The translations under genes were made by a program, and so were the position numbers. From Actinoplanes italicus (GTDB taxonomy: Bacteria; Actinomycetota; Actinomycetes; Mycobacteriales; Micromonosporaceae), in the NCBI RefSeq assembly GCF_003001815.1, contig NZ_PVMZ01000001.1:1-64000 (forward strand): 64,000 nt of DNA, in the 5' to 3' direction. Below the pieces are notes generated by a model. The model saw only the letters and a program-made list of their open reading frames with translations, searched no databases and was not told the origin of the DNA. This document shows, piece by piece, positions 1-64,000 of the stretch; the first letter of the stretch is position 1; the number at the start of each line of letters is the position of its first letter.

Positions 1-120
1 GAATCCTAGACCTGTCCGAAGACAAGCCCGGGTATTGCCATAATTGGCACTGGCTTATCAAGCACCCTGTTGAGTTCTCAAAGAACAACCGCACATCGAA
101 GTCCAGCCCGTTGAGGCTTC
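1..120 (-). promoter_or_regulatory. rRNA operon leader (16S gene lies left of the window)
   Basis: Read on the minus strand, positions 90-60 give GTTCTTTGAGAACTCAACAG followed by GGTGC. This is the conserved leader motif found just upstream of 16S rRNA genes in actinobacteria, where it takes part in RNase III processing of the precursor. The leader runs leftwards, so the 16S gene should begin just outside the window. No part of 16S itself is visible here. The call rests on recognition of the leader box and its orientation. Confidence 0.6.
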
Positions 121-137
121 ATCGAGGCAACCGCTCA

Positions 138-312
138 ATAGTACCCGGTCGTTTTCGCCGCCCAGAGTTGACCCTCTGTCAGCAACGCCCGAATGTTCCC
201 CGCTGTGCGGGAAGTGGGCCCTAGCAGAACCGGCCTACGATCGCTTTTCCGATCTAACCGCCCGGCTCCCTGCTGGCTTGACCACCCTACCCGGTCGGCT
301 TCGCAACCGCAA
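138..312 (-). promoter_or_regulatory. Putative tandem rrn promoters
   Basis: On the minus strand there is TTGCGG (312-307), a 17-base spacer, then TAGGGT (289-284), a fair -35/-10 pair. A second -10-like TACTAT lies at 143-138. Both -10 boxes follow the same bases, CGACCGGGTA, which suggests duplicated promoters. They sit about 50-220 bases upstream of the rRNA leader box, where tandem rrn promoters are expected. The second -10 has no good -35. The rest of 313-548 shows no gene. Confidence 0.4.
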
Positions 313-548
313 ATCCAATTTCTTGGATCTTTTTGTCGCACCGCCCGGCGTCGATCTCAAGCATAGCTCGCTGCCGACCGCCCTCGTGCCACCTTGCGGA
401 ATGTCACTTTCGTGCCGCTCCGTGCCGGTTTCCCTCGGGCAGAGAGAAAGTTACGCGACCCATGCGCCGGACCGCAAATCGACGTCCATGCCCGTCGGCG
501 CGGGCCGAGCGTCCACATGACGGTGGCGCGCCATGACAGAGTGGTGTC

Positions 549-764
549 ATGGCCACTCCCCCGGCACTGGCGGCCGACGCGGTCCTAGGCCTGCTCGTTC
601 CACTCTGGCAGTGGGCGATCGGGCTACTTGTGCTGGTCACAGTGGTGGTGTCGGCGCGCAAACTGCTGATGCGCGGCCCTTCGAGGATGGGCGGCGCCCT
701 CCTTCTGGCCGGCGGCGCGGTGCTCGTTCTGACCGCGATCAGCTACATCATGGAGAGTTTGTGA
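549..764 (+). CDS. Small two-helix membrane protein, function unknown
   Basis: The 71-residue product has two hydrophobic stretches, residues 10-35 and 47-66, joined by a basic loop (ARKLLMRGPSR), as in a small inner-membrane hairpin protein. The segment before the first helix could also be a short signal-like N terminus, so a pilin-like (TrbC/VirB2-style) small protein is possible but not shown. No clear ribosome binding site precedes the ATG. It stands alone between the rRNA promoter region and the nitrilase gene. The 255 bases after it (765-1019) hold nothing recognisable. Confidence 0.4.
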   Translation: MATPPALAADAVLGLLVPLWQWAIGLLVLVTVVVSARKLLMRGPSRMGGALLLAGGAVLVLTAISYIMESL

Positions 765-1019
765 CGCCGGATACATTCCGTTCACCGGGCTGAGCCACCA
801 GGGTCCACAGCGGTTGATGACAGCCCGTTCCAAAGGTCATCCGGGCAGTTCAGAGCTGGCTGGCTCGGACACCTCGGGCCCATCTCTCGGCTCCAGCGAA
901 TCGCTCAGGGTCTGGCCCACGCCGCTATTGAGTGGTGGCGGTGACCGGATTCGACCACAGCCGTGTCCGCTCCGCGGCGATCTCGACCGCACCGGACCCC
1001 GCGAACGACGGCGTGAGGT

Positions 1020-1814
1020 TCAGAGGCGGCGATTGGCGAGACTGGGTACCTCGGTGCGGATCTTGTCGAGGCGGTCCAGGTCGAGGTCGGCGAAGGTGAC
1101 GCCGACGGTGTCGGGTGCCTGGGAGACGACCGTCCCCCACGGGTCGACGATCATGCTTCGGCCGAAACACGTCCGGCCCGGTTCGTGGTCACCGATCTGG
1201 CCCGCGGCGAGGACGTAGCACTGGTTCTCGATCGCCCTGGCACGCAGCAAGACCTCCCAGTGGTCCCTACCGGTGTGGAGCATGAAGGCCGCGGGGACTA
1301 CGAGGATCTTGGCGCCGGCGATCGCCAGCTGCCGGTACAGCTCTGGGAACCGCAGGTCGTAGCAGATGCTCAGACCGGTGGGTACGCCGTCGACGTCGGC
1401 CACCACGGTCTGCCCGCCGGGTGCCACGGTGCGGGACTCCTGGTACGAGACACGGCCGGCGATCTCCACGTCGTACAGATGGATCTTGCGATAGATCGCG
1501 GCCCGGCTGCCGTCCGGCGTGAAGATCAGCGAGGTGTTGTACGTGCGGGCGGGGTCCGGGCCGGTCTCGTGGAAGGAACCGGCGTGCACCCAGAGGCCGA
1601 GTTCCCTGGCCGCCGACGCGAAGAACTCCGCGAACTCACCGTCGGCCGACTCCGGTTTCGGGGCGTCGGCAGAACGGCCGAGGAAGTCCACGTACTCCGG
1701 CAGGACCGCGAACTTCGCGCCGCCGGCGGCAGCACGCTCGAGCAGATCACGGGCGACGGTCAGATTGTGGGCACGGTCTTCACGTGAGTTCAGCTGGCAG
1801 ACGGCGACACGCAT
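1020..1814 (-). CDS. Carbon-nitrogen hydrolase, Nit1/Nit2-like
   Basis: This is a 264-residue nitrilase-superfamily amidase. The Glu-Lys-Cys triad is visible: Glu40 in LPEY, Lys110 in YRKIHLYD and Cys151 in ICYDLRFPE. The length fits the single-domain family. The YRKIHLYD and CYDLRFPE motifs are closest to the Nit1/Nit2 branch, which contains deaminated-glutathione amidases and omega-amidases. The exact substrate cannot be read from sequence. In an actinomycete the clean-up substrate could differ because mycothiol replaces glutathione. It is monocistronic and lies downstream of clpX with a hairpin between them. Confidence 0.85.
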   Translation of the reverse strand: MRVAVCQLNSREDRAHNLTVARDLLERAAAGGAKFAVLPEYVDFLGRSADAPKPESADGEFAEFFASAARELGLWVHAGSFHETGPDPARTYNTSLIFTPDGSRAAIYRKIHLYDVEIAGRVSYQESRTVAPGGQTVVADVDGVPTGLSICYDLRFPELYRQLAIAGAKILVVPAAFMLHTGRDHWEVLLRARAIENQCYVLAAGQIGDHEPGRTCFGRSMIVDPWGTVVSQAPDTVGVTFADLDLDRLDKIRTEVPSLANRRL

Positions 1815-1888
1815 GAGTCGAGCGTACGGCCATCGGCGTGGTTCGGAGCGGTCGTGGCCTCCAGACCGTCAGACGCTCGGAAACAGCA

Positions 1889-1919
1889 CTGCCGCCACCC
1901 TCGGGAGGGGCGACGGCAG
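1889..1919 (-). terminator. Terminator after clpX
   Basis: The outer arms CTGCCG (1889-1894) and CGGCAG (1914-1919) pair, with an inner CCCTC/GAGGG stem. On the minus strand the hairpin lies about 20 bases past the clpX stop and is followed by a T-containing stretch (TGCTGTTTCC). Confidence 0.55.
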
Positions 1920-1939
1920 CGTGACGAACAGGAAGCCGG

Positions 1940-3232
1940 TCAGGCCGACTTCTCCTCGCGGTCCGGACGGCGACGACGGCCGACGAACTCGCGCGGCACG
2001 ATCGTCGGGATCACGTTCTCCACGACGACCTCGCGGGTGATCACGACACGGGCGGCGTCGGGGTTGCTGGGCACCTCGAACATCACGTTCTGGAGGACTT
2101 CCTCCATGATCGCCCGGAGTCCTCGAGCACCCGTACCGCGAAGCATGGCCTGATCGGCGATGGCTTCCAGTGCGCCCTCGTCGAACTCCAGCTCCACGCC
2201 GTCGAGTTCGAAGAGACGCTGGTACTGCTTCACATACGCGTTCCGCGGCTCGGTGAGGATCTTGATGAGAGCATCACGGTCGAGGTTGCGGACGGTCGTG
2301 ATGACCGGGAGCCGGCCGATGAACTCGGGGATCAGGCCGAATTTGAGCATGTCCTCCGGCATCACCTTGCTGAAGATGTCGTCGGTGTTCCGCTCGGAGA
2401 TCGACCGGAGCCGGGCGCCGAAGCCCACGCCGCTCTGGCCCACCCGCTGTTCGATGATCCGATCCAGGCCCGCGAAGGCGCCGCCCACGATGAACAGCAC
2501 ATTCGTGGTGTCGATCTGGATGAACTCCTGGTGCGGGTGCTTGCGGCCGCCCTGCGGCGGAACGTTCGCGACCGTACCCTCAAGGATCTTGAGCAGAGCC
2601 TGCTGGACGCCCTCGCCGGAGACGTCGCGGGTGATCGACGGGTTTTCGCTCTTACGAGCGATCTTGTCGACCTCGTCGATGTAGATGATGCCCTGCTCGG
2701 CGCGCTTGACGTCATAGTCGGCGGCCTGGATCAGCTTGAGCAGGATGTTCTCGACGTCCTCACCGACGTAACCGGCCTCGGTGAGTGCGGTGGCGTCCGC
2801 GATCGCGAACGGCACGTTGAGCATGCGGGCCAGGGTCTGGGCCAGGTGCGTCTTGCCGCAGCCCGTGGGGCCGATGAGCATGATGTTGGACTTGGCCACC
2901 TCGACGTCGCTACCCCCGCCGGGTGCGCCGTTCGACTCGGCCTGAATCCGCTTGTAGTGGTTGTAGACCGCGACGGAGAGTGCTCTCTTCGCCTGCTCCT
3001 GACCAACGACGTAGTTGTCCAGGAACTGGCAGATCTCCATCGGTTTGGGAAGTTCTTCCCACTTCACCTCGCCGGTCTCGGCCAGCTCTTCTTCGATGAT
3101 CTCGTTGCAGAGGTCGATGCACTCGTCGCAGATGTAGACCCCAGGGCCCGCGATGAGCTTCTTGACCTGCTTCTGCGACTTCCCACAGAAGGAGCATTTG
3201 AGTAGGTCGCCACCGTCACCGATCCGTGCCAC
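1940..3232 (-). CDS. clpX: ATP-dependent Clp protease ATP-binding subunit ClpX
   Basis: ClpX is the AAA+ unfoldase that recognises, unfolds and feeds substrates to ClpP in the cytosol. The 430-residue protein has the N-terminal zinc-binding domain (Cys13, Cys16, Cys35, Cys38), Walker A GPTGCGKT (121-128), the GYVG pore loop (154-157), Walker B IIYIDE (182-187) and a sensor-2 GARGLR. The ClpP-docking loop reads VGFGA where IGFGA is usual. The start is a GTG preceded by GGGAG. It lies downstream of clpP1-clpP2 but is separated from them by a strong hairpin, so it probably has its own promoter in 3233-3388. Confidence 0.97.
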
Positions 3233-3388
3233 CTACGGTCTCCCTGCATTCAATGGCCGGCTGCCGACCGAACCTTGCGCGAGGACGGATTGCCTCGTTG
3301 CCATCTATCGTCCGCCGACCCGCGTAACTGAGGCTGCAGACTCGACGTTACCCGCAAAGGGGCTGTTCTCCGACCCCCCAAAACGGGC

Positions 3389-3436
3389 GTGTCAGGGGTC
3401 GGCCAGTCTAGCGCCCACCGGCCGGCCCCCTGACAC
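3389..3436 (-). terminator. Terminator after clpP2
   Basis: A long inverted repeat pairs GTGTCAGGGG (3389-3398) with CCCCTGACAC (3427-3436), with further GGCC pairing inside. On the minus strand it follows the clpP2 stop by about 12 bases and runs into CGCCCGTTTTGGGG. It separates clpP1-clpP2 transcription from clpX. Confidence 0.65.
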
Positions 3437-3448
3437 CCAGGCTCAGCT

Positions 3449-4105
3449 TCAGACTCCGGCGGTCTGCAGGCTCTTCTTGCGGGTCGCCAGGACGACGTCG
3501 ACCAGGCCGTACTCCTTGGCCTCGTCCGCCGTCATGATCTTGTCGCGGTCGATGTCCTTACGGACCTGCTCGACCGGCTTGGAGGAGTGGTGCGAAATCA
3601 GCTCCTCCAGCTGGGTCCGCATCCGCATGATCTCGCGGGCCTGGATCTCGATGTCCGAACCCTGGCCATACCCACCCTCGGTGGCCGGCTGGTGGATGAT
3701 GATCCGCGAGTGCGGCAGCGCCATCCGCTTGCCGGGGGTGCCGCCGGCGAGCAGCACCGCTGCCGCGCTGGCCGCCTGACCGAGGCAGACCGTGCTGATG
3801 TCGGGACGGACGTACTGCATGGTGTCGTAGATCGCCGTCATCGCGGTGAAGGAGCCGCCGGGCGAGTTGATGTACATCAGGATGTCGCGGTCCGGGTCGG
3901 TGCTCTCCAGCGTCAGCAGCTGAGCCATCACGTCGTTGGCCGACGCGTCGTCCACCTGGACGCCGAGGAAGATGATCCGGTCCTCGAACATCTTGTTGTA
4001 CGGGTTGGACTCCTTGATGCCCCACGAGGTGCGCTCGGAGAACGAGGGCAGCACGTAGCGGTTGTGCACCGGAGCGAACCCGGGAGGCATGGAAAGGTCG
4101 GTCAT
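3449..4105 (-). CDS. clpP2: ATP-dependent Clp protease proteolytic subunit ClpP2
   Basis: This 218-residue serine protease subunit has the nucleophile Ser113 in GQAASAA, His138 in IIIHQP and the catalytic Asp in the DIDRD segment. The extended N terminus and GGYGQGSDIEIQ handle match the second ClpP of actinobacteria, which forms a mixed ClpP1P2 tetradecamer. The ATG follows a GAGGAG ribosome binding site. It lies 11 bases downstream of clpP1, so the two are co-transcribed and made in matched amounts. Confidence 0.96.
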   Translation of the reverse strand: MTDLSMPPGFAPVHNRYVLPSFSERTSWGIKESNPYNKMFEDRIIFLGVQVDDASANDVMAQLLTLESTDPDRDILMYINSPGGSFTAMTAIYDTMQYVRPDISTVCLGQAASAAAVLLAGGTPGKRMALPHSRIIIHQPATEGGYGQGSDIEIQAREIMRMRTQLEELISHHSSKPVEQVRKDIDRDKIMTADEAKEYGLVDVVLATRKKSLQTAGV

Positions 4106-4116
4106 GGTTCAGCTCC

Positions 4117-4755
4117 TCAGTTCAGCGTTCCGGCACCGTCCGGGACCTGCGTGGCCCCGGTGATCACCTTGTCGATGAAGCCATAGTCCTTGGCCTCCTC
4201 GGCCGTGAACCAGCGGTCACGGTCGAAGTCGGCGGCGATCTGCTCCTGGGTCTGGCCCGTGTGGAACGCGATCCGCTCCTGGAACATGCGCTTGGTGTAG
4301 AGCATCTGCTCCGCCTGGATGGCGATGTCGGCGGCGGTGCCACCCATGCCACCCGACGGCTGATGCATCATGATGCGGGCGTGCGGCAGGGCGAAACGCT
4401 TGCCCGGCGTCCCGGCGCAGAGCAGGAACTGCCCCATCGAGGCAGCCATGCCCATCGCGACGGTCTGCACGTCGTTGTCGATGAACTGCATCGTGTCGTA
4501 GATGGCCATACCCGAGTAGACAGAGCCACCCGGCGAGTTGATCCACAGGTGGATGTCGGCTTCCGGGTCCTCGGCGGAGAGCAGCAGCAGCTGCGCGCAG
4601 ATGCGGTTGGCGCTCGCGTCGGTCACCTCGCTGCCGAGGAAGATGATTCGCTCGCGCAGCAGGCGGTTGAAGACCGAGTCGTCGAGGTTGCCACTCAGGG
4701 TGTCACCGCCGCCGCGCCGCGACACGGGCCCGGTGGGGATGTGGAGATCGGTCAT
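4117..4755 (-). CDS. clpP1: ATP-dependent Clp protease proteolytic subunit ClpP1
   Basis: The product is 212 residues with Ser106 in GMAASMGQ and His131 in IMMHQPSGG, the same 25-residue spacing as in ClpP2. It is the first gene of the clpP1-clpP2 operon and forms the hetero-oligomeric protease with ClpP2 under ClpX or ClpC. An AAGGG ribosome binding site precedes the ATG. The upstream region carries a ClgR-type box and a -10 element, and a perfect terminator isolates it from tig. Confidence 0.96.
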
Positions 4756-4819
4756 GGCAGCCCTTCACAGCTTGCTGTGTCGGCCGGGATCCGGCCGGCA
4801 GGTTGTCCGTCGTACGACC

Positions 4820-4825
4820 AACCTA
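4820..4825 (-). promoter_or_regulatory. Putative -10 box of the clpP1-clpP2 promoter
   Basis: On the minus strand TAGGTT (4825-4820) matches the TANNNT form of actinobacterial -10 boxes. It lies about 65 bases upstream of the clpP1 ATG. No good -35 is seen, as expected for an activator-dependent promoter. The ClgR-type box upstream would be centred roughly 55-60 bases before the predicted transcription start. Confidence 0.4.
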
Positions 4826-4863
4826 ACTGGTCGGATGCGCATCAGCTTCCCGCTCGGGCAGCT

Positions 4864-4877
4864 GTTCGCTGACAGCG
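4864..4877 (-). promoter_or_regulatory. ClgR-type operator upstream of clpP1
   Basis: The plus strand reads GTTCGCTGACAGCG, which matches the ClgR consensus GTTCGC-N5-GCG known from Streptomyces, Corynebacterium and Mycobacterium clp promoters. It sits between the tig terminator and the clpP1 -10 box, at an activator-type distance. ClgR itself is not in the window. Its role here is inferred from the box and its position. Confidence 0.6.
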
Positions 4878-4907
4878 CATCGCGTGGCCGTACCCCCGTA
4901 AAACACA

Positions 4908-4945
4908 CCGGCCACCGCGCACCGTGAGCGGTGCGCGGTGGCCGG
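4908..4945 (-). terminator. Strong terminator after tig
   Basis: A perfect 17-base-pair stem (4908-4924 with 4929-4945) closes a TGAG loop. On the minus strand it lies 18 bases past the tig stop and is followed by TGTGTTTTACGG. The stem shows no mismatch, so it should work as an intrinsic terminator insulating clpP1-clpP2 from tig. Confidence 0.8.
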
Positions 4946-4963
4946 GTCAGGCAGACCTGAAGA

Positions 4964-6307
4964 TCAGTGGTTGTGGCCCGCGTGGTCGTCCTCGGAACGC
5001 AGGTCGTCGAGCGAGAGGACGTTGCCCTCGGTGTCCTTCATCGTGACCCGCTCCATGACGGAGGCCAGCGCCTTGCCCCGGCGCACGTCGCCGAAGACGG
5101 CGGCCGCGGCACCCGAGCGGACCAGCTGGTCGTAGTACTGCTGGGGCTGCATCTGGGCACGCTGGGCACGGTGCACGATCTCGTGACCGAACTCGTCGTC
5201 GGTGACCTGGACGTCCTCGGCGTCGGCGACGGTGTCGAGCAGCAGCTGGATCCGGACGCCCTCCTGAGCGGCCTCGGTCAGCTCCTGGTCGATCTGCTCC
5301 TCGGTCTTCTCCTCAGAGGCCAGGTAGTCGGCCAGGGTCGCGCCGATCCGCTCGAGCTGGTCGGTCATGGCCTGCTTGCGGCCCTCGACCTCGTCCTTGA
5401 CGACACCCTCGGGCGCCGGGATGTTCGCCGCCTCGACGAGCTGCTTGAGCGCCTCGTCACGGGCCGCGTAGATCTGCTCGACCTTCTTCACCCGGGTGAC
5501 GCGGGTGCGCAGGTCCTCGCGCAGCTCCTCCAGGGTGTCGAACTCGCTCGCCAGCTGGGCGAACTCGTCGTCGACCTCGGGCAGCTGCTTGTCCTTGACC
5601 GTCTTCACGACGACCTTCACCTCGGCGTCACGGCCGGCGAAGTCGCCGCCCACGAGCTGGGTGGTGAACTCGGCCTCGTCACCGGCGGACAGGCCGACGA
5701 GCACCTCGTCGAGGCCCGGAAGCAGCTGCTTGCTGCCGACCTCGTGGGAGATGTTGGTGGCCGAGCCACCCGGCACGTCCTCGCCGTCGACGGTCGCGTT
5801 CAGGTCGAGCTGAACGTAGTCACCCTCTGCAGCGGCACGCTCGACGGTCTTCAGGGTGGCGAAGCGCTCACGCAGGCCGTTGATCTGCTCGTCGATCTCG
5901 CTGTCGCCGATCTCGACGGCTGGAACCTCGACACTGATCCCGTCGAGGTCCGGGATGGTGATCTCCGGGCGGACGTCGACTTCGGCCGTGAACTTCAGCG
6001 GCGCGTTGTCGGCGAACTCGGTGATCTCCACCTCGGGACGGCCGAGAGTCTTGACGTCGTGCTCCTGGACCGCGGCGAGGATCTGCTGCGGGATCGCCTC
6101 CTGGACGGCCTCGTTCAGCACGGCGCCACGGCCGACACGCTGGTCGATCACCGCCGCCGGAACCTTGCCCTTGCGGAAGCCCGGCACCTGGACCTGCGCG
6201 CCGATCTCCCGGTACGCCTTCTGCAGGCTCGGCTTGAGCTCCTCGAACGGCACCTCGATGGCGAGCTTCACCCGGGTCGGGCTCAGAGTCTCGACGGTGC
6301 TCTTCAC
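4964..6307 (-). CDS. tig: Trigger factor
   Basis: This is a ribosome-bound chaperone and peptidyl-prolyl isomerase that acts on nascent chains. The 447-residue protein has the ribosome-docking signature GFRKGKVP (43-50), an FKBP-like middle domain (about 150-240) and a long helical C-terminal domain ending in a His-rich tail, HAGHNH. The length is normal. It is the classical upstream neighbour of the clp genes. An AAGGAGT ribosome binding site precedes the start. Promoter elements were not identified in the short gap to tRNA-Pro. Confidence 0.96.
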   Translation of the reverse strand: MKSTVETLSPTRVKLAIEVPFEELKPSLQKAYREIGAQVQVPGFRKGKVPAAVIDQRVGRGAVLNEAVQEAIPQQILAAVQEHDVKTLGRPEVEITEFADNAPLKFTAEVDVRPEITIPDLDGISVEVPAVEIGDSEIDEQINGLRERFATLKTVERAAAEGDYVQLDLNATVDGEDVPGGSATNISHEVGSKQLLPGLDEVLVGLSAGDEAEFTTQLVGGDFAGRDAEVKVVVKTVKDKQLPEVDDEFAQLASEFDTLEELREDLRTRVTRVKKVEQIYAARDEALKQLVEAANIPAPEGVVKDEVEGRKQAMTDQLERIGATLADYLASEEKTEEQIDQELTEAAQEGVRIQLLLDTVADAEDVQVTDDEFGHEIVHRAQRAQMQPQQYYDQLVRSGAAAAVFGDVRRGKALASVMERVTMKDTEGNVLSLDDLRSEDDHAGHNH

Positions 6308-6343
6308 AGGCGTACTCCTTGTTGCTGCGGATGTTGGTGTCAG

Positions 6344-6417
6344 TCGGGGTGGCGGGATTTGAACCCACGGCCCCTCGCTCCCAAAGCGAGTGCGCTACCA
6401 AGCTGCGCCACACCCCG
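6344..6417 (-). tRNA. tRNA-Pro (TGG)
   Basis: On the minus strand the seven-base acceptor arms CGGGGTG (6417-6411) and CACCCCG (6351-6345) pair, with A as discriminator at 6344. The anticodon stem CTCGC/GCGAG encloses TTTGGGA, giving anticodon TGG. The T loop reads GTTCAAAT. The length is 74 nucleotides and CCA is not encoded. Confidence 0.95.
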
Positions 6418-6547
6418 TGGCGTCGGCCAGTGTATGCGGTCCGCTTGCCTGCGTGTGCGCTGGAGTCACCTGCTGGGGAATCCGGTTCGCGCGGACGGGA
6501 GTTGATTCAGTAAGCTGTGCACGAGCCCCGAGCTTCTCGGGGGTCAT

Positions 6548-6621
6548 GCGGGCGTAGCTCAATGGTAGAGCCTCAGTCTTCCAAACTGATTACGCGAGTT
6601 CGATTCTCGTCGCCCGCTCCA
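6548..6621 (+). tRNA. tRNA-Gly (TCC)
   Basis: The acceptor arms GCGGGCG (6548-6554) and CGCCCGC (6611-6617) pair. The anticodon loop CTTCCAA gives TCC. The T arm contains GTTCGATT, discriminator T is at 6618 and CCA is encoded at 6619-6621. The 3' part of this gene (6578-6621) is repeated almost exactly at 10286-10328, which marks it as the attachment site of an integrative element. Confidence 0.95.
6578..6621 (+). repeat. Direct repeat 1 (attL-like, inside tRNA-Gly)
   Basis: These 44 bases run from the anticodon loop to the encoded CCA of tRNA-Gly. They recur at 10286-10328 with one base missing and one G-to-A change. An attachment site in the 3' half of a tRNA gene is typical of tyrosine-recombinase elements, and a broken integrase gene lies immediately beside it. 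Confidence 0.75.
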
Positions 6622-6624
6622 ACA

Positions 6625-6667
6625 CGAAGGCCCAGGTCAGCGGTGGTTTCGCTGGTCTGGGCCTTCG
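6625..6667. terminator. Hairpin after tRNA-Gly
   Basis: The arms CGAAGGCCCAGGTCAGCG and CGCTGGTCTGGGCCTTCG pair with one mismatch around a short loop. It lies three bases past the tRNA and could end transcription from both the tRNA and the convergent integrase remnant. A related hairpin follows the second tRNA fragment at 10332-10374. Confidence 0.7.
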
Positions 6668-6699
6668 TCATTCACCCGCCCGGATGATCTTGCGTGCCA

Positions 6700-7455
6700 T
6701 TACGTGTCGAACCTCGGGCTCCGGTCGCGCTTGGCCGCCTTGCCGGTGCCGGGTGCGGTGTCTGTCGGCTTGCTGCGCTTCGCTCGCTTGCCGCCCGCGG
6801 CCTTCGCCGGCTTGCTGGCCGGATCCTTCACCGGCTTCCCGGCCTTCGTGCCCTTGGTGATCCGCTTGTCCATGCTCTCGGCGATCTCGCGGTCTCGTTC
6901 GCTCGTCGCGTGCTGGTAGATCAAAGCCGCCCGCATGCTGGCGTGGCCCATCCGGTGCATCAGCTCCCGCGTGCTGGCACCGTCGCCGCTGCGATGTTGT
7001 TGCCGGTGTGCCGGAGGTCATGGAAGTGGAATCCCGCTGGCATCCCCGCGTCCGCCAGCGCCTTCGCCCACTTCACCGCCCGCCGGAAGTTGCCGGTTCA
7101 CAAGGGCATGTCCTTGTCGCCGGTGAAGATCAGCGCGTCCGGGTGCGCGCCGGTGAACTTCCCCAAGTGACTGATCAGGGCCTTGCGGGCAACTGCCGGA
7201 AGAGCAACGACCCGGATTCCTGCCGCCGACTTCGGCGGGCCGAACTCCAGGCCCGACTTCAAAGCCGCCAACTTCCGGGGTACGCGTACGGTCCCGGCCG
7301 CCAAGTCGACGTCGCACCGCCGCAGTGCGGCCAGTTCGCCCCAGCGGAGGCCGGAGAACGCAGCGACCGTGATCAACGCCACGTATCGGGGCGGCATTTG
7401 CTCGGCGAGCGCGAGGACCTGGGCGACGCTGGCGACGCGTCGAGGACCAGAAAAG
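6700..7455 (-). pseudogene. Broken tyrosine integrase, copy 1
   Basis: This is the remnant of a phage-type site-specific recombinase. The catalytic half is readable: FSGLRWGEL with the first catalytic Arg near 7345, FHDLRHT with the His-x-x-Arg box near 7035, MGHAS and then YQHATSERD with the catalytic Tyr near 6920, followed by a Lys/Ala-rich tail. A TGA replaces a sense codon at about 7101, and a one-base frameshift near 6975 separates HDLRHT from the GASTRELM segment. The N-terminal arm and core-binding domains are missing, because the reading frame meets unrelated sequence at about 7450. It cannot encode a working recombinase. Confidence 0.85.
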
Positions 7456-7866
7456 CATAACCAGAATCGACGAGAGACCTGTAGCCCCTAGCATCAAGTG
7501 TTGAGCAAGCCCAGAACGGCCAGCGTATCCCCACAGCGCAATTCCGGGTCTAGAACGGGCCAGCCCTTCAAATGCGAAGAGAATAACAGCCGTCACCAGT
7601 TCTAGGATCGAACCCTCAACCTGCCATAGCAGCCCAAGAAGATTCCTGGTGTCCGCTACATTTTGAAAGACCTTGAGTGGCGGTAAAGAATTCTTGAAGA
7701 CAGGCGTCCAGGTCTCGAGTGTAGCGATTGATGCAACAGCAATGGGAACAAAGAGTGGCATAACGTAGGGGAAGCCCCAAAGCCGCCCATACTTTTTGCC
7801 CGAGACGACGCCGAACGGAACCTTCACTGGTGTCATGCCGTACCTGACGCAGTTGGCGAGAGGCAC
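7440..7866 (-). pseudogene. Truncated membrane protein gene joined to integrase debris
   Basis: The first roughly 140 codons encode an unrecognised protein with hydrophobic stretches near residues 32-48 (PYVMPLFVPIAVASIA), 80-100 (LELVTAVILFAFEG) and 122-140 (LMLGATGLSSILVMLF). The frame then continues out of frame through the integrase remnant to a stop at 7018, so the natural C terminus is lost. The ATG at 7866 or at 7836 could be the start. Base composition is visibly lower in G+C than the neighbours, which suggests separate acquisition. Function is unknown. Confidence 0.5.
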
Positions 7867-8190
7867 GCCAACGAAGGGACCGTTGACGCCGGTACATCAT
7901 TCGGGCGTGAGCCAGCCAGCGCTTCTTTGGCCTTACCTTAAACGCCTGCATTCAGCCCGTACCTTGAATGGGGTGAAGAGGTGACCCTTGTAAAGATCAT
8001 CACTACGAGCTTTTTAGACGACGAAACAGCTTAGGCAAAACTCTAAACTGCCGATTTGATCTCTACTAGATCAAGGCGCCGCGCGAGCGCGGCGCGGCCG
8101 GACGCGCTCGGCCTGCTGGCGGCCTCCGGCCGGCATCGGCCGGCGCACCGGCCAACGTGAGACAGGGTGGCCAAGGGCAACGCTCTACCA
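7867..8190. other. Gene-free, lower-GC stretch with a GC-rich hairpin
   Basis: No supported gene is seen. The left part is AT-richer than the rest of the window. At 8077-8094 a perfect seven-base stem (CGCCGCG/CGCGGCG) with a CGAG loop lies about 100 bases past the stop of the last gene of the minus-strand cassette, so it may be its terminator. Confidence 0.4.
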
Positions 8191-8484
8191 CTACTGGCTC
8201 TGGTCCGCCTCTTCGAGCTTCCGCACGATGGCCCCAGCTCGCTGTGCCTCAGTGTCTCGGTCCTTCTGGTCCATGGCCGTGTATCGCTCGCTGTATTCGT
8301 TCATGGCAGGCGCTACCGCCTCGGTGTAAACCGATGACGCCATCGCCTCCCGCAGTGAGAGCCGACCGCCGAGGACATCGCTTGCCAGGTCGCGGAGGCG
8401 CTCGTCATCGGCCTCACGTTGGAGATGGATCAGTAGCTGTTCGACGAGTTGCTGTTCGCCCCGCGATCGTCCTTGGTAGCTCAT
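8191..8484 (-). CDS. Small charged helical protein of the type VII-like cassette
   Basis: The 97-residue product is rich in Glu, Arg and Gln and looks fully helical (GEQQLVEQLLIHLQREADDERLRDLA). It has no membrane segment or signal peptide. It is the last gene of a four-gene minus-strand run, and its ATG overlaps the stop of the preceding WXG-like gene by four bases (ATGA), so it is translationally coupled. A chaperone or immunity-like role for the upstream secreted protein is possible from position only. The family was not recognised. Confidence 0.6.
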   Translation of the reverse strand: MSYQGRSRGEQQLVEQLLIHLQREADDERLRDLASDVLGGRLSLREAMASSVYTEAVAPAMNEYSERYTAMDQKDRDTEAQRAGAIVRKLEEADQSQ

Positions 8485-9218
8485 TTCGCCGTCCCTGGGT
8501 GCTCGTATGGCGCCGGAAGCCGGTCCGCGAGTGCATCAACATCGGTTGCGGCGCTCTGGATCAGCCCCATGCTGCCGTTCGCCAGAGCCTGAGCCGTCGC
8601 GATGATCTTTCTTGCACGGCTGGTCAGCTCGGTGACCTTCCAGGCCTCGTACGCCGCGATTCCCCAACCGGTAACGAACCCCACGCCTGTCTCGATCGTC
8701 GCGGTGCCGACGGAAGCGCCCAGTGCCCCGATCATCGCGCTGTCCATCAGGTCCTTCAGAACACCTGAGACAGCCTCCTGCAATCGGTAGGTGCCCTCCG
8801 CGGCTTCCTCATAGGCGGCAGCGAGGCGGACGAGCGGCCCGTACATCTCACTGAGCGTGCTGCCGAGCGTGGTGAAGTACACGTAGGCGGCATCCGCGGC
8901 GTTGCCGTCCCAGTCGCCGTCCAATTCGAGATTGCCCTGGGCGACGTTGACCCCTATACCTTGCAACGCACCGGCGAGGCTCCGGAAGGCCCCGGCCGAG
9001 GTCCAAACGGCTTCCCAGTCGCCGGTGAACGCCATGGCCGCGTCGCCGAAGATGTCGTAGCCGGTCGTGACCTTCACGAACTCGTTGACGATGTGCGTCG
9101 GGCTGAGCCAGTCGAGCCCGACCCCGATGTTGCTGAACGGCTGCCCGAGGATCGACTCACTGTGGCCGGCCGGACTGACCAGGTCTCCCAGCGGATCCGC
9201 GAAATCGCTGTACGGCAT
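8481..9218 (-). CDS. WXG100-like protein with C-terminal extension (putative type VII substrate)
   Basis: The 245-residue protein contains W103-D-G105 in a helix-turn-helix context (GDWDGNAADAAYVYF), the hallmark of WXG100-like proteins, flanked by long predicted helices. A hydrophobic Gly/Ala-rich segment around 165-190 (GALGASVGTATIETGVGFVTG) is followed by another helix. This layout resembles larger actinobacterial type VII substrates. It starts one base inside the stop of the EspC-like gene (TGATG) and overlaps the following small gene by four bases. No toxin domain is recognised. Confidence 0.65.
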   Translation of the reverse strand: MPYSDFADPLGDLVSPAGHSESILGQPFSNIGVGLDWLSPTHIVNEFVKVTTGYDIFGDAAMAFTGDWEAVWTSAGAFRSLAGALQGIGVNVAQGNLELDGDWDGNAADAAYVYFTTLGSTLSEMYGPLVRLAAAYEEAAEGTYRLQEAVSGVLKDLMDSAMIGALGASVGTATIETGVGFVTGWGIAAYEAWKVTELTSRARKIIATAQALANGSMGLIQSAATDVDALADRLPAPYEHPGTAK

Positions 9219-9556
9219 CAGATCACCCCGGCGATCGGCCGCTGTACCTCCGGATACGTCCCGTCGATCTCTGCGGCGGCCCGCTGATCCGTGTCCCGAT
9301 ATACCTTCACGGCGGTGTTGAGGCTCTGCTGCGATGTCTCAAGGACTGCCACTGCCTTGGTCAGCATGGCGGTGATCCGTTCCCGGACACCTATGTGCTC
9401 GTAGGTAAGCGGATTAATGATTCCTCCGGAGACCATGTCGATCACCGGAACCCACTGGTCGACATAGCTCCGGCAGGCTTGGGCGTCCCCGGAGGCCCGG
9501 CCCAGGAGATCGCTATAGCCGGTGAGACCAGGTGGATGAACCCGCAACTCAGACAT
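9218..9556 (-). CDS. EspC-like type VII secretion target
   Basis: The 112-residue helical protein resembles the EspC/ESX-target family. It begins with MSELRVHPPGL, which is typical of these proteins, and near its C terminus carries Y86-R-D-T-D90, matching the YxxxD/E export signal of type VII substrates. The helices before this motif would form the hairpin that pairs with a partner. It is translationally coupled to the WXG-like gene. No ESX ATPase or membrane core is in the window, so export would rely on a system elsewhere. Confidence 0.7.
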   Translation of the reverse strand: MSELRVHPPGLTGYSDLLGRASGDAQACRSYVDQWVPVIDMVSGGIINPLTYEHIGVRERITAMLTKAVAVLETSQQSLNTAVKVYRDTDQRAAAEIDGTYPEVQRPIAGVI

Positions 9557-9575
9557 CGACTTCTCCCCGCAGTCG

Positions 9576-9989
9576 TCAGGTGATCAGTGAATGGATGCCG
9601 TACAGCACGGCATCGCCGAGCAGGACCAGGCCGCCGGCGATCGCCAACCGTCGAGACGAGGCACGCGGGTCGCGGGCAGCCATGCTCAGCACCGCGAACA
9701 CGATGCAGACGAGGTTGATCGGTGCCGCGGCGATGACCGGCGCCCAGGCACCACCGTCGTCGCCGTCCGAAGCCACGAGGGCCATACCGCCCACCGGCAC
9801 AGCCGCGAAGAAGATCAAGGCCAGCCCTGCATACCAGCGCATCTGTTCGGTCGGGTCGTCCAGGCTCACGGTTCCTCCGGCAGCAATAGCAGTCGCAAGG
9901 GTGTATCCACCTCGGGCGATGTTCGGTTCATCACTGTCCGACTTGCGATAACTTGCCGGGTCGACGCCATACCAAGGAAGTCGTGCCAT
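9576..9989 (-). CDS. Small integral membrane protein heading the type VII-like cassette
   Basis: The 137-residue product has a polar N terminus (MARLPWYGVDPASYRKSD) and about three hydrophobic segments: near residues 35-45 (weak), 53-70 (MRWYAGLALIFFAAVP) and 85-130. The ATG at 9989 is chosen because GGAG lies at the right distance. An upstream in-frame start would add 41 unlikely residues. It lies 19 bases ahead of the EspC-like gene and probably leads the operon 9989-8191. The family was not recognised. Confidence 0.6.
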   Translation of the reverse strand: MARLPWYGVDPASYRKSDSDEPNIARGGYTLATAIAAGGTVSLDDPTEQMRWYAGLALIFFAAVPVGGMALVASDGDDGGAWAPVIAAAPINLVCIVFAVLSMAARDPRASSRRLAIAGGLVLLGDAVLYGIHSLIT

Positions 9990-10285
9990 CGACGGGCTCC
10001 GCCGGTCGAGCCTTCGAGCGTCGACGCAGTTGAACGGGCCGGGTAAATGGGCGCTCAGGGTCTGCGGTGGGTCGCGCTCAAGTTGCTGCCACGCCGCTCC
10101 GCAGCTTGCCACCGATTCGGGTGGTCGCTTTCAGCGGGACGTTGCCGTGATGATCGAGCGCTGCGGAACGTGCCAGCGGCGTGCCATTTCGCCGTGCCGC
10201 GGTAGGGCTCCAGCGGTCATGATCAGGTAGTCGGACAGGGCCTCTGAGCAGGCAATCCGGGCGGATCATGACAACGGGTAGTGAC

Positions 10286-10328
10286 CTTCCAAACTGATTC
10301 GCGAGTTCGATTCTCGTCACCCGCTCCA
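10286..10328 (+). repeat. Direct repeat 2: 3' fragment of tRNA-Gly (attR-like)
   Basis: These 43 bases repeat the 3' part of tRNA-Gly (6578-6621), including anticodon loop, T arm, acceptor 3' strand and CCA. One base is lost and one G is changed to A. The 5' half of a tRNA is absent, so this is not a working gene. It marks the right edge of the 6.6-10.3 kb element and, with the hairpin and integrase remnant beyond it, the left edge of a second related element. Confidence 0.75.
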
Positions 10329-10331
10329 CTG

Positions 10332-10374
10332 CGAAGGCCCAGGTCAGAGGCGGTGACGCCGACCTGGGCCTTCG
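10332..10374. terminator. Second copy of the tRNA-flanking hairpin
   Basis: CGAAGGCCCAGGTC (10332-10345) pairs with GACCTGGGCCTTCG (10361-10374). It is the counterpart of the hairpin after the intact tRNA-Gly, so the duplication extends beyond the att core. Confidence 0.65.
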
Positions 10375-10379
10375 TGTTT

Positions 10380-10690
10380 CACCCGCTTGGATGATCTTGT
10401 GTGTCATCGGATATCGCGGCGAGACCACGATCACGTTCGCCGCCGTCGGGCCGGTCATCTGTCGGCTTGCTGCGGTTCGCTCCGCCAGGCACGATCTCGA
10501 AGCCGCCGACATCCTGGGTAGGTACACCGCCTCGGCCGCCGGATCGATGTCGCACCGGCGGAGCGTGGCCAGCTCGTCCCACCGGAGGTCGGCGAAGGCA
10601 GCGACGGTGATCAACGCCACCTATCGGGGCGGCACCTGCTCGGCGAGCGCAAGAACCCGGGCGACGGTGGCGATCCGGGGGCTGGTGCCA
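10380..10690 (-). pseudogene. Internally deleted tyrosine integrase, copy 2
   Basis: It aligns with the first integrase remnant: VALITVAAFADLRWDELATL corresponds to VALITVAAFSGLRWGELAAL, and the 3' end matches the last bases near the tRNA (ATGATCTTG...). About 500 bases that would encode the His-x-x-Arg, GHAS and Tyr motifs are missing. A TAG also interrupts the reading at about 10621, where copy 1 has a Tyr codon. The gene is dead. Confidence 0.7.
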
Positions 10691-11437
10691 ATCGTGACCC
10701 GGGATCCGGCACGGCCTCTGCTTCAAGCGAGATTCCAGGTCTGGGGCGGGACCGTGAGCTATGGAGGAGGACCTGATAACAGCGGGATTCCATAGCTGGG
10801 TTAAGAACGCGGCCTGATCCAGTGCCCGGGAGAGCGGTGTTACGGGAAGCGGTGTTGTGAGGGCCGTGGTGCGGCGGTGGGGTCACACCTAGCGGCTGCG
10901 AGCGACCCTGCCGTCGCGATGGCGACGGCAAACGTCCACGGACCCGCACTGTGGGAGCTCGCTGTCTCTCCCTACGACGTCGGGAGCATACGCAAGCCTG
11001 GGCGTGTGCTCCACGGCTTGCGGGCGGCCGGCGGCACACGGAACCCGCCCGTCGTGGTCGTTCATCGGCCCGGGGCTACTCGGGCTGAGGGCGGCGGGCG
11101 GAGGGCGGCGGGCGGGTGGCAAGGCGGAGGGCTGAGGGCACCGCCATCGCACCGGCACGACTACCGCGCCCGGTGGTCGGCAAAGTGTCGGAGACGTCGA
11201 CCTCGAAAGGTGTCTGAATTTCCTCGCGGACGGCCGTGTTCGGGATCGCCTGAAGCAGGTTCCTCGATGCCGTTCGTTCGGCTGGTGGCATCGTCGAGGC
11301 CGCCGCCGCAACGGCTTGCCACCTGGCAATGGTGCCCACCAGGCTGCCTGTAGCGACTTGGCGTGATCGAGTTCGAGGTCGAAGCATGGGTCGGAACTGA
11401 TCGCGCCCGGCTCGGTGGAGCGTTCGTCCGGGCGCGG
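10691..11437. other. Gene debris, no supported intact gene
   Basis: No complete gene can be supported. On the minus strand around 11130-11340 one frame reads like real protein (ATGSLVGTIARWQAVAAA, then STMPPAERTASRNLLQAIP), but its downstream part dissolves into low-complexity Arg/Pro text and no start is seen. It is probably a decayed gene next to the broken LPxTG protein. Confidence 0.4.
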
Positions 11438-11786
11438 TCAGGTCGGCTGTGCCACGGAGCGGGAACGGCGGCGGCGTCCGATCAGGTAGCCGGCTCCGCC
11501 GAGGAGCAGGAGCGCGCCGTCGGCTCCGGCCACGATCCCGGTGCTGGAGCCTGTCACGGGCAGCCCACCGTCGTCGCCGTTTCCGGTGTCCTCGCCGTCG
11601 GGGGTGGCCGGACCGGCGGAGGCGGTGGCCGTGGCGCTGGGAGAGGCCCTCGAGATGGCACTGGGTGAGGCTGAGGACTGCGACACGCAGTCGGAGCTCG
11701 CGTGCGGCGTACAGGCCCGAGTTGAGGTAGGTCAGGGACGCGTCGATGGTTCCGTTGTCGAGTGTCTGCTGCGCGGCCTTGTGCAC
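11438..11786 (-). pseudogene. Remnant of a sortase-anchored (LPxTG) surface protein
   Basis: The 3' frame (11686-11438) encodes a Ser/Ala/Thr-rich wall-spanning stretch, then LPVTG, a hydrophobic segment (GIVAGADGALLLLGGAGYLIG) and a basic tail RRRRSR, a textbook cell-wall sorting signal. The preceding sensible segment (AAQQTLDNGTIDASLTYLNS, then GLYAARELRLR) lies in a different frame from 11786, so a frameshift near 11690 splits the gene. The N-terminal signal peptide and most of the protein are absent. Confidence 0.55.
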
Positions 11787-11833
11787 GTAAATGGTTGGTG
11801 ATCTAGCGCGGGCGAGCTTGATGATGCCGGGTC

Positions 11834-13321
11834 ATGACGGGGATTCCGGCGCCTGAGGTTCGAATCGATGCCGGCTGCCTTCGTGGTGGCTGGGAGGACG
11901 GCCTCGCGGTCTTCCGTGGGATTCCCTACGCCCGGCCGCCGGTCGGGGCTCTGCGGTTCGCGGCTCCTGAGCCGATGACGGGATGGGACGGCGTACGCGA
12001 CGCGCTGACTTTCGGGCCGGCCGCGCCGCAGAGTGGCGTGCTCGGTGATTCAGGTGGTGGCGGCGATGACTGGCTGACGGTCAACGTGTGGTCGCCCGAG
12101 CCCGGAGCGGGTGCGGGCCTGCCGGTCATGGTGTGGATCTACGGCGGCGGCTATGCGTTCGGTTCGGCGGATCGGCCCGAGTACGACGGTGGCCGGCTCG
12201 CGAAGGACGGTCCGGTCGTGGTCGTGACATTCAACTATCGGCTCGGGGTGGAAGGGTTCGCCTGGATCGACGGGACGCCGGCCAACCGGGGGCTCCTCGA
12301 TCAGGTCGCGGCTCTGGAATGGGTACGGGACAACATCGCGGCCTTCGGCGGTGATCCGGGACGGGTGACCGTTTTCGGGGAGTCGGCCGGGGGTGGTTCG
12401 GTGGCGGCGTTGCTGGCCATGCCGCGGGCCGCCGGACTGTTCCGCCGGGCGATCGCGCAGAGCGTACCCAGTCCGTTCTTTTCTTCTGATCTTGCCGTTG
12501 ACGTCGGTGCCGCCATCGCGGGTGAGCTGGGTGCCCGGGCCACCGTCGCCGAGCTGTCCGAGGTGGAACCGGCGTTGCTGTGTGCCGCGGGGGACTCGCT
12601 GTTCGCCGGGATCGGTGGGCGGGGTGAGCGGTGGGGGCGGGCCGCTCACGGGTCGATCCTGTTCGCTCCGGTGATCGACGGGGACGTTCTGCCGGTCACG
12701 CCCTGGGCGGCTCTGGCCGCGGGTTCGGGGCGCGGCGTCGATCTGATGGCGGGGCACACGCGGGACGAGCAGCGGCTGTTCACGTTCATGGCCGGTGAGC
12801 TCGGGCAGATCACTCCGGCGCGGGCCGCAGAGGCGGAGGCGGTCTTCGCTCCACGGGCCTACGGTATTCCGGATGCGGGGCCGGATCTGCTGCACGAGCT
12901 GGTCCGCTCCGACTGGCTGTTTCGCATGCCGTCGCTTCACCTTGCCGAGGCGCAGGTCACGGGCGGTGGGCGGGTCCATCTCTATGAGCTGGCGTGGACC
13001 GCGCCGGGAATGGGTGGTGTGCTCGGCGCCTGCCATGGGCTGGACGTGCCGCTGATCTTCGGGAATCTGACCGCGGGGCAGCCCGCCATGCTTCTCGGGC
13101 AGCCGCCGACCGCCGAGACGGTGGCATTGTCGGCGGAGATGCGGTCCGCGTGGACCCGGTTCGCGGTCAACGGCGAACCGGGCTGGGCCGCCTATGACGT
13201 GGAGCGGCGTCTCACGCGGGTCTTCGACGATGGTCCGGCCGTCATGCCGTACCCGGAAGAGGTCTCTCGTGCTCTTTGGTCCGGGCATTCCTTCGATGCG
13301 TTGCCGCTGCTGGGTGCGTGA
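11834..13321 (+). CDS. Type B carboxylesterase
   Basis: This 495-residue alpha/beta hydrolase of the carboxylesterase/cholinesterase family cleaves carboxylic esters. The entry motif FRGIPYARPPVG, the oxyanion-hole YGGG (103-106), the nucleophile elbow GESAGG with Ser184, and the GACHGLDVPLIFG segment carrying the catalytic His are all present. Length is normal. There is no signal peptide, so it is cytosolic. The gene is monocistronic and convergent with the next gene, six bases away. The natural substrate cannot be told. Confidence 0.88.
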   Translation: MTGIPAPEVRIDAGCLRGGWEDGLAVFRGIPYARPPVGALRFAAPEPMTGWDGVRDALTFGPAAPQSGVLGDSGGGGDDWLTVNVWSPEPGAGAGLPVMVWIYGGGYAFGSADRPEYDGGRLAKDGPVVVVTFNYRLGVEGFAWIDGTPANRGLLDQVAALEWVRDNIAAFGGDPGRVTVFGESAGGGSVAALLAMPRAAGLFRRAIAQSVPSPFFSSDLAVDVGAAIAGELGARATVAELSEVEPALLCAAGDSLFAGIGGRGERWGRAAHGSILFAPVIDGDVLPVTPWAALAAGSGRGVDLMAGHTRDEQRLFTFMAGELGQITPARAAEAEAVFAPRAYGIPDAGPDLLHELVRSDWLFRMPSLHLAEAQVTGGGRVHLYELAWTAPGMGGVLGACHGLDVPLIFGNLTAGQPAMLLGQPPTAETVALSAEMRSAWTRFAVNGEPGWAAYDVERRLTRVFDDGPAVMPYPEEVSRALWSGHSFDALPLLGA

Positions 13322-13326
13322 GGAGA

Positions 13327-14283
13327 TCAGTCGTCGGTGCGGTTGGACCGCACGTGGTCGCGGATCTTCTGGAAATTGGTCGTGGTGTTCCACGGGGAAC
13401 GGGTGATCCAGTCCTCACCGATCACGTCGAAAAGGCTGCCGGCCGCATTGTGCTGGCCACCGAGGCCCAGCGTGAAAGCGAAGTTGTTCCACACGTACGG
13501 CGTCAGGAGGGTTTCCTTGTAATCGTCGTGGAAGGCCGACAGCTGGGAGGCGTTCCAGATGTCGTCGACCACGTCGTCCCGCAGAAGGTATTGATGCATG
13601 TCGGTGCCGCCCTTGCCGCGGCCGTATTCGATGTGGGCGAGGGCCACCAGCACCGGGATGTGGGTGCCGGGGCAGGCGGCGGCGCGGGTGCGGGCGAAGT
13701 CGAACATCTCCTCGTCGCTGCCGCTCCACTTGCGCATCAGGCCGTCGAGCATCTGCGTGTGGCCGTAGTAGTGGGTGGGGTCGGCCTCGATCAGCCGGTT
13801 GAAACGGCGCCAGCGTTCCTCTTTGGGCAGCTGGCGGGCCCGTCCGAGAGTGATCAGGTATTCCCAGGCCTCGGCGTCGGCGGGGGTTCGCTCGACGACC
13901 TCGTCGAGGCAGTCCTCGGCCTGGCGGAGGCGCTGGAACCAGACCTTCCAGGCGTCCTCGCTGACCGTGCTGGATCCGCCCTCGCCGCGGGCTTCCCACG
14001 CCCAGTAGACGAGGCGGGCGCCGCGGATCAGGAGCGGCAGGGTCGAGCCGGGTTCGTCACGGATCGGGCCGTTGATCCACTCCTCGACGCCGGCGGTCTC
14101 GGCGGCGACGCCCACGTAGTAGGAGCGCTCCTCTCCTCCGGCGGCGGTGAGGATCTCGCGGGACGTCTCCCAGTCCCTCTTCAGCAGCGCCGCCTCCAGG
14201 CGTTCCGCTTCCGGATCGCCCAGGTAGCTGCAGAACTCGGGTGCGTCGGGGGCGGCTTCCTGCCGCTTCTTGAATGGCCACAC
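13327..14283 (-). CDS. Unknown helical-repeat protein, paralogue A
   Basis: The 318-residue protein starts MWPFKK and contains paired helices typical of TPR/Sel1-like scaffolds (AEDCLDEVVERTPADAEAW, then EERWRRFNRLIEADPTHY). It resembles proteins I recall under DUF4034, but this is tentative. A clear paralogue with the same order of motifs (WPF, EFCxYLGDPxAERL, ALPLLI, MFDFARTRA, LLTPxxWNNFA, DDW) lies at 15670-16686. No signal peptide or membrane segment is seen. It ends six bases from the carboxylesterase stop and lies downstream of the MerR gene, so it may be co-transcribed with it. Confidence 0.7.
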   Translation of the reverse strand: MWPFKKRQEAAPDAPEFCSYLGDPEAERLEAALLKRDWETSREILTAAGGEERSYYVGVAAETAGVEEWINGPIRDEPGSTLPLLIRGARLVYWAWEARGEGGSSTVSEDAWKVWFQRLRQAEDCLDEVVERTPADAEAWEYLITLGRARQLPKEERWRRFNRLIEADPTHYYGHTQMLDGLMRKWSGSDEEMFDFARTRAAACPGTHIPVLVALAHIEYGRGKGGTDMHQYLLRDDVVDDIWNASQLSAFHDDYKETLLTPYVWNNFAFTLGLGGQHNAAGSLFDVIGEDWITRSPWNTTTNFQKIRDHVRSNRTDD

Positions 14284-14294
14284 GGGCGGTGAGC

Positions 14295-14975
14295 CTAAGG
14301 CTCGCGACGCCCGGCCGGAAGATCAACGGACGCGTGGAAGGCGCTCTCCTGCGCGAGGCGGCGCAGGGCGCTGATCGCCTGGTCCATCAGGACGGTGCCG
14401 AGCACGATCCGCTCGACCAGTTCCGCACGCTGTTCCCGTGGCGGCAGACCGGTGACCTCCGCCACTGCCAGGGGTTCGAGGGCGTCGGCGTACGGGTCGA
14501 GCAGGTGAGCGATGTCCGCTCCGGTCGCGGCCGGCGGGGCGGCCACGTCATTGCCGACGGGGCCGGTCAGCCGGCCGAGTGCGGACAACACGGCGGCCAG
14601 GTCACGCCGGGCCGGTGAATCCGGCGCGATCGACCAGCCACGCGCTCGCAGGTAGTCGTCCACCACGGGCAGTGCCTCGTCGCCGTCCGCGTGACCGGTC
14701 GGCCGGGAGATCGCGGCATGGGCGGCGGCCGCGATGTCGGCCGGGGACAGGGCCGGGTCGTCGACGGCGGCCAGCAGCTGCTGGACCTGCTCGACAGAGA
14801 GGCGGCCGACCTCCAGGAGCGCCCGGATCAGGCGGATCCGGTGCAGGTGACGTTCGTCGTAGACGGCCTGGTTGCGGGCGGTCGACTCGCCGCGCGGGAT
14901 CAGGCCGATGCGGATGTACCACTTCACCGTGGCGCTGGTCACGCCCGCTCGCCTAGTCAGCTCCCCCATGCGCAT
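14295..14975 (-). CDS. MerR-family transcriptional regulator
   Basis: The 226-residue protein begins with a MerR winged helix-turn-helix (MGELTRRAGVTSATVKWYIR, then RNQAVYDERHLHRIRLIRAL) followed by a dimerisation helix and a roughly 130-residue effector domain of unknown ligand. There are no Cys residues, so it is not metal-thiol sensing. An alternative ATG two codons downstream would fit as well. It is divergent from an NAD(P)-binding protein, and a palindrome sits in the shared promoter, a usual MerR arrangement. Confidence 0.85.
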   Translation of the reverse strand: MRMGELTRRAGVTSATVKWYIRIGLIPRGESTARNQAVYDERHLHRIRLIRALLEVGRLSVEQVQQLLAAVDDPALSPADIAAAAHAAISRPTGHADGDEALPVVDDYLRARGWSIAPDSPARRDLAAVLSALGRLTGPVGNDVAAPPAATGADIAHLLDPYADALEPLAVAEVTGLPPREQRAELVERIVLGTVLMDQAISALRRLAQESAFHASVDLPAGRREP

Positions 14976-14985
14976 GCCACCATCC

Positions 14986-15016
14986 TAGACATGGATAGTG
15001 GATAGCCCTACTATCC
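14986..15016 (+). promoter_or_regulatory. Divergent promoter with MerR-type palindrome
   Basis: GGATAGT (14993-14999) and ACTATCC (15010-15016) form a perfect inverted repeat with a ten-base gap. Plus-strand TAGACA (14986-14991) and TACTAT (15009-15014) flank most of it with a 17-base spacer. The palindrome therefore overlaps the promoter of the NAD(P)-binding protein, as expected if the neighbouring MerR protein controls it. Confidence 0.6.
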
Positions 15017-15047
15017 AAAACAACTTCAGGAGAGGTGGGTACGGAGA

Positions 15048-15707
15048 ATGCTGCTGATCGGAGCCACCGGAGGCACCGGGCGAGAGGTCGTCCGTCAGGC
15101 GCTCGAGCAGGGGGAACGGGTCACCGTGCTGATCAGGCGGGAGAGCGATCGGGCGACCCTGCCCACGGAGGTCGACGCCGTGATCGGAGACGTCACCGAT
15201 CCGGCGTCACTGGAAGCCGCCCTCGCCGGCCAGGACGTCGTCGTGTCAGCACTCGGCGTCCGGCGAGGTCAGGCGGCCGGAACCGTGCGGTCGTCGGGCA
15301 CTGCCAACCTGGTCGCCGCGATGGCCGTCACGGGTACCCGGCGGCTGCTGGCCGTGTCCTCGATCGGGGTTGGCTCGAGCGTCACCGCACAGACCCGGCC
15401 CGCGCGGCTGCTCTGGCCGCGTCTGGCCGGTCCCGGCCGCATCCCGGAGGCGTCCCGGGCCGAGGACGCGATCGTGGCGTCGCCGCTGGAGTGGACGATC
15501 ATCCGGGCGCCCCGGCTGGTCGACGGGCCACCGAGCGGGCGTCTCGCACTCGGTGAGTCGCTGCGTCTGCCTCTCGGTGCGCAGCTGCGCCGGGCGGACC
15601 TCGCACGGGCGCTGCTGGACAGCGTCCGCGACTACGCGGCGATCGGCCGGACGACGACCGCGGTCACCCTCAGTCCTTCCGCTCGCGGGTGGTCTGCCGG
15701 CACTTGA
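15048..15707 (+). CDS. NAD(P)-binding oxidoreductase, atypical SDR/NmrA-like
   Basis: The 219-residue protein has the GATGGTG dinucleotide-binding motif at residues 5-11 and a second acidic position (IGDVTD) typical of NAD(P)H-binding atypical short-chain dehydrogenases. AVSSIGVG and EWTIIRAPRLVDGP follow in the usual order. There is no canonical YxxxK, so it may sense redox state or act as a flavin/quinone-type reductase. An AGGAGAGG site precedes the ATG. It is probably controlled by the divergent MerR gene. Its 3' end overlaps the convergent paralogue B gene by 38 bases. Confidence 0.82.
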   Translation: MLLIGATGGTGREVVRQALEQGERVTVLIRRESDRATLPTEVDAVIGDVTDPASLEAALAGQDVVVSALGVRRGQAAGTVRSSGTANLVAAMAVTGTRRLLAVSSIGVGSSVTAQTRPARLLWPRLAGPGRIPEASRAEDAIVASPLEWTIIRAPRLVDGPPSGRLALGESLRLPLGAQLRRADLARALLDSVRDYAAIGRTTTAVTLSPSARGWSAGT

Positions 15708-16686
15708 GGAAGTAGTCCATGTCGTCCCAGGGCGAGTTCATGATCCAGTCGTCCCCGATCGACTCGAACATGCTCCACGCGCCGTTGTACTGGTCACCGA
15801 CGTACAACGCGTAGGCGAAGTTGTTCCACAGGATCGGCGTCAGCAGTGTCGACGCGTAGTCGTCGTGCCAGACCGACATCCGCGCGGCGTCCCAGATCTC
15901 GTCGGTGACCTCATCCTGCTCAAGGTAGGTGTGATCCACCGTGGGCAGCTTGTTCTCGGGGTCCTGGAGCCGGTTCACCTCATTGAGGCGCCGCAGATGG
16001 GCCAGAACGACGAGGACCGGAAGATGGGTGCCGGGCCGGGCGCGTGCACGGGTGCGAGCGAAGTCGAACATCGCCTCGTTGCTGCCGCCCCAGGCCGGGC
16101 TCAGGCAGAACAGCATCTCCTCGTGGCCGCCCCAGTGCTCCGGCGCGATCTCGATCAGCCGCTCGAACCGCCGCCAGCGTTCCACCTGGGGCATCCGCAG
16201 GGCTCGGCTGACCTCCAGTTTGAACGCCCACGCGTCGGCGTTGGCCGGGTCGAGCGCCAGCGCCTGATCCAGGAGCTCGTCCGCCTGGCGGAACCGTGCG
16301 GTCCAGGCGGCCCGCTCCTGCTCGGTGCCCGCGTCCGGCGCGTCGGGGCGCGTACCGGCCCCGGGAAGGTCCCACGCCCAGATCACCATGTGGGCCGCCT
16401 TGATCAGCAGCGGCAGGGCCGATTCCGGCTCCTCGCGAATCGGGCCGCTGATCCACTTCTCGATTCCCGAGGTGGCGGCCGCGGTGCGCACGTAGAACTC
16501 GCGGTGCTCCGGATCGGGCGTCGACAGGATCGCCCGGGCGGTGTCCCAGTCGCGTTTGCGCAGCACGAAGTGCAGCCGCTCCGCGCCGGGGTCACCGAGG
16601 TAGTAGCAGAACTCGGGAGCGTCGTCCTCGTCGGCGGCGGACCGCCTGGTGCTGAATGGCCACACGGCGGGAGCGTAGCCGTTCAT
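15670..16686 (-). CDS. Unknown helical-repeat protein, paralogue B
   Basis: This protein is about 338 residues if started at the ATG at 16686. A GTG at 16665 gives VWPFSTRR, closer to the MWPF start of paralogue A. It shares motifs throughout with the 13327-14283 product, including EFCYYLGDPGAERL, ALPLLIKAA, MFDFARTRARARPGTH and LLTPILWNNFAYAL. Helical-repeat character is likely and no catalytic motif is recognised. The ATG lies two bases past the stop of the upstream gene, which suggests a two-gene operon. Confidence 0.7.
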   Translation of the reverse strand: MNGYAPAVWPFSTRRSAADEDDAPEFCYYLGDPGAERLHFVLRKRDWDTARAILSTPDPEHREFYVRTAAATSGIEKWISGPIREEPESALPLLIKAAHMVIWAWDLPGAGTRPDAPDAGTEQERAAWTARFRQADELLDQALALDPANADAWAFKLEVSRALRMPQVERWRRFERLIEIAPEHWGGHEEMLFCLSPAWGGSNEAMFDFARTRARARPGTHLPVLVVLAHLRRLNEVNRLQDPENKLPTVDHTYLEQDEVTDEIWDAARMSVWHDDYASTLLTPILWNNFAYALYVGDQYNGAWSMFESIGDDWIMNSPWDDMDYFLKCRQTTRERKD

Positions 16687-16688
16687 GA

Positions 16689-17369
16689 TCAGCCGCCGCC
16701 GAAGGCCTCGGCCAGCAGAGCGCGGCGTTCGGGTGGGCAGTCCGGGCCGCGGACGCTGTGCCGACCCAGGCACACGAGCGCGCCGGCCCTCTCCACCCAC
16801 TCGACGGAGCCCCACATCCGGTTACCCGGTGTGAGCAGTTCGCGGGCGAGCTTCCGCCGGTTGCGCCGGACGCCGACAGCGGTCAGCGCGGCCGACACCC
16901 TGCCCCCGGCGTCGGCCGGGCGGTCGTCGGCGCCCAGCATGGGCAGGAGGAGCAGCAGCGCCCGCGGCCGGTCGGCGAAGGTCTCCAACTCGCTCCAGGA
17001 CAGGGCCGGCCCACGGAAGTGGCCCTCCAGCGTGACGACCTCGATCAGGTCGTCCGTGCCGGCCGGCTGGAGCAGGTAGTCCAGTCCCAGATCGTCCTCG
17101 TGGTTGCGGAAGAGGATGTGCAGGCGGTGGCCGCTGTGCAGGTCAACTGTCAGATGGGGCCAGCAGTCGGTGTCGTGCAGCGCTTCGGCGTACTGCTCGA
17201 CGTCGGCCGGGTCGGCGTCGAACGACAGCGGTGCCGTCCAGGCGGACGCGGCCACCAGCAGGTAGGCCGGCCAGAACTCGGGGTCGGCGGTCCAGCCGTC
17301 GGCGTCGGTGAGCACCTCCGGGTCGGGCGGCGGATCGAAGAGACCGGCCAGGTGGGCACGCAGCGGCAT
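16689..17369 (-). CDS. Conserved protein of unknown function
   Basis: The 226-residue soluble protein is rich in Trp and acidic residues in its first half (DADGWTADPEFWPAYLLVAA, then SLDYLLQPAGTDDLIE-type stretches) and basic in its last third (VGVRRNRRKLARELLTPGN). No domain was recognised. The ATG has GGTGGAAG upstream. It directly precedes paralogue B with a two-base gap. It is divergent from the arsR-like gene, whose promoter begins about 20 bases away. Confidence 0.65.
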   Translation of the reverse strand: MPLRAHLAGLFDPPPDPEVLTDADGWTADPEFWPAYLLVAASAWTAPLSFDADPADVEQYAEALHDTDCWPHLTVDLHSGHRLHILFRNHEDDLGLDYLLQPAGTDDLIEVVTLEGHFRGPALSWSELETFADRPRALLLLLPMLGADDRPADAGGRVSAALTAVGVRRNRRKLARELLTPGNRMWGSVEWVERAGALVCLGRHSVRGPDCPPERRALLAEAFGGG

Positions 17370-17389
17370 GCCGCGATTCTTCCACCGGC

Positions 17390-17419
17390 TTGACAGGTGA
17401 CCAAATGGTCACATAACTT
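17390..17419 (+). promoter_or_regulatory. ArsR-type operator inside a leaderless promoter
   Basis: TTGACA (17390-17395) and TAACTT (17414-17419) are separated by 18 bases. The spacer contains the perfect palindrome GTGACCAAATGGTCAC (17397-17412). The start codon at 17426 is only six bases past the -10, so transcription should begin at or beside the ATG. Binding of the encoded ArsR protein would block polymerase directly. Confidence 0.7.
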
Positions 17420-17425
17420 GGAGTC

Positions 17426-17746
17426 ATGACAGACGACGATCGGGTGTTCAAGGCATTGGCCGACCCGAGCCGTCGATTCCTGCTCGACCTGCTGTTCGCG
17501 CGTGACGGCCGCACGCTCACCGAGCTGGAGTCGGAGCTGGAGATGACCCGGTTCGGGGTCGCCAAGCATCTGCGCGTGCTCGAGGAGGCGGGTCTCGTCG
17601 TCGTGCGCCGCTCCGGACGCGAGAAATTGCACTACCTCAACAGTGTGCCGATCCGGCAGATCCACGACCGGTGGATCGACAAGTTCACCGAGCAGCACAT
17701 CACCGCACTGATCGATCTCAAGCGAACGCTGGAGGAAGAGTCATGA
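17426..17746 (+). CDS. ArsR-family transcriptional repressor
   Basis: The 106-residue winged-helix protein has the ArsR core: DDRVFKALADPSRRFLLDLL, the recognition helix MTRFGVAKHLRVLEEAGLV and the wing RRSGREKLHYL. It lacks the CxC metal box, so it belongs to the non-metal branch usually paired with SRPBCC proteins. It appears leaderless, with a perfect palindrome between -35 and -10, so autorepression is likely. Its stop overlaps the ATG of the SRPBCC gene by four bases. Confidence 0.9.
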   Translation: MTDDDRVFKALADPSRRFLLDLLFARDGRTLTELESELEMTRFGVAKHLRVLEEAGLVVVRRSGREKLHYLNSVPIRQIHDRWIDKFTEQHITALIDLKRTLEEES

Positions 17747-18249
17747 GCGACACCCAGGTCTTCCGCATCTGGATCAAGGCACCGGCCGACAAGGTCTGGC
17801 AGGCCATCACCGACCCCGAGTGGAACCAGCAGTACGCCTACGCCGCGCCCCAGTTCTTCGAGCTGAAGAAGGGCGGCCGGTTCTACTCGACGGCCAACCA
17901 GGGGATGAAGGACTACGCGGCCGCCAACGGGTTCGACATGCCCGAGATCATCCTCGATGGCGAGGTGCTGGAGGCCGAGCCGCCGCGCCGGCTCGTGCAG
18001 ACCTGGCGGATGCTGATGGACCCGACCACCGGCGCCGAGCCGTTCACGACGCTGACCTGGGACATCGAGGAGGCGGGCGCCGGGGTTCAGCGGGTCACCA
18101 TCACCCACGAGACGCCGGGCGCCCCAGCCACCGCCGCGATGATCCGCGGCAACGAGGAGGCCGGCGCCGAGGGTGGTGGCGGCTGGGCCTGGGTGCTCAG
18201 CGACCTCAAGTCCCTGCTGGAGACCGGCAAGATCATGGCCGGCGCCTGA
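17743..18249 (+). CDS. SRPBCC/AHSA1-family ligand-binding protein
   Basis: The 168-residue protein has the START/AHSA1-like fold pattern: FRIWIKAPADKVWQAITDPE at the N terminus, GGRFYSTANQG, EVLEAEPPRRLVQTWRM and a C-terminal helix GGGWAWVLSDLKSLLETGK. It probably binds a small hydrophobic ligand. Together with the ArsR partner it forms the widespread ArsR-SRPBCC pair. It is translationally coupled through an ATGA overlap. Confidence 0.88.
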   Translation: MSDTQVFRIWIKAPADKVWQAITDPEWNQQYAYAAPQFFELKKGGRFYSTANQGMKDYAAANGFDMPEIILDGEVLEAEPPRRLVQTWRMLMDPTTGAEPFTTLTWDIEEAGAGVQRVTITHETPGAPATAAMIRGNEEAGAEGGGGWAWVLSDLKSLLETGKIMAGA

Positions 18250-18255
18250 TCCGCG

Positions 18256-18336
18256 CCGGGGCCGGCCCCTCCGGTTGTGTCCGGGGCCGGCCCCTCCGGT
18301 TGTGTCCGGGGCCGGCCCGTGCAGGTGCGTCCGGGG
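18256..18336. repeat. 25-base GC-rich tandem repeats
   Basis: Two identical 25-base units (18256-18280 and 18281-18305) begin CCGGGGCCGGCCC. A third unit (18306-18330) and a partial fourth differ at several sites. They lie in the gap between the SRPBCC gene and the GntR gene and merge into a terminator. Confidence 0.85.
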
Positions 18337-18365
18337 CCAGCCCGTGCCGCACCAGCACGGGCTGG
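18337..18365 (+). terminator. Terminator after the SRPBCC gene
   Basis: CCAGCCCGTGC (18337-18347) pairs perfectly with GCACGGGCTGG (18355-18365) around a seven-base loop. It ends 12 bases before the GntR start codon. It could also act on GntR transcription. Confidence 0.6.
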
Positions 18366-18377
18366 CAGACTTGCCGC

Positions 18378-19013
18378 GTGAGCGACGGGGAGTTGGAGAC
18401 GTACAGCCTCGTCGAGCTCGCCGTCGACCGCCTGAAGCGAGACATCCTAAGCGGACGGACCGATCCTGGTGAGCGACTGGTCGAGGAGCAGCTGACCCGC
18501 CGTCTGGGGATCAGCCGGGCGCCACTGCGCGAGGCGATGCGGCTGCTCGCGGAGCAGGGTCTCGTCGAGCACATCCCGCGGCGGGGTGCGCGGGTCGCCA
18601 CACTGTCCGACGACGACGTGCGCGAGCTGTATGAGGTTCGCGACGTCCTGGAGCGCCACGCGGTGACCACCACTCCCCCGGGACGCGACCTGAGCCGGCT
18701 GCGGTCCGCCCTCGAGTCAATCCGTAAGGCGACCGAGGCCGACGACCGGCTGGAGCTGGCCAACGCGCACCGGCGGTTCCATGTCGAGGTGGTGGCGCTC
18801 AGCGGAAACCGGCAGCTCACCGGGCTGTATGAGTCGATCCTGGTGCGGATTCAGCTCTACATGGCGGTGAACATGCGGCGTGAGGCCGAGACCGCGCGGG
18901 CGCTGGACGGGGTGCTGCGGCACGAGCGGCTGTTCGAGGCGGCGGAGCACGGTGACGCCGACGCTCTGCTGGAGGCTCTCGGCGGGCACGGCGCCCGCAC
19001 CTACTTGAACTGA
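18378..19013 (+). CDS. GntR-family (FCD) transcriptional regulator
   Basis: This 211-residue regulator starts at GTG. The N-terminal winged helix reads VELAVDRLKRDILSGRTDPG, LTRRLGISRAPLREAMRLL and then IPRRGARVATL. The C-terminal all-helical FCD domain has the ligand/metal pattern NAHRRFHVEVVALSGN. No ribosome binding site precedes the GTG. It heads the nitrogen cluster and is the likely regulator of it. The palindrome ATTGTCGACAAT at 19277 is a plausible target. Confidence 0.88.
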   Translation: MSDGELETYSLVELAVDRLKRDILSGRTDPGERLVEEQLTRRLGISRAPLREAMRLLAEQGLVEHIPRRGARVATLSDDDVRELYEVRDVLERHAVTTTPPGRDLSRLRSALESIRKATEADDRLELANAHRRFHVEVVALSGNRQLTGLYESILVRIQLYMAVNMRREAETARALDGVLRHERLFEAAEHGDADALLEALGGHGARTYLN

Positions 19014-19040
19014 CGGGGTTCGGCTGGCTTTCGCTCCGTC

Positions 19041-19160
19041 GGGCCACGCTCCGCCGGGATTCGCTCCGCCGGGCCACGCTCCGCCGGGATTCGCTCCGCC
19101 GGGCCACGCTCCGCCGGGGCTCGCTCGGCTGGCCACGCTCTGACAGGCCACGCTCCGCCG
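19041..19160. repeat. 30-base tandem repeats between gntR and atzF
   Basis: Near-identical 30-base units, beginning GGGCCACGCTCCGCCGGGAT, occupy 19041-19070 and 19071-19100. A variant lies at 19101-19130 and a broken unit follows. No gene is supported here. Confidence 0.85.
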
Positions 19161-19276
19161 GGGCTCGCTCGGCTGGTCGGGCGGGTGTCCGGCGGGTGGG
19201 TTTCACTGGCGTCACATGATGGCGGTTAGCGGTGGGAAATCGGGGCGTTACACAACGCGGTCCTGAGTGAAACAGA

Positions 19277-19288
19277 ATTGTCGACAAT
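19277..19288 (+). promoter_or_regulatory. Putative GntR operator
   Basis: ATTGTCGACAAT is a perfect 12-base palindrome with the GT...AC core typical of FCD-type GntR sites. It lies just downstream of the gntR gene, at the front of the catabolic genes, and overlaps the annotated TTG start of atzF. Confidence 0.5.
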
Positions 19289-21293
19289 CGACGATGTGGA
19301 GGCACACGAGAACGTCGATCAAGCGCTCGCCGCGCCGGCGCCGGACGGGGTCTGGATCAGCCGGTTCACGGCGGCGGAGCTGCATGCTCGCGCCGACGCG
19401 GTCGATCCGGAGCTGCCACTGGCCGGGGTGACCTTCGCGGTCAAGGACAACATCGACGTTGCGGGGCTGCCGACCACTGCCGGATGCCCGGACTTCGCCT
19501 ACCTGCCGGAACGCAACGCGCCGGTCGTGCAGCGCCTGATCGACGCCGGTGCGATCGTCGTCGGCAAGACGAACCTGGACCAGTTCGCCACGGGGCTGAC
19601 CGGGGCGCGGTCGCCGTACGGGGCACCGGAGAGCGTCTTCGGTGGCGGGCTGATCTCGGGCGGGTCCAGTTCGGGGTCGGCGGTCGCGGTCGCCAACGGG
19701 TCGGTGGCCTTCTCGCTCGGCACCGACACTGCCGGGTCGGGGCGGGTGCCGGCGGCGCTCAACGGCATCGTCGGGATCAAGCCGACCCGGGGGCTGCTCA
19801 GCACGCTCGGGGTGGTTCCGGCGTGCCGGTCTCTGGACTGCGTCTCCGTCTTCGCCCGCGAGATGTCCCTGGCCGAGTCGGTGATGCGTGTCGCGCGTGG
19901 CCGCGTGCCGGATGACCCGTGGGCACGGGACGCCCCGCAAGCCGTGGAGGCGCAGCAAACCCGGCAGGGCTGGGAGGCCCGGCAAACCCGGGAAGTGCGG
20001 CAAACCCCGGAAGGCTGGGAGGCCCGGCAAGCCGGGGAGAGCCAGCCAGGACAGAAGGCACGGGTCGGGGTCGCGGAAGGTCTCGACTTCTTCGGGGACA
20101 GCGGGCAGGAGAAGGCTTACGCGCGGTTCGCCGGGGACACCACCGTGGACATCGGGCCGTTGCTCGAGGCCGGGGACCTGCTCTATCGCGGGCCCTGGGT
20201 AGCCGAGCGCCTCGCCGATCTCGGGGATTTCCTGGCCGCACACCCGGAGTCGGTCCTGCCGGTCACGCGCCGGGTTCTGGAGACCGGGTCCGGGTTCAGC
20301 GCGGCTGACGCGTTCCGGGGGCGGCATCGCCTGCGGGAGCTGCGTGCGGCGGCGGACCGGATGTGGGAACGGATCGATGTGCTGGTCCTGCCGACCATCG
20401 GCACGACGTTCACACATGCCGAGATCGCCGCGGATCCGATCGGGCGCAATCTGATTCTCGGGCGGTACACCCAGTTCGCGAATCTGCTGGACATGGCCGC
20501 GGTGACGATCCCGAACGGGTTCACCGAGGACGGCCGTCCGGCGTCGCTGACGCTGTTCGGACCGGCGTTCAGTGACGACTCACTGATGACGCTGGCCCGG
20601 TCTCTCTACCCCGAGCCCGAGAGTGCGGCCGGGCACACGCTGCGGGGCCGCGTACTCGGCGGCGCAGGCCCGGGCGGGACCGGGACCGGGCCGGGCGCCA
20701 CGGGGCCGGGCGCAACCAGACCGACCCGGACCGGAGCGGACGGGACCGAAGCGGACAGGACCGGAGCAGGCGGGACCGGAGCAGGCGGGACCGGAGCGGA
20801 CGGGATCGAGCCGGATGCGGCGGGCATGACCGTCGCTGTCGTGGGGCTGCATCTCAGTGGCGAGCCCCGCAACGGTGAGCTGCTCGAACGCGGCGCAACG
20901 CTGGTCGGGGCCGGCCGGACCGCGCCCGTCTACCGGATGTACGAGCTGCCGTCGGGCGCCCCGGGGCTGGTCCGCGTCGACGAGGGCGGCGCCACCGTCG
21001 AGATCGAACTGTGGCGACTGCCGGCCGAGGCCGTCGGCGGCTTCCTCACGGGCATCCCGGCGCCGCTGTCGCTGGGACGGCTCCTGCTGGAGGACGGCGC
21101 CGAGGTCACCGGCTTTCTGTGTGAGGCGTACGCGGTGCGCGGCGCCCGTGACATCACCGCCAGTGGCGGCTGGCGGAAGCACCGCCATCGGTCACCGGCA
21201 GAACCGCCAGCGGCGGCCGGCGGAACCACCGCCATCGGTCACCGGCAGAACCGCCAGCGGCGGCTGGCGGAACCACCGCCTGAAGGGAACTGA
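19278..21293 (+). CDS. atzF: Allophanate hydrolase with low-complexity insertions
   Basis: The enzyme hydrolyses allophanate to ammonia and CO2, the last step of biuret, urea-carboxylase or cyanurate nitrogen release. The N-terminal amidase-signature domain shows Lys56 (VKDNID), GGSSSGSA (128-135) and the nucleophile Ser154 in DTAGSGR. The C-terminal domain (about 516-630) reads VAVVGLHLSGEPRNGELLERG and ends at ITASGGW like AtzF. Two low-complexity blocks are inserted (about 222-258 and 457-515), and a roughly 40-residue tail comes from a 47-base repeat. The start is uncertain: TTG 19278 lies in a palindrome, and GTG 19296 is the alternative. The next start is three bases after the stop. Confidence 0.9.
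   Translation: MSTIDDVEAHENVDQALAAPAPDGVWISRFTAAELHARADAVDPELPLAGVTFAVKDNIDVAGLPTTAGCPDFAYLPERNAPVVQRLIDAGAIVVGKTNLDQFATGLTGARSPYGAPESVFGGGLISGGSSSGSAVAVANGSVAFSLGTDTAGSGRVPAALNGIVGIKPTRGLLSTLGVVPACRSLDCVSVFAREMSLAESVMRVARGRVPDDPWARDAPQAVEAQQTRQGWEARQTREVRQTPEGWEARQAGESQPGQKARVGVAEGLDFFGDSGQEKAYARFAGDTTVDIGPLLEAGDLLYRGPWVAERLADLGDFLAAHPESVLPVTRRVLETGSGFSAADAFRGRHRLRELRAAADRMWERIDVLVLPTIGTTFTHAEIAADPIGRNLILGRYTQFANLLDMAAVTIPNGFTEDGRPASLTLFGPAFSDDSLMTLARSLYPEPESAAGHTLRGRVLGGAGPGGTGTGPGATGPGATRPTRTGADGTEADRTGAGGTGAGGTGADGIEPDAAGMTVAVVGLHLSGEPRNGELLERGATLVGAGRTAPVYRMYELPSGAPGLVRVDEGGATVEIELWRLPAEAVGGFLTGIPAPLSLGRLLLEDGAEVTGFLCEAYAVRGARDITASGGWRKHRHRSPAEPPAAAGGTTAIGHRQNRQRRLAEPPPEGN
21154..21285. 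repeat. 47-base direct repeats at the 3' end of atzF
   Basis: The motif starting ACCGCCATCGGTCACCGGCA occurs at 21181 and 21228, a 47-base period, with a shorter related unit just before. As 47 is not a multiple of three, the copies are read in different frames. Together they append about 40 residues to the natural C terminus. Confidence 0.8.
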
Positions 21294-21296
21294 ATC

Positions 21297-21989
21297 ATGA
21301 CCGCACGTATCGGGCCTGTGCAGGCCGACCCGTACGCCTGGCCCTACGACGGCTCGGTCCCGGTGGACCGGACCGCTCTGCTCTGCATCGACTGGCAGAC
21401 CGACTTCTGCGGGCCGGGCGGCTACGTCGACGCGATGGGTTACGACATCGAGCTGACCCGCGCCGGGCTGCCGGCCACCGCGAAACTGCTCTCGCACGTC
21501 CGTGAGCTGGGCATGCTCGTCATCCACACCCGCGAGGGGCATGACCCGGACCTGTCCGACCTGCCGGCCAACAAGCGCTGGCGGTCGAAGCGGATCGGGG
21601 CGGAGATCGGCGGTCAGGGGCCGTGCGGACGGATCCTGATCAAGGGCGAGCCGGGCTGGGAGATCGTCCCCGAGGTCGCGCCGGCGCCTGGTGAAGTCGT
21701 GATCGACAAGCCGGGCAAAGGCGCGTTCTATGCCACGAATCTTGACCTCGTTCTGCGTACCCACGGCATCACGCATTTGATCCTGACCGGAATCACCACG
21801 GATGTCTGCGTGCACACGACCATGCGCGAGGCCAACGACCGCGGCTACGAGTGCCTGATCCTCAGCGACTGCACGGGGGCCACCGATCCGTCCAACCACA
21901 CCGCCGCCCTGCACATGGTCACCATGCAGGGCGGTGTCTTCGGCTGCGTCGCCACCTCCGACGACGTGATAGCGGCACTGGGAGCATGA
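21297..21989 (+). CDS. biuH: Biuret amidohydrolase
   Basis: The 230-residue isochorismatase-fold cysteine hydrolase is predicted to convert biuret to allophanate and ammonia. Asp36 (IDWQTDF), Lys141 (DKPGKGAF) and Cys171 (TTDVCVHTT) form the triad. The N terminus DPYAWPYDG and the [17 protein letters not shown] stretch closely match what I recall of Rhizobium BiuH. It is flanked by atzF and a second paralogue and shares an operon with both. Related ureidoacrylate hydrolases are an alternative but lack the DPYxWPY start. Confidence 0.85.
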
Positions 21990-22646
21990 ATGCCTTCTGT
22001 CGACGCGAAACCCGGCCCTTTCGAATTCGATCTGGACACCACCGCGCTGCTGGTCATCGACATGCAGCGGGACTTTCTTCTGCCCGGCGGCTTCGGTGAG
22101 TCGCTCGGCAACGACGTGTCACAGCTGCGGCGGACGATCGAGCCGCTCGAGAAGCTCCTGGCAGCCTGGCGTGCCACCACCATGCCCATCATCCACACTC
22201 GCGAGGGGCATTTGCCTGATCTGTCGGATTGCCCACCGGCGAAGCTCAAGCGCGGGCCGATGATCGGGCAAGAGGGCAACTTCGGCCGCATTCTCGTCCG
22301 CGGCGAATACGGCCACGACATCATCGACGAACTGAAGCCGGGTGAGGGCGAACCGGTGGTCGACAAGCCCGGCAAGGGCGCGTTCTATGCCACCGATCTG
22401 CACAAGATCCTCGACAACGACGGCATCAAGTCCCTGGTCGTCACGGGGGTCACGACTGAGGTGTGCGTGCACACCACGGTCCGTGAGGCGAACGACCGCG
22501 GCTACGAGTGCCTGGTCCTGGCCGACTGCGTCGGCTCCTACTTCCCCGAGTTCCAGCAGATCGGCCTCGAGATGATCGCCGCGCAGGGCGGCATCTTCGG
22601 CTGGGTCGCCGAGTCCCCCGCTCTGATCGAGGAGATCGCCCGATGA
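21990..22646 (+). CDS. Second isochorismatase-fold cysteine hydrolase
   Basis: This 218-residue paralogue of biuH begins immediately after its stop. Asp28 (IDMQRDF), Lys129 (DKPGKGAF) and Cys159 (TTEVCVHTT) are kept. The substrate-facing segments differ: the DPYxWPY start is lost, ANKRWRS becomes PAKLKRG, and CTGATD becomes CVGSYF. It probably acts on a related amide such as a ureido or carboxylated compound, which would widen the pathway. Its stop overlaps the permease ATG by four bases. Confidence 0.85.
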   Translation: MPSVDAKPGPFEFDLDTTALLVIDMQRDFLLPGGFGESLGNDVSQLRRTIEPLEKLLAAWRATTMPIIHTREGHLPDLSDCPPAKLKRGPMIGQEGNFGRILVRGEYGHDIIDELKPGEGEPVVDKPGKGAFYATDLHKILDNDGIKSLVVTGVTTEVCVHTTVREANDRGYECLVLADCVGSYFPEFQQIGLEMIAAQGGIFGWVAESPALIEEIAR

Positions 22647-24193
22647 AACTCGCCTACTGGGTCCGGGGCGACACCAACGCCTTCTTCGGGTTCGGTGTCA
22701 ACGTCCTGGTCAACGTGCTCACCCTGACCGGCCTGTGCCTCGGCGTGATCGGCTTGCCCGCCGGCAACGTCTTCGGCGTGATCCTCCCGGCGCTGGGCAT
22801 CGCGCTGGTGGCCGGCAACGTCTACTACACCTACCTGGCCCGGCGGCTGGCCGCCAGGGAGAACCGCTCCGACGTGACGGCGCTGCCGTACGGCCCGAGC
22901 GTCCCGCACATGTTCATCGTGATCTTCGTGATCATGCTGCCGATCTACCTGACCACGAAGGATCCGATCGCCGCGTGGACCGCCGGTATCGCGTGGGCGT
23001 TCATCATCGGTGTGATCGTGCTGATCGGCGCGTTCGTCGGCCCGTACATCAGGAAGTACACGCCGCGGGCCGCGCTGCTCGGCACCCTGGCCGGCATCTC
23101 GATCACGTTCATCTCGATGAACCCGGCCGGCAACATGTGGAACTACGCGTGGATCGCGCTGCCGGTCTTCGGCCTGCTGCTGATCGGCTTGCTCACCGAC
23201 GTGAAGCTGCCGTTCAACTTCCCGATCGGGCTGGCCGCGCTGCTCGTCGGCACGGCGATCGGCTGGATCGGCGGCGCCATGTCGGTGCCGGACGTGCAGA
23301 GCGCCGCGAAGGACATCGCGTTCGCGTTCCCGCACCTCAAGTTCGACCTGCTCATCGACGGGCTGAAGGACATGGCGCCGCTGCTGGCGACCGCGATCCC
23401 GCTCGGCGTCTACAACTTCACCGAGGCGATGACCAACGTGGAGAGCGCCGCGACCGCCGGTGACCGGTACAACCTGCGCAGCGTGCTGCTGGCCGACGGC
23501 GCGGGAGCGGTGATCGGCTCGTGTCTCGGGTCGCCGTTCCCGCCGGCCGTCTACGTCGGGCACCCCGGGTGGAAGGCCGCGGGTGGCCGTACCGGATATT
23601 CGATGGCCACCGGCATCGTGATCGCCCTCCTCTGCTTCTTCGGGTTGTTCGGGCTGCTCGGCGCGATCTTCCCGACCGCGGCAATCGTGCCGATCCTGCT
23701 CTACATCGGCCTGCTGATCGGCGCGCAGGCGTTCCAGGCGACACCGAAGGCGCATGCCGCCGCCGTGGTGGCCGCGCTCATCCCGAACATCGCCTCCTGG
23801 GCGACCGGCCTCATGGACAACTCGCTGGCCGCAGCCGGTACGACAGCCGCACAGGTCGGCAACGAGGCGCTGGCCGGGGCCGGAGTGGTCTACGACGGCC
23901 TCAAGACGCTCGGTCAGGGCGCCATCCTGGCCGGTCTGGTGCTCGGCGCGATCGTGGCGTTCATCATCGACAAACGGTTCTGGCACGCCGCGATCTTCTC
24001 GGCCAGCGGTGCCGTGCTCACCTTCATCGGCCTGATCCACGCCGAGAAGGTGCAGTTCAACGCGGACGGGCCGGTGTCACTCGGCTACCTCTTCCTCACG
24101 GTGGTCTGCGTGCTGTTCGCGTTGGGCAAGCCCACGCCGCGAGAGCCCGAGCCCGAGGAGGCGTCCCTCGAAGAGCCCGCCCCGGTGGCCTGA
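22643..24193 (+). CDS. Purine/xanthine-uracil-type permease
   Basis: The 516-residue polytopic membrane protein has about 12-14 hydrophobic segments. A conserved NVESAATAGDRYN stretch resembles the NVESA region of AzgA/NCS2-type transporters, and the AYWVRGDTNAFFGFGVNVLVN start is typical of that branch. It probably imports the nitrogen-rich substrate, such as a purine breakdown product or heterocycle. The ATG overlaps the hydrolase stop (ATGA). The C terminus is acidic (EPEPEEASLEEP). Confidence 0.85.
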   Translation: MKLAYWVRGDTNAFFGFGVNVLVNVLTLTGLCLGVIGLPAGNVFGVILPALGIALVAGNVYYTYLARRLAARENRSDVTALPYGPSVPHMFIVIFVIMLPIYLTTKDPIAAWTAGIAWAFIIGVIVLIGAFVGPYIRKYTPRAALLGTLAGISITFISMNPAGNMWNYAWIALPVFGLLLIGLLTDVKLPFNFPIGLAALLVGTAIGWIGGAMSVPDVQSAAKDIAFAFPHLKFDLLIDGLKDMAPLLATAIPLGVYNFTEAMTNVESAATAGDRYNLRSVLLADGAGAVIGSCLGSPFPPAVYVGHPGWKAAGGRTGYSMATGIVIALLCFFGLFGLLGAIFPTAAIVPILLYIGLLIGAQAFQATPKAHAAAVVAALIPNIASWATGLMDNSLAAAGTTAAQVGNEALAGAGVVYDGLKTLGQGAILAGLVLGAIVAFIIDKRFWHAAIFSASGAVLTFIGLIHAEKVQFNADGPVSLGYLFLTVVCVLFALGKPTPREPEPEEASLEEPAPVA

Positions 24194-24574
24194 GTGGAAC
24201 GCGACCTTCCCGACGTGATCGCCGAGGTCACCACCGCGTTCGAGGCCTACGAGCGGGCACTGGTCGACGACGACGTCGACGCGATCATCGGCTTCTTCGC
24301 ACCCGAGGCGATTCGCTTCGGCATCGCCGACCAGCAGGCCGGCATCGAGGAACAACGCAGGTGGAGGGAGATGCAGGGCGGTCTGCCGCCGGGTCGCCGG
24401 CTCAAGGACACGACCATTCGCGGGTACGGCCGGAGCAGCGCCGTGGTGACGACGCTCTTCGGTTACCCCGGCACGGATGTGCTGGGTCGCCAGTCGCAGA
24501 CGTGGATCAGGCTGCCCGAGGGTTGGCGCATAGTTCACGCCCACGTCTCCGAGCCCGCGGCTCAGCCCACGTAA
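24194..24574 (+). CDS. AtzH/HpxZ-family protein
   Basis: The 126-residue SnoaL-like protein matches the family that contains AtzH (decarboxylation of dicarboxyurea to allophanate in cyanurate degradation) and HpxZ (oxalurate catabolism). AFEAYERALVDDDVDAIIGFF, then IRFGIADQQAGIE and GRQSQTWIRLPEGWRIVHAHVS are characteristic. It starts with GTG directly after the permease stop. With atzF it suggests a carboxylated urea intermediate in this pathway. It overlaps the convergent glycosyltransferase gene by 13 bases. Confidence 0.8.
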   Translation: MERDLPDVIAEVTTAFEAYERALVDDDVDAIIGFFAPEAIRFGIADQQAGIEEQRRWREMQGGLPPGRRLKDTTIRGYGRSSAVVTTLFGYPGTDVLGRQSQTWIRLPEGWRIVHAHVSEPAAQPT

Positions 24575-25470
24575 CGCCGGGCCGCGGAACGCCGCTGCGC
24601 CTCGTCCAGCCGGCCCAGCCGGGCCTCCACCACGGCCGGGCGGGGCCGGCGGTCGACCAGCAGCCAGCCCAGACCACGGACCGCGTCGACCGCACCGAGC
24701 AGCGAGGTGCGGTCCCGCGGGACGGTCCGGGCCAGGAACATCGTGCGTCGTACGGCCGGGCCGAGCGGCCGGCGCAGCCAGGTGAACCAGAGCGTGTTGC
24801 GCAGCCCGACCCGCCGCCGGTGGGTGCTGTCGCGCACCTTCGAAGCCCGGTGGTGGACGGTCAGGTCGTCCAGGTAGCACAGTTCCCAGCCGGCCGCGAT
24901 CAGGTCGGTGGCCAGCAACTCCTCCTCGCCGCCGAGCCACAGTCGCTCGCTGAAGCCACCGGCCGCCTCGAACGCGTCCCGGCGTACCACCGAGGCGCCG
25001 GCCAGGAAACTGCCCAGCGCCGGTCCCGGCAGCCAGTCCGGGGCCGGCACTGGAGACTCGCGCAACTCGGCCACGATCGGATCCTCGGCACCGGACGGCT
25101 CCACCACGATCCGGGCGTTGACCAGGGCCAGCCTCGGATGGGCGTCGAGGACGTCGGCGGCGCGGGCCAGGGAGCCGGGGGTCCACCAGGTGTCGTCGTC
25201 GCAGAAGGCCACGTACGGGGTGCGCGTACGGCGTACACCCAGATTGCGACCGACCGCCCCGAGGTTCTCGCCGAGGGCGACCACCTCGATGTCCGGGAAC
25301 CGCGCCCGGACCGCGTCCGCCGTGCCGTCGGCCGAACCGTTGTCGACCAGCACCACGTGCGGCCGTTCCGGCAGTTCGCGCAACCGGCCGACGCAGTCCA
25401 GCGCCTCGTCGCGCCGCTGCCAGGTGATGACGACGACGCTCACTCGTGGGTCCCCCATGGCGGGCCGCAT
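24562..25470 (-). CDS. Family 2 glycosyltransferase
   Basis: This is a GT-A fold transferase of about 302 residues. VSVVVITWQRRDEAL opens the nucleotide-binding domain, NLGAVGRNLGVRR and FCDDDTWW give the DxD metal site, and GGFSERLWLGGEEELLATDL carries the acceptor-side ED motif. No membrane segment is obvious. The start could be ATG 25470 or ATG 25458 (MGDPRVSV), and neither has a clear ribosome binding site. The gene is divergent from the SDR gene. Sugar donor and acceptor are unknown. Confidence 0.85.
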   Translation of the reverse strand: MRPAMGDPRVSVVVITWQRRDEALDCVGRLRELPERPHVVLVDNGSADGTADAVRARFPDIEVVALGENLGAVGRNLGVRRTRTPYVAFCDDDTWWTPGSLARAADVLDAHPRLALVNARIVVEPSGAEDPIVAELRESPVPAPDWLPGPALGSFLAGASVVRRDAFEAAGGFSERLWLGGEEELLATDLIAAGWELCYLDDLTVHHRASKVRDSTHRRRVGLRNTLWFTWLRRPLGPAVRRTMFLARTVPRDRTSLLGAVDAVRGLGWLLVDRRPRPAVVEARLGRLDEAQRRSAARRYVG

Positions 25471-25546
25471 ACCCGGAATCTGGTTATTCGCACGTCTCGC
25501 GGGAAAGCGTTTGGACATCCGATCCCGGCGACCTGGAGGCGATGCC

Positions 25547-26419
25547 GTGAACCCGAGTGACCTGTACCCGAAGCCCGAACTGGACGGCGGCGACCAGCAG
25601 CCACCCGGCCTGACCTCGGCCATGCCGGACCGGCCGGACCACGGCGAGGAGAGCTACCGCGGCAGCGGGAAACTGACCGGCCGCAAGGCCGTGATCACCG
25701 GAGGCGACTCGGGGATCGGCCGGGCGGTCGCCATCGCGTTCGCGCGGGAGGGCGCCGACGTGCTGATCTCCTACCTGCCGGAGGAGGAGTCGGACGCGGA
25801 CGACACCGTGCAGTGGATCGAGAAGGCCGGCCGCAAGGCGGTCAAGGTGCCCGGCGACATCCGCGACGAGGCACACTGCCGGGCGATCATCGAGACGGCG
25901 CGGACCGAGCTCGGCGGCATCGACATCCTGGTCAACAACGCCGCGTACCAGATGGCCCAGCCGGGCGGGATCACCGACATCACCGACGAGCAGTTCGACC
26001 GGGTCATGAAGACGAACCTGTACGCGATGTTCTGGCTCTGCCGGGCCGCCGTGCCGCACATGCCGCCCGGATCGGCGATCCTCAACACCGCGTCGATCCA
26101 GGCGTACCAGTCGTCGAGCCCGCTGCTCGACTACGCCACCACCAAGGGCGGCATCGTCGCCTTCACCAAGGCGCTCGCTGAGGACCTGGCCGAGAAGGGC
26201 GTCCGGGTCAACGCGGTCGCGCCCGGCCCGATCTGGACGCCGCTCATCCCGGCCACCATGCCGGAGAAGAAGGTCGCGTCGTTCGGCGGGGACACCCCGC
26301 TGGGCCGCGCCGGCCAGCCCGCCGAGCTGGCCGCCGCGTACGTCTACTTCGCGAGCCAGGACTCCACTTACACCACCGGTGAGGTGCTCGGCATCACCGG
26401 TGGCAAGCCGGTCAGCTGA
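25547..26419 (+). CDS. Short-chain dehydrogenase/reductase (YhdG/YghA type)
   Basis: The 290-residue oxidoreductase has an N-terminal extension (YPKPELDGGDQQPPGLT) typical of the stress-associated SDR group. TGGDSGIGRAVA is the NAD(P) site, NNAAYQ and the catalytic Ser-Tyr-Lys follow (NTASIQAYQ, then YATTKGG), and it ends with the family signature EVLGITGGKPVS. GTG is the start, with GGAGG nine bases upstream. It is convergent with the next gene, overlapping it by eight bases. Confidence 0.9.
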   Translation: MNPSDLYPKPELDGGDQQPPGLTSAMPDRPDHGEESYRGSGKLTGRKAVITGGDSGIGRAVAIAFAREGADVLISYLPEEESDADDTVQWIEKAGRKAVKVPGDIRDEAHCRAIIETARTELGGIDILVNNAAYQMAQPGGITDITDEQFDRVMKTNLYAMFWLCRAAVPHMPPGSAILNTASIQAYQSSSPLLDYATTKGGIVAFTKALAEDLAEKGVRVNAVAPGPIWTPLIPATMPEKKVASFGGDTPLGRAGQPAELAAAYVYFASQDSTYTTGEVLGITGGKPVS

Positions 26420-27029
26420 ACAGTCCGGCGACCCAGCCGACCGCGTCCATCACCCAGCCGGTCTGGCGCAGGTGAGCGAGCCCGACACCGACGAGGAAGA
26501 GGCCGGCCACCACGTGCGCACCGCGTGCGGTGTGCCGGGGCCGGCCCATCCGCTGCTCGATGACGAGCCGGCCGACCAGGCGCGACAGCGCGAACACACC
26601 GGCCGCGACGATCAGCTCCACCACGAACAGGATGAGCGGGTTCGTCAGGTCGTTGCCGGACGACAGTGCCCAGATGCCCCAGCAGACGAAGGCGAACAGG
26701 CCGGCGGCGCTGCTCCACTCGCCGCCGCGGCGCAGCCGCCGCATGTGCCAGCTCAGGCTGCGCTGCTGACGCTGCTCGTGGTGGTGATCGCCGGGCCAGC
26801 CCGTGCCGGTCGGCTCGTGCTCGGCGCGGAACTGCTCGGTGCGCTGGGTGACCTGGGCGCGGCCCTTGCTGAACGGCGACGAGTCGGGCGCCGGGGCGGG
26901 CCCCGGCGAGGTCGGCGCCGGCCTGTCGGCGGCGTCCTCCGGGGTCGTCTGCCTGGTCGGCTGATCGGCCCACGGATCCTGCGGCGGCATGTCGAGCGTC
27001 CGCTCGGACCACTGCGGTTGCTCCGGCAT
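26412..27029 (-). CDS. Membrane protein with disordered N terminus, unknown
   Basis: The 205-residue product has an acidic, Pro/Gln-rich first half (residues 1-95). Three hydrophobic segments follow: about 113-127 (GLFAFVCWGIWAL), 136-158 (LILFVVELIVAAGVFAL) and 178-195. The ATG at 27029 has GGGGGGAA upstream. An upstream in-frame start is rejected for lack of a binding site. The family was not recognised. It is divergent from the Eis-like gene, with about 98 bases between. Confidence 0.7.
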   Translation of the reverse strand: MPEQPQWSERTLDMPPQDPWADQPTRQTTPEDAADRPAPTSPGPAPAPDSSPFSKGRAQVTQRTEQFRAEHEPTGTGWPGDHHHEQRQQRSLSWHMRRLRRGGEWSSAAGLFAFVCWGIWALSSGNDLTNPLILFVVELIVAAGVFALSRLVGRLVIEQRMGRPRHTARGAHVVAGLFLVGVGLAHLRQTGWVMDAVGWVAGLFS

Positions 27030-27127
27030 CGTTCCCCCCTCGTCCTGCGATCGGACCGGCACAAGTCGAGCGTAGCGAGCGAACAAATCAGTCGCCGCAG
27101 TGCACATCAGTCCGTTACACACAGGCT

Positions 27128-28351
27128 ATGAAGGAAGAGATAGTACTCCGCCCCAGCAACGCCGAAGATTTCCCGGCGATCTGCCGCCTCTACGGAACCG
27201 TCTTCCACGAGGACGTGTCCGGCACCCTCAAGGAGATGGAGGCGGGCGTCTTCGAGGTCGACCGTTCCCTGGTCACCGACGACGCCGGGCTGGTGGTGGG
27301 CCATATCCAGGCCTTCACACGTGACCTCACTGTGCCGGGGGCGGTGATTCCGGCCGCGCACGTCTCCGGGGTCGGTGTGCTACCCACCCACCGCAGGCGC
27401 GGCCTGCTGAACCGGATGATGCACCGTCAGTTGCGCGAGCTCGCGGAGGCGGGCCGGGAGTCGATCGCCGTCCTGTGGGCCAGCGAAACCTCGATCTACC
27501 CCCGATATGGGTACGGCGCGGCCGCGAACCGTCTCGTCTTCAACATCATGAGCCGTGAGGTTCGTCTCCCCGCCCCGCCGGCCGAGCCGTCCGGACGGCT
27601 GCGGATGGCCGAGCCCGGCACGCTGCTTCCCGAGATGACCAAGGTGTACGAGCAGCTGCGCGCCGACCGGATCGGCTGGTCGAGCCGCAACGACCAGTGG
27701 TGGGGGTTCGTCCTGGGCGATCCGGAATCGCATCGGGACGGCGCCACCAAGCGTTACGCGGTGGTGCACGAGGGTCCGGACGGGCCCACCGGATACGCGC
27801 TCTGGCGGGTCAAGGACGACTGGAACAGCCACGGGCCGAACGCCGAGGTGCAGGTCCGCGAGGTGGTCGCCGCCGATCCGGAGACGTATCAGACGCTCTG
27901 GCGCTTCCTTCTCGGCATCGACCTGTCCCGCAGCGTGACCGTCCGCCTGGGTTCCGTCGAGGAACCGCTGCTCCACCTGGTCGACGAGCCGCGGCGCCTC
28001 GGTGCGGGCTTCGCCGACGCGCTGTGGCTGCGGCTGATCGACGTGCCCGCGGCCCTGGCCGCCCGCCGCTACGCCACCGACGTCGACGTGGTCATCGAGG
28101 TCACCGACCCGATCCTGGAGCAGAACACCGGGCGCTGGCGCCTCACCGGCGGGCCCGGCGGCGCGACGTGCACGGCCACCACCGATCCGGCCGACCTGAG
28201 CTGCTCGGTGACCGACCTGGGCGCGGTCTATCTGGGCGGTACGTCGCTGGCCGCGCTCGCCGCCGCCGGCCGGGTCCGGCAGCTCACCGCGAACGATCCG
28301 ACGATCGCGTTCCGCTGGCACCGGCTGCCCAGTCCTACCGAGGTGTACTGA
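27128..28351 (+). CDS. Eis-like GNAT N-acetyltransferase
   Basis: The 407-residue protein has the three-part Eis layout. An N-terminal GNAT domain has the acetyl-CoA loop HVSGVGVLPTHRRRGLLNRMM. A second GNAT-like domain is in the middle, and an SCP2-like domain is at the C terminus (ending IAFRWHRLPSPTEVY). ETSIYPRYGYGAA is a family hallmark. Mycobacterial Eis acetylates aminoglycosides and other amines at several positions. The substrate here is unknown. No ribosome binding site precedes the ATG. Confidence 0.9.
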   Translation: MKEEIVLRPSNAEDFPAICRLYGTVFHEDVSGTLKEMEAGVFEVDRSLVTDDAGLVVGHIQAFTRDLTVPGAVIPAAHVSGVGVLPTHRRRGLLNRMMHRQLRELAEAGRESIAVLWASETSIYPRYGYGAAANRLVFNIMSREVRLPAPPAEPSGRLRMAEPGTLLPEMTKVYEQLRADRIGWSSRNDQWWGFVLGDPESHRDGATKRYAVVHEGPDGPTGYALWRVKDDWNSHGPNAEVQVREVVAADPETYQTLWRFLLGIDLSRSVTVRLGSVEEPLLHLVDEPRRLGAGFADALWLRLIDVPAALAARRYATDVDVVIEVTDPILEQNTGRWRLTGGPGGATCTATTDPADLSCSVTDLGAVYLGGTSLAALAAAGRVRQLTANDPTIAFRWHRLPSPTEVY

Positions 28352-28381
28352 GCCGGCCGTCGCGGCGGTACCGTCGGCAGC

Positions 28382-28951
28382 ATGGGCCAGCCCGAACGCC
28401 GACGCCGCCGCGTACGTCCCTCGTCGTCGGCGCCCGCCGACGCGCCCGCCGCTCCCGTGCCCGGCCCGCCGCCGTCTGCGCCGCCGGTCCCGGCACCGCC
28501 ACCGGCTCCGGCTCCGGCTCCAGCTCCCAAGCCACCCACGCCCGGTCCCGCGCCTGTTCCCCCAGCGCCCGTTCCCGCGCCGCCCGCATCCGGGCCGCCC
28601 ATTCCCGCGCCGCCCGCATCCGGGCCGCCCGTTCCCACACCGCCCGCTTCCGGGCCGCCGGCCGTGGTGACGCCCGACAGCGACGGCTCGCCTGCCGCCG
28701 AGCGTTCGACCGGCCGGCCCACCCGCGGTGGCATGCCGAAGCGTTCCGGCGCTCCGGGGTCCGAGGACCGGGAGTCCGAACGGGGGCTGCGCGGGCTGGT
28801 CGGCTCGGGGTCGTCACAGGTCAGCGTGGGCGCCGCGCTGCGGGCCCGTGACGCGTCCCGCCCGTCTGACGAGGACCTTGCCGAGGCCGACCGCGATCTG
28901 ACGATCGTGCGGCGCAACTGGCTGCCCCGCGAGGAGCTCCCGCGCCGCTGA
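28382..28951 (+). CDS. Pro/Ala-rich protein with conserved C-terminal part
   Basis: In this 189-residue protein, residues 15-100 are repeats of Pro, Ala, Gly and Ser (PPASGPPxPAPPASGPP), encoded by a roughly 33-base near-repeat. The C-terminal 70 residues are charged and less repetitive (SVGAALRARDASRPSDEDLA, then EADRDLTIVRRNWLPREEL), which looks like a real conserved domain. There is no signal peptide. It lies 30 bases after the Eis-like gene. The family was not recognised. Confidence 0.65.
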   Translation: MGQPERRRRRVRPSSSAPADAPAAPVPGPPPSAPPVPAPPPAPAPAPAPKPPTPGPAPVPPAPVPAPPASGPPIPAPPASGPPVPTPPASGPPAVVTPDSDGSPAAERSTGRPTRGGMPKRSGAPGSEDRESERGLRGLVGSGSSQVSVGAALRARDASRPSDEDLAEADRDLTIVRRNWLPREELPRR

Positions 28952-28955
28952 ACCA

Positions 28956-29017
28956 GATCCGGCTGTGTCGCAAAGGCTGTCTCAAGCTCCGCGAGACAGC
29001 GGTACGACACAGCCGGA
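28956..29017. terminator. Nested inverted repeat between convergent genes
   Basis: The outer arms ATCCGGCTGTGTCG (28956-28969) and CGACACAGCCGGAT (29004-29017) pair perfectly. The inner arms GCTGTCTC and GAGACAGC also pair. It lies just past the Pro-rich gene and could end transcription from both directions. Confidence 0.65.
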
Positions 29018-29038
29018 TCTTCGTGCCTGTGGCAGACC

Positions 29039-29063
29039 CGCTGTCTCAGCGCGGCTGAGACAG
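29039..29063. terminator. Second palindrome sharing the inner arms of the first
   Basis: GCTGTCTCAGC and GCTGAGACAGC pair perfectly around GCG. It is followed by GGTACGGCACAGCCGG, near-identical to the right arm of the preceding repeat. On the minus strand it follows the rpiB stop. Confidence 0.6.
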
Positions 29064-29086
29064 CGGTACGGCACAGCCGGGCTCTT

Positions 29087-29572
29087 TCAGGCGGTGGCTG
29101 AGGGCTCGGGGAGCTCGGGGAGCTCGCGGGCCACCTCGTATTCGGCGAGCTGGCTGATCCGGCGGGCGTGCCGGACATTGCCCGAGAACGACGTCGCGAT
29201 GAAGGCCTCGACGAAGGCGGTGGCCTCGTCCAGCGTGTGCTGGCGGGCGCCGATGGCGATCACGTTGCTGTCGTTGTGCTGGCGGGCCAGCTCGGCGATC
29301 TCGGTCTTCCAGACCAGGGCCGAGCGGACGCCGGGGACCTTGTTCGCGGCGATCTGCTCACCGTTGCCGGAGCCACCGATCACGATGCCGAGCGAGCCCG
29401 GATCGGCGACCACCTTGACACCGGTGTGGAAACAGAACGCCGGGTAGTCGTCCTCGGCGTCGTAGACGTGCGGTCCGACGTCCACCACGTCGTGCCCCTG
29501 CTTGGCCAGGTGGTTCACGAGGTGGTTCTTCAGCTCGAAGCCGGCGTGGTCGGATCCCAGGTAGAGACGCAT
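29087..29572 (-). CDS. rpiB: Ribose-5-phosphate isomerase B
   Basis: The 161-residue enzyme interconverts ribose-5-phosphate and ribulose-5-phosphate in the pentose phosphate pathway. MRLYLGSDHAGFELKNHL, the phosphate loop GGSGNGEQIAANK and RHARRISQLAEYE identify RpiB. Glu72 sits at the catalytic base position, as in the actinobacterial branch that lacks the active-site Cys of Escherichia coli RpiB. It lies 12 bases downstream of the esterase gene and is probably co-transcribed. Confidence 0.93.
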   Translation of the reverse strand: MRLYLGSDHAGFELKNHLVNHLAKQGHDVVDVGPHVYDAEDDYPAFCFHTGVKVVADPGSLGIVIGGSGNGEQIAANKVPGVRSALVWKTEIAELARQHNDSNVIAIGARQHTLDEATAFVEAFIATSFSGNVRHARRISQLAEYEVARELPELPEPSATA

Positions 29573-29584
29573 GAGCGAAGTCTT

Positions 29585-30502
29585 TCAGAAGGTGAGGGCC
29601 GAACGCAGGGCGGACGCCACCTGATCAGCCGCGGCCCGTGCGGCGTCGATCGTGGCCAGCTTGCGGGCGAAGCCGTGGTTCACCCCCATGTAGCGGGTGT
29701 GCACCACGGGCACGCCCGCGGTGATCAGCGCGTCGGCGTAGTCGGCGCCCTCGTCGCGCAGCGCGTCGTACTCCGCGGTGATCACCAGGGTGGGCGGCAT
29801 GCCGGACAGGTCGGCCACCGCCAGCGGCGACACGTCCGGGGTGAGCCGGAGCATCGGATCGGGGACGAACGTCTCCCAGGCCAGCTTCATCGAGGCCCGG
29901 TCCAGGCCGTACTCCCCCACCTCGTCGTACGACTCGGCGGAGGTGAGCGGGTCGAGGGCCGGGTAGACGAGGACCTGGAAGTCGAGCGGGGTGGCCGCGT
30001 CGCGCTGCCGGCGGGCGGTGACGGTGGCGAGCTGGCCGCCCGCGCTGTCGCCGCCGATCGCCAGCCGGGACGGGTCCAGGCCCAGGTCGCCGCCGGACTT
30101 GCGCAGGTACCGCAGGACCGTCTCGGCGTCCTCCAGGGCTGCCGGGTAGACGTGCTCCGGGGCGAGCCGGTAGCCGACCGACACCACGGCGCAGCCGGAC
30201 CGGTCCGCGACCCGGCGGCAGAACCGGTCCACCGTCTCGATGCTGCCGTAACACCAGCCGCCGCCGTGCAGGTAGACGAACACGGGCGCGTTCGCCCTGG
30301 CGGCGTAGAGACGGCACGGCACACCGTCGGCGTCGAAGTCGGCCACCACCGGCAGCGGCAACGCCGGGCCGGTCTCGGCCTCGTTCGCGTCCTCCATCGC
30401 GGCCCGGACCCTGAGCAGCCGCTGATAGGGCTCGGCCGCCAGCTCTTCGGAGGACGGCCGCCGCCTCAGCTCGGCGGCGGCCGTCACCTGCGGGTGCAAC
30501 AT
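29585..30502 (-). CDS. Alpha/beta hydrolase, hormone-sensitive lipase family
   Basis: This is a 305-residue esterase. The HGGGW oxyanion motif (79-83), Ser153 in GDSAGG, the catalytic Asp in EYDALRDEG and the His in NHGFARK are present. There is no signal peptide. The ATG at 30502 overlaps the stop of the DUF1015 gene by one base (TGATG), so it is translationally coupled. Short acyl esters are the likely substrates. Confidence 0.9.
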   Translation of the reverse strand: MLHPQVTAAAELRRRPSSEELAAEPYQRLLRVRAAMEDANEAETGPALPLPVVADFDADGVPCRLYAARANAPVFVYLHGGGWCYGSIETVDRFCRRVADRSGCAVVSVGYRLAPEHVYPAALEDAETVLRYLRKSGGDLGLDPSRLAIGGDSAGGQLATVTARRQRDAATPLDFQVLVYPALDPLTSAESYDEVGEYGLDRASMKLAWETFVPDPMLRLTPDVSPLAVADLSGMPPTLVITAEYDALRDEGADYADALITAGVPVVHTRYMGVNHGFARKLATIDAARAAADQVASALRSALTF

Positions 30503-31698
30503 CAGCGGATGTCGGCCACGACCAGGCCGCCACGGGCCTTCGGGGTGAACCAGGTGCTCTTGCGCGGGAGCTTGAGCCGTTCCAGGTTCACCTCGACGAA
30601 GTCGTCGACGGTCACCGGGGCGATCAGGATCGCCAGCTCGGCACGGCCCGCGTCGACCTCGCCGCGCAGCCACTCGACCGGGTAGTCGCCGCCGATGTAG
30701 GAGATCCGCTTGTCGCCCGGGTCCAGACCCAGCGAGTCGCGCAGCAGCACACGCTCGACCAGGGCGTGGTCCAGGTTCTCCACCGAGGTGCCGGCGGGGT
30801 CGGACGGCAGCGCGATCGCGAAGGTGCGGCCGGAGGCGTACAACTCGATGGTGCCCTTTGGCGGAAGCTGCGCGACGCGCGGCAGCTCGGTGACCGTCGC
30901 GCCGGCCTTGCGGAGCCGCTCGAGAAGCTCGTCGAGTGACGCCGGCAGCTCGCTGACCAGGCGGTTGTAGGGCTGGATGAAGACCGACGCCGGGGTGGTG
31001 ACGACGGCCAGGAAACGCTCGAGGCCGCCGGTCTGCGCCGCCAGGCTGCGGTGGTTGCCGTCGGCGACCACGAGCTCGCCGCCGCCGGCCAGGGCCAGCA
31101 GCCGGTCCTGGAGCTCGCCGGGACCGACCGGCCAGATCGCGTGGGTACGCCCGGCGCTGTCCACGTCGGTGGAGGCGGGCTCGCCCGCGGCGTCGATCGC
31201 CTCGGCCAGCGCGGCGTGCAGTTCCTCACCGCGGCCGGTCTGCAGGAGCAGGACCGGGGAGAGCAGCGCGCCGACGGCCTCCGCCAGGGCGACCCGCTCA
31301 CGGACCTTGCTGATGAAGACGTCCTCGTTGCGGATGACCAGACCGGGCTCGTCGGCGCTGGTGGAGATCTGGCCGGTCTCGACCGTGTTCCACAGGCCGT
31401 AGGCGGGCGCCTCGCCCTGCGCGGTGATGCGGTAGAGCACCACGACGTGCTCGGCTTGCCGGTACTTCTCCTCGGCCTGATCCCGCTGCAGGCGGACGAC
31501 GGCGTCCGGCAGCGACTCGAGGAAGGACTTCCCGAGGGACTCGGGCGCGAGGTGCGGCATCTCGACGGCCAGCGCGCTGTGCGGGTTGGCCTTGATGATG
31601 TCGGTGATTTCGGCGTCGTCGGCGAACTCGTCGTAATTCTGGGCCCCGGTACCTCCGTTGGTGATCCAGGCCAGTTTGATCGGGTGCACGACCGTCAT
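30502..31698 (-). CDS. DUF1015-family protein
   Basis: The 398-residue protein matches the DUF1015 family, known to me as proteins of unknown function often near serine or phosphonate genes. IWPVGPGELQDRLLALAGG, VADGNHRSLAAQ and ISYIGGD are typical of it. The HxxL-like VADGNHR motif suggests a catalytic or nucleotide-related role that has not been assigned. The start at ATG 31698 avoids a 13-residue extension. It is first in the operon with the esterase and rpiB. Confidence 0.82.
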   Translation of the reverse strand: MTVVHPIKLAWITNGGTGAQNYDEFADDAEITDIIKANPHSALAVEMPHLAPESLGKSFLESLPDAVVRLQRDQAEEKYRQAEHVVVLYRITAQGEAPAYGLWNTVETGQISTSADEPGLVIRNEDVFISKVRERVALAEAVGALLSPVLLLQTGRGEELHAALAEAIDAAGEPASTDVDSAGRTHAIWPVGPGELQDRLLALAGGGELVVADGNHRSLAAQTGGLERFLAVVTTPASVFIQPYNRLVSELPASLDELLERLRKAGATVTELPRVAQLPPKGTIELYASGRTFAIALPSDPAGTSVENLDHALVERVLLRDSLGLDPGDKRISYIGGDYPVEWLRGEVDAGRAELAILIAPVTVDDFVEVNLERLKLPRKSTWFTPKARGGLVVADIR

Positions 31699-32024
31699 GG
31701 CAGGCAACTTACCCGGAGTGGGCCCGATGCCTACCAACCGGCATGGCCAGCGGTGACCTGCTCAACTGTGCCGTAGCCAACGAGTTCATCGCTCGTTCGA
31801 TCTGGCTTGCCGTGACGGTAACGGGCGGGGCGAGCATAGAGGCCATATCAGGGGACAAATCAGTCCACACTCCGCGCTGGACGCTGATGCTCGACCCGAC
31901 CGATTCACTTTCCGGCATTACCCGCTCCCGTGTTGGATGAGGTGTACGTCACCTCATCCAACGACGGATCTTCGCGACAGGATCGTGTTTCCGTGCGACC
32001 GCCACCGAACGGCAACGGACTTTC
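31699..32024. other. Gap with a strong bidirectional hairpin
   Basis: No supported gene. GTTGGATGAGGTG (31932-31944) pairs perfectly with CACCTCATCCAAC (31950-31962) around a five-base loop. It lies between the divergent DUF1015 promoter region and the 3' end of the DsbA-like gene, so it is probably the terminator of the latter. Confidence 0.6.
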
Positions 32025-32657
32025 TCAGTCGAAGATCGGGCCCAGATCGCGACTGCGCTTGAGCTCGTAGAAGCCCGGGGTGCCGGCGACCAGCACCACG
32101 CCGTCCCACAGCTTGCCGGCCGCCTCACCCTTCGGTGCCGGGGTGACCACCGGGCCGAAGAAGGCGACGGTCTCGCCCGGGTTCGGGCCCGGCGCGTGGA
32201 TGACCGGGGTGCCGACGTCGGTGCCGACCGGCTTCATGCCGGCGTTGTGGCTCTCGCGCAGCGCCACGTCGCGGGCGTCGGTGTGCGCCGCCTCGGCCAG
32301 GCTCTCGTCGAGGCCGACCTCGGCCAGCGCCTCCGCGTACAGCTTCGGGTCGTCGATCTCGTACTTCTGCAGGTGGATCCGGGTGCCGAGAGCGGTGTAG
32401 AGGTCGCGGAGAACCTCCGGCCCGGCGGCCTCGGCGGCGGCGATGCAGACGCGGACCGGGCCCCAGCCCTTGTCCAGCATCTCCCGGTAACGCTCGGGCA
32501 GTTCGTCTCGGCCCTCATTCAGCACCGAGAGACTCATGACGTTGAAACGGACGTCCAGCGGGCGAACCTTCTCGACCTCCAGCAGCCAGCGGGAGGTCAT
32601 CCAGGCCCACGGGCAGAGCGGGTCGAACCACATGTCGACGGTGCCACGTTCACTCAT
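32025..32657 (-). CDS. DsbA-like protein, mycothiol-dependent nitroreductase (Rv2466c) family
   Basis: The 210-residue thioredoxin-fold protein with an all-helical insertion opens with VDMWFDPLCPWAWMTSRWL. Mycobacterial Rv2466c uses CPWC. Here the second Cys is Ala (CPWA), so a single-Cys, mycothiol-dependent chemistry is expected. The cis-Pro region GTDVGTPVIHAPGPNPG and EVVRPLDVRFNVMSLSVLNE-like text fit the family. The start is ATG 32657 with GGAAGA upstream. Confidence 0.82.
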   Translation of the reverse strand: MSERGTVDMWFDPLCPWAWMTSRWLLEVEKVRPLDVRFNVMSLSVLNEGRDELPERYREMLDKGWGPVRVCIAAAEAAGPEVLRDLYTALGTRIHLQKYEIDDPKLYAEALAEVGLDESLAEAAHTDARDVALRESHNAGMKPVGTDVGTPVIHAPGPNPGETVAFFGPVVTPAPKGEAAGKLWDGVVLVAGTPGFYELKRSRDLGPIFD

Positions 32658-32762
32658 GGCTCGATCTTCCACCTTCGTGCGGGCACGGTCGGGGTGAGTT
32701 ACGTCGCGGTCGCCGCATAGGCTGCGGGTAAAGCAATCAGCTCAGCTCGAAGGAGAGTGCAC

Positions 32763-35321
32763 GTGGCCGGTGTTCACAACCTGACCCAGGTCGAGGCTGC
32801 GGAGCGTGGTCGATTGCTCGAGGTGACGGGGTACGACATCACCCTTGACCTGACCGACGGGCACGGCAACCCCGGCTCCGAGACGTTCCGGTCCACCACA
32901 GTGATCGAGTTCCGGTGCGCCGAGCCCGGCGCGGCGACGTTCATCGAAGCGGCCGCCGCCAGGATCCACTCCGCGACGCTGAACGGCGAACCGCTGGACC
33001 TCGGCGGCTGGTCGCCGGAGAACGGCCTCCCGCTGACCGGGCTCGCCGCCGAGAACACCCTGGTCGTCGACGGCGAGTTCGGCTACTCGGCGAGCGGGCA
33101 GGGCCTGCAGCGCAGTCTCGACCCGGTCGACAAGGAGGTCTACCTCTACAGCCAGTTCGAGACGGCGGACGCGCAGCGCGCCTACGCGTGCTTCGACCAG
33201 CCCGACCTCAAGAGCGTCTACACCTGGCACGTGACGGCACCGGGACACTGGAAGGTCGTCTCGAACATGCCGGTGGACTCCGAGGAGGCGGCCGCGTTCG
33301 GCGCCAAGACGGTCCACTTCACCACCTCGCCGCGGATGAGCACCTACATCACGGCGATCTGCGCCGGGCCGTACCACGAGGTCCGAGACTCGCACGACGG
33401 TATCGAGCTGGGCGTCTTCTGCCGCGCCTCGATGGCCCGCTACCTGGACGCCGACGACCTGTTCCTCATCACCAAGCAGGGCTTCGACTTCTTCCACGAG
33501 AAGTTCGGCGTCCGTTACCCGCTGCCGAAGTACGACCAGCTGTGGGTGCCGGACTTCAACGCGGGCGCGATGGAGAACTTCGGCTGCGTCACTCATGCCG
33601 AGTCGCACTACATCTTCCGCTCGCAGGTCACCGACTACGAGTACGAGCAGCGCGCCAACACGATCCTGCACGAGCTCGCCCACATGTGGTTCGGCGATCT
33701 CGTCACCATGCGCTGGTGGAACGACCTGTGGCTGAACGAGTCGTTCGCCGAGTGGGCGAGCCATTGGTGCAACACCGAGGCGACCCGGTTCTCCGACGCC
33801 TGGTCGACGTTCCTGTCGATCCGTAAGGCCTGGGGTTACCGCCAGGACCAGCTCTCCTCCACCCACCCGGTCTACTGCGAGATGCCGGACCTGGAGGCGG
33901 TCGAGGTCAACTTCGACGGCATCACGTACGCCAAGGGCGCCAGCGTGATCAAGCAGCTGGTCGCCTACGTCGGCCTGGACCCGTTCCTGACCGGGCTGCG
34001 TGCCTACTTCGCCAAGTACGCGTGGGGCAACGCCACCTTCGACGACCTGCTCACCGAGCTGGAGACGGCGTCCGGCCGGGAGCTGCGCAAGTTCGCCGCC
34101 CAGTGGCTGGAGACGGCCCAGGTCAACACGTTGCGCCCGATCGTGGAGCTGGACGCCGACGGCAACTACACCAGCGTCGTCGTGCAGCAGGAGGCCCCCT
34201 CGGGGTACCCGACCCTGCGTACCCACCGGGTCGGCATCGGGCTGTACGACATCGACGGCGACCGGCTGGTCCGGCGTGAGCTGATCGAGGCCGACGTGGC
34301 CGGCGAGCGGACCGCCATCGACGTCCTGACCGGAGTGAAGGCGCCGGACCTGCTGCTGGTCAACGACGAGGACCTGACGTACGCGAAGCTGCGGCTCGAC
34401 GAGCGGTCGATGGCCACCCTGGTGCGCCACATCGCCGGTTTCGACTCGGCACTGCCGCGGGCGCTGTCCTGGGCGGCGGCGTGGGACATGCTGCGCGACG
34501 CCGAACTGGCGGCCCGCGACTACGTCGCCCTCGTCGTGGCGGGACTGCCGGCCGAGAGCGACATCAACCTGACCACCGCCACGCTGCGGCAGGCCGGGAT
34601 GTCGCTGACCAGCTTCGCCGACCCGGAGTGGGCGCCGACCGGCTGGGGACTGCTGGCCGACCTGGCACTGCGGCAGCTGGCCGCGGCCGAACCGGGCAGC
34701 GGCTGGCAGCTGACCTGGGCACGGGCGTTCATCACCGCGGCGCGGACGCCGGTGCAGGCAGAGGTCCTGCGGGGCTGGCTGTCCGGCGAGGCCAAGCCGT
34801 CGGGTCTGGTGGTCGACACCGAGCTGCGCTGGTCGCTGCTGCAGGCACTGTCCGCGCTGGGCGCGGCCTCGGAGTCCGAGATCGACGATGAGCTCGCCGG
34901 GGACAAGACGGCCAGCGGCGAGCGCGAGGCGGCGATCGCCCGGGCCCTGCTGCCGACGGCGGCGAACAAGGCCCGCGTGTGGGCTGAGCTGACCGGCCCG
35001 CAGGCGCCGCCGAACTGGCTCAACCGGTCGCTGCTGCAGGGCTTCCAGAGCACCCGCCAGGTGGCTCTGACCGCGCCGTACGCCGCGAAGTTCTTCGAGG
35101 TGGCGGCCGACGTCTGGGCGCGTTCGGACAGCGAGCCGGCACAGGAGTTCGCGACCATGGCGTACCCGGCCTTCCAGATCAGCGAGGAGACGGTGGCGCT
35201 CACTGACGCCTGGCTGGCCAGGGACGGTCACCCGGCGTCGCTGCGCCGGCTGGTGGCCGAAGGCCGCGACGGCGTGCTCCGGGCGCTCAAGGCACGGGCC
35301 AAGGACAGGTCCGCAGCCTGA
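32763..35321 (+). CDS. pepN: Aminopeptidase N
   Basis: The 852-residue M1 zinc metallopeptidase removes N-terminal residues from peptides in the cytosol. GAMENFG lies at about 267-273, the zinc site HELAHMWFGD at about 303 and the third ligand in WLNESFAEW. The C-terminal ERAP1-like helical domain is complete. A GTG at 32757 is also in frame, but AAGGAG ends one base before it, so GTG 32763 with seven-base spacing is preferred. A terminator follows. Confidence 0.95.
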   Translation: MAGVHNLTQVEAAERGRLLEVTGYDITLDLTDGHGNPGSETFRSTTVIEFRCAEPGAATFIEAAAARIHSATLNGEPLDLGGWSPENGLPLTGLAAENTLVVDGEFGYSASGQGLQRSLDPVDKEVYLYSQFETADAQRAYACFDQPDLKSVYTWHVTAPGHWKVVSNMPVDSEEAAAFGAKTVHFTTSPRMSTYITAICAGPYHEVRDSHDGIELGVFCRASMARYLDADDLFLITKQGFDFFHEKFGVRYPLPKYDQLWVPDFNAGAMENFGCVTHAESHYIFRSQVTDYEYEQRANTILHELAHMWFGDLVTMRWWNDLWLNESFAEWASHWCNTEATRFSDAWSTFLSIRKAWGYRQDQLSSTHPVYCEMPDLEAVEVNFDGITYAKGASVIKQLVAYVGLDPFLTGLRAYFAKYAWGNATFDDLLTELETASGRELRKFAAQWLETAQVNTLRPIVELDADGNYTSVVVQQEAPSGYPTLRTHRVGIGLYDIDGDRLVRRELIEADVAGERTAIDVLTGVKAPDLLLVNDEDLTYAKLRLDERSMATLVRHIAGFDSALPRALSWAAAWDMLRDAELAARDYVALVVAGLPAESDINLTTATLRQAGMSLTSFADPEWAPTGWGLLADLALRQLAAAEPGSGWQLTWARAFITAARTPVQAEVLRGWLSGEAKPSGLVVDTELRWSLLQALSALGAASESEIDDELAGDKTASGEREAAIARALLPTAANKARVWAELTGPQAPPNWLNRSLLQGFQSTRQVALTAPYAAKFFEVAADVWARSDSEPAQEFATMAYPAFQISEETVALTDAWLARDGHPASLRRLVAEGRDGVLRALKARAKDRSAA

Positions 35322-35333
35322 CCGAATGTGATT

Positions 35334-35366
35334 AAGGCCCGTCCCACGAAAGAGGGGCGGGCCTTT
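35334..35366 (+). terminator. Terminator after pepN
   Basis: AAGGCCCGTCCC pairs with GGGGCGGGCCTTT around ACGAAAGA. It is a GC-rich stem ending in TTT, 13 bases past the pepN stop. Confidence 0.8.
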
Positions 35367-35451
35367 CACATGCCAGAACTTACCGGCGGATAACCCGCCG
35401 GAAACAACTCTGTGTGAGTACGCTGGCACTCCGCGGTGATGGAGGTGGCCT

Positions 35452-36009
35452 GTGACGATGCTGAGCCAGGGTTCCCCGGTGCGGTGGAGCGCACCCGAGG
35501 GACGGTGGAGCCAACCGGACCTGCACCTGTTCCCGCAGGACGGTCACCGGTACGAGATCCTCGACGGCAGCCTGCACGTCACACCACCGGCGACCACCCG
35601 GCACGACTCCCTGGTCGAGTCGATCGTCGCCACCCTGCGGTCGGCGGCACCGCCCGGCTGGTGGGTGTGCGCCCGGCTCGGCATCGAGTTCGAGACCAGC
35701 AACCTCGTCCCGGACGTGACCGTGCTGCGGCCCCACTCCTCCGGCGCCATCTGGGTGGACCCGGCCGACGTCGCCCTGGTCGTGGAGGTGGAGGCCGACG
35801 AGACCCGGCGTTACGACCGGCTGCTCAAGCCGTCCGTCTACGCGGCGGCCTGCATTCCGGTGTACTGGCGGGTGGAGGCGGGACCGGTCCTGCGCGCGTT
35901 CACCCTGGACGGGGCGGAGTATCACCCGGTCCAGGAAGTGGCAACCGATGAGCAGGCGAAACTGGACAGCCCATACCCGGTCCGGGTGAACCCGGCGACC
36001 TGGCGCTGA
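35452..36009 (+). CDS. Uma2-family (DUF820) putative endonuclease
   Basis: The 185-residue PD-(D/E)XK-fold protein has the Uma2 pattern: YEILDGSLHVTPPATTRHD, LVPDVTVLRP with the metal-binding Asp and VALVVEVEADETRRYDRLLK with the ExE/K-type site, ending VYWRVE. Such genes are numerous in actinobacteria and cyanobacteria and their role is unclear. The start is GTG with GGAGG upstream. It is convergent with the DUF5130 gene. Confidence 0.85.
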   Translation: MTMLSQGSPVRWSAPEGRWSQPDLHLFPQDGHRYEILDGSLHVTPPATTRHDSLVESIVATLRSAAPPGWWVCARLGIEFETSNLVPDVTVLRPHSSGAIWVDPADVALVVEVEADETRRYDRLLKPSVYAAACIPVYWRVEAGPVLRAFTLDGAEYHPVQEVATDEQAKLDSPYPVRVNPATWR

Positions 36010-36023
36010 CCGCTTCTCAGCGC

Positions 36024-36419
36024 TCAGGCGCTGCCGGCGTGTGAGGCCAGCTGGTCGATACCGATCAGCAGGCCGCCGGCGAGGTCGCCACCGCCGAACG
36101 AGGCGGCCATCGACAGGCCGGCCAGTTTCGCGTCCCGGTCGGAGATGCGCTTGCGGGCGTCGGCGCCGGTGATGATCTCCAGCTTGCGCTGGTTCGGCGA
36201 GACCGCGATCAGGACAGCGCGCTTCGGGTTGCGGGTCTGCGCGTGCAGTTTCTCGGCCGACTCGCGCAGCGGCTCCTCGAGCGGGCCGAGGTAGATGCTG
36301 AAGTACAGACCGGTCACCTGATCGGCGACACGGAGCGCCTCGTCGAGGCGGAGCAGCTGCCGGGTCGAGAACGGACCACCGGTCGGCTGCTCGAGCGGGG
36401 TCACCTCACCAACTGTCAC
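36024..36419 (-). CDS. TPM-like DUF5130 protein
   Basis: The 131-residue soluble protein resembles the TPM phosphatase-like fold family DUF5130 of actinobacteria. FSTRQLLRLDEALRVADQVTG, YLGPLEEPLRESAEKLHA and AVLIAVSPNQRKLEIITGA are typical. No signal peptide or membrane anchor is present. The ATG lies 14 bases inside the end of the upstream membrane gene, so the two are coupled. Confidence 0.75.
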   Translation of the reverse strand: MTVGEVTPLEQPTGGPFSTRQLLRLDEALRVADQVTGLYFSIYLGPLEEPLRESAEKLHAQTRNPKRAVLIAVSPNQRKLEIITGADARKRISDRDAKLAGLSMAASFGGGDLAGGLLIGIDQLASHAGSA

Positions 36420-36681
36420 TTGCGCCTCCTGTAGGACCGGGGCGGACGGGTGAGCCGGAGCTGTCCTCGATGATCAGCCCGGTGGAGCGGCCGTCACCGG
36501 CCGGCACGACCTGCTGCGGCGTGGCGGTGAACCACATGGCCGGGAAGTCGTATGGCCGGCCCGGACGGTAGCGGCGGTCCGGCTTGGACCGGTCGGATCC
36601 GGCGAGCACGAGAGTGGCGATCGTACCGATGATCGCGGCCGGGATGATCACGAAGACCAGAACGGTACTGATTACTGACAA
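36406..36681 (-). CDS. Small membrane protein, actinobacterial
   Basis: This protein of about 91 residues starts at TTG 36681, preceded by GGGGGCG. One N-terminal hydrophobic helix (VISTVLVFVIIPAAIIGTIATLVLAG) is followed by a basic cytoplasmic tail with RRYRPGRPYDFPAMWFTATPQ. Similar proteins next to DUF5130 genes are known to me in this group. The function is unknown. It overlaps the DUF5130 gene by 14 bases. Confidence 0.65.
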   Translation of the reverse strand: MSVISTVLVFVIIPAAIIGTIATLVLAGSDRSKPDRRYRPGRPYDFPAMWFTATPQQVVPAGDGRSTGLIIEDSSGSPVRPGPTGGASDSW

Positions 36682-36882
36682 CTGAACGCCCCCAGGCGCA
36701 CGGTGTTCCTCTTTATTCCGAACATCAATCACCGTAGCGGAGCGCATGTCGTCCCGGACCGTCGGGTCTCGAACCGGGGTCTCACGCCGTCGGGATCTAC
36801 GCGGATTGTGCGCGCAGGTGCGAAAATCACCCTCACGCGCCGTCCGCGTACTTTCCGTCGCGAACGGCAGGAGGGGGAGCTC

Positions 36883-37356
36883 ATGCGCACGTTCGTCCCC
36901 GCCGTCGTCGCGGGCCTGACCATCGCCCTGACCGGCAGCTCACCGGCGGCCGCCGCGGCCGTCTTCGTGGAACTGAACCCCAGCACGGTGCAAGCGGGGG
37001 ACGAGATCGCGCTGCGCGCGTCGTGCGACGAGAATCTCAAAGCAGCGACGGTGCGGGGCGAGCCCATCGGCACGGTCACCGTCGCGCCCGAATTCGGCTT
37101 CCTGGTGGCGACGGTACGGGTGCCCGCCGACACCGACCCGGGCGACTATCCGGTCGCCCTGACCTGCCCGGACGGCGGAGCGGCCACGGCCGTCCTGCAC
37201 GTCGTCGCGAACGTGGAGCCGTCCCGTGGGCCGGCCACCGGGTTCGGCGGCACCGCCGGGGACTCCCCCGCCCCGCTGCTGATCGGCGCCGGGCTCGCCA
37301 TCGCACTGGCCGGGCTCGCGCTCGGCGCCGTGTCCCTGCGCCGGCGAATCGGCTGA
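36883..37356 (+). CDS. Secreted, C-terminally anchored protein next to a sortase
   Basis: This 157-residue protein has a signal peptide (residues 1-25, AVVAGLTIALTGSSPAAAAA), a beta-sandwich-like middle (VFVELNPSTVQAGDEIALRA) and a C-terminal hydrophobic helix followed by RRRIG. The layout is that of a wall-anchored protein, but no LPxTG-type motif precedes the helix (the text is TGFGGTAGDSPAPL). GAGGGGGAG precedes the ATG. The sortase gene starts ten bases after its stop. Confidence 0.7.
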   Translation: MRTFVPAVVAGLTIALTGSSPAAAAAVFVELNPSTVQAGDEIALRASCDENLKAATVRGEPIGTVTVAPEFGFLVATVRVPADTDPGDYPVALTCPDGGAATAVLHVVANVEPSRGPATGFGGTAGDSPAPLLIGAGLAIALAGLALGAVSLRRRIG

Positions 37357-37365
37357 GGCGGCGGC

Positions 37366-38181
37366 GTGGCGAGCGGGAAACAGCCACCACCGGGTGCCCG
37401 GGTGCCGGCGGCCGTCGCGCGCAAGCGCCCGGCCCAGGTCATCGTGGCGCCGCCGCCGGGCGCGATCACCGGGCCGCTGCCGCCGACCCCGGAGATCCGC
37501 GGGCGTTCGCCCTTTCGGATCCCCTTCCCCCGGCAGTTCCCGAAACCGCAGCCGGTCCGTGGCCGCAAGGCCGGGATGATCGGGATAACGGCGCTGGTCC
37601 TGTTCTTCCTGGGGCTGTTCGTGTTCGGCCTGGGACTGGGCGCCGCCACCGGGTTCGACATCGGCAGCCTGTTCCGCGGCGAGGACAAGCCACCGCCGCG
37701 GGCGTTCCCGGTGATGGACCCGAGCCGCCCGGAGCGGCTCGAGATCCCCGCTCTGCGGGTGTCGGCGCCGGTCCTGGAGGTGGGACTGGCCAACGACGGT
37801 TCGGTCGACGTGCCGCCGCTGAAGCGGCACAACGAGGCCGGCTGGTTCGAGGGCGGGCCGACGCCGGGGCAGTTCGGGCCGGCACTGATCGTCGGGCACG
37901 CCGACACCCGGACCGGGCCGTCGGTCTTCCACAAACTGGACGAGATGAAGCCCGGTCAGGAGATCAAGGTTCGCCGCGCGGACGGGTCGGTCGCCGTCTT
38001 CGAGGTCAACTCGGTGGAGACGTTCGACAAGAACGATCTGCCGACGAGACGTGTCTACGGCGACTACAGCCGGCCCTCGCTACGCCTGATGACGTGCGGC
38101 GGGCGCTGGATCGGTGGTGAGGAAGGCTACGAGGACAACATCGTCGTCTTCGCCTCCCTCGTCTCGGCACGGGAGGGCTAG
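37366..38181 (+). CDS. Class F-type sortase
   Basis: The 271-residue protein has a Pro-rich cytoplasmic N terminus, one membrane helix (about 70-92) and an extracellular sortase domain. The catalytic His is in IVGHADT (about 179) and Cys244 in LMTCGG. The position that usually reads YRDN and supplies the catalytic Arg reads YEDN here, although another Arg (CGGRW) is nearby. It is a partner of the preceding secreted protein. GTG start. Confidence 0.8.
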   Translation: MASGKQPPPGARVPAAVARKRPAQVIVAPPPGAITGPLPPTPEIRGRSPFRIPFPRQFPKPQPVRGRKAGMIGITALVLFFLGLFVFGLGLGAATGFDIGSLFRGEDKPPPRAFPVMDPSRPERLEIPALRVSAPVLEVGLANDGSVDVPPLKRHNEAGWFEGGPTPGQFGPALIVGHADTRTGPSVFHKLDEMKPGQEIKVRRADGSVAVFEVNSVETFDKNDLPTRRVYGDYSRPSLRLMTCGGRWIGGEEGYEDNIVVFASLVSAREG

Positions 38182-38191
38182 CCAGGCCGTC

Positions 38192-38740
38192 TCAGGCCGC
38201 CTCGGCCTCCAGCAGCGCGGGGTCGGGCAGGTCGAGCCAGTCCATCCAGCGGGGGTCGGGGGTCCGGTGGCCGAGCACCCGCCACGCGACGCCACGCGGG
38301 GCGGCCGGGGCGGCGTGCAGGCGCCAGCCCAGCTCGGCAGGGGTCTTGTCACCCTTGCTGTGGTTGCACTTGGCACAGGCCGCCACGACGTTGTCCCAGG
38401 CGTGCAGGCCGCCGCGGCTGCGCGGGAAGACGTGGTCGATGGTCTCGGCGGAACCGCGGCAGTAGGCGCAGCGTCCACCGTCACGGGCGAAGACGGCCCG
38501 GCGGGAGAGTCCGACATGTGTGCGGTACGGCACCTTCACATACCGCGTGAGACGGACCACCGAGGGAACCGGGAGATTCTGATGTGCGCTGTGCAGGATG
38601 CCGTCGCCGTCGGAGACGCACTCCGCTTTGGCCGTGAGGACGAGGATGGTCGCTCGACGCACCGATACGACGCACAGCGGCTCGTAGGTAGCGTTCAGGA
38701 CTAACGCGGAAGAGCCAACCGTGGGTCGTATGTCAGGCAT
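38192..38740 (-). CDS. HNH endonuclease
   Basis: The 182-residue nuclease-like protein begins with the actinobacterial signature SALVLNATYEPLCVVSVRRA. The zinc-supported HNH motif follows: CAYC, IDHVFPRSRGG, WDNVVAACAKCNHSKGDKTP. Such stand-alone HNH proteins are common in Actinobacteria and their target is unknown. ATG 38740 has GGAAGG upstream. It is convergent with the sortase and divergent from mscS. Confidence 0.88.
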   Translation of the reverse strand: MPDIRPTVGSSALVLNATYEPLCVVSVRRATILVLTAKAECVSDGDGILHSAHQNLPVPSVVRLTRYVKVPYRTHVGLSRRAVFARDGGRCAYCRGSAETIDHVFPRSRGGLHAWDNVVAACAKCNHSKGDKTPAELGWRLHAAPAAPRGVAWRVLGHRTPDPRWMDWLDLPDPALLEAEAA

Positions 38741-38930
38741 CGCGATCACCCTTCCGGTGTCAGTTGCTAGTAACCGCTCCCATAGCCCATGCGTGTGTGA
38801 TGTGGGCCTCGCCGGACGAGTCCCGTGCGCCAATAGTCCCTGATGAATAACCAAATTGCGAGCAGAATCCGTAGCCGTTCGGTAAACGTCTGAGGTCTTC
38901 ACCCGGCTCGACCCGGTACCTTGACTTCCC

Positions 38931-40004
38931 GTGTTCCTCTTCGGCCCCACCCCCGGCCCGTCCGCCTCGGTCGACGTCTTCACGACGCCGGTCTGCGCGG
39001 ACGACGCCCTCTGCACCCAGATCCTCGACTGGACCGGCAACGAGTGGTTCGCTGCCAGCAGCTACGTGGTCCTGATCAAGCCACTGCGGATAGCGATGAT
39101 CGTCCTGGTCGCGCTGCTCATCCGCTGGTTGCTGCACCGGGCGATCTCCCGGCTGGCCACCAGCACCTCGCGGGCCTCGATGCCGGCGCTGCTGCGGCCG
39201 CTGAAAGAGAAGGTGACGGTCACCGCCGAGGAGGGGACCTTCATCCCCGAGCGGCGGCGGCAGCGGGCCGAGGCGATCGCGTCGGTGCTGCGCAGTTTCG
39301 TCAGCGCCGTGATCTTCACGATGGCCGCCCTGCTGGTGATGGGTGAGCTGGGCTTCAACCTGGCGCCGCTGCTGGCCAGCGCCGGCATCGTCGGCGTGGC
39401 CCTCGGCTTCGGAGCACAGAGCCTGGTCAAGGACCTGATCGCGGGCCTGTTCATGCTGCTTGAGGACCAGTACGGCGTCGGCGACACGGTCGACCTGGGC
39501 GAGGCCACCGGTGTGGTGGAGAGCGTCGGCCTGCGGATCACCACGGTCCGCGACGCGCGCGGTGTGCTGTGGTACATCCGCAACGGCGAGATCGTCCGGG
39601 TCGGCAACAAGAGCCAGGGCTGGGCCATGGTCGTGATCGACATCCCGATCGGCTTCGTGAGCTCGGAGGAGGCCGTCGCGGTGCTCAAGGCCGCGGCCGA
39701 GACGGTCGCGCACGACCCGGAGCACGAGACCGGCTTCCTGGAACCGCCGGACGTGGTCGGCGTCGAGCAGCTGACCGTGGACGGCGCGGTGATCCGGACC
39801 ATCGCCAAGACCACCGCCGACAGCCAGATCTCGATCCAGCGTGACATGCGCCGGGTGCTGACCGAGTCGCTGGAGACGAGCGGCCTGTCCGAGCGGATCG
39901 CCGCCTCACGACTGCCGCGCAGCGCCGTGCCGCCCGCGTGGCTCGGCGGGCCGGACACCTCGGCGCCGCCGGCCGCCGGCCCGCAGCAGGGCGGGGCGAC
40001 CTGA
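38931..40004 (+). CDS. MscS-family mechanosensitive channel
   Basis: The 357-residue inner-membrane channel is predicted to open on hypo-osmotic stress. Hydrophobic helices lie at about 38-60, 120-142 and 145-165. The third carries the pore pattern ASAGIVGVALGFGAQSLVKD, followed by the beta domain (QYGVGDTVDLGEATGVVESV). The start is GTG. A TACCTT box lies eight bases before it and there is no ribosome binding site, so the mRNA is probably leaderless. Confidence 0.88.
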   Translation: MFLFGPTPGPSASVDVFTTPVCADDALCTQILDWTGNEWFAASSYVVLIKPLRIAMIVLVALLIRWLLHRAISRLATSTSRASMPALLRPLKEKVTVTAEEGTFIPERRRQRAEAIASVLRSFVSAVIFTMAALLVMGELGFNLAPLLASAGIVGVALGFGAQSLVKDLIAGLFMLLEDQYGVGDTVDLGEATGVVESVGLRITTVRDARGVLWYIRNGEIVRVGNKSQGWAMVVIDIPIGFVSSEEAVAVLKAAAETVAHDPEHETGFLEPPDVVGVEQLTVDGAVIRTIAKTTADSQISIQRDMRRVLTESLETSGLSERIAASRLPRSAVPPAWLGGPDTSAPPAAGPQQGGAT

Positions 40005-40062
40005 TCATGTCCGGCCGTCGGCCCCTTCCGGGCGAGATGGCCGTGAGTGGAAGGATGGACAG

Positions 40063-40467
40063 GTGAGCGAACCGACCTTCTTCGACGCCGTGGGTGGCGA
40101 GGCCACCTTCCGGCGCCTCGTGGACAAGTTCTACGAGGGCGTGGCGGAGGACCCGCTGCTGCGGCCGATGTATCCCGAGGAGGATCTGGGGCCGGCCGCC
40201 GACCGGTTCGCGCTCTTCCTCATGCAGTACTGGGGCGGACCCACGACGTACTCGGACAATCGCGGCCATCCGCGGCTGCGGATGCGGCACGCGCCGTTCC
40301 GGGTCGACGCGGCTGCCCGTGACGCCTGGCTGCACCACATGAGGGTGGCGGTCGACTCGCTCGGCCTGCCCGAGCCGGCCCGGACCCAGCTCTGGGACTA
40401 CCTGGAGCGAGCGGCCTATTTCATGGTGAACACGATGGATCCCGCGGAGCCCGCAACCGGGCAGTGA
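40063..40467 (+). CDS. glbO: Group II truncated haemoglobin
   Basis: This is a 134-residue haem protein. Proximal His76 lies in RMRHAPF, B10 Tyr24 in KFYEGVAED and G8 Trp89 in RDAWLHHM, all typical of trHbO. Likely roles are oxygen/NO chemistry or oxygen delivery at the membrane. GTG start. It stands alone between mscS and a secreted protein gene. Confidence 0.92.
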   Translation: MSEPTFFDAVGGEATFRRLVDKFYEGVAEDPLLRPMYPEEDLGPAADRFALFLMQYWGGPTTYSDNRGHPRLRMRHAPFRVDAAARDAWLHHMRVAVDSLGLPEPARTQLWDYLERAAYFMVNTMDPAEPATGQ

Positions 40468-40525
40468 CGCCTCCGGCGGTTGGCTCGTTGATCGGATTGT
40501 CACTCACGATCCGGGGAGCCCTTTC

Positions 40526-41800
40526 ATGCGCCGTCGCCTGCTCGCAGCCGCCGCGGTCGCGGCCGTCGCCGTTCCGGCGGTAGCCGGTGCACCACCGGCG
40601 ACGGCCGACACCTATCACCCCACGGTGGTGTCCGCCAACCCGGTGGACTGGACGCCACACGTGCTCGACGGGACCGTGTGGTCGCTGGCGCTGGTCGGCG
40701 ACACGGTGGTGGTCGGCGGGGCCTTCACCAAGGTGACCGACAGCAGCCGGCGGCAGGTCTACGCGCGCAAGAACGTCTTCGCTTTCGGTCTGTGGGACGG
40801 CGAGATCAGGACGTTCGCCCCGCAGGTCGACGGCGCGGTGTACTCGCTGGCCGCCGGGCCGGACCACTCGGTCTACCTGGGCGGGGCGTTCAAGAGCGTC
40901 AACGGCGCGGCCCAGCGCGGCCTGGCCCGGGTGTCACTGTTCGACAGCGGGCGGTACGCCTCGTTCGGTGCCCGGGTCAACTGGGGCGACGTGCGTGCCA
41001 TCGTGAGCCGCGGCGACCAGCTCTACGCGGGCGGTACGTTCTCCGCGGTCAACGGGGTCCAGCGGGTCGGCCTGGTCCGGTTGAACGCGCAGTCCGGTGC
41101 CGTGGACCAGGGTTTCGACGCGCGCCTGGCCGGTCCGGGTCTCAAGCGCACCCGGGTGGAGCACTTCGACGTCTCCCCGGACGGGCGGAAACTGATCGCC
41201 GTCGGCGCGTTCCTCAGGTCGGGGACCGCCGACCGTACCCAGATCGCGCTCTTCGACGTCGGCGGCCCGGCGGCAGCGCTGACCGGCTGGTACACCGACG
41301 CGTTCAAGCCGACCTGCATGCAGGGCTTCGACACGTACCTGCGGCAGGTCAAGTTCTCACCGGACGGCACCTACATCGTCGTGGCGGCGACCGGCCGGGC
41401 GTCGTCGGCGCAGAAGCTGTGCGACTCGGCGGCACGGTTCGAGACGCGGACGGCGGGCCGGCAGAACCCGACCTGGGTGCAGCGGACCGGCGGGGACTCG
41501 CTGTACGCGGTGGCGATCACCGGTCCGGCCGTCTACCTGGGCGGGCACCAGCGGTGGTTCGACAACCCGTACGGCACCGACGGGAACGGCCCCGGCCCGG
41601 GTGCGGTGTCCCGGCCCGGCATCGGCGCGGTCAACCCGAACACCGGCAAGGCCCTGGAGTGGAACCCCACCCGGTCGCGCGGTGTCGGCGTGCGCGCCTT
41701 CCTGGTGACCCGCAACGGCCTGCTCGTCGGTTCGGACACCGATCAGCTGGGCCGTGAATATCACGGCCGCCTCGGCATGTTCCCGCTGCCGAACAGCTAG
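40526..41800 (+). CDS. Secreted beta-propeller-like protein
   Basis: The 424-residue protein has a clear signal peptide (RRRLLAAAAVAAVAVPAVAGA, cleavage near ATA-DTY). It contains repeated blades of the type VVGGAFTKV, YLGGAFKSVNG, YAGGTFSAVNG, AVGAFLRSG and YLGGHQRWF, which resemble delta-60 or propeller repeats of actinobacterial secreted proteins. There is no membrane anchor or sorting motif. Function is unknown. Confidence 0.8.
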   Translation: MRRRLLAAAAVAAVAVPAVAGAPPATADTYHPTVVSANPVDWTPHVLDGTVWSLALVGDTVVVGGAFTKVTDSSRRQVYARKNVFAFGLWDGEIRTFAPQVDGAVYSLAAGPDHSVYLGGAFKSVNGAAQRGLARVSLFDSGRYASFGARVNWGDVRAIVSRGDQLYAGGTFSAVNGVQRVGLVRLNAQSGAVDQGFDARLAGPGLKRTRVEHFDVSPDGRKLIAVGAFLRSGTADRTQIALFDVGGPAAALTGWYTDAFKPTCMQGFDTYLRQVKFSPDGTYIVVAATGRASSAQKLCDSAARFETRTAGRQNPTWVQRTGGDSLYAVAITGPAVYLGGHQRWFDNPYGTDGNGPGPGAVSRPGIGAVNPNTGKALEWNPTRSRGVGVRAFLVTRNGLLVGSDTDQLGREYHGRLGMFPLPNS

Positions 41801-41812
41801 AACGCCGGAGAG

Positions 41813-42397
41813 CTAGAGCAGAGCGCCCTCGTCGTGAAGCCAGTCCACGAACGAGGTGGCCACGGCGGCTCCGCAGTCGAGGAGCTCGACCAGGAGCGTG
41901 TCGTGGACGCCCGCGGCGAGGGGCACCTGCAACTCGGCGTAGATCGGGAGCTGGCCGCGCTCGGTGGGGTCGCCCACATAGGCCTTGCAGAAGCGCCTTG
42001 TGTGGTTCCACTCGTTGACCACCCGGTAGGCGCGGTCCGCCCAGTCCGGCGGGACCGTCGCGTGTGGCCGGGCCCGCATGACCAGGATCTCGTCCTCCGG
42101 GCCCTCCAGGGTGAACAGCACGGCGTGCCGCTCCCACATGGCCAGCAGGCTGCCCCCGCCGTCGGCGAGGAACCGGATGTCGAGCATGTCGAGCGCCTTG
42201 CCGACCCGGGCCAGTTGCACCGGCAGGATCACTTCGGACGAGCCACTCGTGGACAGTTCGGACGGAACCGCGGAGCGGCTCGGCTCGCGCTGGGCCGGGA
42301 CACCGACGCGAACGGTGCTCTGCACCGCAACCTCGCCGCCGGTCTCCGACTGCTGGTTGCCCGCAGTCGATCCCGGACGCCATGACCACCACGGCAT
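41813..42397 (-). CDS. YbjN-domain protein
   Basis: The 194-residue protein has the YbjN/T3SS-chaperone-like fold in its second half: VGKALDMLDIRFLADGGGSL, then AYRVVNEWNHTRRFCKAYVGD and a following beta sheet. The first 60 residues look disordered. ATG 42397 (MPWWSWRPG) has GAGG upstream. Such proteins are common next to membrane or stress genes, but no partner is visible here. Confidence 0.75.
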   Translation of the reverse strand: MPWWSWRPGSTAGNQQSETGGEVAVQSTVRVGVPAQREPSRSAVPSELSTSGSSEVILPVQLARVGKALDMLDIRFLADGGGSLLAMWERHAVLFTLEGPEDEILVMRARPHATVPPDWADRAYRVVNEWNHTRRFCKAYVGDPTERGQLPIYAELQVPLAAGVHDTLLVELLDCGAAVATSFVDWLHDEGALL

Positions 42398-42525
42398 CGT
42401 GTGCACCTCGCTCCCCAACAGACCCACGCCGGACGTTGTAGTGGATCCGAGGGCCGACGGTACCCGCACGCCTCCTGAAGGTCATCCCCCTAACGGGAGG
42501 GCGGGACCGGAAGAACGATCCTGGG

Positions 42526-43185
42526 TCACCCTTTCGGGTGACTGGACATCGGCATAACGGTCAATTTATGAACGCTCTGTCGCCAAGCTACTCCATATGG
42601 TGCGGAAATTCCCACCCAGCCACCGGCCACCCGGACCCTCGCCTCCGCGGGCTCGGCGTCCCTCGGACCGAGGAAACCCATCCGGGCGACAGCCTGGACA
42701 AGCCGCTGAGAGATCTGCACGGGCTCGCCGTCGTCCGGAGTGACCACCAGCGCCACATGATCGAGAAGGGCGTCGCGCACCGCCCGCTGACCGACCGCAC
42801 GACCGGACATCCCCCCGGAGGCGATCTCCCGCAGGGTCCCGGCGGCCGCCGTCGCGAGCTGCGCCAGTTCGGCGCCGGAGACCGACTCGACGGCCCGGCT
42901 GGCGGCCGGCGGCAACGGCCAGCGCCACTGGGTGTCGCGTCGCTCCGGAAGGGTGCCACCGCCGGCGGCGAGGACGGCGAGCAGCTCGGATGCGGAGACC
43001 GTCGCGTCGCCCGGCCCCGGTCCGGCCACCTCGCGAGTGACCAGCACCTCCCATGGGAGGCGCGCCCAGAGCGCGGTCCGGCCGCCGGACGATCGGAGCC
43101 GCACCGGCGCGGCCGGATCCAGCCGGGTGAGCCGCGCCAGGAACGCACCTGCGTCGGGAACCCCGAGCAGGCCGTGCTCACTCAT
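42526..43185 (-). CDS. Conserved actinobacterial protein, unknown
   Basis: The 219-residue soluble protein has a first half with alternating strands (PVRLRSSGGRTALWARLPWE) and a helical second half (LATAAAGTLREIASGGMSGR, then AVRDALLDHVALVV). No motif was recognised. It ends well clear of the YbjN gene and lies 33 bases downstream of the thioesterase gene. Spacing suggests it may be the last gene of the ettA operon. Confidence 0.65.
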   Translation of the reverse strand: MSEHGLLGVPDAGAFLARLTRLDPAAPVRLRSSGGRTALWARLPWEVLVTREVAGPGPGDATVSASELLAVLAAGGGTLPERRDTQWRWPLPPAASRAVESVSGAELAQLATAAAGTLREIASGGMSGRAVGQRAVRDALLDHVALVVTPDDGEPVQISQRLVQAVARMGFLGPRDAEPAEARVRVAGGWVGISAPYGVAWRQSVHKLTVMPMSSHPKG

Positions 43186-43218
43186 GACCCGTCAACGTTC
43201 ATCAAGACACCACGATCA

Positions 43219-43629
43219 TTAAGACACCTCGGTGTACGGCTTGAGAAAGTCCCGCTCGGCGTCGGACAGCCGGCGCGGATGGCCTTCGATCAGGTTGTAC
43301 GGCACGCAGACGGACTTCGCCCGGCTGGCCAGCACACCGTCGTCGAAGAGCTCGTAGGAGACGGTGAACGACGCGGCCCGCAGCTCGGACACCCACATCT
43401 CGATGCGGACCGGGTCTCCGAAGTCGATCGGCCGCACGTAGTCGATCTCGTGGCGGGCGATCACGATGCCCTCCTCGAAGGAGCCGAGGCCGTGCGCCTT
43501 GGCACCGACGAAGAACATCGCCACGCGCGCCTCCTCGTAGAGGGTGAGGAAACGCGCGTTGTTGACGTGGCCGTACGCGTCCATGTCGGACCAGCGCACG
43601 GCCACGTCGTAGACGAAGCGCTCAGCCAC
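43219..43629 (-). CDS. 4HBT-family acyl-CoA thioesterase
   Basis: This 136-residue hotdog-fold protein has the 4-hydroxybenzoyl-CoA-thioesterase pattern VRWSDMDAYGHVNNARFLTLYEEAR, with the catalytic Asp in the DMDAYGHVNN loop. It probably hydrolyses acyl-CoA thioesters. It lies three bases downstream of ettA and shares its transcript, a pairing I recall as common in actinobacteria. Confidence 0.88.
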   Translation of the reverse strand: MAERFVYDVAVRWSDMDAYGHVNNARFLTLYEEARVAMFFVGAKAHGLGSFEEGIVIARHEIDYVRPIDFGDPVRIEMWVSELRAASFTVSYELFDDGVLASRAKSVCVPYNLIEGHPRRLSDAERDFLKPYTEVS

Positions 43630-43632
43630 GTA

Positions 43633-45309
<1,677 letters not shown>

Positions 45310-45405
45310 GGTGTGCCCTACCTCCGAGATCGTGGATTGCCGGTGCCGATTAGCACCTCAATCTTTCCACCTGCCCCGGCCGCGCCGAACGGCAACCCCG
45401 GTCGC

Positions 45406-45921
45406 TCACTCCGGGACCACCTCCTGTTCCTCGACGCGGCCGTTCGTGTGCTCGATGACGAGCCGGTCGGAGTTCACCCGGAAGACCGTGCCGTTGGCGG
45501 CCGTCGCCCAGAACTCGCCCTGCCCGTCGTGCTGCACGCCGGCCAGGAACAACGCGGTCTTGTTCTCCACCCACGGAGCCTCGGCGCCGCCCTTGTTGGC
45601 GTGGTAGAAGAGCTCCCCGTCGTCGTCCTGGCAGATCCAGACGACCGTCCGGCTGTCGGTGCGCACCCGCATCACCTGACGGAGCTCCCCGTTGGATCCG
45701 GCCTGCACACCCATCTCCTGGGTCTGGCCGAGACAGGCTTGACCGGCCGGGAGCTGGGTATGCGTGGGTACCGGCACCGGTTCGTTCCCCGAGCCACCGC
45801 CACCGCGCCGGGAGAGCAGGTAGCCGCCGACCATGCCGATGATCGTGAGCAGCGCCGTGGCGATCACCACAGGGAAGAACAATGGCTGTCGCTGCTGGGA
45901 ATGATCATCGAGCGGGGTCAC
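45406..45921 (-). CDS. Single-pass membrane protein, unknown
   Basis: The product is about 171 residues from GTG 45921. A short cytoplasmic N terminus is followed by one hydrophobic helix (LFFPVVIATALLTIIGMVGGYLL), a Gly/Pro linker and an extracellular beta-rich domain (RTVVWICQDDDGELFYHANK, then ATAANGTVFRVNSDRLVIEH). Two Cys residues could form a disulphide. An ATG at 45957 is an alternative start; neither has a good ribosome binding site. It is divergent from otsA. Confidence 0.65.
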   Translation of the reverse strand: MTPLDDHSQQRQPLFFPVVIATALLTIIGMVGGYLLSRRGGGGSGNEPVPVPTHTQLPAGQACLGQTQEMGVQAGSNGELRQVMRVRTDSRTVVWICQDDDGELFYHANKGGAEAPWVENKTALFLAGVQHDGQGEFWATAANGTVFRVNSDRLVIEHTNGRVEEQEVVPE

Positions 45922-46059
45922 CGGCAAAGGATGGCACCCCGCCCCGAGCCGGTCCATCGCCGTGCGTCACAGGCGGCGAGTCGGAGCCGGTGAGAAAGCG
46001 GGAGCTTACACACAGTAGGCTCACGTTGGGAACAGAAACCACTCGGAGGTGTACTCAGC

Positions 46060-47454
46060 GTGGCCCAACGAAGTTCCTTCGTCGTCGTCGCCAACCGTCT
46101 GCCCGTGGATGAAGTCACCGGGCCGGACGGTGAGAAGCAGTGGCGCCCCAGCCCGGGCGGCCTGGTGACGGCCCTGCATCCGGTCCTCACCCAGCACCGC
46201 GGCACGTGGATCGGGTGGGCCGGCGGAAACGGCGAAGCACCCGAGCCGTTCGATCTCGAGGGCATCCACATCCATCCGGTCCCCCTCAGTGACGAGGAGT
46301 TGGAGCGCTACTACGAGGGCCAGTCCAACGCGACCATCTGGCCGCTTTACCACGACGCGGTCGAGACCCCGGTCTACAAGCGGCGCTGGCGTGAGACGTA
46401 CCGCGTGGTCAACCACCGGTTCGCTCAGGCCGCGGCGGAGGTCGCCGCGGAGGGCGCCACCGTCTGGGTGCAGGACTACCAGTTGCAGCTGGTGCCGGCC
46501 ATGCTCCGGGAGATGCGTCCCGACCTGCGGATCGGGTTCTTCCTGCACATCCCGTTCCCGCCGATCGAGCTGTTCATGCAGATGCCGTTCCGTGCCGAGA
46601 TCCTGCGCGGCCTGCTCGGCGCCGACCTGGTCGGATTCCAGCAGCGGCTGGCCGCCCAGAACTTCGTCCGCCTGGCCCGGCACCTGCTCGGCCTGCGGTA
46701 CGAGGGCCAGTCGATCCAGGTCGACGGACGCAAGGTGAAGGCCGGTGCGTTCCCGATCAGCATCGACACCGCCGACATGGAACGGCTCGCCGCCGATCCG
46801 GCGGTGCAGGCCCGTGCCAAGCAGATCCGGGCCGAGCTCGGCGACCCGCAGACCGTGGTCCTCGGTGTCGACCGGCTCGACTACACCAAGGGCATCGAGC
46901 TGCGCCTCAAGGCGTTCCGCGAACTGCTCGCCGACGGCAAGCTCAACGTCGGCGACGCGGTGATGGTGCAGGTCGCCACCCCGAGCCGCGAGCGCGTCGA
47001 GCACTACCAGACGTTGCGGGTCAAGGTGGAGCGCGAGGTCGGCCGGATCAACGGCGAGTTCGGGCGGGTCGGTGTGCCGGCCGTGCACTACCTGCACCAG
47101 TCGATGCCGAAGAACGAGCTGGCCGCGCTCTACGTGGCGGCCGACGTGATGATGGTGACCCCGCTGCGCGACGGGATGAACCTGGTCGCCAAGGAGTACA
47201 TCGCCTGCCGCGGTGACACCGGTGGGGCGCTGGTGCTCAGCGAGTTCGCCGGGGCGGCCACCGAGCTGCGGCAGTCGTTCCTGTGCAACCCGCACGACCC
47301 GGACGGGGTGAAGGACGCGCTGCTGCGCGCGGTCGGCGCCGAACAGTCCGAGCTCAAACGGCGGATGCGCGTCATGCAGCGCCACCTGCGGACCCACGAC
47401 GTGGCGCGATGGGCCCGCACGTTCCTCGACGAACTCGGCGTCGGCGAGGACTGA
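46060..47454 (+). CDS. otsA: Trehalose-6-phosphate synthase
   Basis: This 464-residue GT20 enzyme joins UDP-glucose (or another NDP-glucose) and glucose-6-phosphate to make trehalose-6-phosphate. [56 protein letters not shown] and the C-terminal [11 protein letters not shown] are all present. GTG start with GGAGG upstream. No otsB lies beside it. A terminator follows directly. Confidence 0.95.
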
Positions 47455-47463
47455 GGTTCCAGG

Positions 47464-47499
47464 AGAGGCGCCGGGCCGCGTTCGGTCCGGCGCCTCTTT
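47464..47499 (+). terminator. Terminator after otsA
   Basis: AGAGGCGCCGG pairs with CCGGCGCCTCT around a short loop and is followed by TTCCTTCC. It begins ten bases past the otsA stop. Confidence 0.8.
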
Positions 47500-47526
47500 C
47501 CTTCCTTCGGTACGAGGTGAGCACGC

Positions 47527-48732
47527 TCAGCCCGCGGGCGTGAACTCCTCGACCACCGCCACCACGTCACCGATCACGACCACGGCCGGTGGGCGGATCC
47601 CGGCGGCCGCGGTGTCGGCGGCGATCGCATCGAGGGTGCTGGTCAGCGACCGCTGGTGGGCCGTCGAGCCCTCCTGCACCACGGCGGCCGGGGTGCTCGC
47701 CGGGCGGCCCTCGGCGATCAGGCGCTCGGCGATCCTCGGCAGGTTCTTCAGACCCATCATCACCACGAGCGTGCCCCGCAGCCGGGCCAGCGCGGCCCAG
47801 TCGACCAGCGACTCCGGGTGGTCCGGCGGGATGTGCCCGGAGATCACGGTGAACTCGTGCGCCACCCCGCGGTGGGTGACCGGGATGCCGGCCAGCGCCG
47901 GGGCCGCGATCGAGCTGGTCACGCCGGGCACCACGAGCACCGGGACCCCGGCCCGCGCGCAGGCCAGCGCCTCCTCGCCGCCGCGGCCGAAGACGAAGTT
48001 GTCACCGCCCTTGAGCCGGACCACGAACTTCCCCTGCGTCGCCCGGTCCACCAGGATCCGGTTGATCTCCTCCTGGGCGGCCTGCGGACCGTACGGGATC
48101 TTGGCGGCGTCGATCAGCTCCACCTCGGGACGCAACTCGCCGAGGAGCATGCCGGGGACCAGCCGGTCGGCGACCACCACGTCGGCGGCGGCGAGCAGGC
48201 GGCGGCCCTTCACCGTGATCAGCTCCGGGTCACCGGGGCCGGCGCCGACCAGGGCCACGCCCTTGAGCTCGGGTGAGGCCGGCGGGGTCGCCTCCAGCAC
48301 GGTCGCCACCATGTCGCGCACCGCCATCGCCCGGCGGCGGTCACCGCCGTCGGTCACCGCCACGGTCACCTGGCCGTGCCGGGTGACGGCCGGGGTCCAC
48401 GCGGTCGCGGCGTCACGGTCGTCCGCTCGTACACAAAAAATCTGTTTCTGCTCCGCCGCGGCGCTGACCACGGCCGCCGCCTCCGGATCGTCGATGGCGA
48501 CATGGACCAGCCAGGCCCCCTCGACGTCGGCCGGCTCGAAACGCCGCGGCGTCCAGGTCGCCCGTCCGGCGTCGACGTGCCCCTGCAGGGTGGGAGTGAG
48601 CTCGGGCGACACGATGTCGACCCGGGCGCCCGCCGCGATCAGCGCCGGCACCCGGCGGGTGGAGACGCTGCCGCCGCCCACCACCAGCACGCGGCGGCCC
48701 TCCAGACGCAGGCCCAACGGATAGATGCTCAC
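47527..48732 (-). CDS. cobA: Uroporphyrinogen-III C-methyltransferase with siroheme-synthase domain
   Basis: The 401-residue CysG-like fusion has an N-terminal precorrin-2 dehydrogenase-type domain (LRLEGRRVLVVGGGSVSTRR, residues 8-28) and a C-terminal SAM-dependent methyltransferase (VALVGAGPGDPELITVKGRR, then VVRLKGGDNFVFGRGGEE and VPGVTSSIAAPALAGIPVTH). It makes precorrin-2 and probably sirohydrochlorin for siroheme and B12. Its GTG overlaps the cobT stop by four bases. Confidence 0.93.
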   Translation of the reverse strand: MSIYPLGLRLEGRRVLVVGGGSVSTRRVPALIAAGARVDIVSPELTPTLQGHVDAGRATWTPRRFEPADVEGAWLVHVAIDDPEAAAVVSAAAEQKQIFCVRADDRDAATAWTPAVTRHGQVTVAVTDGGDRRRAMAVRDMVATVLEATPPASPELKGVALVGAGPGDPELITVKGRRLLAAADVVVADRLVPGMLLGELRPEVELIDAAKIPYGPQAAQEEINRILVDRATQGKFVVRLKGGDNFVFGRGGEEALACARAGVPVLVVPGVTSSIAAPALAGIPVTHRGVAHEFTVISGHIPPDHPESLVDWAALARLRGTLVVMMGLKNLPRIAERLIAEGRPASTPAAVVQEGSTAHQRSLTSTLDAIAADTAAAGIRPPAVVVIGDVVAVVEEFTPAG

Positions 48733-49781
48733 TTCTCCGACACTCCCGCCGAGTCGAACGTCGCCACCTCGTGCAGCACGCGGACCGCGGCCTGCACGAC
48801 GGGCAGGGAAAGCACCGCACCGCTGCCCTCACCGAGGCGCATGCCCAAGTCGAGCAGCGGGTCCAGGCCGAGGTGAGCGAGCGCCACGGTGGCCCCCGGC
48901 TCAGCCGAGCGGTGCCCGGCGACCATCGCGGCCACCGAGTCGGGGGCGAACGCCGCGGCGGCGACGGCGGCCGCGGCGGCGATCACGCCGTCGACGATCA
49001 CCGGCGTCCGGCGCGCGGCCGCGCCGAGGATGAACCCGGTCAGCGCGGCGTGCTCCAGCCCGCCGACCGCGGCCAGCACGCCCAGCGGGTCGGCCGGGTC
49101 GGGGGTGTGCCGCTCCAGGGCGGCCGCCACCACGCCGATCTTGTGGAGCAGGGTCTCGTCGTCGATCCCGGTACCGCGGCCGGTCGCGACGTCGGCCGAC
49201 ACCCCGGCGAAGGCGGCGATCAGCGCGGCTGCCGGGGTGGTGTTCGCGATGCCCATGTCACCGGTGAGCAGGATGCGGGCGCCCTGCTCGACGAGCGCCC
49301 CGGCAACCTGGATGCCGACCTCGACCGCGGCCAGCGCCTCCTCGCGGGTCAGCGCCGTTCCGGCGGTCATGTCCCGGGTGCCGCGGCGCACGTTGGCATC
49401 CAGCAGGTTCGGGCCGCCGTGCAGCGGGATCGCCACCCCGACGTCGACGACCATGACGTCCGCACCGGTCTGCCGGGCGAACGCGTTGACCACGGCGCCG
49501 CCGGCCACGAAGTTCGCCACCATCTGCGCGGTGACCTCCTGCGGCCAGGGGCTCACCCCCTGGGCGTGCACCCCGTGGTCACCGGCGAAGACCGCGACCG
49601 TGGCCGGCTCGGGCAGCGGCGGCGGGCACACCCCGGCCAGGCCGGCCAGGCGCACCGACAGCTCCTCCAGCGCGCCGAGCGAGCCGGCCGGCTTGGTGAG
49701 GCGGGCCTGCAGCTCACGCGCGGCGGTCATCGCCTCGGCGTCGGCGGGCCGGATGGCCGCCAGGGTCGTCTCCAGCGTCAC
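48729..49781 (-). CDS. cobT: Nicotinate-nucleotide:DMB phosphoribosyltransferase
   Basis: The 350-residue enzyme activates the lower-ligand base for cobalamin. KPAGSLGALEELSVRLAG, FAGDHGVHAQGVSPWPQEVT, GDMGIANTTPAAA, the GRGTGID loop and the catalytic Glu in LGLDPLLDLGMRLGEGSGA are all seen. The GTG at 49781 is preceded by GGAGC and overlaps the cobC stop. It is the middle gene of cobC-cobT-cobA. Confidence 0.95.
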   Translation of the reverse strand: MTLETTLAAIRPADAEAMTAARELQARLTKPAGSLGALEELSVRLAGLAGVCPPPLPEPATVAVFAGDHGVHAQGVSPWPQEVTAQMVANFVAGGAVVNAFARQTGADVMVVDVGVAIPLHGGPNLLDANVRRGTRDMTAGTALTREEALAAVEVGIQVAGALVEQGARILLTGDMGIANTTPAAALIAAFAGVSADVATGRGTGIDDETLLHKIGVVAAALERHTPDPADPLGVLAAVGGLEHAALTGFILGAAARRTPVIVDGVIAAAAAVAAAAFAPDSVAAMVAGHRSAEPGATVALAHLGLDPLLDLGMRLGEGSGAVLSLPVVQAAVRVLHEVATFDSAGVSEK

Positions 49782-50830
49782 GGTCGCTCCTCGATCACTT
49801 CGCTCAGAGTCTGCACGAATCGGTCTGTGGTGGCAGTGTCGCGCACCGCAATCCGCAGCCAATCCGTGCCCAGCCCCGGAAAGGTGTCGCCACGACGTAC
49901 CGCATAGCCGCGTTCGCGCAGGTCAACGCGTATCTGATCGGCTGCCGGGAGGCGTACCGCAACGAAGGCGGACGCCGGATCGCCGGGAACCGTGACGCTC
50001 GGCACTCGCCGCAGCCGTTCCACCAGATGGGCACGCTCGCCCGCGAGCGCCGCCGCGATCTCCCGTTCAGCGGCGACCGCCACCGGCGACGCGCAGGCGG
50101 TCGCCGCGGCGAGCGCCGGTGTCGAAACCGCCCAGAGTGGCCGCGCGGCGGCCAGCCGCCGCAGCAGATCGGCCGGGCCGAGCGCGTAACCGATACGCAG
50201 GCCGGCCAGTCCCCAGGTCTTGGTGAGGCTGCGCAGCACCACGAGGCCGGGCAGGTCACGCCGCTCGGCCAGCGACTCCGGCTCGCCCGGCACCCCGGGC
50301 CGGTAGGTGGTGTCGGCGAACGCCTCGTCGACCACCAGCACACGGCCCGGGCGGGCCAGTTTCGCCACGTCGGCGGCCGGGTGCAGGACCGAGGTCGGGT
50401 TGGTCGGGTTGCCGATGAAGACCAGATCGGCGTCCTCCGGAACCAGATCCGCATCGAGACGGAAGCCGTCCGCCTCGCGCAGCACGACCCGTTCCGGCTC
50501 GTGACCGGCGTTACGCAGCGCGGCCTCCGGCTCGGTGAACTGCGGGTGCACCACGACCGGCCGCCGGGCCCCGCGCAGGGCCTGCGCCAGCAGCACGAAC
50601 GCCTGCGCGGCGCCGGCCGTGAGCAGCACCTCACCGGGGTTCCGGCGGTGCCGGGCGGCGACCGCCGCCGTGGCGTTGCGCTCGTCCGGGTAGGCGGAGA
50701 GTGAGGTCAGCGACTCGGCGATCGGGTCCGCGAGCCAGCCGGGCATGCTCTGGTGCCGCACGTTGACCGCGAGATCGATCAGGCCGGCACCCACCTCGGC
50801 GTCGCCGTGATGATCGAGGTCGAATTTCAT
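49778..50830 (-). CDS. cobC: Histidinol-phosphate/threonine-phosphate aminotransferase-like CobC
   Basis: The 350-residue fold-type I PLP enzyme belongs to the actinobacterial CobC/CobD group that supplies the aminopropanol moiety of cobalamin. DLAVNVRHQSMPGWL, IGNPTNPTSVLHP, VVDEAFADTTY and the PLP-binding Lys in LRSLTKTWGLAGLRIGYALG are present. Relation to HisC is close, but the operon with cobT and cobA supports the corrinoid role. It is first in the operon. No cobalamin riboswitch is visible upstream. Confidence 0.87.
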   Translation of the reverse strand: MKFDLDHHGDAEVGAGLIDLAVNVRHQSMPGWLADPIAESLTSLSAYPDERNATAAVAARHRRNPGEVLLTAGAAQAFVLLAQALRGARRPVVVHPQFTEPEAALRNAGHEPERVVLREADGFRLDADLVPEDADLVFIGNPTNPTSVLHPAADVAKLARPGRVLVVDEAFADTTYRPGVPGEPESLAERRDLPGLVVLRSLTKTWGLAGLRIGYALGPADLLRRLAAARPLWAVSTPALAAATACASPVAVAAEREIAAALAGERAHLVERLRRVPSVTVPGDPASAFVAVRLPAADQIRVDLRERGYAVRRGDTFPGLGTDWLRIAVRDTATTDRFVQTLSEVIEERP

Positions 50831-50872
50831 GGCCCCAGCATGCCGGACCGGGGTCTGCGTTCCGCTCCGGCT

Positions 50873-50999
50873 GTTCCGGCCGTGGTTCGCGCCTCACGGC
50901 CGGTGTTCCGGCCGTGGATCACCCCGCAGGCCGGCGTTCCAGCCGTGGATCACCCCGCACGGCTGGCGTTCCAGCCGTGTTCGCGCCTCACTTCGGCCG
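50873..50999. repeat. Four imperfect 31-32-base tandem repeats
   Basis: Units starting GTTCCGGCCGTGG or GTTCCAGCCGTG begin at 50873, 50904, 50936 and 50968. Each contains a GGCCG/CGGCC self-complementary part. They fill most of the gap between cobC and the penicillin-binding protein gene. Confidence 0.8.
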
Positions 51000-51036
51000 T
51001 TCCATACGAACATGAGGGGTTTTGTCTTACCTTCAG

Positions 51037-53181
51037 ATGGTGACGAGCCGACGCCTCACCGTAGCCGGAAGAGTCGCCCTCCTGATCCGTGCCGGGCTCA
51101 TCGCGGGCCTGGTCATCACCGGCCTCTCCTATCCCTTCGCCGCCCTGGCCGGGATGGGGGTCAAGGCCGGCGCCGAAGCCCTGGAGAACATGCCCGAGCA
51201 GCTCACCGAGCGGCCACCGGCCCAGACCACCTACGTCTACGCCGCCGACGGCAAGACCCTGCTCACGATGTTCTACGAGGAACACCGCAAACACGTCGAG
51301 CTGGACGACATGTCGCCGTACCTGATCAAGGCGATCGTGGCCTCCGAGGACACCCGCTTCTACGAGCACAACGGTGTCGACGCCAAAGGCGTGGCCAGGG
51401 CTTTCGTGGCCAACCAGAAGGCCGGCGGCGTCTCGCAGGGCGCGTCCACCCTCACCATGCAGTACGTACGGATGGCCCTGCGCGACGGCGCCCGCACGCC
51501 GCAGGAGGCCGTCGAGGCCACTGAGCAGACAGCGGCGCGCAAACTGCGGGAGATGAGGCTCGCCGTCGAGGTGGAGAAGCGGCTCAGTAAGGAGGAGATC
51601 CTCGAGCGGTACCTCAACGCCGCCTACTACGGCCACCGCGCGTACGGCATCTTCGCCGCCTCCCAGGTTTTCTTCTCCAAGTCGCCGCACGATCTCAGCC
51701 TCACCGAGGCGGCCCTGCTCGCCGGCCTCGTCAAAGCGCCGTCCGACTACGACCCGGCCACCAAGAAGCAGAAGGCCGCCCTGGAACGCCGCAACTACGT
51801 CATCGACCAGATGCTGAAGATCAACGCGATCACGGCCGAGCAGGCCGCCACCGCCACCAGGTCGAAGATCAGGCTGAAGCTCAGCACCCCGCCGAACGAC
51901 TGCGTCTCGGTCCCGGCCAAGCACAACGACTGGGGCTTCTTCTGCGACTACTTCAAGAGCTGGTGGCGTGAGCAGCCCGCCTTCGGAGGTACCCCACAGG
52001 AACGCGAGGAGAACCTGCGGCGCGGCGGTTACCGGGTGGTCACCTCGATCGACCCCAAGATCCAGAAGTACGCGATGAGGCACGTCCTCGCGAAAGAGCG
52101 GCGTAGCAGCCCCATCGCGCACGGGCAGGTCGTCGTACAGCCCGGCACGGGGCGGGTGCTCAGCATGGCCGTCAACCGGCGTTACTCCCTCGATCAGGAG
52201 AAGAACGGCCGGCACAGCGACTGGCGCAAGGACGACGACGAGAAGGGTAACTATCCGAACACCGTCAACCCACTGCTCGGCGGCGGCGACATGGCCGGTT
52301 ACCAGGCCGGATCCACCTTCAAGATCTTCACGATGCTGGCCGCGCTGGAGGAGGGCCTGCCGCTGTCGACCACCTTCTACTCGCCGGCGCGGATCGTCAC
52401 CCGGTACATCACCGCGCCCGGGCCCGCCACGTGCGGCATCTACTGGTGCCCGAAGAACGCGGGCAAGTCCATGACCGGCAACCAGAACATGTGGTCCGGT
52501 TACGGCAAGTCGGTGAACACGTACTTCGTACAGCTCGAACAGCGGGTCGGCGCTGAGAAGGCGGTCCGGATGGCCGAACGGCTCGGTCTGCGCTGGCGCA
52601 CCGGCATCGACCGGAAGCTCGCCACCAAGGAGCACGCCTCCGGCTGGGGCGCCTTCACCCTCGGCGTCAGTGACGCGACCCCCGTCGAGATGGCGAACGT
52701 CTTCGCCACCCTCGCCGCCGAGGGCAAATATTGTGAGCCACTGCCCGTCGTCAGTATCCGCAACCCGGACGGTTCGCACGCCCTCCACCAGGGCCGTCTC
52801 ATCGCCGAGCCGCGCTGCCACCAGGCCGTCAAGACGAACGTGGCCCGCGCCGCCACCGACGCGGGGCGCTGCGTCACCGGTTACGGGGCGGCCCGCGGCA
52901 GCTGCGGCTGGGGCACGTCGCCGATGGTGTACGGGACCCTCCGCCGGCCGATCGCCGGAAAGAGCGGCACCACCGACGGCAACAAGACGGCCTGGTTCAG
53001 CGGATACACCCCGCAGCTGGCGGCCTCCGCCTTCGTCGCCGACCCGGACAATCCGGAGCACCTGGTGGGAGCGGGCCGCTCGACGATGTCGAAGCTGACG
53101 GTCGCGCAGACGTTGCGGGACGCGCTCAAGGGTGAACCGAAGGAGGACTTCAAACCCCCCTCCGACAAGTACGTCTGGTAG
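51037..53181 (+). CDS. Class A penicillin-binding protein
   Basis: This is a bifunctional peptidoglycan glycosyltransferase/transpeptidase of about 714 residues. A membrane anchor (about 16-42) is followed by the GT51 domain (SEDTRFYEHNGVD, then GASTLTMQYVR) and the transpeptidase with Ser in GSTFK (about 425), SVN (about 492) and KSGT (about 642). No PASTA domain is present. ATG 51037 lacks a ribosome binding site, and TACCTT at 51028 suggests a start at or near the codon (GTG 51040 is also possible). Confidence 0.93.
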   Translation: MVTSRRLTVAGRVALLIRAGLIAGLVITGLSYPFAALAGMGVKAGAEALENMPEQLTERPPAQTTYVYAADGKTLLTMFYEEHRKHVELDDMSPYLIKAIVASEDTRFYEHNGVDAKGVARAFVANQKAGGVSQGASTLTMQYVRMALRDGARTPQEAVEATEQTAARKLREMRLAVEVEKRLSKEEILERYLNAAYYGHRAYGIFAASQVFFSKSPHDLSLTEAALLAGLVKAPSDYDPATKKQKAALERRNYVIDQMLKINAITAEQAATATRSKIRLKLSTPPNDCVSVPAKHNDWGFFCDYFKSWWREQPAFGGTPQEREENLRRGGYRVVTSIDPKIQKYAMRHVLAKERRSSPIAHGQVVVQPGTGRVLSMAVNRRYSLDQEKNGRHSDWRKDDDEKGNYPNTVNPLLGGGDMAGYQAGSTFKIFTMLAALEEGLPLSTTFYSPARIVTRYITAPGPATCGIYWCPKNAGKSMTGNQNMWSGYGKSVNTYFVQLEQRVGAEKAVRMAERLGLRWRTGIDRKLATKEHASGWGAFTLGVSDATPVEMANVFATLAAEGKYCEPLPVVSIRNPDGSHALHQGRLIAEPRCHQAVKTNVARAATDAGRCVTGYGAARGSCGWGTSPMVYGTLRRPIAGKSGTTDGNKTAWFSGYTPQLAASAFVADPDNPEHLVGAGRSTMSKLTVAQTLRDALKGEPKEDFKPPSDKYVW

Positions 53182-53297
53182 CGCTCCGGTCCATGCCGCG
53201 CTTCTCGCCACCTCCGCCGGCATGGCGCCGCGACCTTCCGCCGCCACCCGCGGCACTCAGACCGGCTGCCGCTCGCCGCGACCGGACGGCGGCCGGT

Positions 53298-53436
53298 CTT
53301 ACCCGCCGGTTGCGGTGCCGGACAGGACGCGGCGGCGCGGATGGCCGGACGGGACGCGACGGCGGCGCGGATGGCCGGACGGGACCCTTACCCGCCGGTT
53401 GCGGTGCCGGACGGGACGCGGCGGCGGCGCGGTGGT
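53298..53436. repeat. GC-rich repeats at the 3' end of the MDMPI-domain gene
   Basis: TTACCCGCCGGTTGCGGTGC recurs about 90 bases apart, and GCGGATGGCCGGACGGGAC occurs twice between these copies. The repeats run into the last codons of the 53388-54020 gene (RRRRVPSGTATGG), so its C terminus is probably repeat-derived. Confidence 0.7.
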
Positions 53437-54020
53437 CGCCAGGCCGGGTCGCGACCGGCAAGGGCCAGGGCTCGGGTCAGGAGGTCCTCCTCGGGATCGA
53501 CCGGAACCCTCGGCCCGAACAGGCCCGGTGTGCCGTCGGCCGAGCCCTGCCCGAGGAACTCGACCAACATCTCGAGCGCCCGCGGATCGGCCGCGTAATC
53601 CTGCTCGGTGGCGCGGGCCAGGTCCCACCCGTGCATGATCAGCTCATTCATCGCGACGGTGCCCATCGCGGTGGCCGGCAGGGTCACGCCGCCGGCCAGG
53701 GCCGTGCCCGTCCAGGCGGCCGGGTCCTTCCAGGCGATGCTGAGCTCGGCGAGCAGCACCGGTAGCCGGCTGCGCCAGTGCCGGGACAGATGCTCGGCGG
53801 ACGGCTCGGGTGGTGGGCCGTCGGTGCCGGCCGCGCCCGCGCGTTTGCGGGCAGCCATGGTGAAGGCGACCGACAGACCCATCAGGTGGTCGAGCAGGGC
53901 CGCCACCGACCAGTCCGGGCAGGGGGTCGGCGCGGCGAGATCGCGGTCATCGACGCCGAGCAGCAGCGCTCGGATCTGACGAACCGGCGGGTCGAAATCC
54001 AGCGGCACGCGGTCGGCCAC
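53388..54020 (-). CDS. TIGR03086-type MDMPI/DinB-fold metal-binding protein
   Basis: The 210-residue protein resembles the N-terminal domain of mycothiol-dependent maleylpyruvate isomerases. TPCPDWSVAALLDHLMG gives the first metal-binding His, and MNELIMHGWDLARAT the second His group. It probably uses mycothiol or a metal in a small-molecule reaction. The core ends near GRDPAW. The last roughly 18 residues come from the adjoining repeat. Confidence 0.8.
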   Translation of the reverse strand: MADRVPLDFDPPVRQIRALLLGVDDRDLAAPTPCPDWSVAALLDHLMGLSVAFTMAARKRAGAAGTDGPPPEPSAEHLSRHWRSRLPVLLAELSIAWKDPAAWTGTALAGGVTLPATAMGTVAMNELIMHGWDLARATEQDYAADPRALEMLVEFLGQGSADGTPGLFGPRVPVDPEEDLLTRALALAGRDPAWRPPRRRRVPSGTATGG

Positions 54021-54131
54021 GATCTCCTCCTTCGGTTGTCGTACGCCTCACGTTACGAGGGAGGTACGACACTTTCGCAGGCGGCGAATCGACCTTTCGC
54101 ACGCTGGGCCGTTTCCGGCGGCCAGCCTTGA

Positions 54132-56549
54132 TCAGGAGTGGACGGACAGGTCGGCGGTGTGACCGTCGGGGCCGTTCCCCGGGCCGTCACCGGGATGCTG
54201 GCCGGAGCCCGGCGGCATACCCTGACCGGGGCCGCCGGGAGCCATGCCGGATCCGGGACCGCCGGGCATCTGCTGACCGGTTCCCGGGACACCGGGCATC
54301 GACTGTCCCTGGCCGGGACCGCCGGGCATCCCGTTACCCGGCCCTTGGCTACCGGGCACCCCATGCCCCGGACCAGGACTGCCGGGCATGGCGTGACCCG
54401 GACCAGGACTGCCGGGCATGGCGTGACCCGGACCAGGACTGCCGGGCATCGGCTGGCCGTAACCGCCGGGGCCTCCTGGTGAATGCGGCATGCCATGACC
54501 GGACGGCTGCATCGAGCCGCCGTCGACCACCTGCCCGTTGATCACCTGCCCGTTGATGAACTCGCCGGAGATCACCTGGCCGGAAATGACCACGCCGGGG
54601 CTGATGGGCATGCCCTGGACCGGCATCGGCTGCTCGCCGGGGCCATATCCGTGATGCCCCGGTCCGGCGTGACCCTGCCCGGGCGTCCCGTGACCGGGGA
54701 AGTCCGGCCCCTGGCCACCCGAACCCGGCATCCCGTGACCCGGGAAGTCCGGCCCCTGGCCACCCGAACCCGGCATCCCATGACCCGGGAAGTCCGGCCC
54801 CTGGCCACCCGAACCCGGCATCCCATGACCCGGGAAGTCCGGCCCCTGGCCACCCGAACCCGGCATCCCATGACCCGGGAAGTCCGGCCCCTGGCCACCC
54901 GAACCCGGCATCCCATGACCCGGGAAGTCCGGCCCCTGCGGGCCGGCGCCGGGCATCGGACCCTGGCCGGCCATCATGCCGGCGGGCGGACCCACCGAAA
55001 CACCCTGCGGGGGCATGGCTGGAGAGCCCGGGCCGGGCGGCATCCCCGCGCTGACCGGCATGCTCTGCATCGGCGGCATGCCGACCGGCTGCAGCGGCGG
55101 CATCCCGGGAGGCATGCCCATCGGAGGTCCCTGCGGCATGCCGGGCGGCGGGCCGGACGTCATCCCGTTCTGGCCGGCGGAGGCGCCCTGCGGTCCGGCG
55201 TGGGCGGCGGCGACGAGACGGCGCGCGATCTCCGGCGCCGCGGCCCAGTGCAGGCCGAGCTGGGAGGCGTGCACCTGACGCCAGACGAAACCCTCCGGAT
55301 TTCCACCGGACCAGGTCCAGGCCGGGTTCGAGCCGGCACGCGGGGCAACGACCGCACGGTGCTGCTTGTAGCCGGTGATCCGGGCGCCGGCCGGGGCCAG
55401 CACCGACGTGCCGGGGGCGGTCGCCTCCCGGTAACCGGCGACGGTCTGCTCACCCGTGGTCGCGGTCGCGTCCAGGACACCGCACATCGGGCGGCCGTCC
55501 AGCTCGTGGCCCAGCCAGGGCAGCGCGATGCCCTCGGCGATCACCGGCCAGCCGTCCCGGGCGAACTGGGCGACGGCCGAGCAGAGCCGGCGGTTGGCGG
55601 AGAGCTCCTCGGCGTACCCCTCGGGAAGTCCCGCTCCCACCACCAGCGCGCGGGTGCCCGGCGGCAACGCCTCGTCACGCAGCGGGTCGACCACCGCGAC
55701 GTCCGCGCCGGCCGCGGTGAGCAGCTCCGCGGTCTCCACGTAGGTGTAGGGCGCGCCCTGCCCACCGGCCAGGGCGATCACCGGCCGCTGATCGAACTGG
55801 ACGTCCCCGGCCGCCTCGGCCGGGGTCCAGAGCGGACCGGGGATCGGCGGCGCGGACGCGGCGAGCGCCATCAGGCGCTCCATGTCGAGGGAACCGGCGA
55901 CCGCCTCGCCGAGACGGCGGACCGCACGGCCGGCCTCGACGGTCCGGTGCGCCACCGGGACGAGCCCGTGGGTCCGGGGCGGCAACGCGTTCGGCAGGTC
56001 GCCGCGGTGCAGCGCGCCGAGCACCGGCATGCCGATGTCGTCCATGGCGCTGCGCAGCATCTGCTCGTGCCGGTCGGAGGCGACCCGGTTCAGGATGACA
56101 CCGCCGAGGTGCACCATCTCGTCGAACATGCGGAAGCCGTGCACCAGCGCGGCCAGGGAGTGGCCCATCGCGGCGACGTCGACGACGAGCACGACGGGGG
56201 CGCGCAGGGCGGCCGCGACCGAGGCGGTGCCGTCGATCTCCGGCTGGCCGGTCAGGCTGTCGAACAGGCCCATCGCGCCCTCGATGACGGCGACCTGGGA
56301 GCCGGAGGCGCCGTGCGCGAACAGCGGCGCGACACGCTGGGCCCCGACCAGTCGCGGGTCCAGGTTGCGGCCTGGCCGGCCGGCGGCGAGGCCCAGGTAG
56401 GCCGCATCGGTGTGATCCGGGCCGACCTTGAAGCCCGCCGCGGGGATGCCCCGGCCGCTCAGCGCGGCGAGCAGTCCCACGGCGATGGCCGTCTTGCCGT
56501 GTCCCGACGACGGCGCGCTCACGACCAGACGAGGCTGGGCGGTGATCAA
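54132..56549 (-). CDS. CobB-like cobyrinate a,c-diamide synthase homologue with long repeat tail
   Basis: Residues 1-450 of this 805-residue protein match CobB/CbiA: the ATP loop SAPSSGHGKTA (11-21), KVGPDHTDAAY, LDP and VIEGAMGLFDS, with a class I glutaminase domain behind. Where AECGG with the nucleophile Cys is expected, it reads AEGIA (Gly340), and HASQLGLHW replaces the usual HASYLHxHW. Residues 451-805 are Gly/Pro/Met-rich repeats: five or six copies of MPGSGGQGPDFPGHG, pentapeptides (VISGQ, FINGQ) and MPGSPGPGHA units. TTG start with GGGGGAG upstream. It is divergent from the SURF1 gene. Confidence 0.8.
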   Translation of the reverse strand: MITAQPRLVVSAPSSGHGKTAIAVGLLAALSGRGIPAAGFKVGPDHTDAAYLGLAAGRPGRNLDPRLVGAQRVAPLFAHGASGSQVAVIEGAMGLFDSLTGQPEIDGTASVAAALRAPVVLVVDVAAMGHSLAALVHGFRMFDEMVHLGGVILNRVASDRHEQMLRSAMDDIGMPVLGALHRGDLPNALPPRTHGLVPVAHRTVEAGRAVRRLGEAVAGSLDMERLMALAASAPPIPGPLWTPAEAAGDVQFDQRPVIALAGGQGAPYTYVETAELLTAAGADVAVVDPLRDEALPPGTRALVVGAGLPEGYAEELSANRRLCSAVAQFARDGWPVIAEGIALPWLGHELDGRPMCGVLDATATTGEQTVAGYREATAPGTSVLAPAGARITGYKQHRAVVAPRAGSNPAWTWSGGNPEGFVWRQVHASQLGLHWAAAPEIARRLVAAAHAGPQGASAGQNGMTSGPPPGMPQGPPMGMPPGMPPLQPVGMPPMQSMPVSAGMPPGPGSPAMPPQGVSVGPPAGMMAGQGPMPGAGPQGPDFPGHGMPGSGGQGPDFPGHGMPGSGGQGPDFPGHGMPGSGGQGPDFPGHGMPGSGGQGPDFPGHGMPGSGGQGPDFPGHGTPGQGHAGPGHHGYGPGEQPMPVQGMPISPGVVISGQVISGEFINGQVINGQVVDGGSMQPSGHGMPHSPGGPGGYGQPMPGSPGPGHAMPGSPGPGHAMPGSPGPGHGVPGSQGPGNGMPGGPGQGQSMPGVPGTGQQMPGGPGSGMAPGGPGQGMPPGSGQHPGDGPGNGPDGHTADLSVHS
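54361..54450. repeat. Three 30-base tandem units in the cobB-like tail
   Basis: Units at 54361, 54391 and 54421 end in the same GACCAGGACTGCCGGGCAT and encode MPGSPGPGHA on the minus strand. They keep the reading frame. Confidence 0.85.
54694..54966. repeat. 45-base tandem repeats in the cobB-like tail
   Basis: GGGAAGTCC starts at 54697, 54742, 54787, 54832, 54877 and 54922, a strict 45-base period. Each unit encodes MPGSGGQGPDFPGHG on the minus strand. Central units are nearly identical, which suggests recent amplification. Confidence 0.92.
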
Positions 56550-56660
56550 TGTCTCCCCCGAGGTTTCCGCAGGCGGCCGCCACGTGTTCTATCGACTGCC
56601 GGATGTCGGAGACTACCTGGCTGCGGCAGCTGCCACCTCTTGGCCAGGTAGCCTCATGGG

Positions 56661-57737
56661 GTGTACCGGTTCCTGCTGACCCCTCGCTGGCTGGGTGCCG
56701 CCGCGGTCACGATCGTCGCCTCGGTGGTCATGGTGATGCTCGGCAACTGGCAGCTCGACCGATACCGCGAACGCACGAGCATCAATGAACGCGTCGACGA
56801 GGCGAACGCCGCCGCTCCCGTGCCGCTGACCGGGAAGATGACCGCGCCGACCGTCGCCGGTACCGCCGGCCCGACTCCCGGCGAGGCTGTGGCCTGGACA
56901 AAGGTGACCGTCAGCGGCCGTTACGACCCGACTCACGAGATTCAGGCCCGCGGCCGGACAGTGGGCAGCTCGGTCGGGTTCGAGATCCTCACGCCGCTCA
57001 TCCTCGACGACGGGACGGCCGTCCTGGTCGACCGCGGCTGGGTGCCGGCCCCGCCCGGCGGCGCCCTCGAGTCGCCGGAGGCCCCACCGGCGCCGACCGG
57101 ACGGGTCACGGTCATCGGCCAGGTCCACCTGTCGGAAAGCCGACCCGCTCCGGTGGAACGTCGCGACGGCAGGCTGGACACCCGGCGCGTCAATCTGCCA
57201 CGCCTGGCAACCGAACTTCCTTTCCCGGTGTACGGGGCGTACATCCTCCTCACCGAGCAGACCCCGGCCGCCGACCCGGCCTTCGTGCCGATCCCCATCC
57301 CGCACGAGGATGCCTGGCAGAACGGCGGCTACGCCGTCCAGTGGTGGATCTTCGCGGGCATGGTCTACGTCCTTTTCGGCTGGCAGGCCCGTCGAGAGGT
57401 CCTGGAGACTGCCGGTCCCGGCGGCCCCCTCACGGCCAAGCGCGCCGAACGCTCCCGCGACCGGGTGGCCGCCGCCGACGCCCGCCGGTCCACCCTGGAT
57501 CGGGTCGCCGCCGCAGACGCCCGCGATCGGGTCGCCGCCGCAGACGCCCGCGATCGGGTCGCCGCCGCAGACGCGCGGGATCGTGTTGCCGAGGCGGATG
57601 CCCGGGACCGGGTCGGGGAGGCGGACCGGCGCGCTGCCGAGACTGCGGCGTCCCGCCCGGCGTCCTCGGCCACGGCCACCGCGGAACGCGGGGAGGGCGG
57701 CGAGCGTCCTGTCGCGACCGAGGGCGACGGCGATTAA
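56661..57737 (+). CDS. SURF1-family protein with nonapeptide-repeat tail
   Basis: SURF1 proteins assist cytochrome c oxidase assembly. In this 358-residue protein an N-terminal helix (RWLGAAAVTIVASVVMVMLGNWQ, about 9-30) and a second one (QWWIFAGMVYVLFGWQ, about 228-243) flank a periplasmic-side domain with VSGRYD and LVDRGWVP. After residue 255 a charged tail repeats DRVAAADAR about six times, a likely coiled coil or disordered region not typical of SURF1. GTG start. Confidence 0.88.
   Translation: MYRFLLTPRWLGAAAVTIVASVVMVMLGNWQLDRYRERTSINERVDEANAAAPVPLTGKMTAPTVAGTAGPTPGEAVAWTKVTVSGRYDPTHEIQARGRTVGSSVGFEILTPLILDDGTAVLVDRGWVPAPPGGALESPEAPPAPTGRVTVIGQVHLSESRPAPVERRDGRLDTRRVNLPRLATELPFPVYGAYILLTEQTPAADPAFVPIPIPHEDAWQNGGYAVQWWIFAGMVYVLFGWQARREVLETAGPGGPLTAKRAERSRDRVAAADARRSTLDRVAAADARDRVAAADARDRVAAADARDRVAEADARDRVGEADRRAAETAASRPASSATATAERGEGGERPVATEGDGD
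57462..57640. repeat. 27-base tandem repeats in the SURF1 tail
   Basis: GATCGGGTCGCC starts at 57498, 57525 and 57552, with diverged units before (57462) and after (57579, 57606), a 27-base period encoding DRVAAADAR. Confidence 0.9.
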
Positions 57738-57747
57738 TGTCGCGGGC

Positions 57748-58179
57748 ATGACCTTCCCATCGGGTGATCCGTGGGGCGCGCCCACGCCCCCGTCCGCATC
57801 CGAGGCACCGGTTTCGCCGGAGGCTGCCGGGCCCGTGATCGTCGAGGTCGCCGAGATGCAGATCACCTCCACGATGGTGCACACGCCGGTGGGCGACCTG
57901 CCGCTGTCCGGTTCCCGCTGGCAGGTCACCGATCACTGGCTCAGCCAGCGCGTCACCCCTACCTGGGCCAAGGTCGCGGCGTTCGCCGGCATCTGCTTCA
58001 GCGGCGGACTCAGCCTGCTGCTCCTGCTGGTCAAGGAACCCGTGGCGCAGGGCACGGTGAACGTGACGGTGACGAGCGGCCAGCATCAGTACGTGGCCCG
58101 CATCACGGTCAAACACGAGGGCGACGTGACCGCCATCAACCAGCAGGTCAACTACGTCCGGAGCCTGGCCGCCCTCTGA
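57748..58179 (+). CDS. Small single-pass membrane protein, unknown
   Basis: The 143-residue product has a Pro/Ala-rich start, a conserved middle (TSTMVHTPVGDLPLSGSRWQ, then VTDHWLSQRVTPTWAK), one hydrophobic helix (VAAFAGICFSGGLSLLLLLV, about 76-95) and a short extracytoplasmic beta segment (GTVNVTVTSGQHQYVARITV). No family was recognised. It starts 11 bases after the SURF1 gene and probably shares its transcript. Confidence 0.7.
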   Translation: MTFPSGDPWGAPTPPSASEAPVSPEAAGPVIVEVAEMQITSTMVHTPVGDLPLSGSRWQVTDHWLSQRVTPTWAKVAAFAGICFSGGLSLLLLLVKEPVAQGTVNVTVTSGQHQYVARITVKHEGDVTAINQQVNYVRSLAAL

Positions 58180-58206
58180 CGTCCCGCCCGGCTGCGATAC
58201 GGGTGG

Positions 58207-59925
58207 TCATGCGTCAGGCCGGGTCGGGTGGCCGGCTCCGATCTCCTTGACCATGTCTATGGTGTCGGCTTCGGATGCCCGCTTGTCGTCGCGATAGCGA
58301 AGGACCCGCGCGAACCGCAGAGCAACTCCACCCGGATAGCGCGGTGACGTCTGAACACCGTCGAAGGCGATCTCGACGACCTGTTCCGGGCGTACCGTCA
58401 CCACCCAGCCGTCGTCGGCGACGGCCAGTTCGCGGAAGCGTTCAGTCTGCCAGCGGAGCAGTTCGTCGGTCAGGCCCTTGAACGTCTTGCCCAGCATGAT
58501 GAAGCCTCCGGTACGTGGATCGCGGGCCCCGAGATGCAGATTGGACAGCCAACCTTGGCGGCGGCCGTGTCCCCGTTCGACGGCCAGTACGACGAGGTCC
58601 AGCGTGTGACGTGGTTTCACCTTCACCCAGGCGGAACCGCGTCGGCCCACGTCGTAGGGTGCGTCCGGCGATTTGATGACGACGCCCTCCTGACCGGCTG
58701 CGAGCGCCGCGGCGAACGCGTCGGCGGCCTGTTCCTCGGTCTCGGCGACCACGCGGCTGACGGTCGAGGCAGGTGGCACGGCGTCGGCTAGGGCGGCCCA
58801 GCGGGTCCGGCCGGGCTCGTCGAGCAGGTCGGTCCCGTCCAGGTGCAGAAGGTCGAAGAAGTACGGCCGGAGACCACCGGCCGCCGAGGCATCACGGGAG
58901 TGCCCTGCGGCCGGGGCACCGGAGAGCCCTGCGGCCGAGGCATCACGGGAAAGCGCCGCAGGCGAGGCATCGGGGGAAGGCGCGGCCGACGAGTCCCCGC
59001 TGGACCGGTCCGTGGAAGAACCGGCCCGGGAGCGGGTCGCGGATGAACCGCCGCGGGCCGCAGCGACCCGGGTGGCCGCCCGGCTGGACGTCTCCTGGAA
59101 GGGGCGGGGGCGGCCGGATTCGTCCAGCAGCATCGCTTCGCCGTCGAGGATGGCCTCACGCACCGGCAGGGCCAAGACCTCGGCGACCACCTCGGGCAGG
59201 CGGGCCGTGATGTCGTCGAGGCTGCGGGTGTAGATGGCCACGTCATTGCCGGAACGGTGGACCTGGATGCGGATGCCGTCGAGTTTGGCGTCGACCACCG
59301 CGGGCGTGCCGGTGGCCAGCATGGCGGCGGCGACGTCCGGGGCGCTGCCGGCCAGCATGGGGCTGAGCGGGGTGCCGACCCGTAGGTGGATCTCGGCAAG
59401 GGCTGCTGCCCCGCCGGTCAGCGCGGTCGCGGCGACGAGCTTCAGGTCGCCGGAGAGCAGGAGGGCACGCCGGACACCGGCGGTCGGAATCTCGGCGGCC
59501 GATGCGATCGCCTCGGCGAGCAGGCCGGCCTGGGCGCCCTGCCGGAGTTCGCCGCTGAACAGGCCGACGAGCAGCTGCTGCTCGTCGATGGTGGCGGCGC
59601 TGAACAGTGCGCCGAGGAGCTGTTTACGGCGGGCCTGCGAGCCCGCCCCGGCGACGACCGAGATCTCCGCGATCGCCGCGTCGACGGCGGCGACGGTCAG
59701 GGAGGCCTCGGCGGCCGGCTCCGGCCGGTCGCGCAGCGAGGCGTAACCGACGCCGGTCTGTCGCTGGCGCAGTTCACCGGCCAGGTAGGCGGCCCCGGCG
59801 ACGATCTCGTCGGGGTCGAGCCGTCGTAGCGCCTCCGCCAGCAGGCCGATCTTGGCCTTACGACCCGAGGTCGCGGCGACGGCGGCCGAGGTGGCTGCTA
59901 TGTCAATGAACCGCACGATCTCCAT
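58207..59925 (-). CDS. ligB: ATP-dependent DNA ligase with low-complexity insertion
   Basis: The 572-residue ligase is of the mycobacterial LigB type. An N-terminal helical DNA-binding domain is followed by the adenylation domain, with Lys214 in AKLDGIRIQVHR, AILDGEAM, FFDLLHLDG, EGVVIKS and VKVKPRHTLD, and then an OB-fold domain. Between GRPRPFQETSSR (271-282) and PYFFDLL (354) lies a Ser/Ala/Arg/Asp-rich block of about 70 residues made of related units (SRDASAAG) that the family lacks. ATG 59925 is chosen, which avoids an unlikely 51-residue extension. Confidence 0.9.
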   Translation of the reverse strand: MEIVRFIDIAATSAAVAATSGRKAKIGLLAEALRRLDPDEIVAGAAYLAGELRQRQTGVGYASLRDRPEPAAEASLTVAAVDAAIAEISVVAGAGSQARRKQLLGALFSAATIDEQQLLVGLFSGELRQGAQAGLLAEAIASAAEIPTAGVRRALLLSGDLKLVAATALTGGAAALAEIHLRVGTPLSPMLAGSAPDVAAAMLATGTPAVVDAKLDGIRIQVHRSGNDVAIYTRSLDDITARLPEVVAEVLALPVREAILDGEAMLLDESGRPRPFQETSSRAATRVAAARGGSSATRSRAGSSTDRSSGDSSAAPSPDASPAALSRDASAAGLSGAPAAGHSRDASAAGGLRPYFFDLLHLDGTDLLDEPGRTRWAALADAVPPASTVSRVVAETEEQAADAFAAALAAGQEGVVIKSPDAPYDVGRRGSAWVKVKPRHTLDLVVLAVERGHGRRQGWLSNLHLGARDPRTGGFIMLGKTFKGLTDELLRWQTERFRELAVADDGWVVTVRPEQVVEIAFDGVQTSPRYPGGVALRFARVLRYRDDKRASEADTIDMVKEIGAGHPTRPDA

Positions 59926-60552
59926 CCTGGCAGCCGATCGAGCCTTCCGGTGCCCCACGCGGCACCCGCCAAACGCGGAAGCTACCGCTGCAGCAGGACG
60001 GAAACTCCCTCCCGGCCGCTCCGAACGCCCACCCCGCCTCGACCCGAAGCAAACCGCCGGGCCACTGCGAACGCCCACCCCCGCCGGACCTGAAGCAAAC
60101 CGCCGGGCCGCAGCTAACGCCTAGGTTCGCGCGGGCCCGCGCCCGCGGGGATCAGGGGAGGAACTGGCCGGGGGCAGCACTACACGTCCGCGCCCGCCAG
60201 GTTCAGAGAAGAGGCAGCCGCCGGCCACACCAGCGCACCCAACCGCACCGTCACCCTCTCCAGCACCAGCACCAGCACCGGCCAGGAACAGCCGACACAA
60301 GCCGGGACCAGCCGGGACCAGCCGAGACCAGCCGAGACCAGCCGAGACCAGCCGAGATTGTGAAGGCAGCTGCCGTCGGCCGCGCCGAGATCCGCTGCGG
60401 CAGGTCGGCAAAGCTGCTTCTCCGCGGCCACGCCCAGTACGGCGCGCCGGAGGAGCTGCCACTTCCCCCAGCGGCGACGGCCTCTGCGGCGCGTCGGAGG
60501 TGGGAGCGCGCTCACCTCGTACGCGCGAAGGGGGTTGATCTTTGGGTTGAGG
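59926..60552. other. Gene-free region with repeats
   Basis: No supported gene. A roughly 48-base unit around CGAAGCAAACCGCCGGGCCA occurs twice at about 60010-60115, and ten-base repeats occupy 60299-60356. The part 60360-60550 holds nothing recognisable. Confidence 0.5.
60299..60356. repeat. Ten-base tandem repeat (AGCCGAGACC)
   Basis: About six units of AGCCGGGACC or AGCCGAGACC follow one another without interruption. The ten-base period equals about one helical turn. Confidence 0.9.
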
Positions 60553-60885
60553 TTATGCGGCCTTTGGCTCGGCTATGCGGAAGCCTCGGGCCCGGACCGC
60601 GTCGGCCACTCGGGCCAGCTCGGCGTCGAGCGTGCAGAGCACCCGGGAGAGATCGTCGAGGTGATCGGTGAGGGTGGCGTCGTCCCACCCGGCGACGTCG
60701 ACATCCCCCAAGGCCCGGGCCGCGGCGCGAAGCCTGGCGATCGACTCGATCCGGTCGCGGGTGCGGAGGCGGTCGAGGGAGTCACGCGGGCCGGCGGGGG
60801 TCACCCGGGCCGCACGACGGGCCGGCGCAGCAGTGATGTGCTGCGCGGCCGGCATGTTCGGTGCAGGCGAGGCAATCGAACGCAT
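60553..60885 (-). CDS. Small protein, unknown, probably leaderless
   Basis: The 110-residue product has a variable N terminus and a helical, charged core (RDSLDRLRTRDRIESIARLR, then DHLDDLSRVLCTLDAELARV). No family was recognised. TAGGAT (60897-60892, minus strand) lies six bases before the ATG and there is no ribosome binding site, so the transcript should start at the codon. It is downstream of the monooxygenase gene on the same strand. Confidence 0.55.
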   Translation of the reverse strand: MRSIASPAPNMPAAQHITAAPARRAARVTPAGPRDSLDRLRTRDRIESIARLRAAARALGDVDVAGWDDATLTDHLDDLSRVLCTLDAELARVADAVRARGFRIAEPKAA

Positions 60886-60947
60886 GTTCGAATCCTAACA
60901 GGAATGATCGCCTTCGCCAGCGCTGATCCACCCTGTGGACACCGGAT

Positions 60948-62423
60948 TCACCTGGCCAGGGCATGTCGGAAAACCGTCTCCGCCTCGGCCGGTCCGGACT
61001 GCGCGGCGACGAAGCCGTCCGGCCTGATCAGGTAGAACCGGCCTGGACGGAGAGGGGTTGCCGGCGCGGCTGGGAAGACGTGCACCGGCAGGCCGATGCC
61101 GGGTGCGTCGGCTGCTCGCAGGTCGCCGTATCCATGGATCTGCCAGCACGCGGCCCGCAGCGCGGCATGGTTGTCGCCGGCCCAGGGCAGGCGCCGCCCG
61201 ATCACCGGGTCGCGCCGCTGATCCGCCGGGGCGTCCGGGTCGAGGCGGTAGTGGATGCGGATCTGGGAGACGTACTGGAACAGGCGGGACCCGCCGGAGG
61301 AACCGGGGAGGACCCGCACCGCGATCGGGGCCAGCAGCGGGATCGCGATCCGGCGTGCGAGGCGGGCCGTCATCCGGGTCGAGGTGATCAGGCCGAAGAT
61401 GCGGTCGGTGGTGGCGACGAGTTTGCGCGCCACCGGGCGGCGCTCGGCCTCGTATCGGTCGAGCCAGCCGTCCTTCCGGGTGCCACGCAGCACGTCAGTG
61501 ATCTTGAAGGCGAGGTTGTGCGCGTCCTGCAGTCCGGTGTTCATACCCTGCCCGCCGACCGGTGAGTGCACGTGCGCGGCGTCGCCCGCCAGCAGGAACG
61601 GGCCGTCCCGGAACGCCGCGGCGACCCGATGATGCACGCGGTAGGTGGCGAACCAGCGCGACCGGTCGTAGGTGACGCCGTAGGTGCGGCGCATCCGTTC
61701 GCGGGCGTCCTCCTCGTCCAGGCCGCCGTCGCCGTCCATGTCGCGGACCAGGCCGATCAGCCGCCAGTTGTCCGCTCCACGCATCGGGAATCCGAGCAGG
61801 AAGTCATCCCGTTCGGGTCGGACGTTGACCGCGTCGGTCACCAGGCCACGCGCCCCGGCCGCGTCGAGCACGAAGAACCGGTGCGGGTTGGTGACGCCCT
61901 CGAAGGCGATCCGCCGGGCCTTCCGGACAATCGAGTTGGCGCCGTCACAACCGACACAGAACCGGGCCCGGACGGTGTCGTGGCCGACTTTCGCCTCGAC
62001 ACCGTCGTCGGTCTGCACGACCGCGGTCACCGGCGACTCCCAGAACACGTCGGCGCCGAGTTTGCGCAGGTTGTCGTAGAGGATCTCCTCGTTACGACTC
62101 TGCTCCAGGATCTCGATGTACGGGTAAGCAGTGAGGTGTCCACCGAGCCGGCCGAGCGGGATACGGCCGAAGGCCCGCGCACCGAACCCGGGCGCGAGCG
62201 CCTCAGCCCGATGCGCGGCCTCCAGCACCTGGTCGCCGATGCCGAGCTGGTCGTAGATCTCCAGGCTGCGCGCCTGCACGACGAGAGCACGTGATTCGGT
62301 CGTCGGACCGTCCTTGCCGTCCGCGACGATCACCTGCACTCCGAGCCTGGTCAGCCAGTTGGCGAGCATCAGCCCGGTCGGGCCGGCGCCCACCACGAGC
62401 ACCTCGCAAGACAGCTCGGCCAT
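60948..62423 (-). CDS. FAD-dependent monooxygenase, class A (PheA/TfdB-like)
   Basis: The 491-residue aromatic hydroxylase-type flavoprotein has the GxGxxG motif in VLVVGAGPTGLMLANWL (8-24), the DG motif VGCDGANSIVRKA and the flavin-ribityl GD motif LLAGDAAHVHSPVGGQGMN. A shortened thioredoxin-like C-terminal domain follows. It probably hydroxylates a phenolic or polyketide substrate with NAD(P)H and O2. No pathway partners are next to it. It lies 14 bases downstream of the M20 peptidase gene. Confidence 0.88.
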   Translation of the reverse strand: MAELSCEVLVVGAGPTGLMLANWLTRLGVQVIVADGKDGPTTESRALVVQARSLEIYDQLGIGDQVLEAAHRAEALAPGFGARAFGRIPLGRLGGHLTAYPYIEILEQSRNEEILYDNLRKLGADVFWESPVTAVVQTDDGVEAKVGHDTVRARFCVGCDGANSIVRKARRIAFEGVTNPHRFFVLDAAGARGLVTDAVNVRPERDDFLLGFPMRGADNWRLIGLVRDMDGDGGLDEEDARERMRRTYGVTYDRSRWFATYRVHHRVAAAFRDGPFLLAGDAAHVHSPVGGQGMNTGLQDAHNLAFKITDVLRGTRKDGWLDRYEAERRPVARKLVATTDRIFGLITSTRMTARLARRIAIPLLAPIAVRVLPGSSGGSRLFQYVSQIRIHYRLDPDAPADQRRDPVIGRRLPWAGDNHAALRAACWQIHGYGDLRAADAPGIGLPVHVFPAAPATPLRPGRFYLIRPDGFVAAQSGPAEAETVFRHALAR

Positions 62424-62437
62424 CGGCCACCCCGTTT

Positions 62438-63790
62438 CTACCTCGTCAGTGTCTCCGCGACGTTCTTGAGCAGCAGGGCCTCGGCCACGCAGACCCGCTC
62501 GAACTCACCCAGGTGCAGGCTCTCGTCCGGGCCGTGTGCCGCCGAGTAGGGGTCCTCCACACCGGTCACCAGGATCGCGGCACCGGGGAAGAGTTCCTGG
62601 AAGGTGGCGATGAACGGGATCGACCCGCCGACACCCATGTCCACCGGGTCGGTGCCGTCCCACGCGGAACGGAACGCGGCACGGGCCGCGTCGTACACCG
62701 GGCCGGTCGCGTCGATCACGCACGGCGCGCCGTCGCTCTCCAGCGTGATCTCCAGCTGGGCGCCCCAGGGAACGTGCTTCTCCAGGTGGGCGCGGACCGC
62801 CTCGAACGCCGACTTCGGGTCCTCGCCGGGCGCCAGCCGCACACTGATCTTGGCCTTGGCGCTGGGCTGCAACGCGTTCGCCGCCTCCAGCGTGCGCGGG
62901 GCGTCGATGCCGAGCACCGAGACGGACGGCTTGGTCCAGATGCGGTCGGTGATCGTGCCCTTGCCGATCAGCTCGACACCGTCGAGGATGCCGGACTCGT
63001 GCCGGAACCGGTCGGCGGGATAGTCGACGCTGGCGCCCTCACGTCCGACCAGCCCGGCCACCGCGACCTCGCCGTCGTCGTCGTGCAACGTCGCCAGCAG
63101 GCGCACCAGGGCGATCAGCGCATCCGGCACAGGTCCGCCGAACATGCCGCTGTGCACCGCGCTCTTGAGCACCTTGACCTCGGCGAACAGGTTGACCAGA
63201 CCGCGCAGAGAGGTGGTCAGCGCGGGCTGTCCGATGTCCCAGTTGCCGGAGTCGGCGATCACGATCACGTCGGAGCGCAGCTCCTCCAGGTGCTCATGGA
63301 TGATCGTGTCGAGGGAGTCGGAGCCATACTCCTCCTCGCCCTCGACGAAGACCACCACGCCGACCGGCAGCTGGTCGCCGAACGCGCGCAGCGCCGCGAT
63401 GTGCGCCATCACACCCGCCTTGTCATCGGCCGCGCCACGGCCGTAGAGGCGGCCGTCGCGTTCCACCGGCTCGAACGGGTCACTCGTCCACAATCCCGGA
63501 TCGCCGGCCGGCTGCACATCGTGATGCGCGTAGAGCAACACGGTCGGTGCACCGGCCGGCGCTGCCTTACGACCGATCAGGGCAGGCTGGCCACCGTGCC
63601 GGACGATCTGGGTGTCGAGCCCGCACCCGCGCAACAACTCGGCGACCGCCTCGGCGGACCGCTCGACATGCGAGTGGTCGAAACCTTCGAAAGCGATGCC
63701 CGGGATCCGCACCAGCCGTTCCAGGTCGGCGCGGACACCGGGCATCTCACGCCGGATTGCGGCGCGCAGATCGGATTCACTCAGGCTCAT
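62438..63790 (-). CDS. M20-family dipeptidase
   Basis: The 450-residue cytosolic zinc peptidase has LLYAHHDVQPAGDPGLW for the first metal ligands, GRGAADDKAG for the bridging Asp and VFVEGEEEYGS for the catalytic and metal Glu residues. A lid domain (about 185-300) and HGPDESLHLGEFER at the end complete it. It is closest to the CNDP/ArgE-like dipeptidase branch. ATG 63790 is preferred to a start ten codons upstream. Confidence 0.9.
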   Translation of the reverse strand: MSLSESDLRAAIRREMPGVRADLERLVRIPGIAFEGFDHSHVERSAEAVAELLRGCGLDTQIVRHGGQPALIGRKAAPAGAPTVLLYAHHDVQPAGDPGLWTSDPFEPVERDGRLYGRGAADDKAGVMAHIAALRAFGDQLPVGVVVFVEGEEEYGSDSLDTIIHEHLEELRSDVIVIADSGNWDIGQPALTTSLRGLVNLFAEVKVLKSAVHSGMFGGPVPDALIALVRLLATLHDDDGEVAVAGLVGREGASVDYPADRFRHESGILDGVELIGKGTITDRIWTKPSVSVLGIDAPRTLEAANALQPSAKAKISVRLAPGEDPKSAFEAVRAHLEKHVPWGAQLEITLESDGAPCVIDATGPVYDAARAAFRSAWDGTDPVDMGVGGSIPFIATFQELFPGAAILVTGVEDPYSAAHGPDESLHLGEFERVCVAEALLLKNVAETLTR

Positions 63791-63841
63791 GCCGCCGATC
63801 GTAGGCCGGGACTGTGACAAGCACCCGGCCCGATCGGTGGA

Positions 63842-64000
63842 TCATGCGTCTGGCGTACCCTCCCCGCCATTCGTCCCGCGGGTGCGCCGGGCCGCGTCGG
63901 TGGCCCAGTTGTACGCCTTGCCGGCCGCCGTCCCGGCCATGTCGGCGGCACCGCCGCCAAGCCGCCGCACCAGGGCCACCAGCGGATCCTGGGAGGAGGC
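63842..64000 (-). CDS. C-terminal part of an unknown protein (cut by the window edge)
   Basis: The minus-strand frame is open from the right edge to a TGA at 63844-63842, giving 52 residues: SSQDPLVALVRRLGGGAADM, AGTAAGKAYNWATDAARRT and a short tail. Amphipathic Ala/Gly/Arg helices like this are found at the ends of small conserved actinobacterial proteins. The start lies outside the window, so no function is assigned. Confidence 0.5.
   Translation of the reverse strand, partial: ASSQDPLVALVRRLGGGAADMAGTAAGKAYNWATDAARRTRGTNGGEGTPDA

Follow-up and report, generated by a model that had tools for sequence, protein, structure and literature searches.

Which compound enters a pathway that ends in biuret and allophanate hydrolysis, and what does an AtzH-like protein do in it? 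These questions are raised by a run of six genes in Actinoplanes italicus, in a window of 64,000 nucleotides at the start of contig NZ_PVMZ01000001.1. A first-pass annotation had read the run as a nitrogen-scavenging operon for biuret and allophanate with an AtzH/HpxZ-family partner, and that reading holds. It had also proposed entry at biuret, carboxybiuret, or an oxalurate-like compound, but triuret, a molecule of three linked urea units that was not on its list, is likelier. We consider it probable (about 0.78) that the operon as a whole serves triuret utilization; gene identities, order, residues, clades, and co-occurrence come from sequence and context, and we infer the substrates in A. 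italicus, the reaction of P0006, transport, and regulation.

Gene order and core enzymes

All six genes were confirmed on the forward strand at positions 18378 to 24574 (Table 1), where they had been placed originally. The last five are packed as had been described, with junctions, in order, of a 3-nucleotide gap, no gap, a 4-nucleotide overlap, and no gap.

Table 1. Features of the A. italicus cluster (positions in the window)
Feature	Position	Strand	Characteristics
P0001, GntR-family (FCD) regulator	18378..19013	+	GTG start; PF00392, 60 bits; PF07729, 66 bits
Perfect palindrome TTGTCGACAA	19278..19287	.	At atzF start; candidate GntR operator
P0002, AtzF, allophanate hydrolase	19278..21293	+	Listed TTG start (GTG at 19296 also possible); C-terminal AH_C domain
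P0003, BiuH, biuret hydrolase	21297..21989	+	NF050097, 424 bits versus equivalog cutoff of 370
P0004, TrtA, very probable triuret hydrolase (biuH paralogue of the first-pass annotation)	21990..22646	+	Isochorismatase fold; assigned by PDB match, residues, and tree
P0005, permease, candidate triuret/ureide importer	22643..24193	+	Membrane protein; putative import role
P0006, AtzH-like NTF2-fold protein, candidate carboxybiuret decarboxylase	24194..24574	+	GTG start; PF11533, 119.5 bits versus cutoff of 27

The six-gene order, which the first-pass annotation had suggested searching for elsewhere, is common to many Micromonosporaceae. Among 35 genomes of the same genus, 21 had a P0004 homologue (E ≤ 1e-100) with an adjacent second BiuH-like match, and the permease adjoined that homologue in all 19 of these loci that were examined (L090 to L108, about 1.5 kb on each side). 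The conservation of the cluster across the genus is more than chance.

P0002 scored above the cutoffs of both allophanate hydrolase models (NF006043, 671 versus 487 bits; TIGR02713, an equivalog, 624 versus 511 bits), and it has in-frame low-complexity inserts, with tandem repeats at 19927 to 20046, 20728 to 20815, and 21156 to 21280. The best PDB match of P0003 was the biuret hydrolase 6xjm. P0003 fell in the BiuH clade of a 60-row tree and, at five positions that separate the two enzymes, has the letters of the BiuH type (YYDTV); with the sixth letter included (YYDTVA), it is the same as 20 of 30 BiuH rows and RhdBiuH.

Entry at cyanuric acid was rejected because cyanuric acid hydrolase (PF09663) had no match in the A. 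italicus genome; the model did match 4 of 18 genomes in one run. As had been noted from the window, there is no AtzD match, and no AtzE scored over the cutoff in the genome (best, 280 versus 426 bits).

The second hydrolase

We identify P0004 as very probably trtA, encoding a triuret hydrolase, on the basis of its sequence. Its best PDB match was TrtA (6xix, E = 2e-73), ahead of the BiuH chains, and it matches all 13 residues that the paper on TrtA specifies (PMC7948467). These comprise the Asp-Lys-Cys triad together with substrate residues common to both enzymes (D24, F29, E72, K129, K132, C162, and Q202 in TrtA numbering; 7/7) and the TrtA letters F35, N41, E160, Y187, I205, and A134 (6/6), the last of which does not separate P0004 from P0003, as both have Ala. 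The first-pass annotation had credited this protein with a different substrate pocket; however, P0003 and P0004 have identical residues at the seven first-shell positions and differ at the entrance and in the second shell. In the 60-row tree (20 chosen rows plus 40 drawn at random from the other rows of 80 loci, with the frame-broken biuH row of L034 omitted), P0004 falls on the TrtA side of the TrtA/BiuH split, on a branch supported at 100/100. Identification as a second BiuH was rejected (NF050097, 259 bits, under the equivalog cutoff), as was RutB (110 versus 378 bits).

Since the second hydrolase is of the TrtA type, triuret is the likely entry compound. PMC7948467 describes triuret, an impurity of urea fertilizer, being converted through carboxybiuret and biuret to allophanate, with TrtA, BiuH, and AtzF in one operon in Herbaspirillum and Rhizobium. 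TrtB is published as a carboxybiuret decarboxylase, and PMC7948467 gives a half-life of about 20 min for the unaided decay of carboxybiuret. Compared with the pathway of Herbaspirillum sp. BH-1 as described there, the A. italicus cluster shares TrtA, BiuH, and AtzF, with TrtA and BiuH residues as reported, but differs in having an AtzH-like gene, no cupin, a dedicated permease, and an actinobacterial host. The triuret pathway itself is already published, and the new part is the AtzH-like gene. Our literature search found nothing on triuret with Actinoplanes.

We postulate that P0005 would import triuret and that P0004 would deaminate it to 1-carboxybiuret. Acting between TrtA and BiuH in place of the cupin, P0006 would then speed decarboxylation to biuret, with Tyr19 and Arg41 as its predicted working residues. 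BiuH would deaminate biuret to allophanate and AtzF would hydrolyze the latter, so that all four triuret nitrogens could be freed as ammonia.

TrtA-type genes also occur without BiuH, and therefore the TrtA signature may not always mean triuret. P0004 could act on another ureide in A. italicus, within an operon that takes in several such compounds. Consistent with this, TrtA-type genes stand with fdrA/DUF1116-like (oxalurate-type) genes, identified by reading their sequences, in 10 of 80 loci; the same association is found on an Escherichia coli plasmid and in Peptoclostridium, where the signature has changed to FNHFIA. Moreover, 19 of 23 examined genomes with a TrtA-AtzF cluster (Nocardia-, Rhodococcus-, Mycobacterium-like, and others) had no BiuH match. 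We nevertheless regard another substrate as quite unlikely here: P0004 has the complete set of TrtA residues, the published partners BiuH and AtzF are both in the window, and, for the published TrtA, no other tested substrate exceeded 0.5% of the activity on triuret.

The AtzH-like protein

AtzH is the first characterized member of its family (PMC6219798). The first-pass annotation had named the placement of P0006 in an unrelated SnoaL branch as a finding that would refute it; instead, P0006 matches the AtzH-like family PF11533 and falls together with AtzH and 2rcd while forming a clade of its own. Its PDB relatives are 2owp, 2rcd, and 6bjt (AtzH). HpxZ, of oxalurate catabolism, is of the same fold family, but P0006 scored 111 bits on the HpxZ model (NF033625), under the equivalog cutoff of 135. 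In Pseudomonas sp. ADP, the AtzDGEHF operon for cyanuric acid (PMC6219798) shares with our cluster an AtzH-family protein beside AtzF and a carboxybiuret intermediate, but the Actinoplanes genome has neither an AtzD match nor an AtzE above cutoff, and P0006 lacks Arg66 and Arg96.

P0006 keeps Tyr22, Arg46, Arg63, Arg73, Phe94, Gln106, and Gln108 of AtzH, the first two being its own Tyr19 and Arg41, which are present in P0006 and in each of its 23 linked relatives. The full arginine pocket is not retained: AtzH Arg66/Arg96 are replaced by Gln/Tyr in P0006 and in 21 of the 23 relatives, and by His/Tyr and His/His in the other two. The linked AtzH-like proteins form one clade (support, 100/99; tree built without L153), inside which 2owp sits with Cys/Ser at these positions. 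The Arg/Arg form occurs in AtzH, in 2rcd, and in six loci (L132, L133, L141, L147, L191, and L193), five of which have an AtzE-like match of at least 55% identity, L147 being the query itself. Loss of the two arginines would fit a substrate with one carboxylate rather than dicarboxyurea. The AtzH variants reported to have significantly lower activity do not include those of Arg66 and Arg96 (PMC6219798), and the loss therefore need not change the substrate.

The genomic partners of these genes follow a pattern. Among all gathered loci, trtA and biuH occur together in 38 distinct ones (excluding L153, which has the same sequence as L032); 24 of these have an AtzH-like gene, 11 have a ChrR-like cupin, none has both, and 3 have neither. 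In this pooled count, biuH and trtA were named by the better tblastn score, and L149 to L151, counted as biuH loci, are only 48 to 52% identical to P0003 and may encode other hydrolases. Of 25 loci that contain biuH, 20 had an AtzH-like gene no more than 4 kb away, compared with 0 of 37 loci that lack biuH. Where trtA occurs without biuH (57 loci), neither an AtzH-like gene nor a cupin was found within 4 kb in 54; the two that have an AtzH-like gene, L147 and L193, contain an AtzE-like match. L141 combines trtA, biuH, an AtzE-like gene, and an Arg/Arg AtzH.

These counts bear on whether P0006 could act like AtzH on 1,3-dicarboxyurea. TrtA would then deaminate both ends of triuret, P0006 would convert the resulting dicarboxyurea to allophanate, and BiuH would only rescue leaked biuret. 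In genomes without BiuH, TrtA-AtzF clusters would have to get from triuret to allophanate without passing through biuret, which this scheme would allow. The seven retained residues agree with it, as does the fact that AtzH variants at Arg66 and Arg96 were not reported as significantly impaired. However, it predicts AtzH-like genes in just those biuH-less clusters that lack them (0 of 37), and the Arg/Arg form accompanies AtzE, the maker of dicarboxyurea, which falls short of the cutoff in A. italicus. We therefore think it improbable.

P0006 could also be a helper outside the main route, such as an NTF2-like partner with a stabilizing or regulatory role toward BiuH or the permease. AtzH-like genes track BiuH within a cluster, and in L152 one adjoins biuH without trtA. 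Against such a role, P0006 and its linked relatives retain the pocket residues associated with AtzH activity, and AtzH-like genes were absent from all 10 separate biuH loci (5 of which had under 4 kb on one side). This is an unlikely explanation, though slightly less so than the dicarboxyurea route. A tie between AtzH-like proteins and BiuH alone was rejected as too simple on the count of separate loci, with L152 as the one exception: it is the only case of an AtzH-like gene beside biuH without trtA, has Ala/Tyr at positions 66/96, and comes from a genome that carries two AtzD-family genes, a possible other source of carboxybiuret. No AtzD-family genes were found in the A. italicus genome or in G569, a second genome with the linked AtzH type. 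Among biuH loci without trtA, 16 of 21 had no nearby cupin or AtzH-like gene, including the atzD-biuH locus L172.

Decarboxylation of carboxybiuret by P0006 is the reading that we prefer, although we put it at a little under even odds. BiuH- and TrtA-type matches occur together in 26 of 394 Actinomycetes genomes, and among the places examined (outside A. italicus, the best 20 of 38 AtzH-like places) the linked AtzH type was confined to A. italicus and G569. Of the remaining 24 genomes, 15 have a PF11533 match within a long open frame, which was amidase-fused in the cases examined. That most actinobacterial genomes in which the two enzymes lie at separate loci lack the linked AtzH type counts against this role, as do the unaided decay of carboxybiuret, the biuH loci without trtA that have neither gene nearby, the gene combination at L141, and the place of 2owp inside the linked clade. 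The actinobacterial co-occurrence may reflect shared descent, not function.

The cupins occur in proteobacterial and verrucomicrobial clusters. In NCBIfam they gave ChrR-type matches alone, all below cutoff, and the literature that we found nowhere names the sequence family of TrtB; from context, the ChrR-like cupin is possibly TrtB. We tentatively propose, with somewhat less assurance than the reaction of P0006 itself, that the proteins of the AtzH-like clade make up a second kind of carboxybiuret decarboxylase, which has a fold unrelated to the cupin and replaced it in actinobacterial triuret clusters through loss of two arginines from the dicarboxyurea pocket. The adjoining permease would, in the same proposal, be the first of a family of ureide importers not described before. 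Two small folds with no relation to each other might thus handle the same unstable intermediate, and the clade, which differs cleanly at two residues and has other genetic partners, offers a simple test of pocket recognition. The cluster further suggests that soil actinobacteria (Actinoplanes, Micromonospora, Streptomyces, and others) use triuret, and it draws attention to a permease family without a model.

Permease and regulator

The permease gene adjoins trtA in 71 of 80 loci. P0005 matched no Pfam family up to E = 10 and had no credible NCBIfam or PDB match; a single-sequence profile comparison gave nothing useful. Its family profile is remotely similar to that of the NCS2 uracil/xanthine permeases (PF00860; P = 3.7e-5, probability 71%), with P = 0.041 for an MFS control, but P0005 and 26 homologues all lack a PF00860 match. 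The earlier label of purine-type permease thus stands as far as this remote likeness and goes no further.

In many relatives, the corresponding cluster likewise has a gntR homologue on its upstream side, and P0001 probably controls the operon. The palindrome TTGTCGACAA may hint at a GntR operator: with one mismatch allowed, it is not rarer than chance within the window, and exact copies occur in the gaps downstream of gntR in 5 of 36 relatives, all of them Paractinoplanes loci.

Operon organization

The six genes lie on the + strand as the first-pass annotation had placed them, which we checked in the window sequence and with family models, and the last five are separated by 3, 0, -4, and 0 bases. 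Curated models identified a GntR/FCD regulator, AtzF with AH_C, BiuH (P0003, above the equivalog cut-off), and an AtzH-family protein (P0006); the remaining two genes encode a second isochorismatase-fold hydrolase (P0004) and a membrane protein without a family (P0005). The window is the start of contig C1 of an 11.15-Mb genome in 71 contigs. The proposed absence of cyanuric acid hydrolase and AtzE was borne out in this genome, where PF09663 (AtzD family) had no match and no AtzE was above the cut-off.

A pair of open frames akin to the two genes just upstream of the operon also occurs upstream in several Actinoplanes loci. The repeats inside atzF account for low-complexity inserts in the protein and for its C-terminal end.

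Coordinates of features in the window and in gathered loci
Feature	Sequence	Coordinates	Remarks
ArsR-like regulator	Window	17426-17746	Just upstream, operon's strand; named by reading the sequence
SRPBCC/AHSA1-like gene	Window	About 17735-18249	Just upstream, operon's strand; named by reading the sequence
Operon	Window	18378-24574 (+)	
G+C-rich tandem repeats	Window	19030-19170, 19927-20046, 20728-20815, 21156-21280	Before and inside atzF; periods 15, 30, 45, 47
Strong tandem array	Window	54682-54938	Period 45, 5.7 copies, 98% matches; outside the operon finding
Permease and TrtA-type gene, adjoining	L043	2-1994	Candidatus Bathyarchaeota bin, short contig
E. coli plasmid and Peptoclostridium observations	L192; L198; L199	6983-12951 (L192)	

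A TrtA-type hydrolase and a probable triuret pathway

P0004 scored 259 bits against the BiuH equivalog model (cut-off 370), and its closest solved relative is 6xix, the TrtA structure of PMC7948467. The accessible passages of that paper name seven active-site residues common to TrtA and BiuH and six positions that separate them; in our alignment, P0004 carries the TrtA letter at all 13, and P0003 agrees with BiuH at all six separating positions except 134, where it has Ala, as does RhdBiuH. The letters FNEYI occur in the named P0004 relatives (best 80 of 581), plus A in 66 or S in 14, and the best named matches come from Actinoplanes, Paractinoplanes, and Jidongwangia. A 60-row tree places TrtA and BiuH on opposite sides of one branch (support, 100/100). 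Judged by sequence, the second hydrolase is very probably TrtA, and the 13 letters together with this branch make triuret, on which the published TrtA acts, the natural candidate substrate. A different substrate pocket had been proposed for this protein; its first shell is instead that of BiuH (the seven shared residues).

According to the same passages of PMC7948467, TrtA converts triuret to carboxybiuret, which loses CO2 unaided (half-life, about 20 min) or via TrtB; BiuH converts biuret to allophanate, which AtzF then hydrolyzes. The window encodes TrtA, BiuH, and AtzF of this published pathway, but no cupin was found among its pathway genes and an AtzH-like gene is present. We propose that P0005 would let triuret in, TrtA would take off one terminal amide, P0006 would strip CO2, BiuH would take off the next amide, and AtzF would release the remainder; triuret is probably imported and broken down in this way by the organism. 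The benefit of P0006 would be kinetic, because carboxybiuret could leak or stall ahead of BiuH.

Gene context of trtA

We searched 80 loci of the best named P0004 relatives (best 80 of 581) with the window proteins by tblastn. The order gntR-atzF-biuH-trtA-permease-AtzH-like (type A) was found in Micromonosporaceae and, in variant forms, in Streptomyces and Pseudonocardiaceae; atzF-trtA-permease, often with gntR and without biuH (type B), was found in Nocardia, Rhodococcus, Mycolicibacterium, and others; in 10 loci, trtA occurs with fdrA/DUF1116-like genes, identified by reading the sequence (type C). Of the 80 loci, 71 have a permease homologue, which is no more than 150 bp from trtA in 57. 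Among the 62 loci that extend 4 kb or more on both sides, an AtzH-like gene was found no farther than 4 kb from trtA in 20 of the 25 that have biuH and in 0 of the 37 that lack it (Fisher p = 6e-12, ignoring shared descent).

Among 31 genomes with biuH-less trtA loci, BiuH was found elsewhere in 10 and not found in 21. AtzF adjoins trtA in 23 of the 31, and 19 of these 23 (draft genomes) had no BiuH match; in such TrtA-AtzF clusters, triuret would have to reach allophanate by a path that bypasses biuret. Loci with trtA and atzF but no biuH include L022, L024, L027, L028, L035, and L038. Neither an AtzH-like gene nor a cupin was found at the separate biuH loci (0/10 each; five have less than 4 kb on one side).

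A small ChrR-like cupin, which we infer to be TrtB, is present in proteobacterial and verrucomicrobial loci having both trtA and biuH. Across all gathered loci, with one duplicate taken out, the 38 with both genes have an AtzH-like gene in 24 cases, a cupin in 11, both in 0, and neither in 3 (L031, which is short, and L042 and L048, from Chloroflexi and related bins). For biuH without trtA (n = 21), the counts are 4 with a cupin, 1 with an AtzH-like gene, and 16 with neither; for trtA without biuH (n = 57), they are 1 (L030), 2 (L147 and L193, each with an AtzE-like match within the locus), and 54. Terrarubrum L191 (trtA, permease, atzF, a DUF4089 gene, atzE, and hpxZ) was tallied as neither because its hpxZ sits more than 4 kb away; its gene set is that of the AtzE-AtzH route. 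A Rhizobium plasmid carries ring-opening amidohydrolase-biuH-cupin-atzF, and an Agrobacterium plasmid carries biuH-trtA-cupin-atzF.

The AtzH-like gene across Actinomycetes

In 394 Actinomycetes genomes, PF11533 (the AtzH-like family) was matched in 39 and a BiuH- or TrtA-type protein in 42; 26 of these 42 gave two matches, one BiuH-type and one TrtA-type. Among the places examined, the AtzH type linked to trtA/biuH clusters was found in 2 of these 26 (the window genome and G569). Of the remaining 24, 15 match PF11533 within open frames of at least 591 aa. At 18 of 20 PF11533 places (the best 20 of 38 outside the window genome), the open frame also spans an AtzE-like amidase match, and these (L154-L171) are apparent AtzH-amidase fusions. 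The other two are L153, a known Streptomyces cluster, and L152, which has biuH and an AtzH-like gene without trtA. Two PF09663 genes lie on a different contig of the genome with L152 (G471); the PF09663 family also includes barbiturases. In a further genome, the atzD-biuH locus L172 lacks both a cupin and an AtzH-like gene. Because most genomes with both enzymes lack the linked type at the places examined, TrtA and BiuH can evidently occur together without a need for the AtzH-like gene, which accompanies the tight cluster, not the enzyme pair as such.

The AtzH-like pocket

Nine AtzH pocket residues named in the accessible part of PMC6219798 were read off an alignment; seven are identical in P0006. 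The other two, at positions 66 and 96, are Arg and Arg in AtzH but Gln and Tyr in P0006. Arg/Arg also occurs in 2rcd and in L132, L133, L141, L147, L191, and L193, all of these loci except L133 having an AtzE-like match; L141 combines this type with trtA and biuH. Gln/Tyr is shared by 21 of 23 linked relatives; L033 and L071 have His/Tyr and His/His, respectively, and L152 has Ala/Tyr. Arg66 is present in every one of the 18 amidase-frame rows; at position 96, five have Arg and the rest Leu, Pro, Phe, or Tyr. The distant row L134 has Arg/Phe. A branch with 100/99 support separates the 25 linked rows, and 2owp (Cys/Ser) nested within their clade, from the other rows. A caution is that, in the same part of PMC6219798, Arg66 and Arg96 variants of AtzH are outside those reported with significantly lower activity.

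We give slightly less than even odds that P0006 speeds carboxybiuret decarboxylation. Our broader and marginally more tentative reading (probability, roughly 0.4) is that this distinct AtzH-like clade is a second carboxybiuret decarboxylase and that the permease founds a ureide-importer family. Both estimates allow for the many genomes with both enzymes that lack the linked AtzH type and for one duplicate locus.

The pathway is known, and the AtzH-like step is the one new testable claim. We found no paper on an AtzH-like gene beside trtA and biuH in actinobacteria in titles, abstract starts, and passages of a mostly open-access literature; the same literature yielded none on a P0005-type permease. 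PMC12625717, in its accessible portion, describes trtA-trtB-biuH-atzF in ammonia oxidizers; its abstract has "trtA, biuH, and atzH" and its text trtB and atzF. Known literature also includes PMC11945447, available in part.

The permease

Searches with P0005 gave no hit in Pfam at E values up to 10 and nothing credible in NCBIfam or the PDB. Profile comparison of its family gave P values of 3.7e-5 with NCS2, 9.3e-4 with AzgA, and 0.041 with an MFS control (yardsticks: NCS2 versus AzgA, 2.3e-6; NCS2 versus MFS, 0.36), all rough because the alignments are small. Homologues in plasmid records are named "regulator," "xanthine permease," "xanthine/uracil/vitamin C permease," or "hypothetical protein." A P0005-like permease encoded on an E. 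coli plasmid lies beside fdrA/DUF1116/carbamate kinase genes, and the family therefore likely has a wider ureide range.

P0004 matches occur in 269 plasmid records, 78 of them from Escherichia. On one E. coli plasmid, a TrtA-type gene (FNEYIA) is accompanied by genes for DUF2877, DUF1116, carbamate kinase, and a cytosine permease; the TrtA-type signature in Peptoclostridium is the variant FNHFIA.
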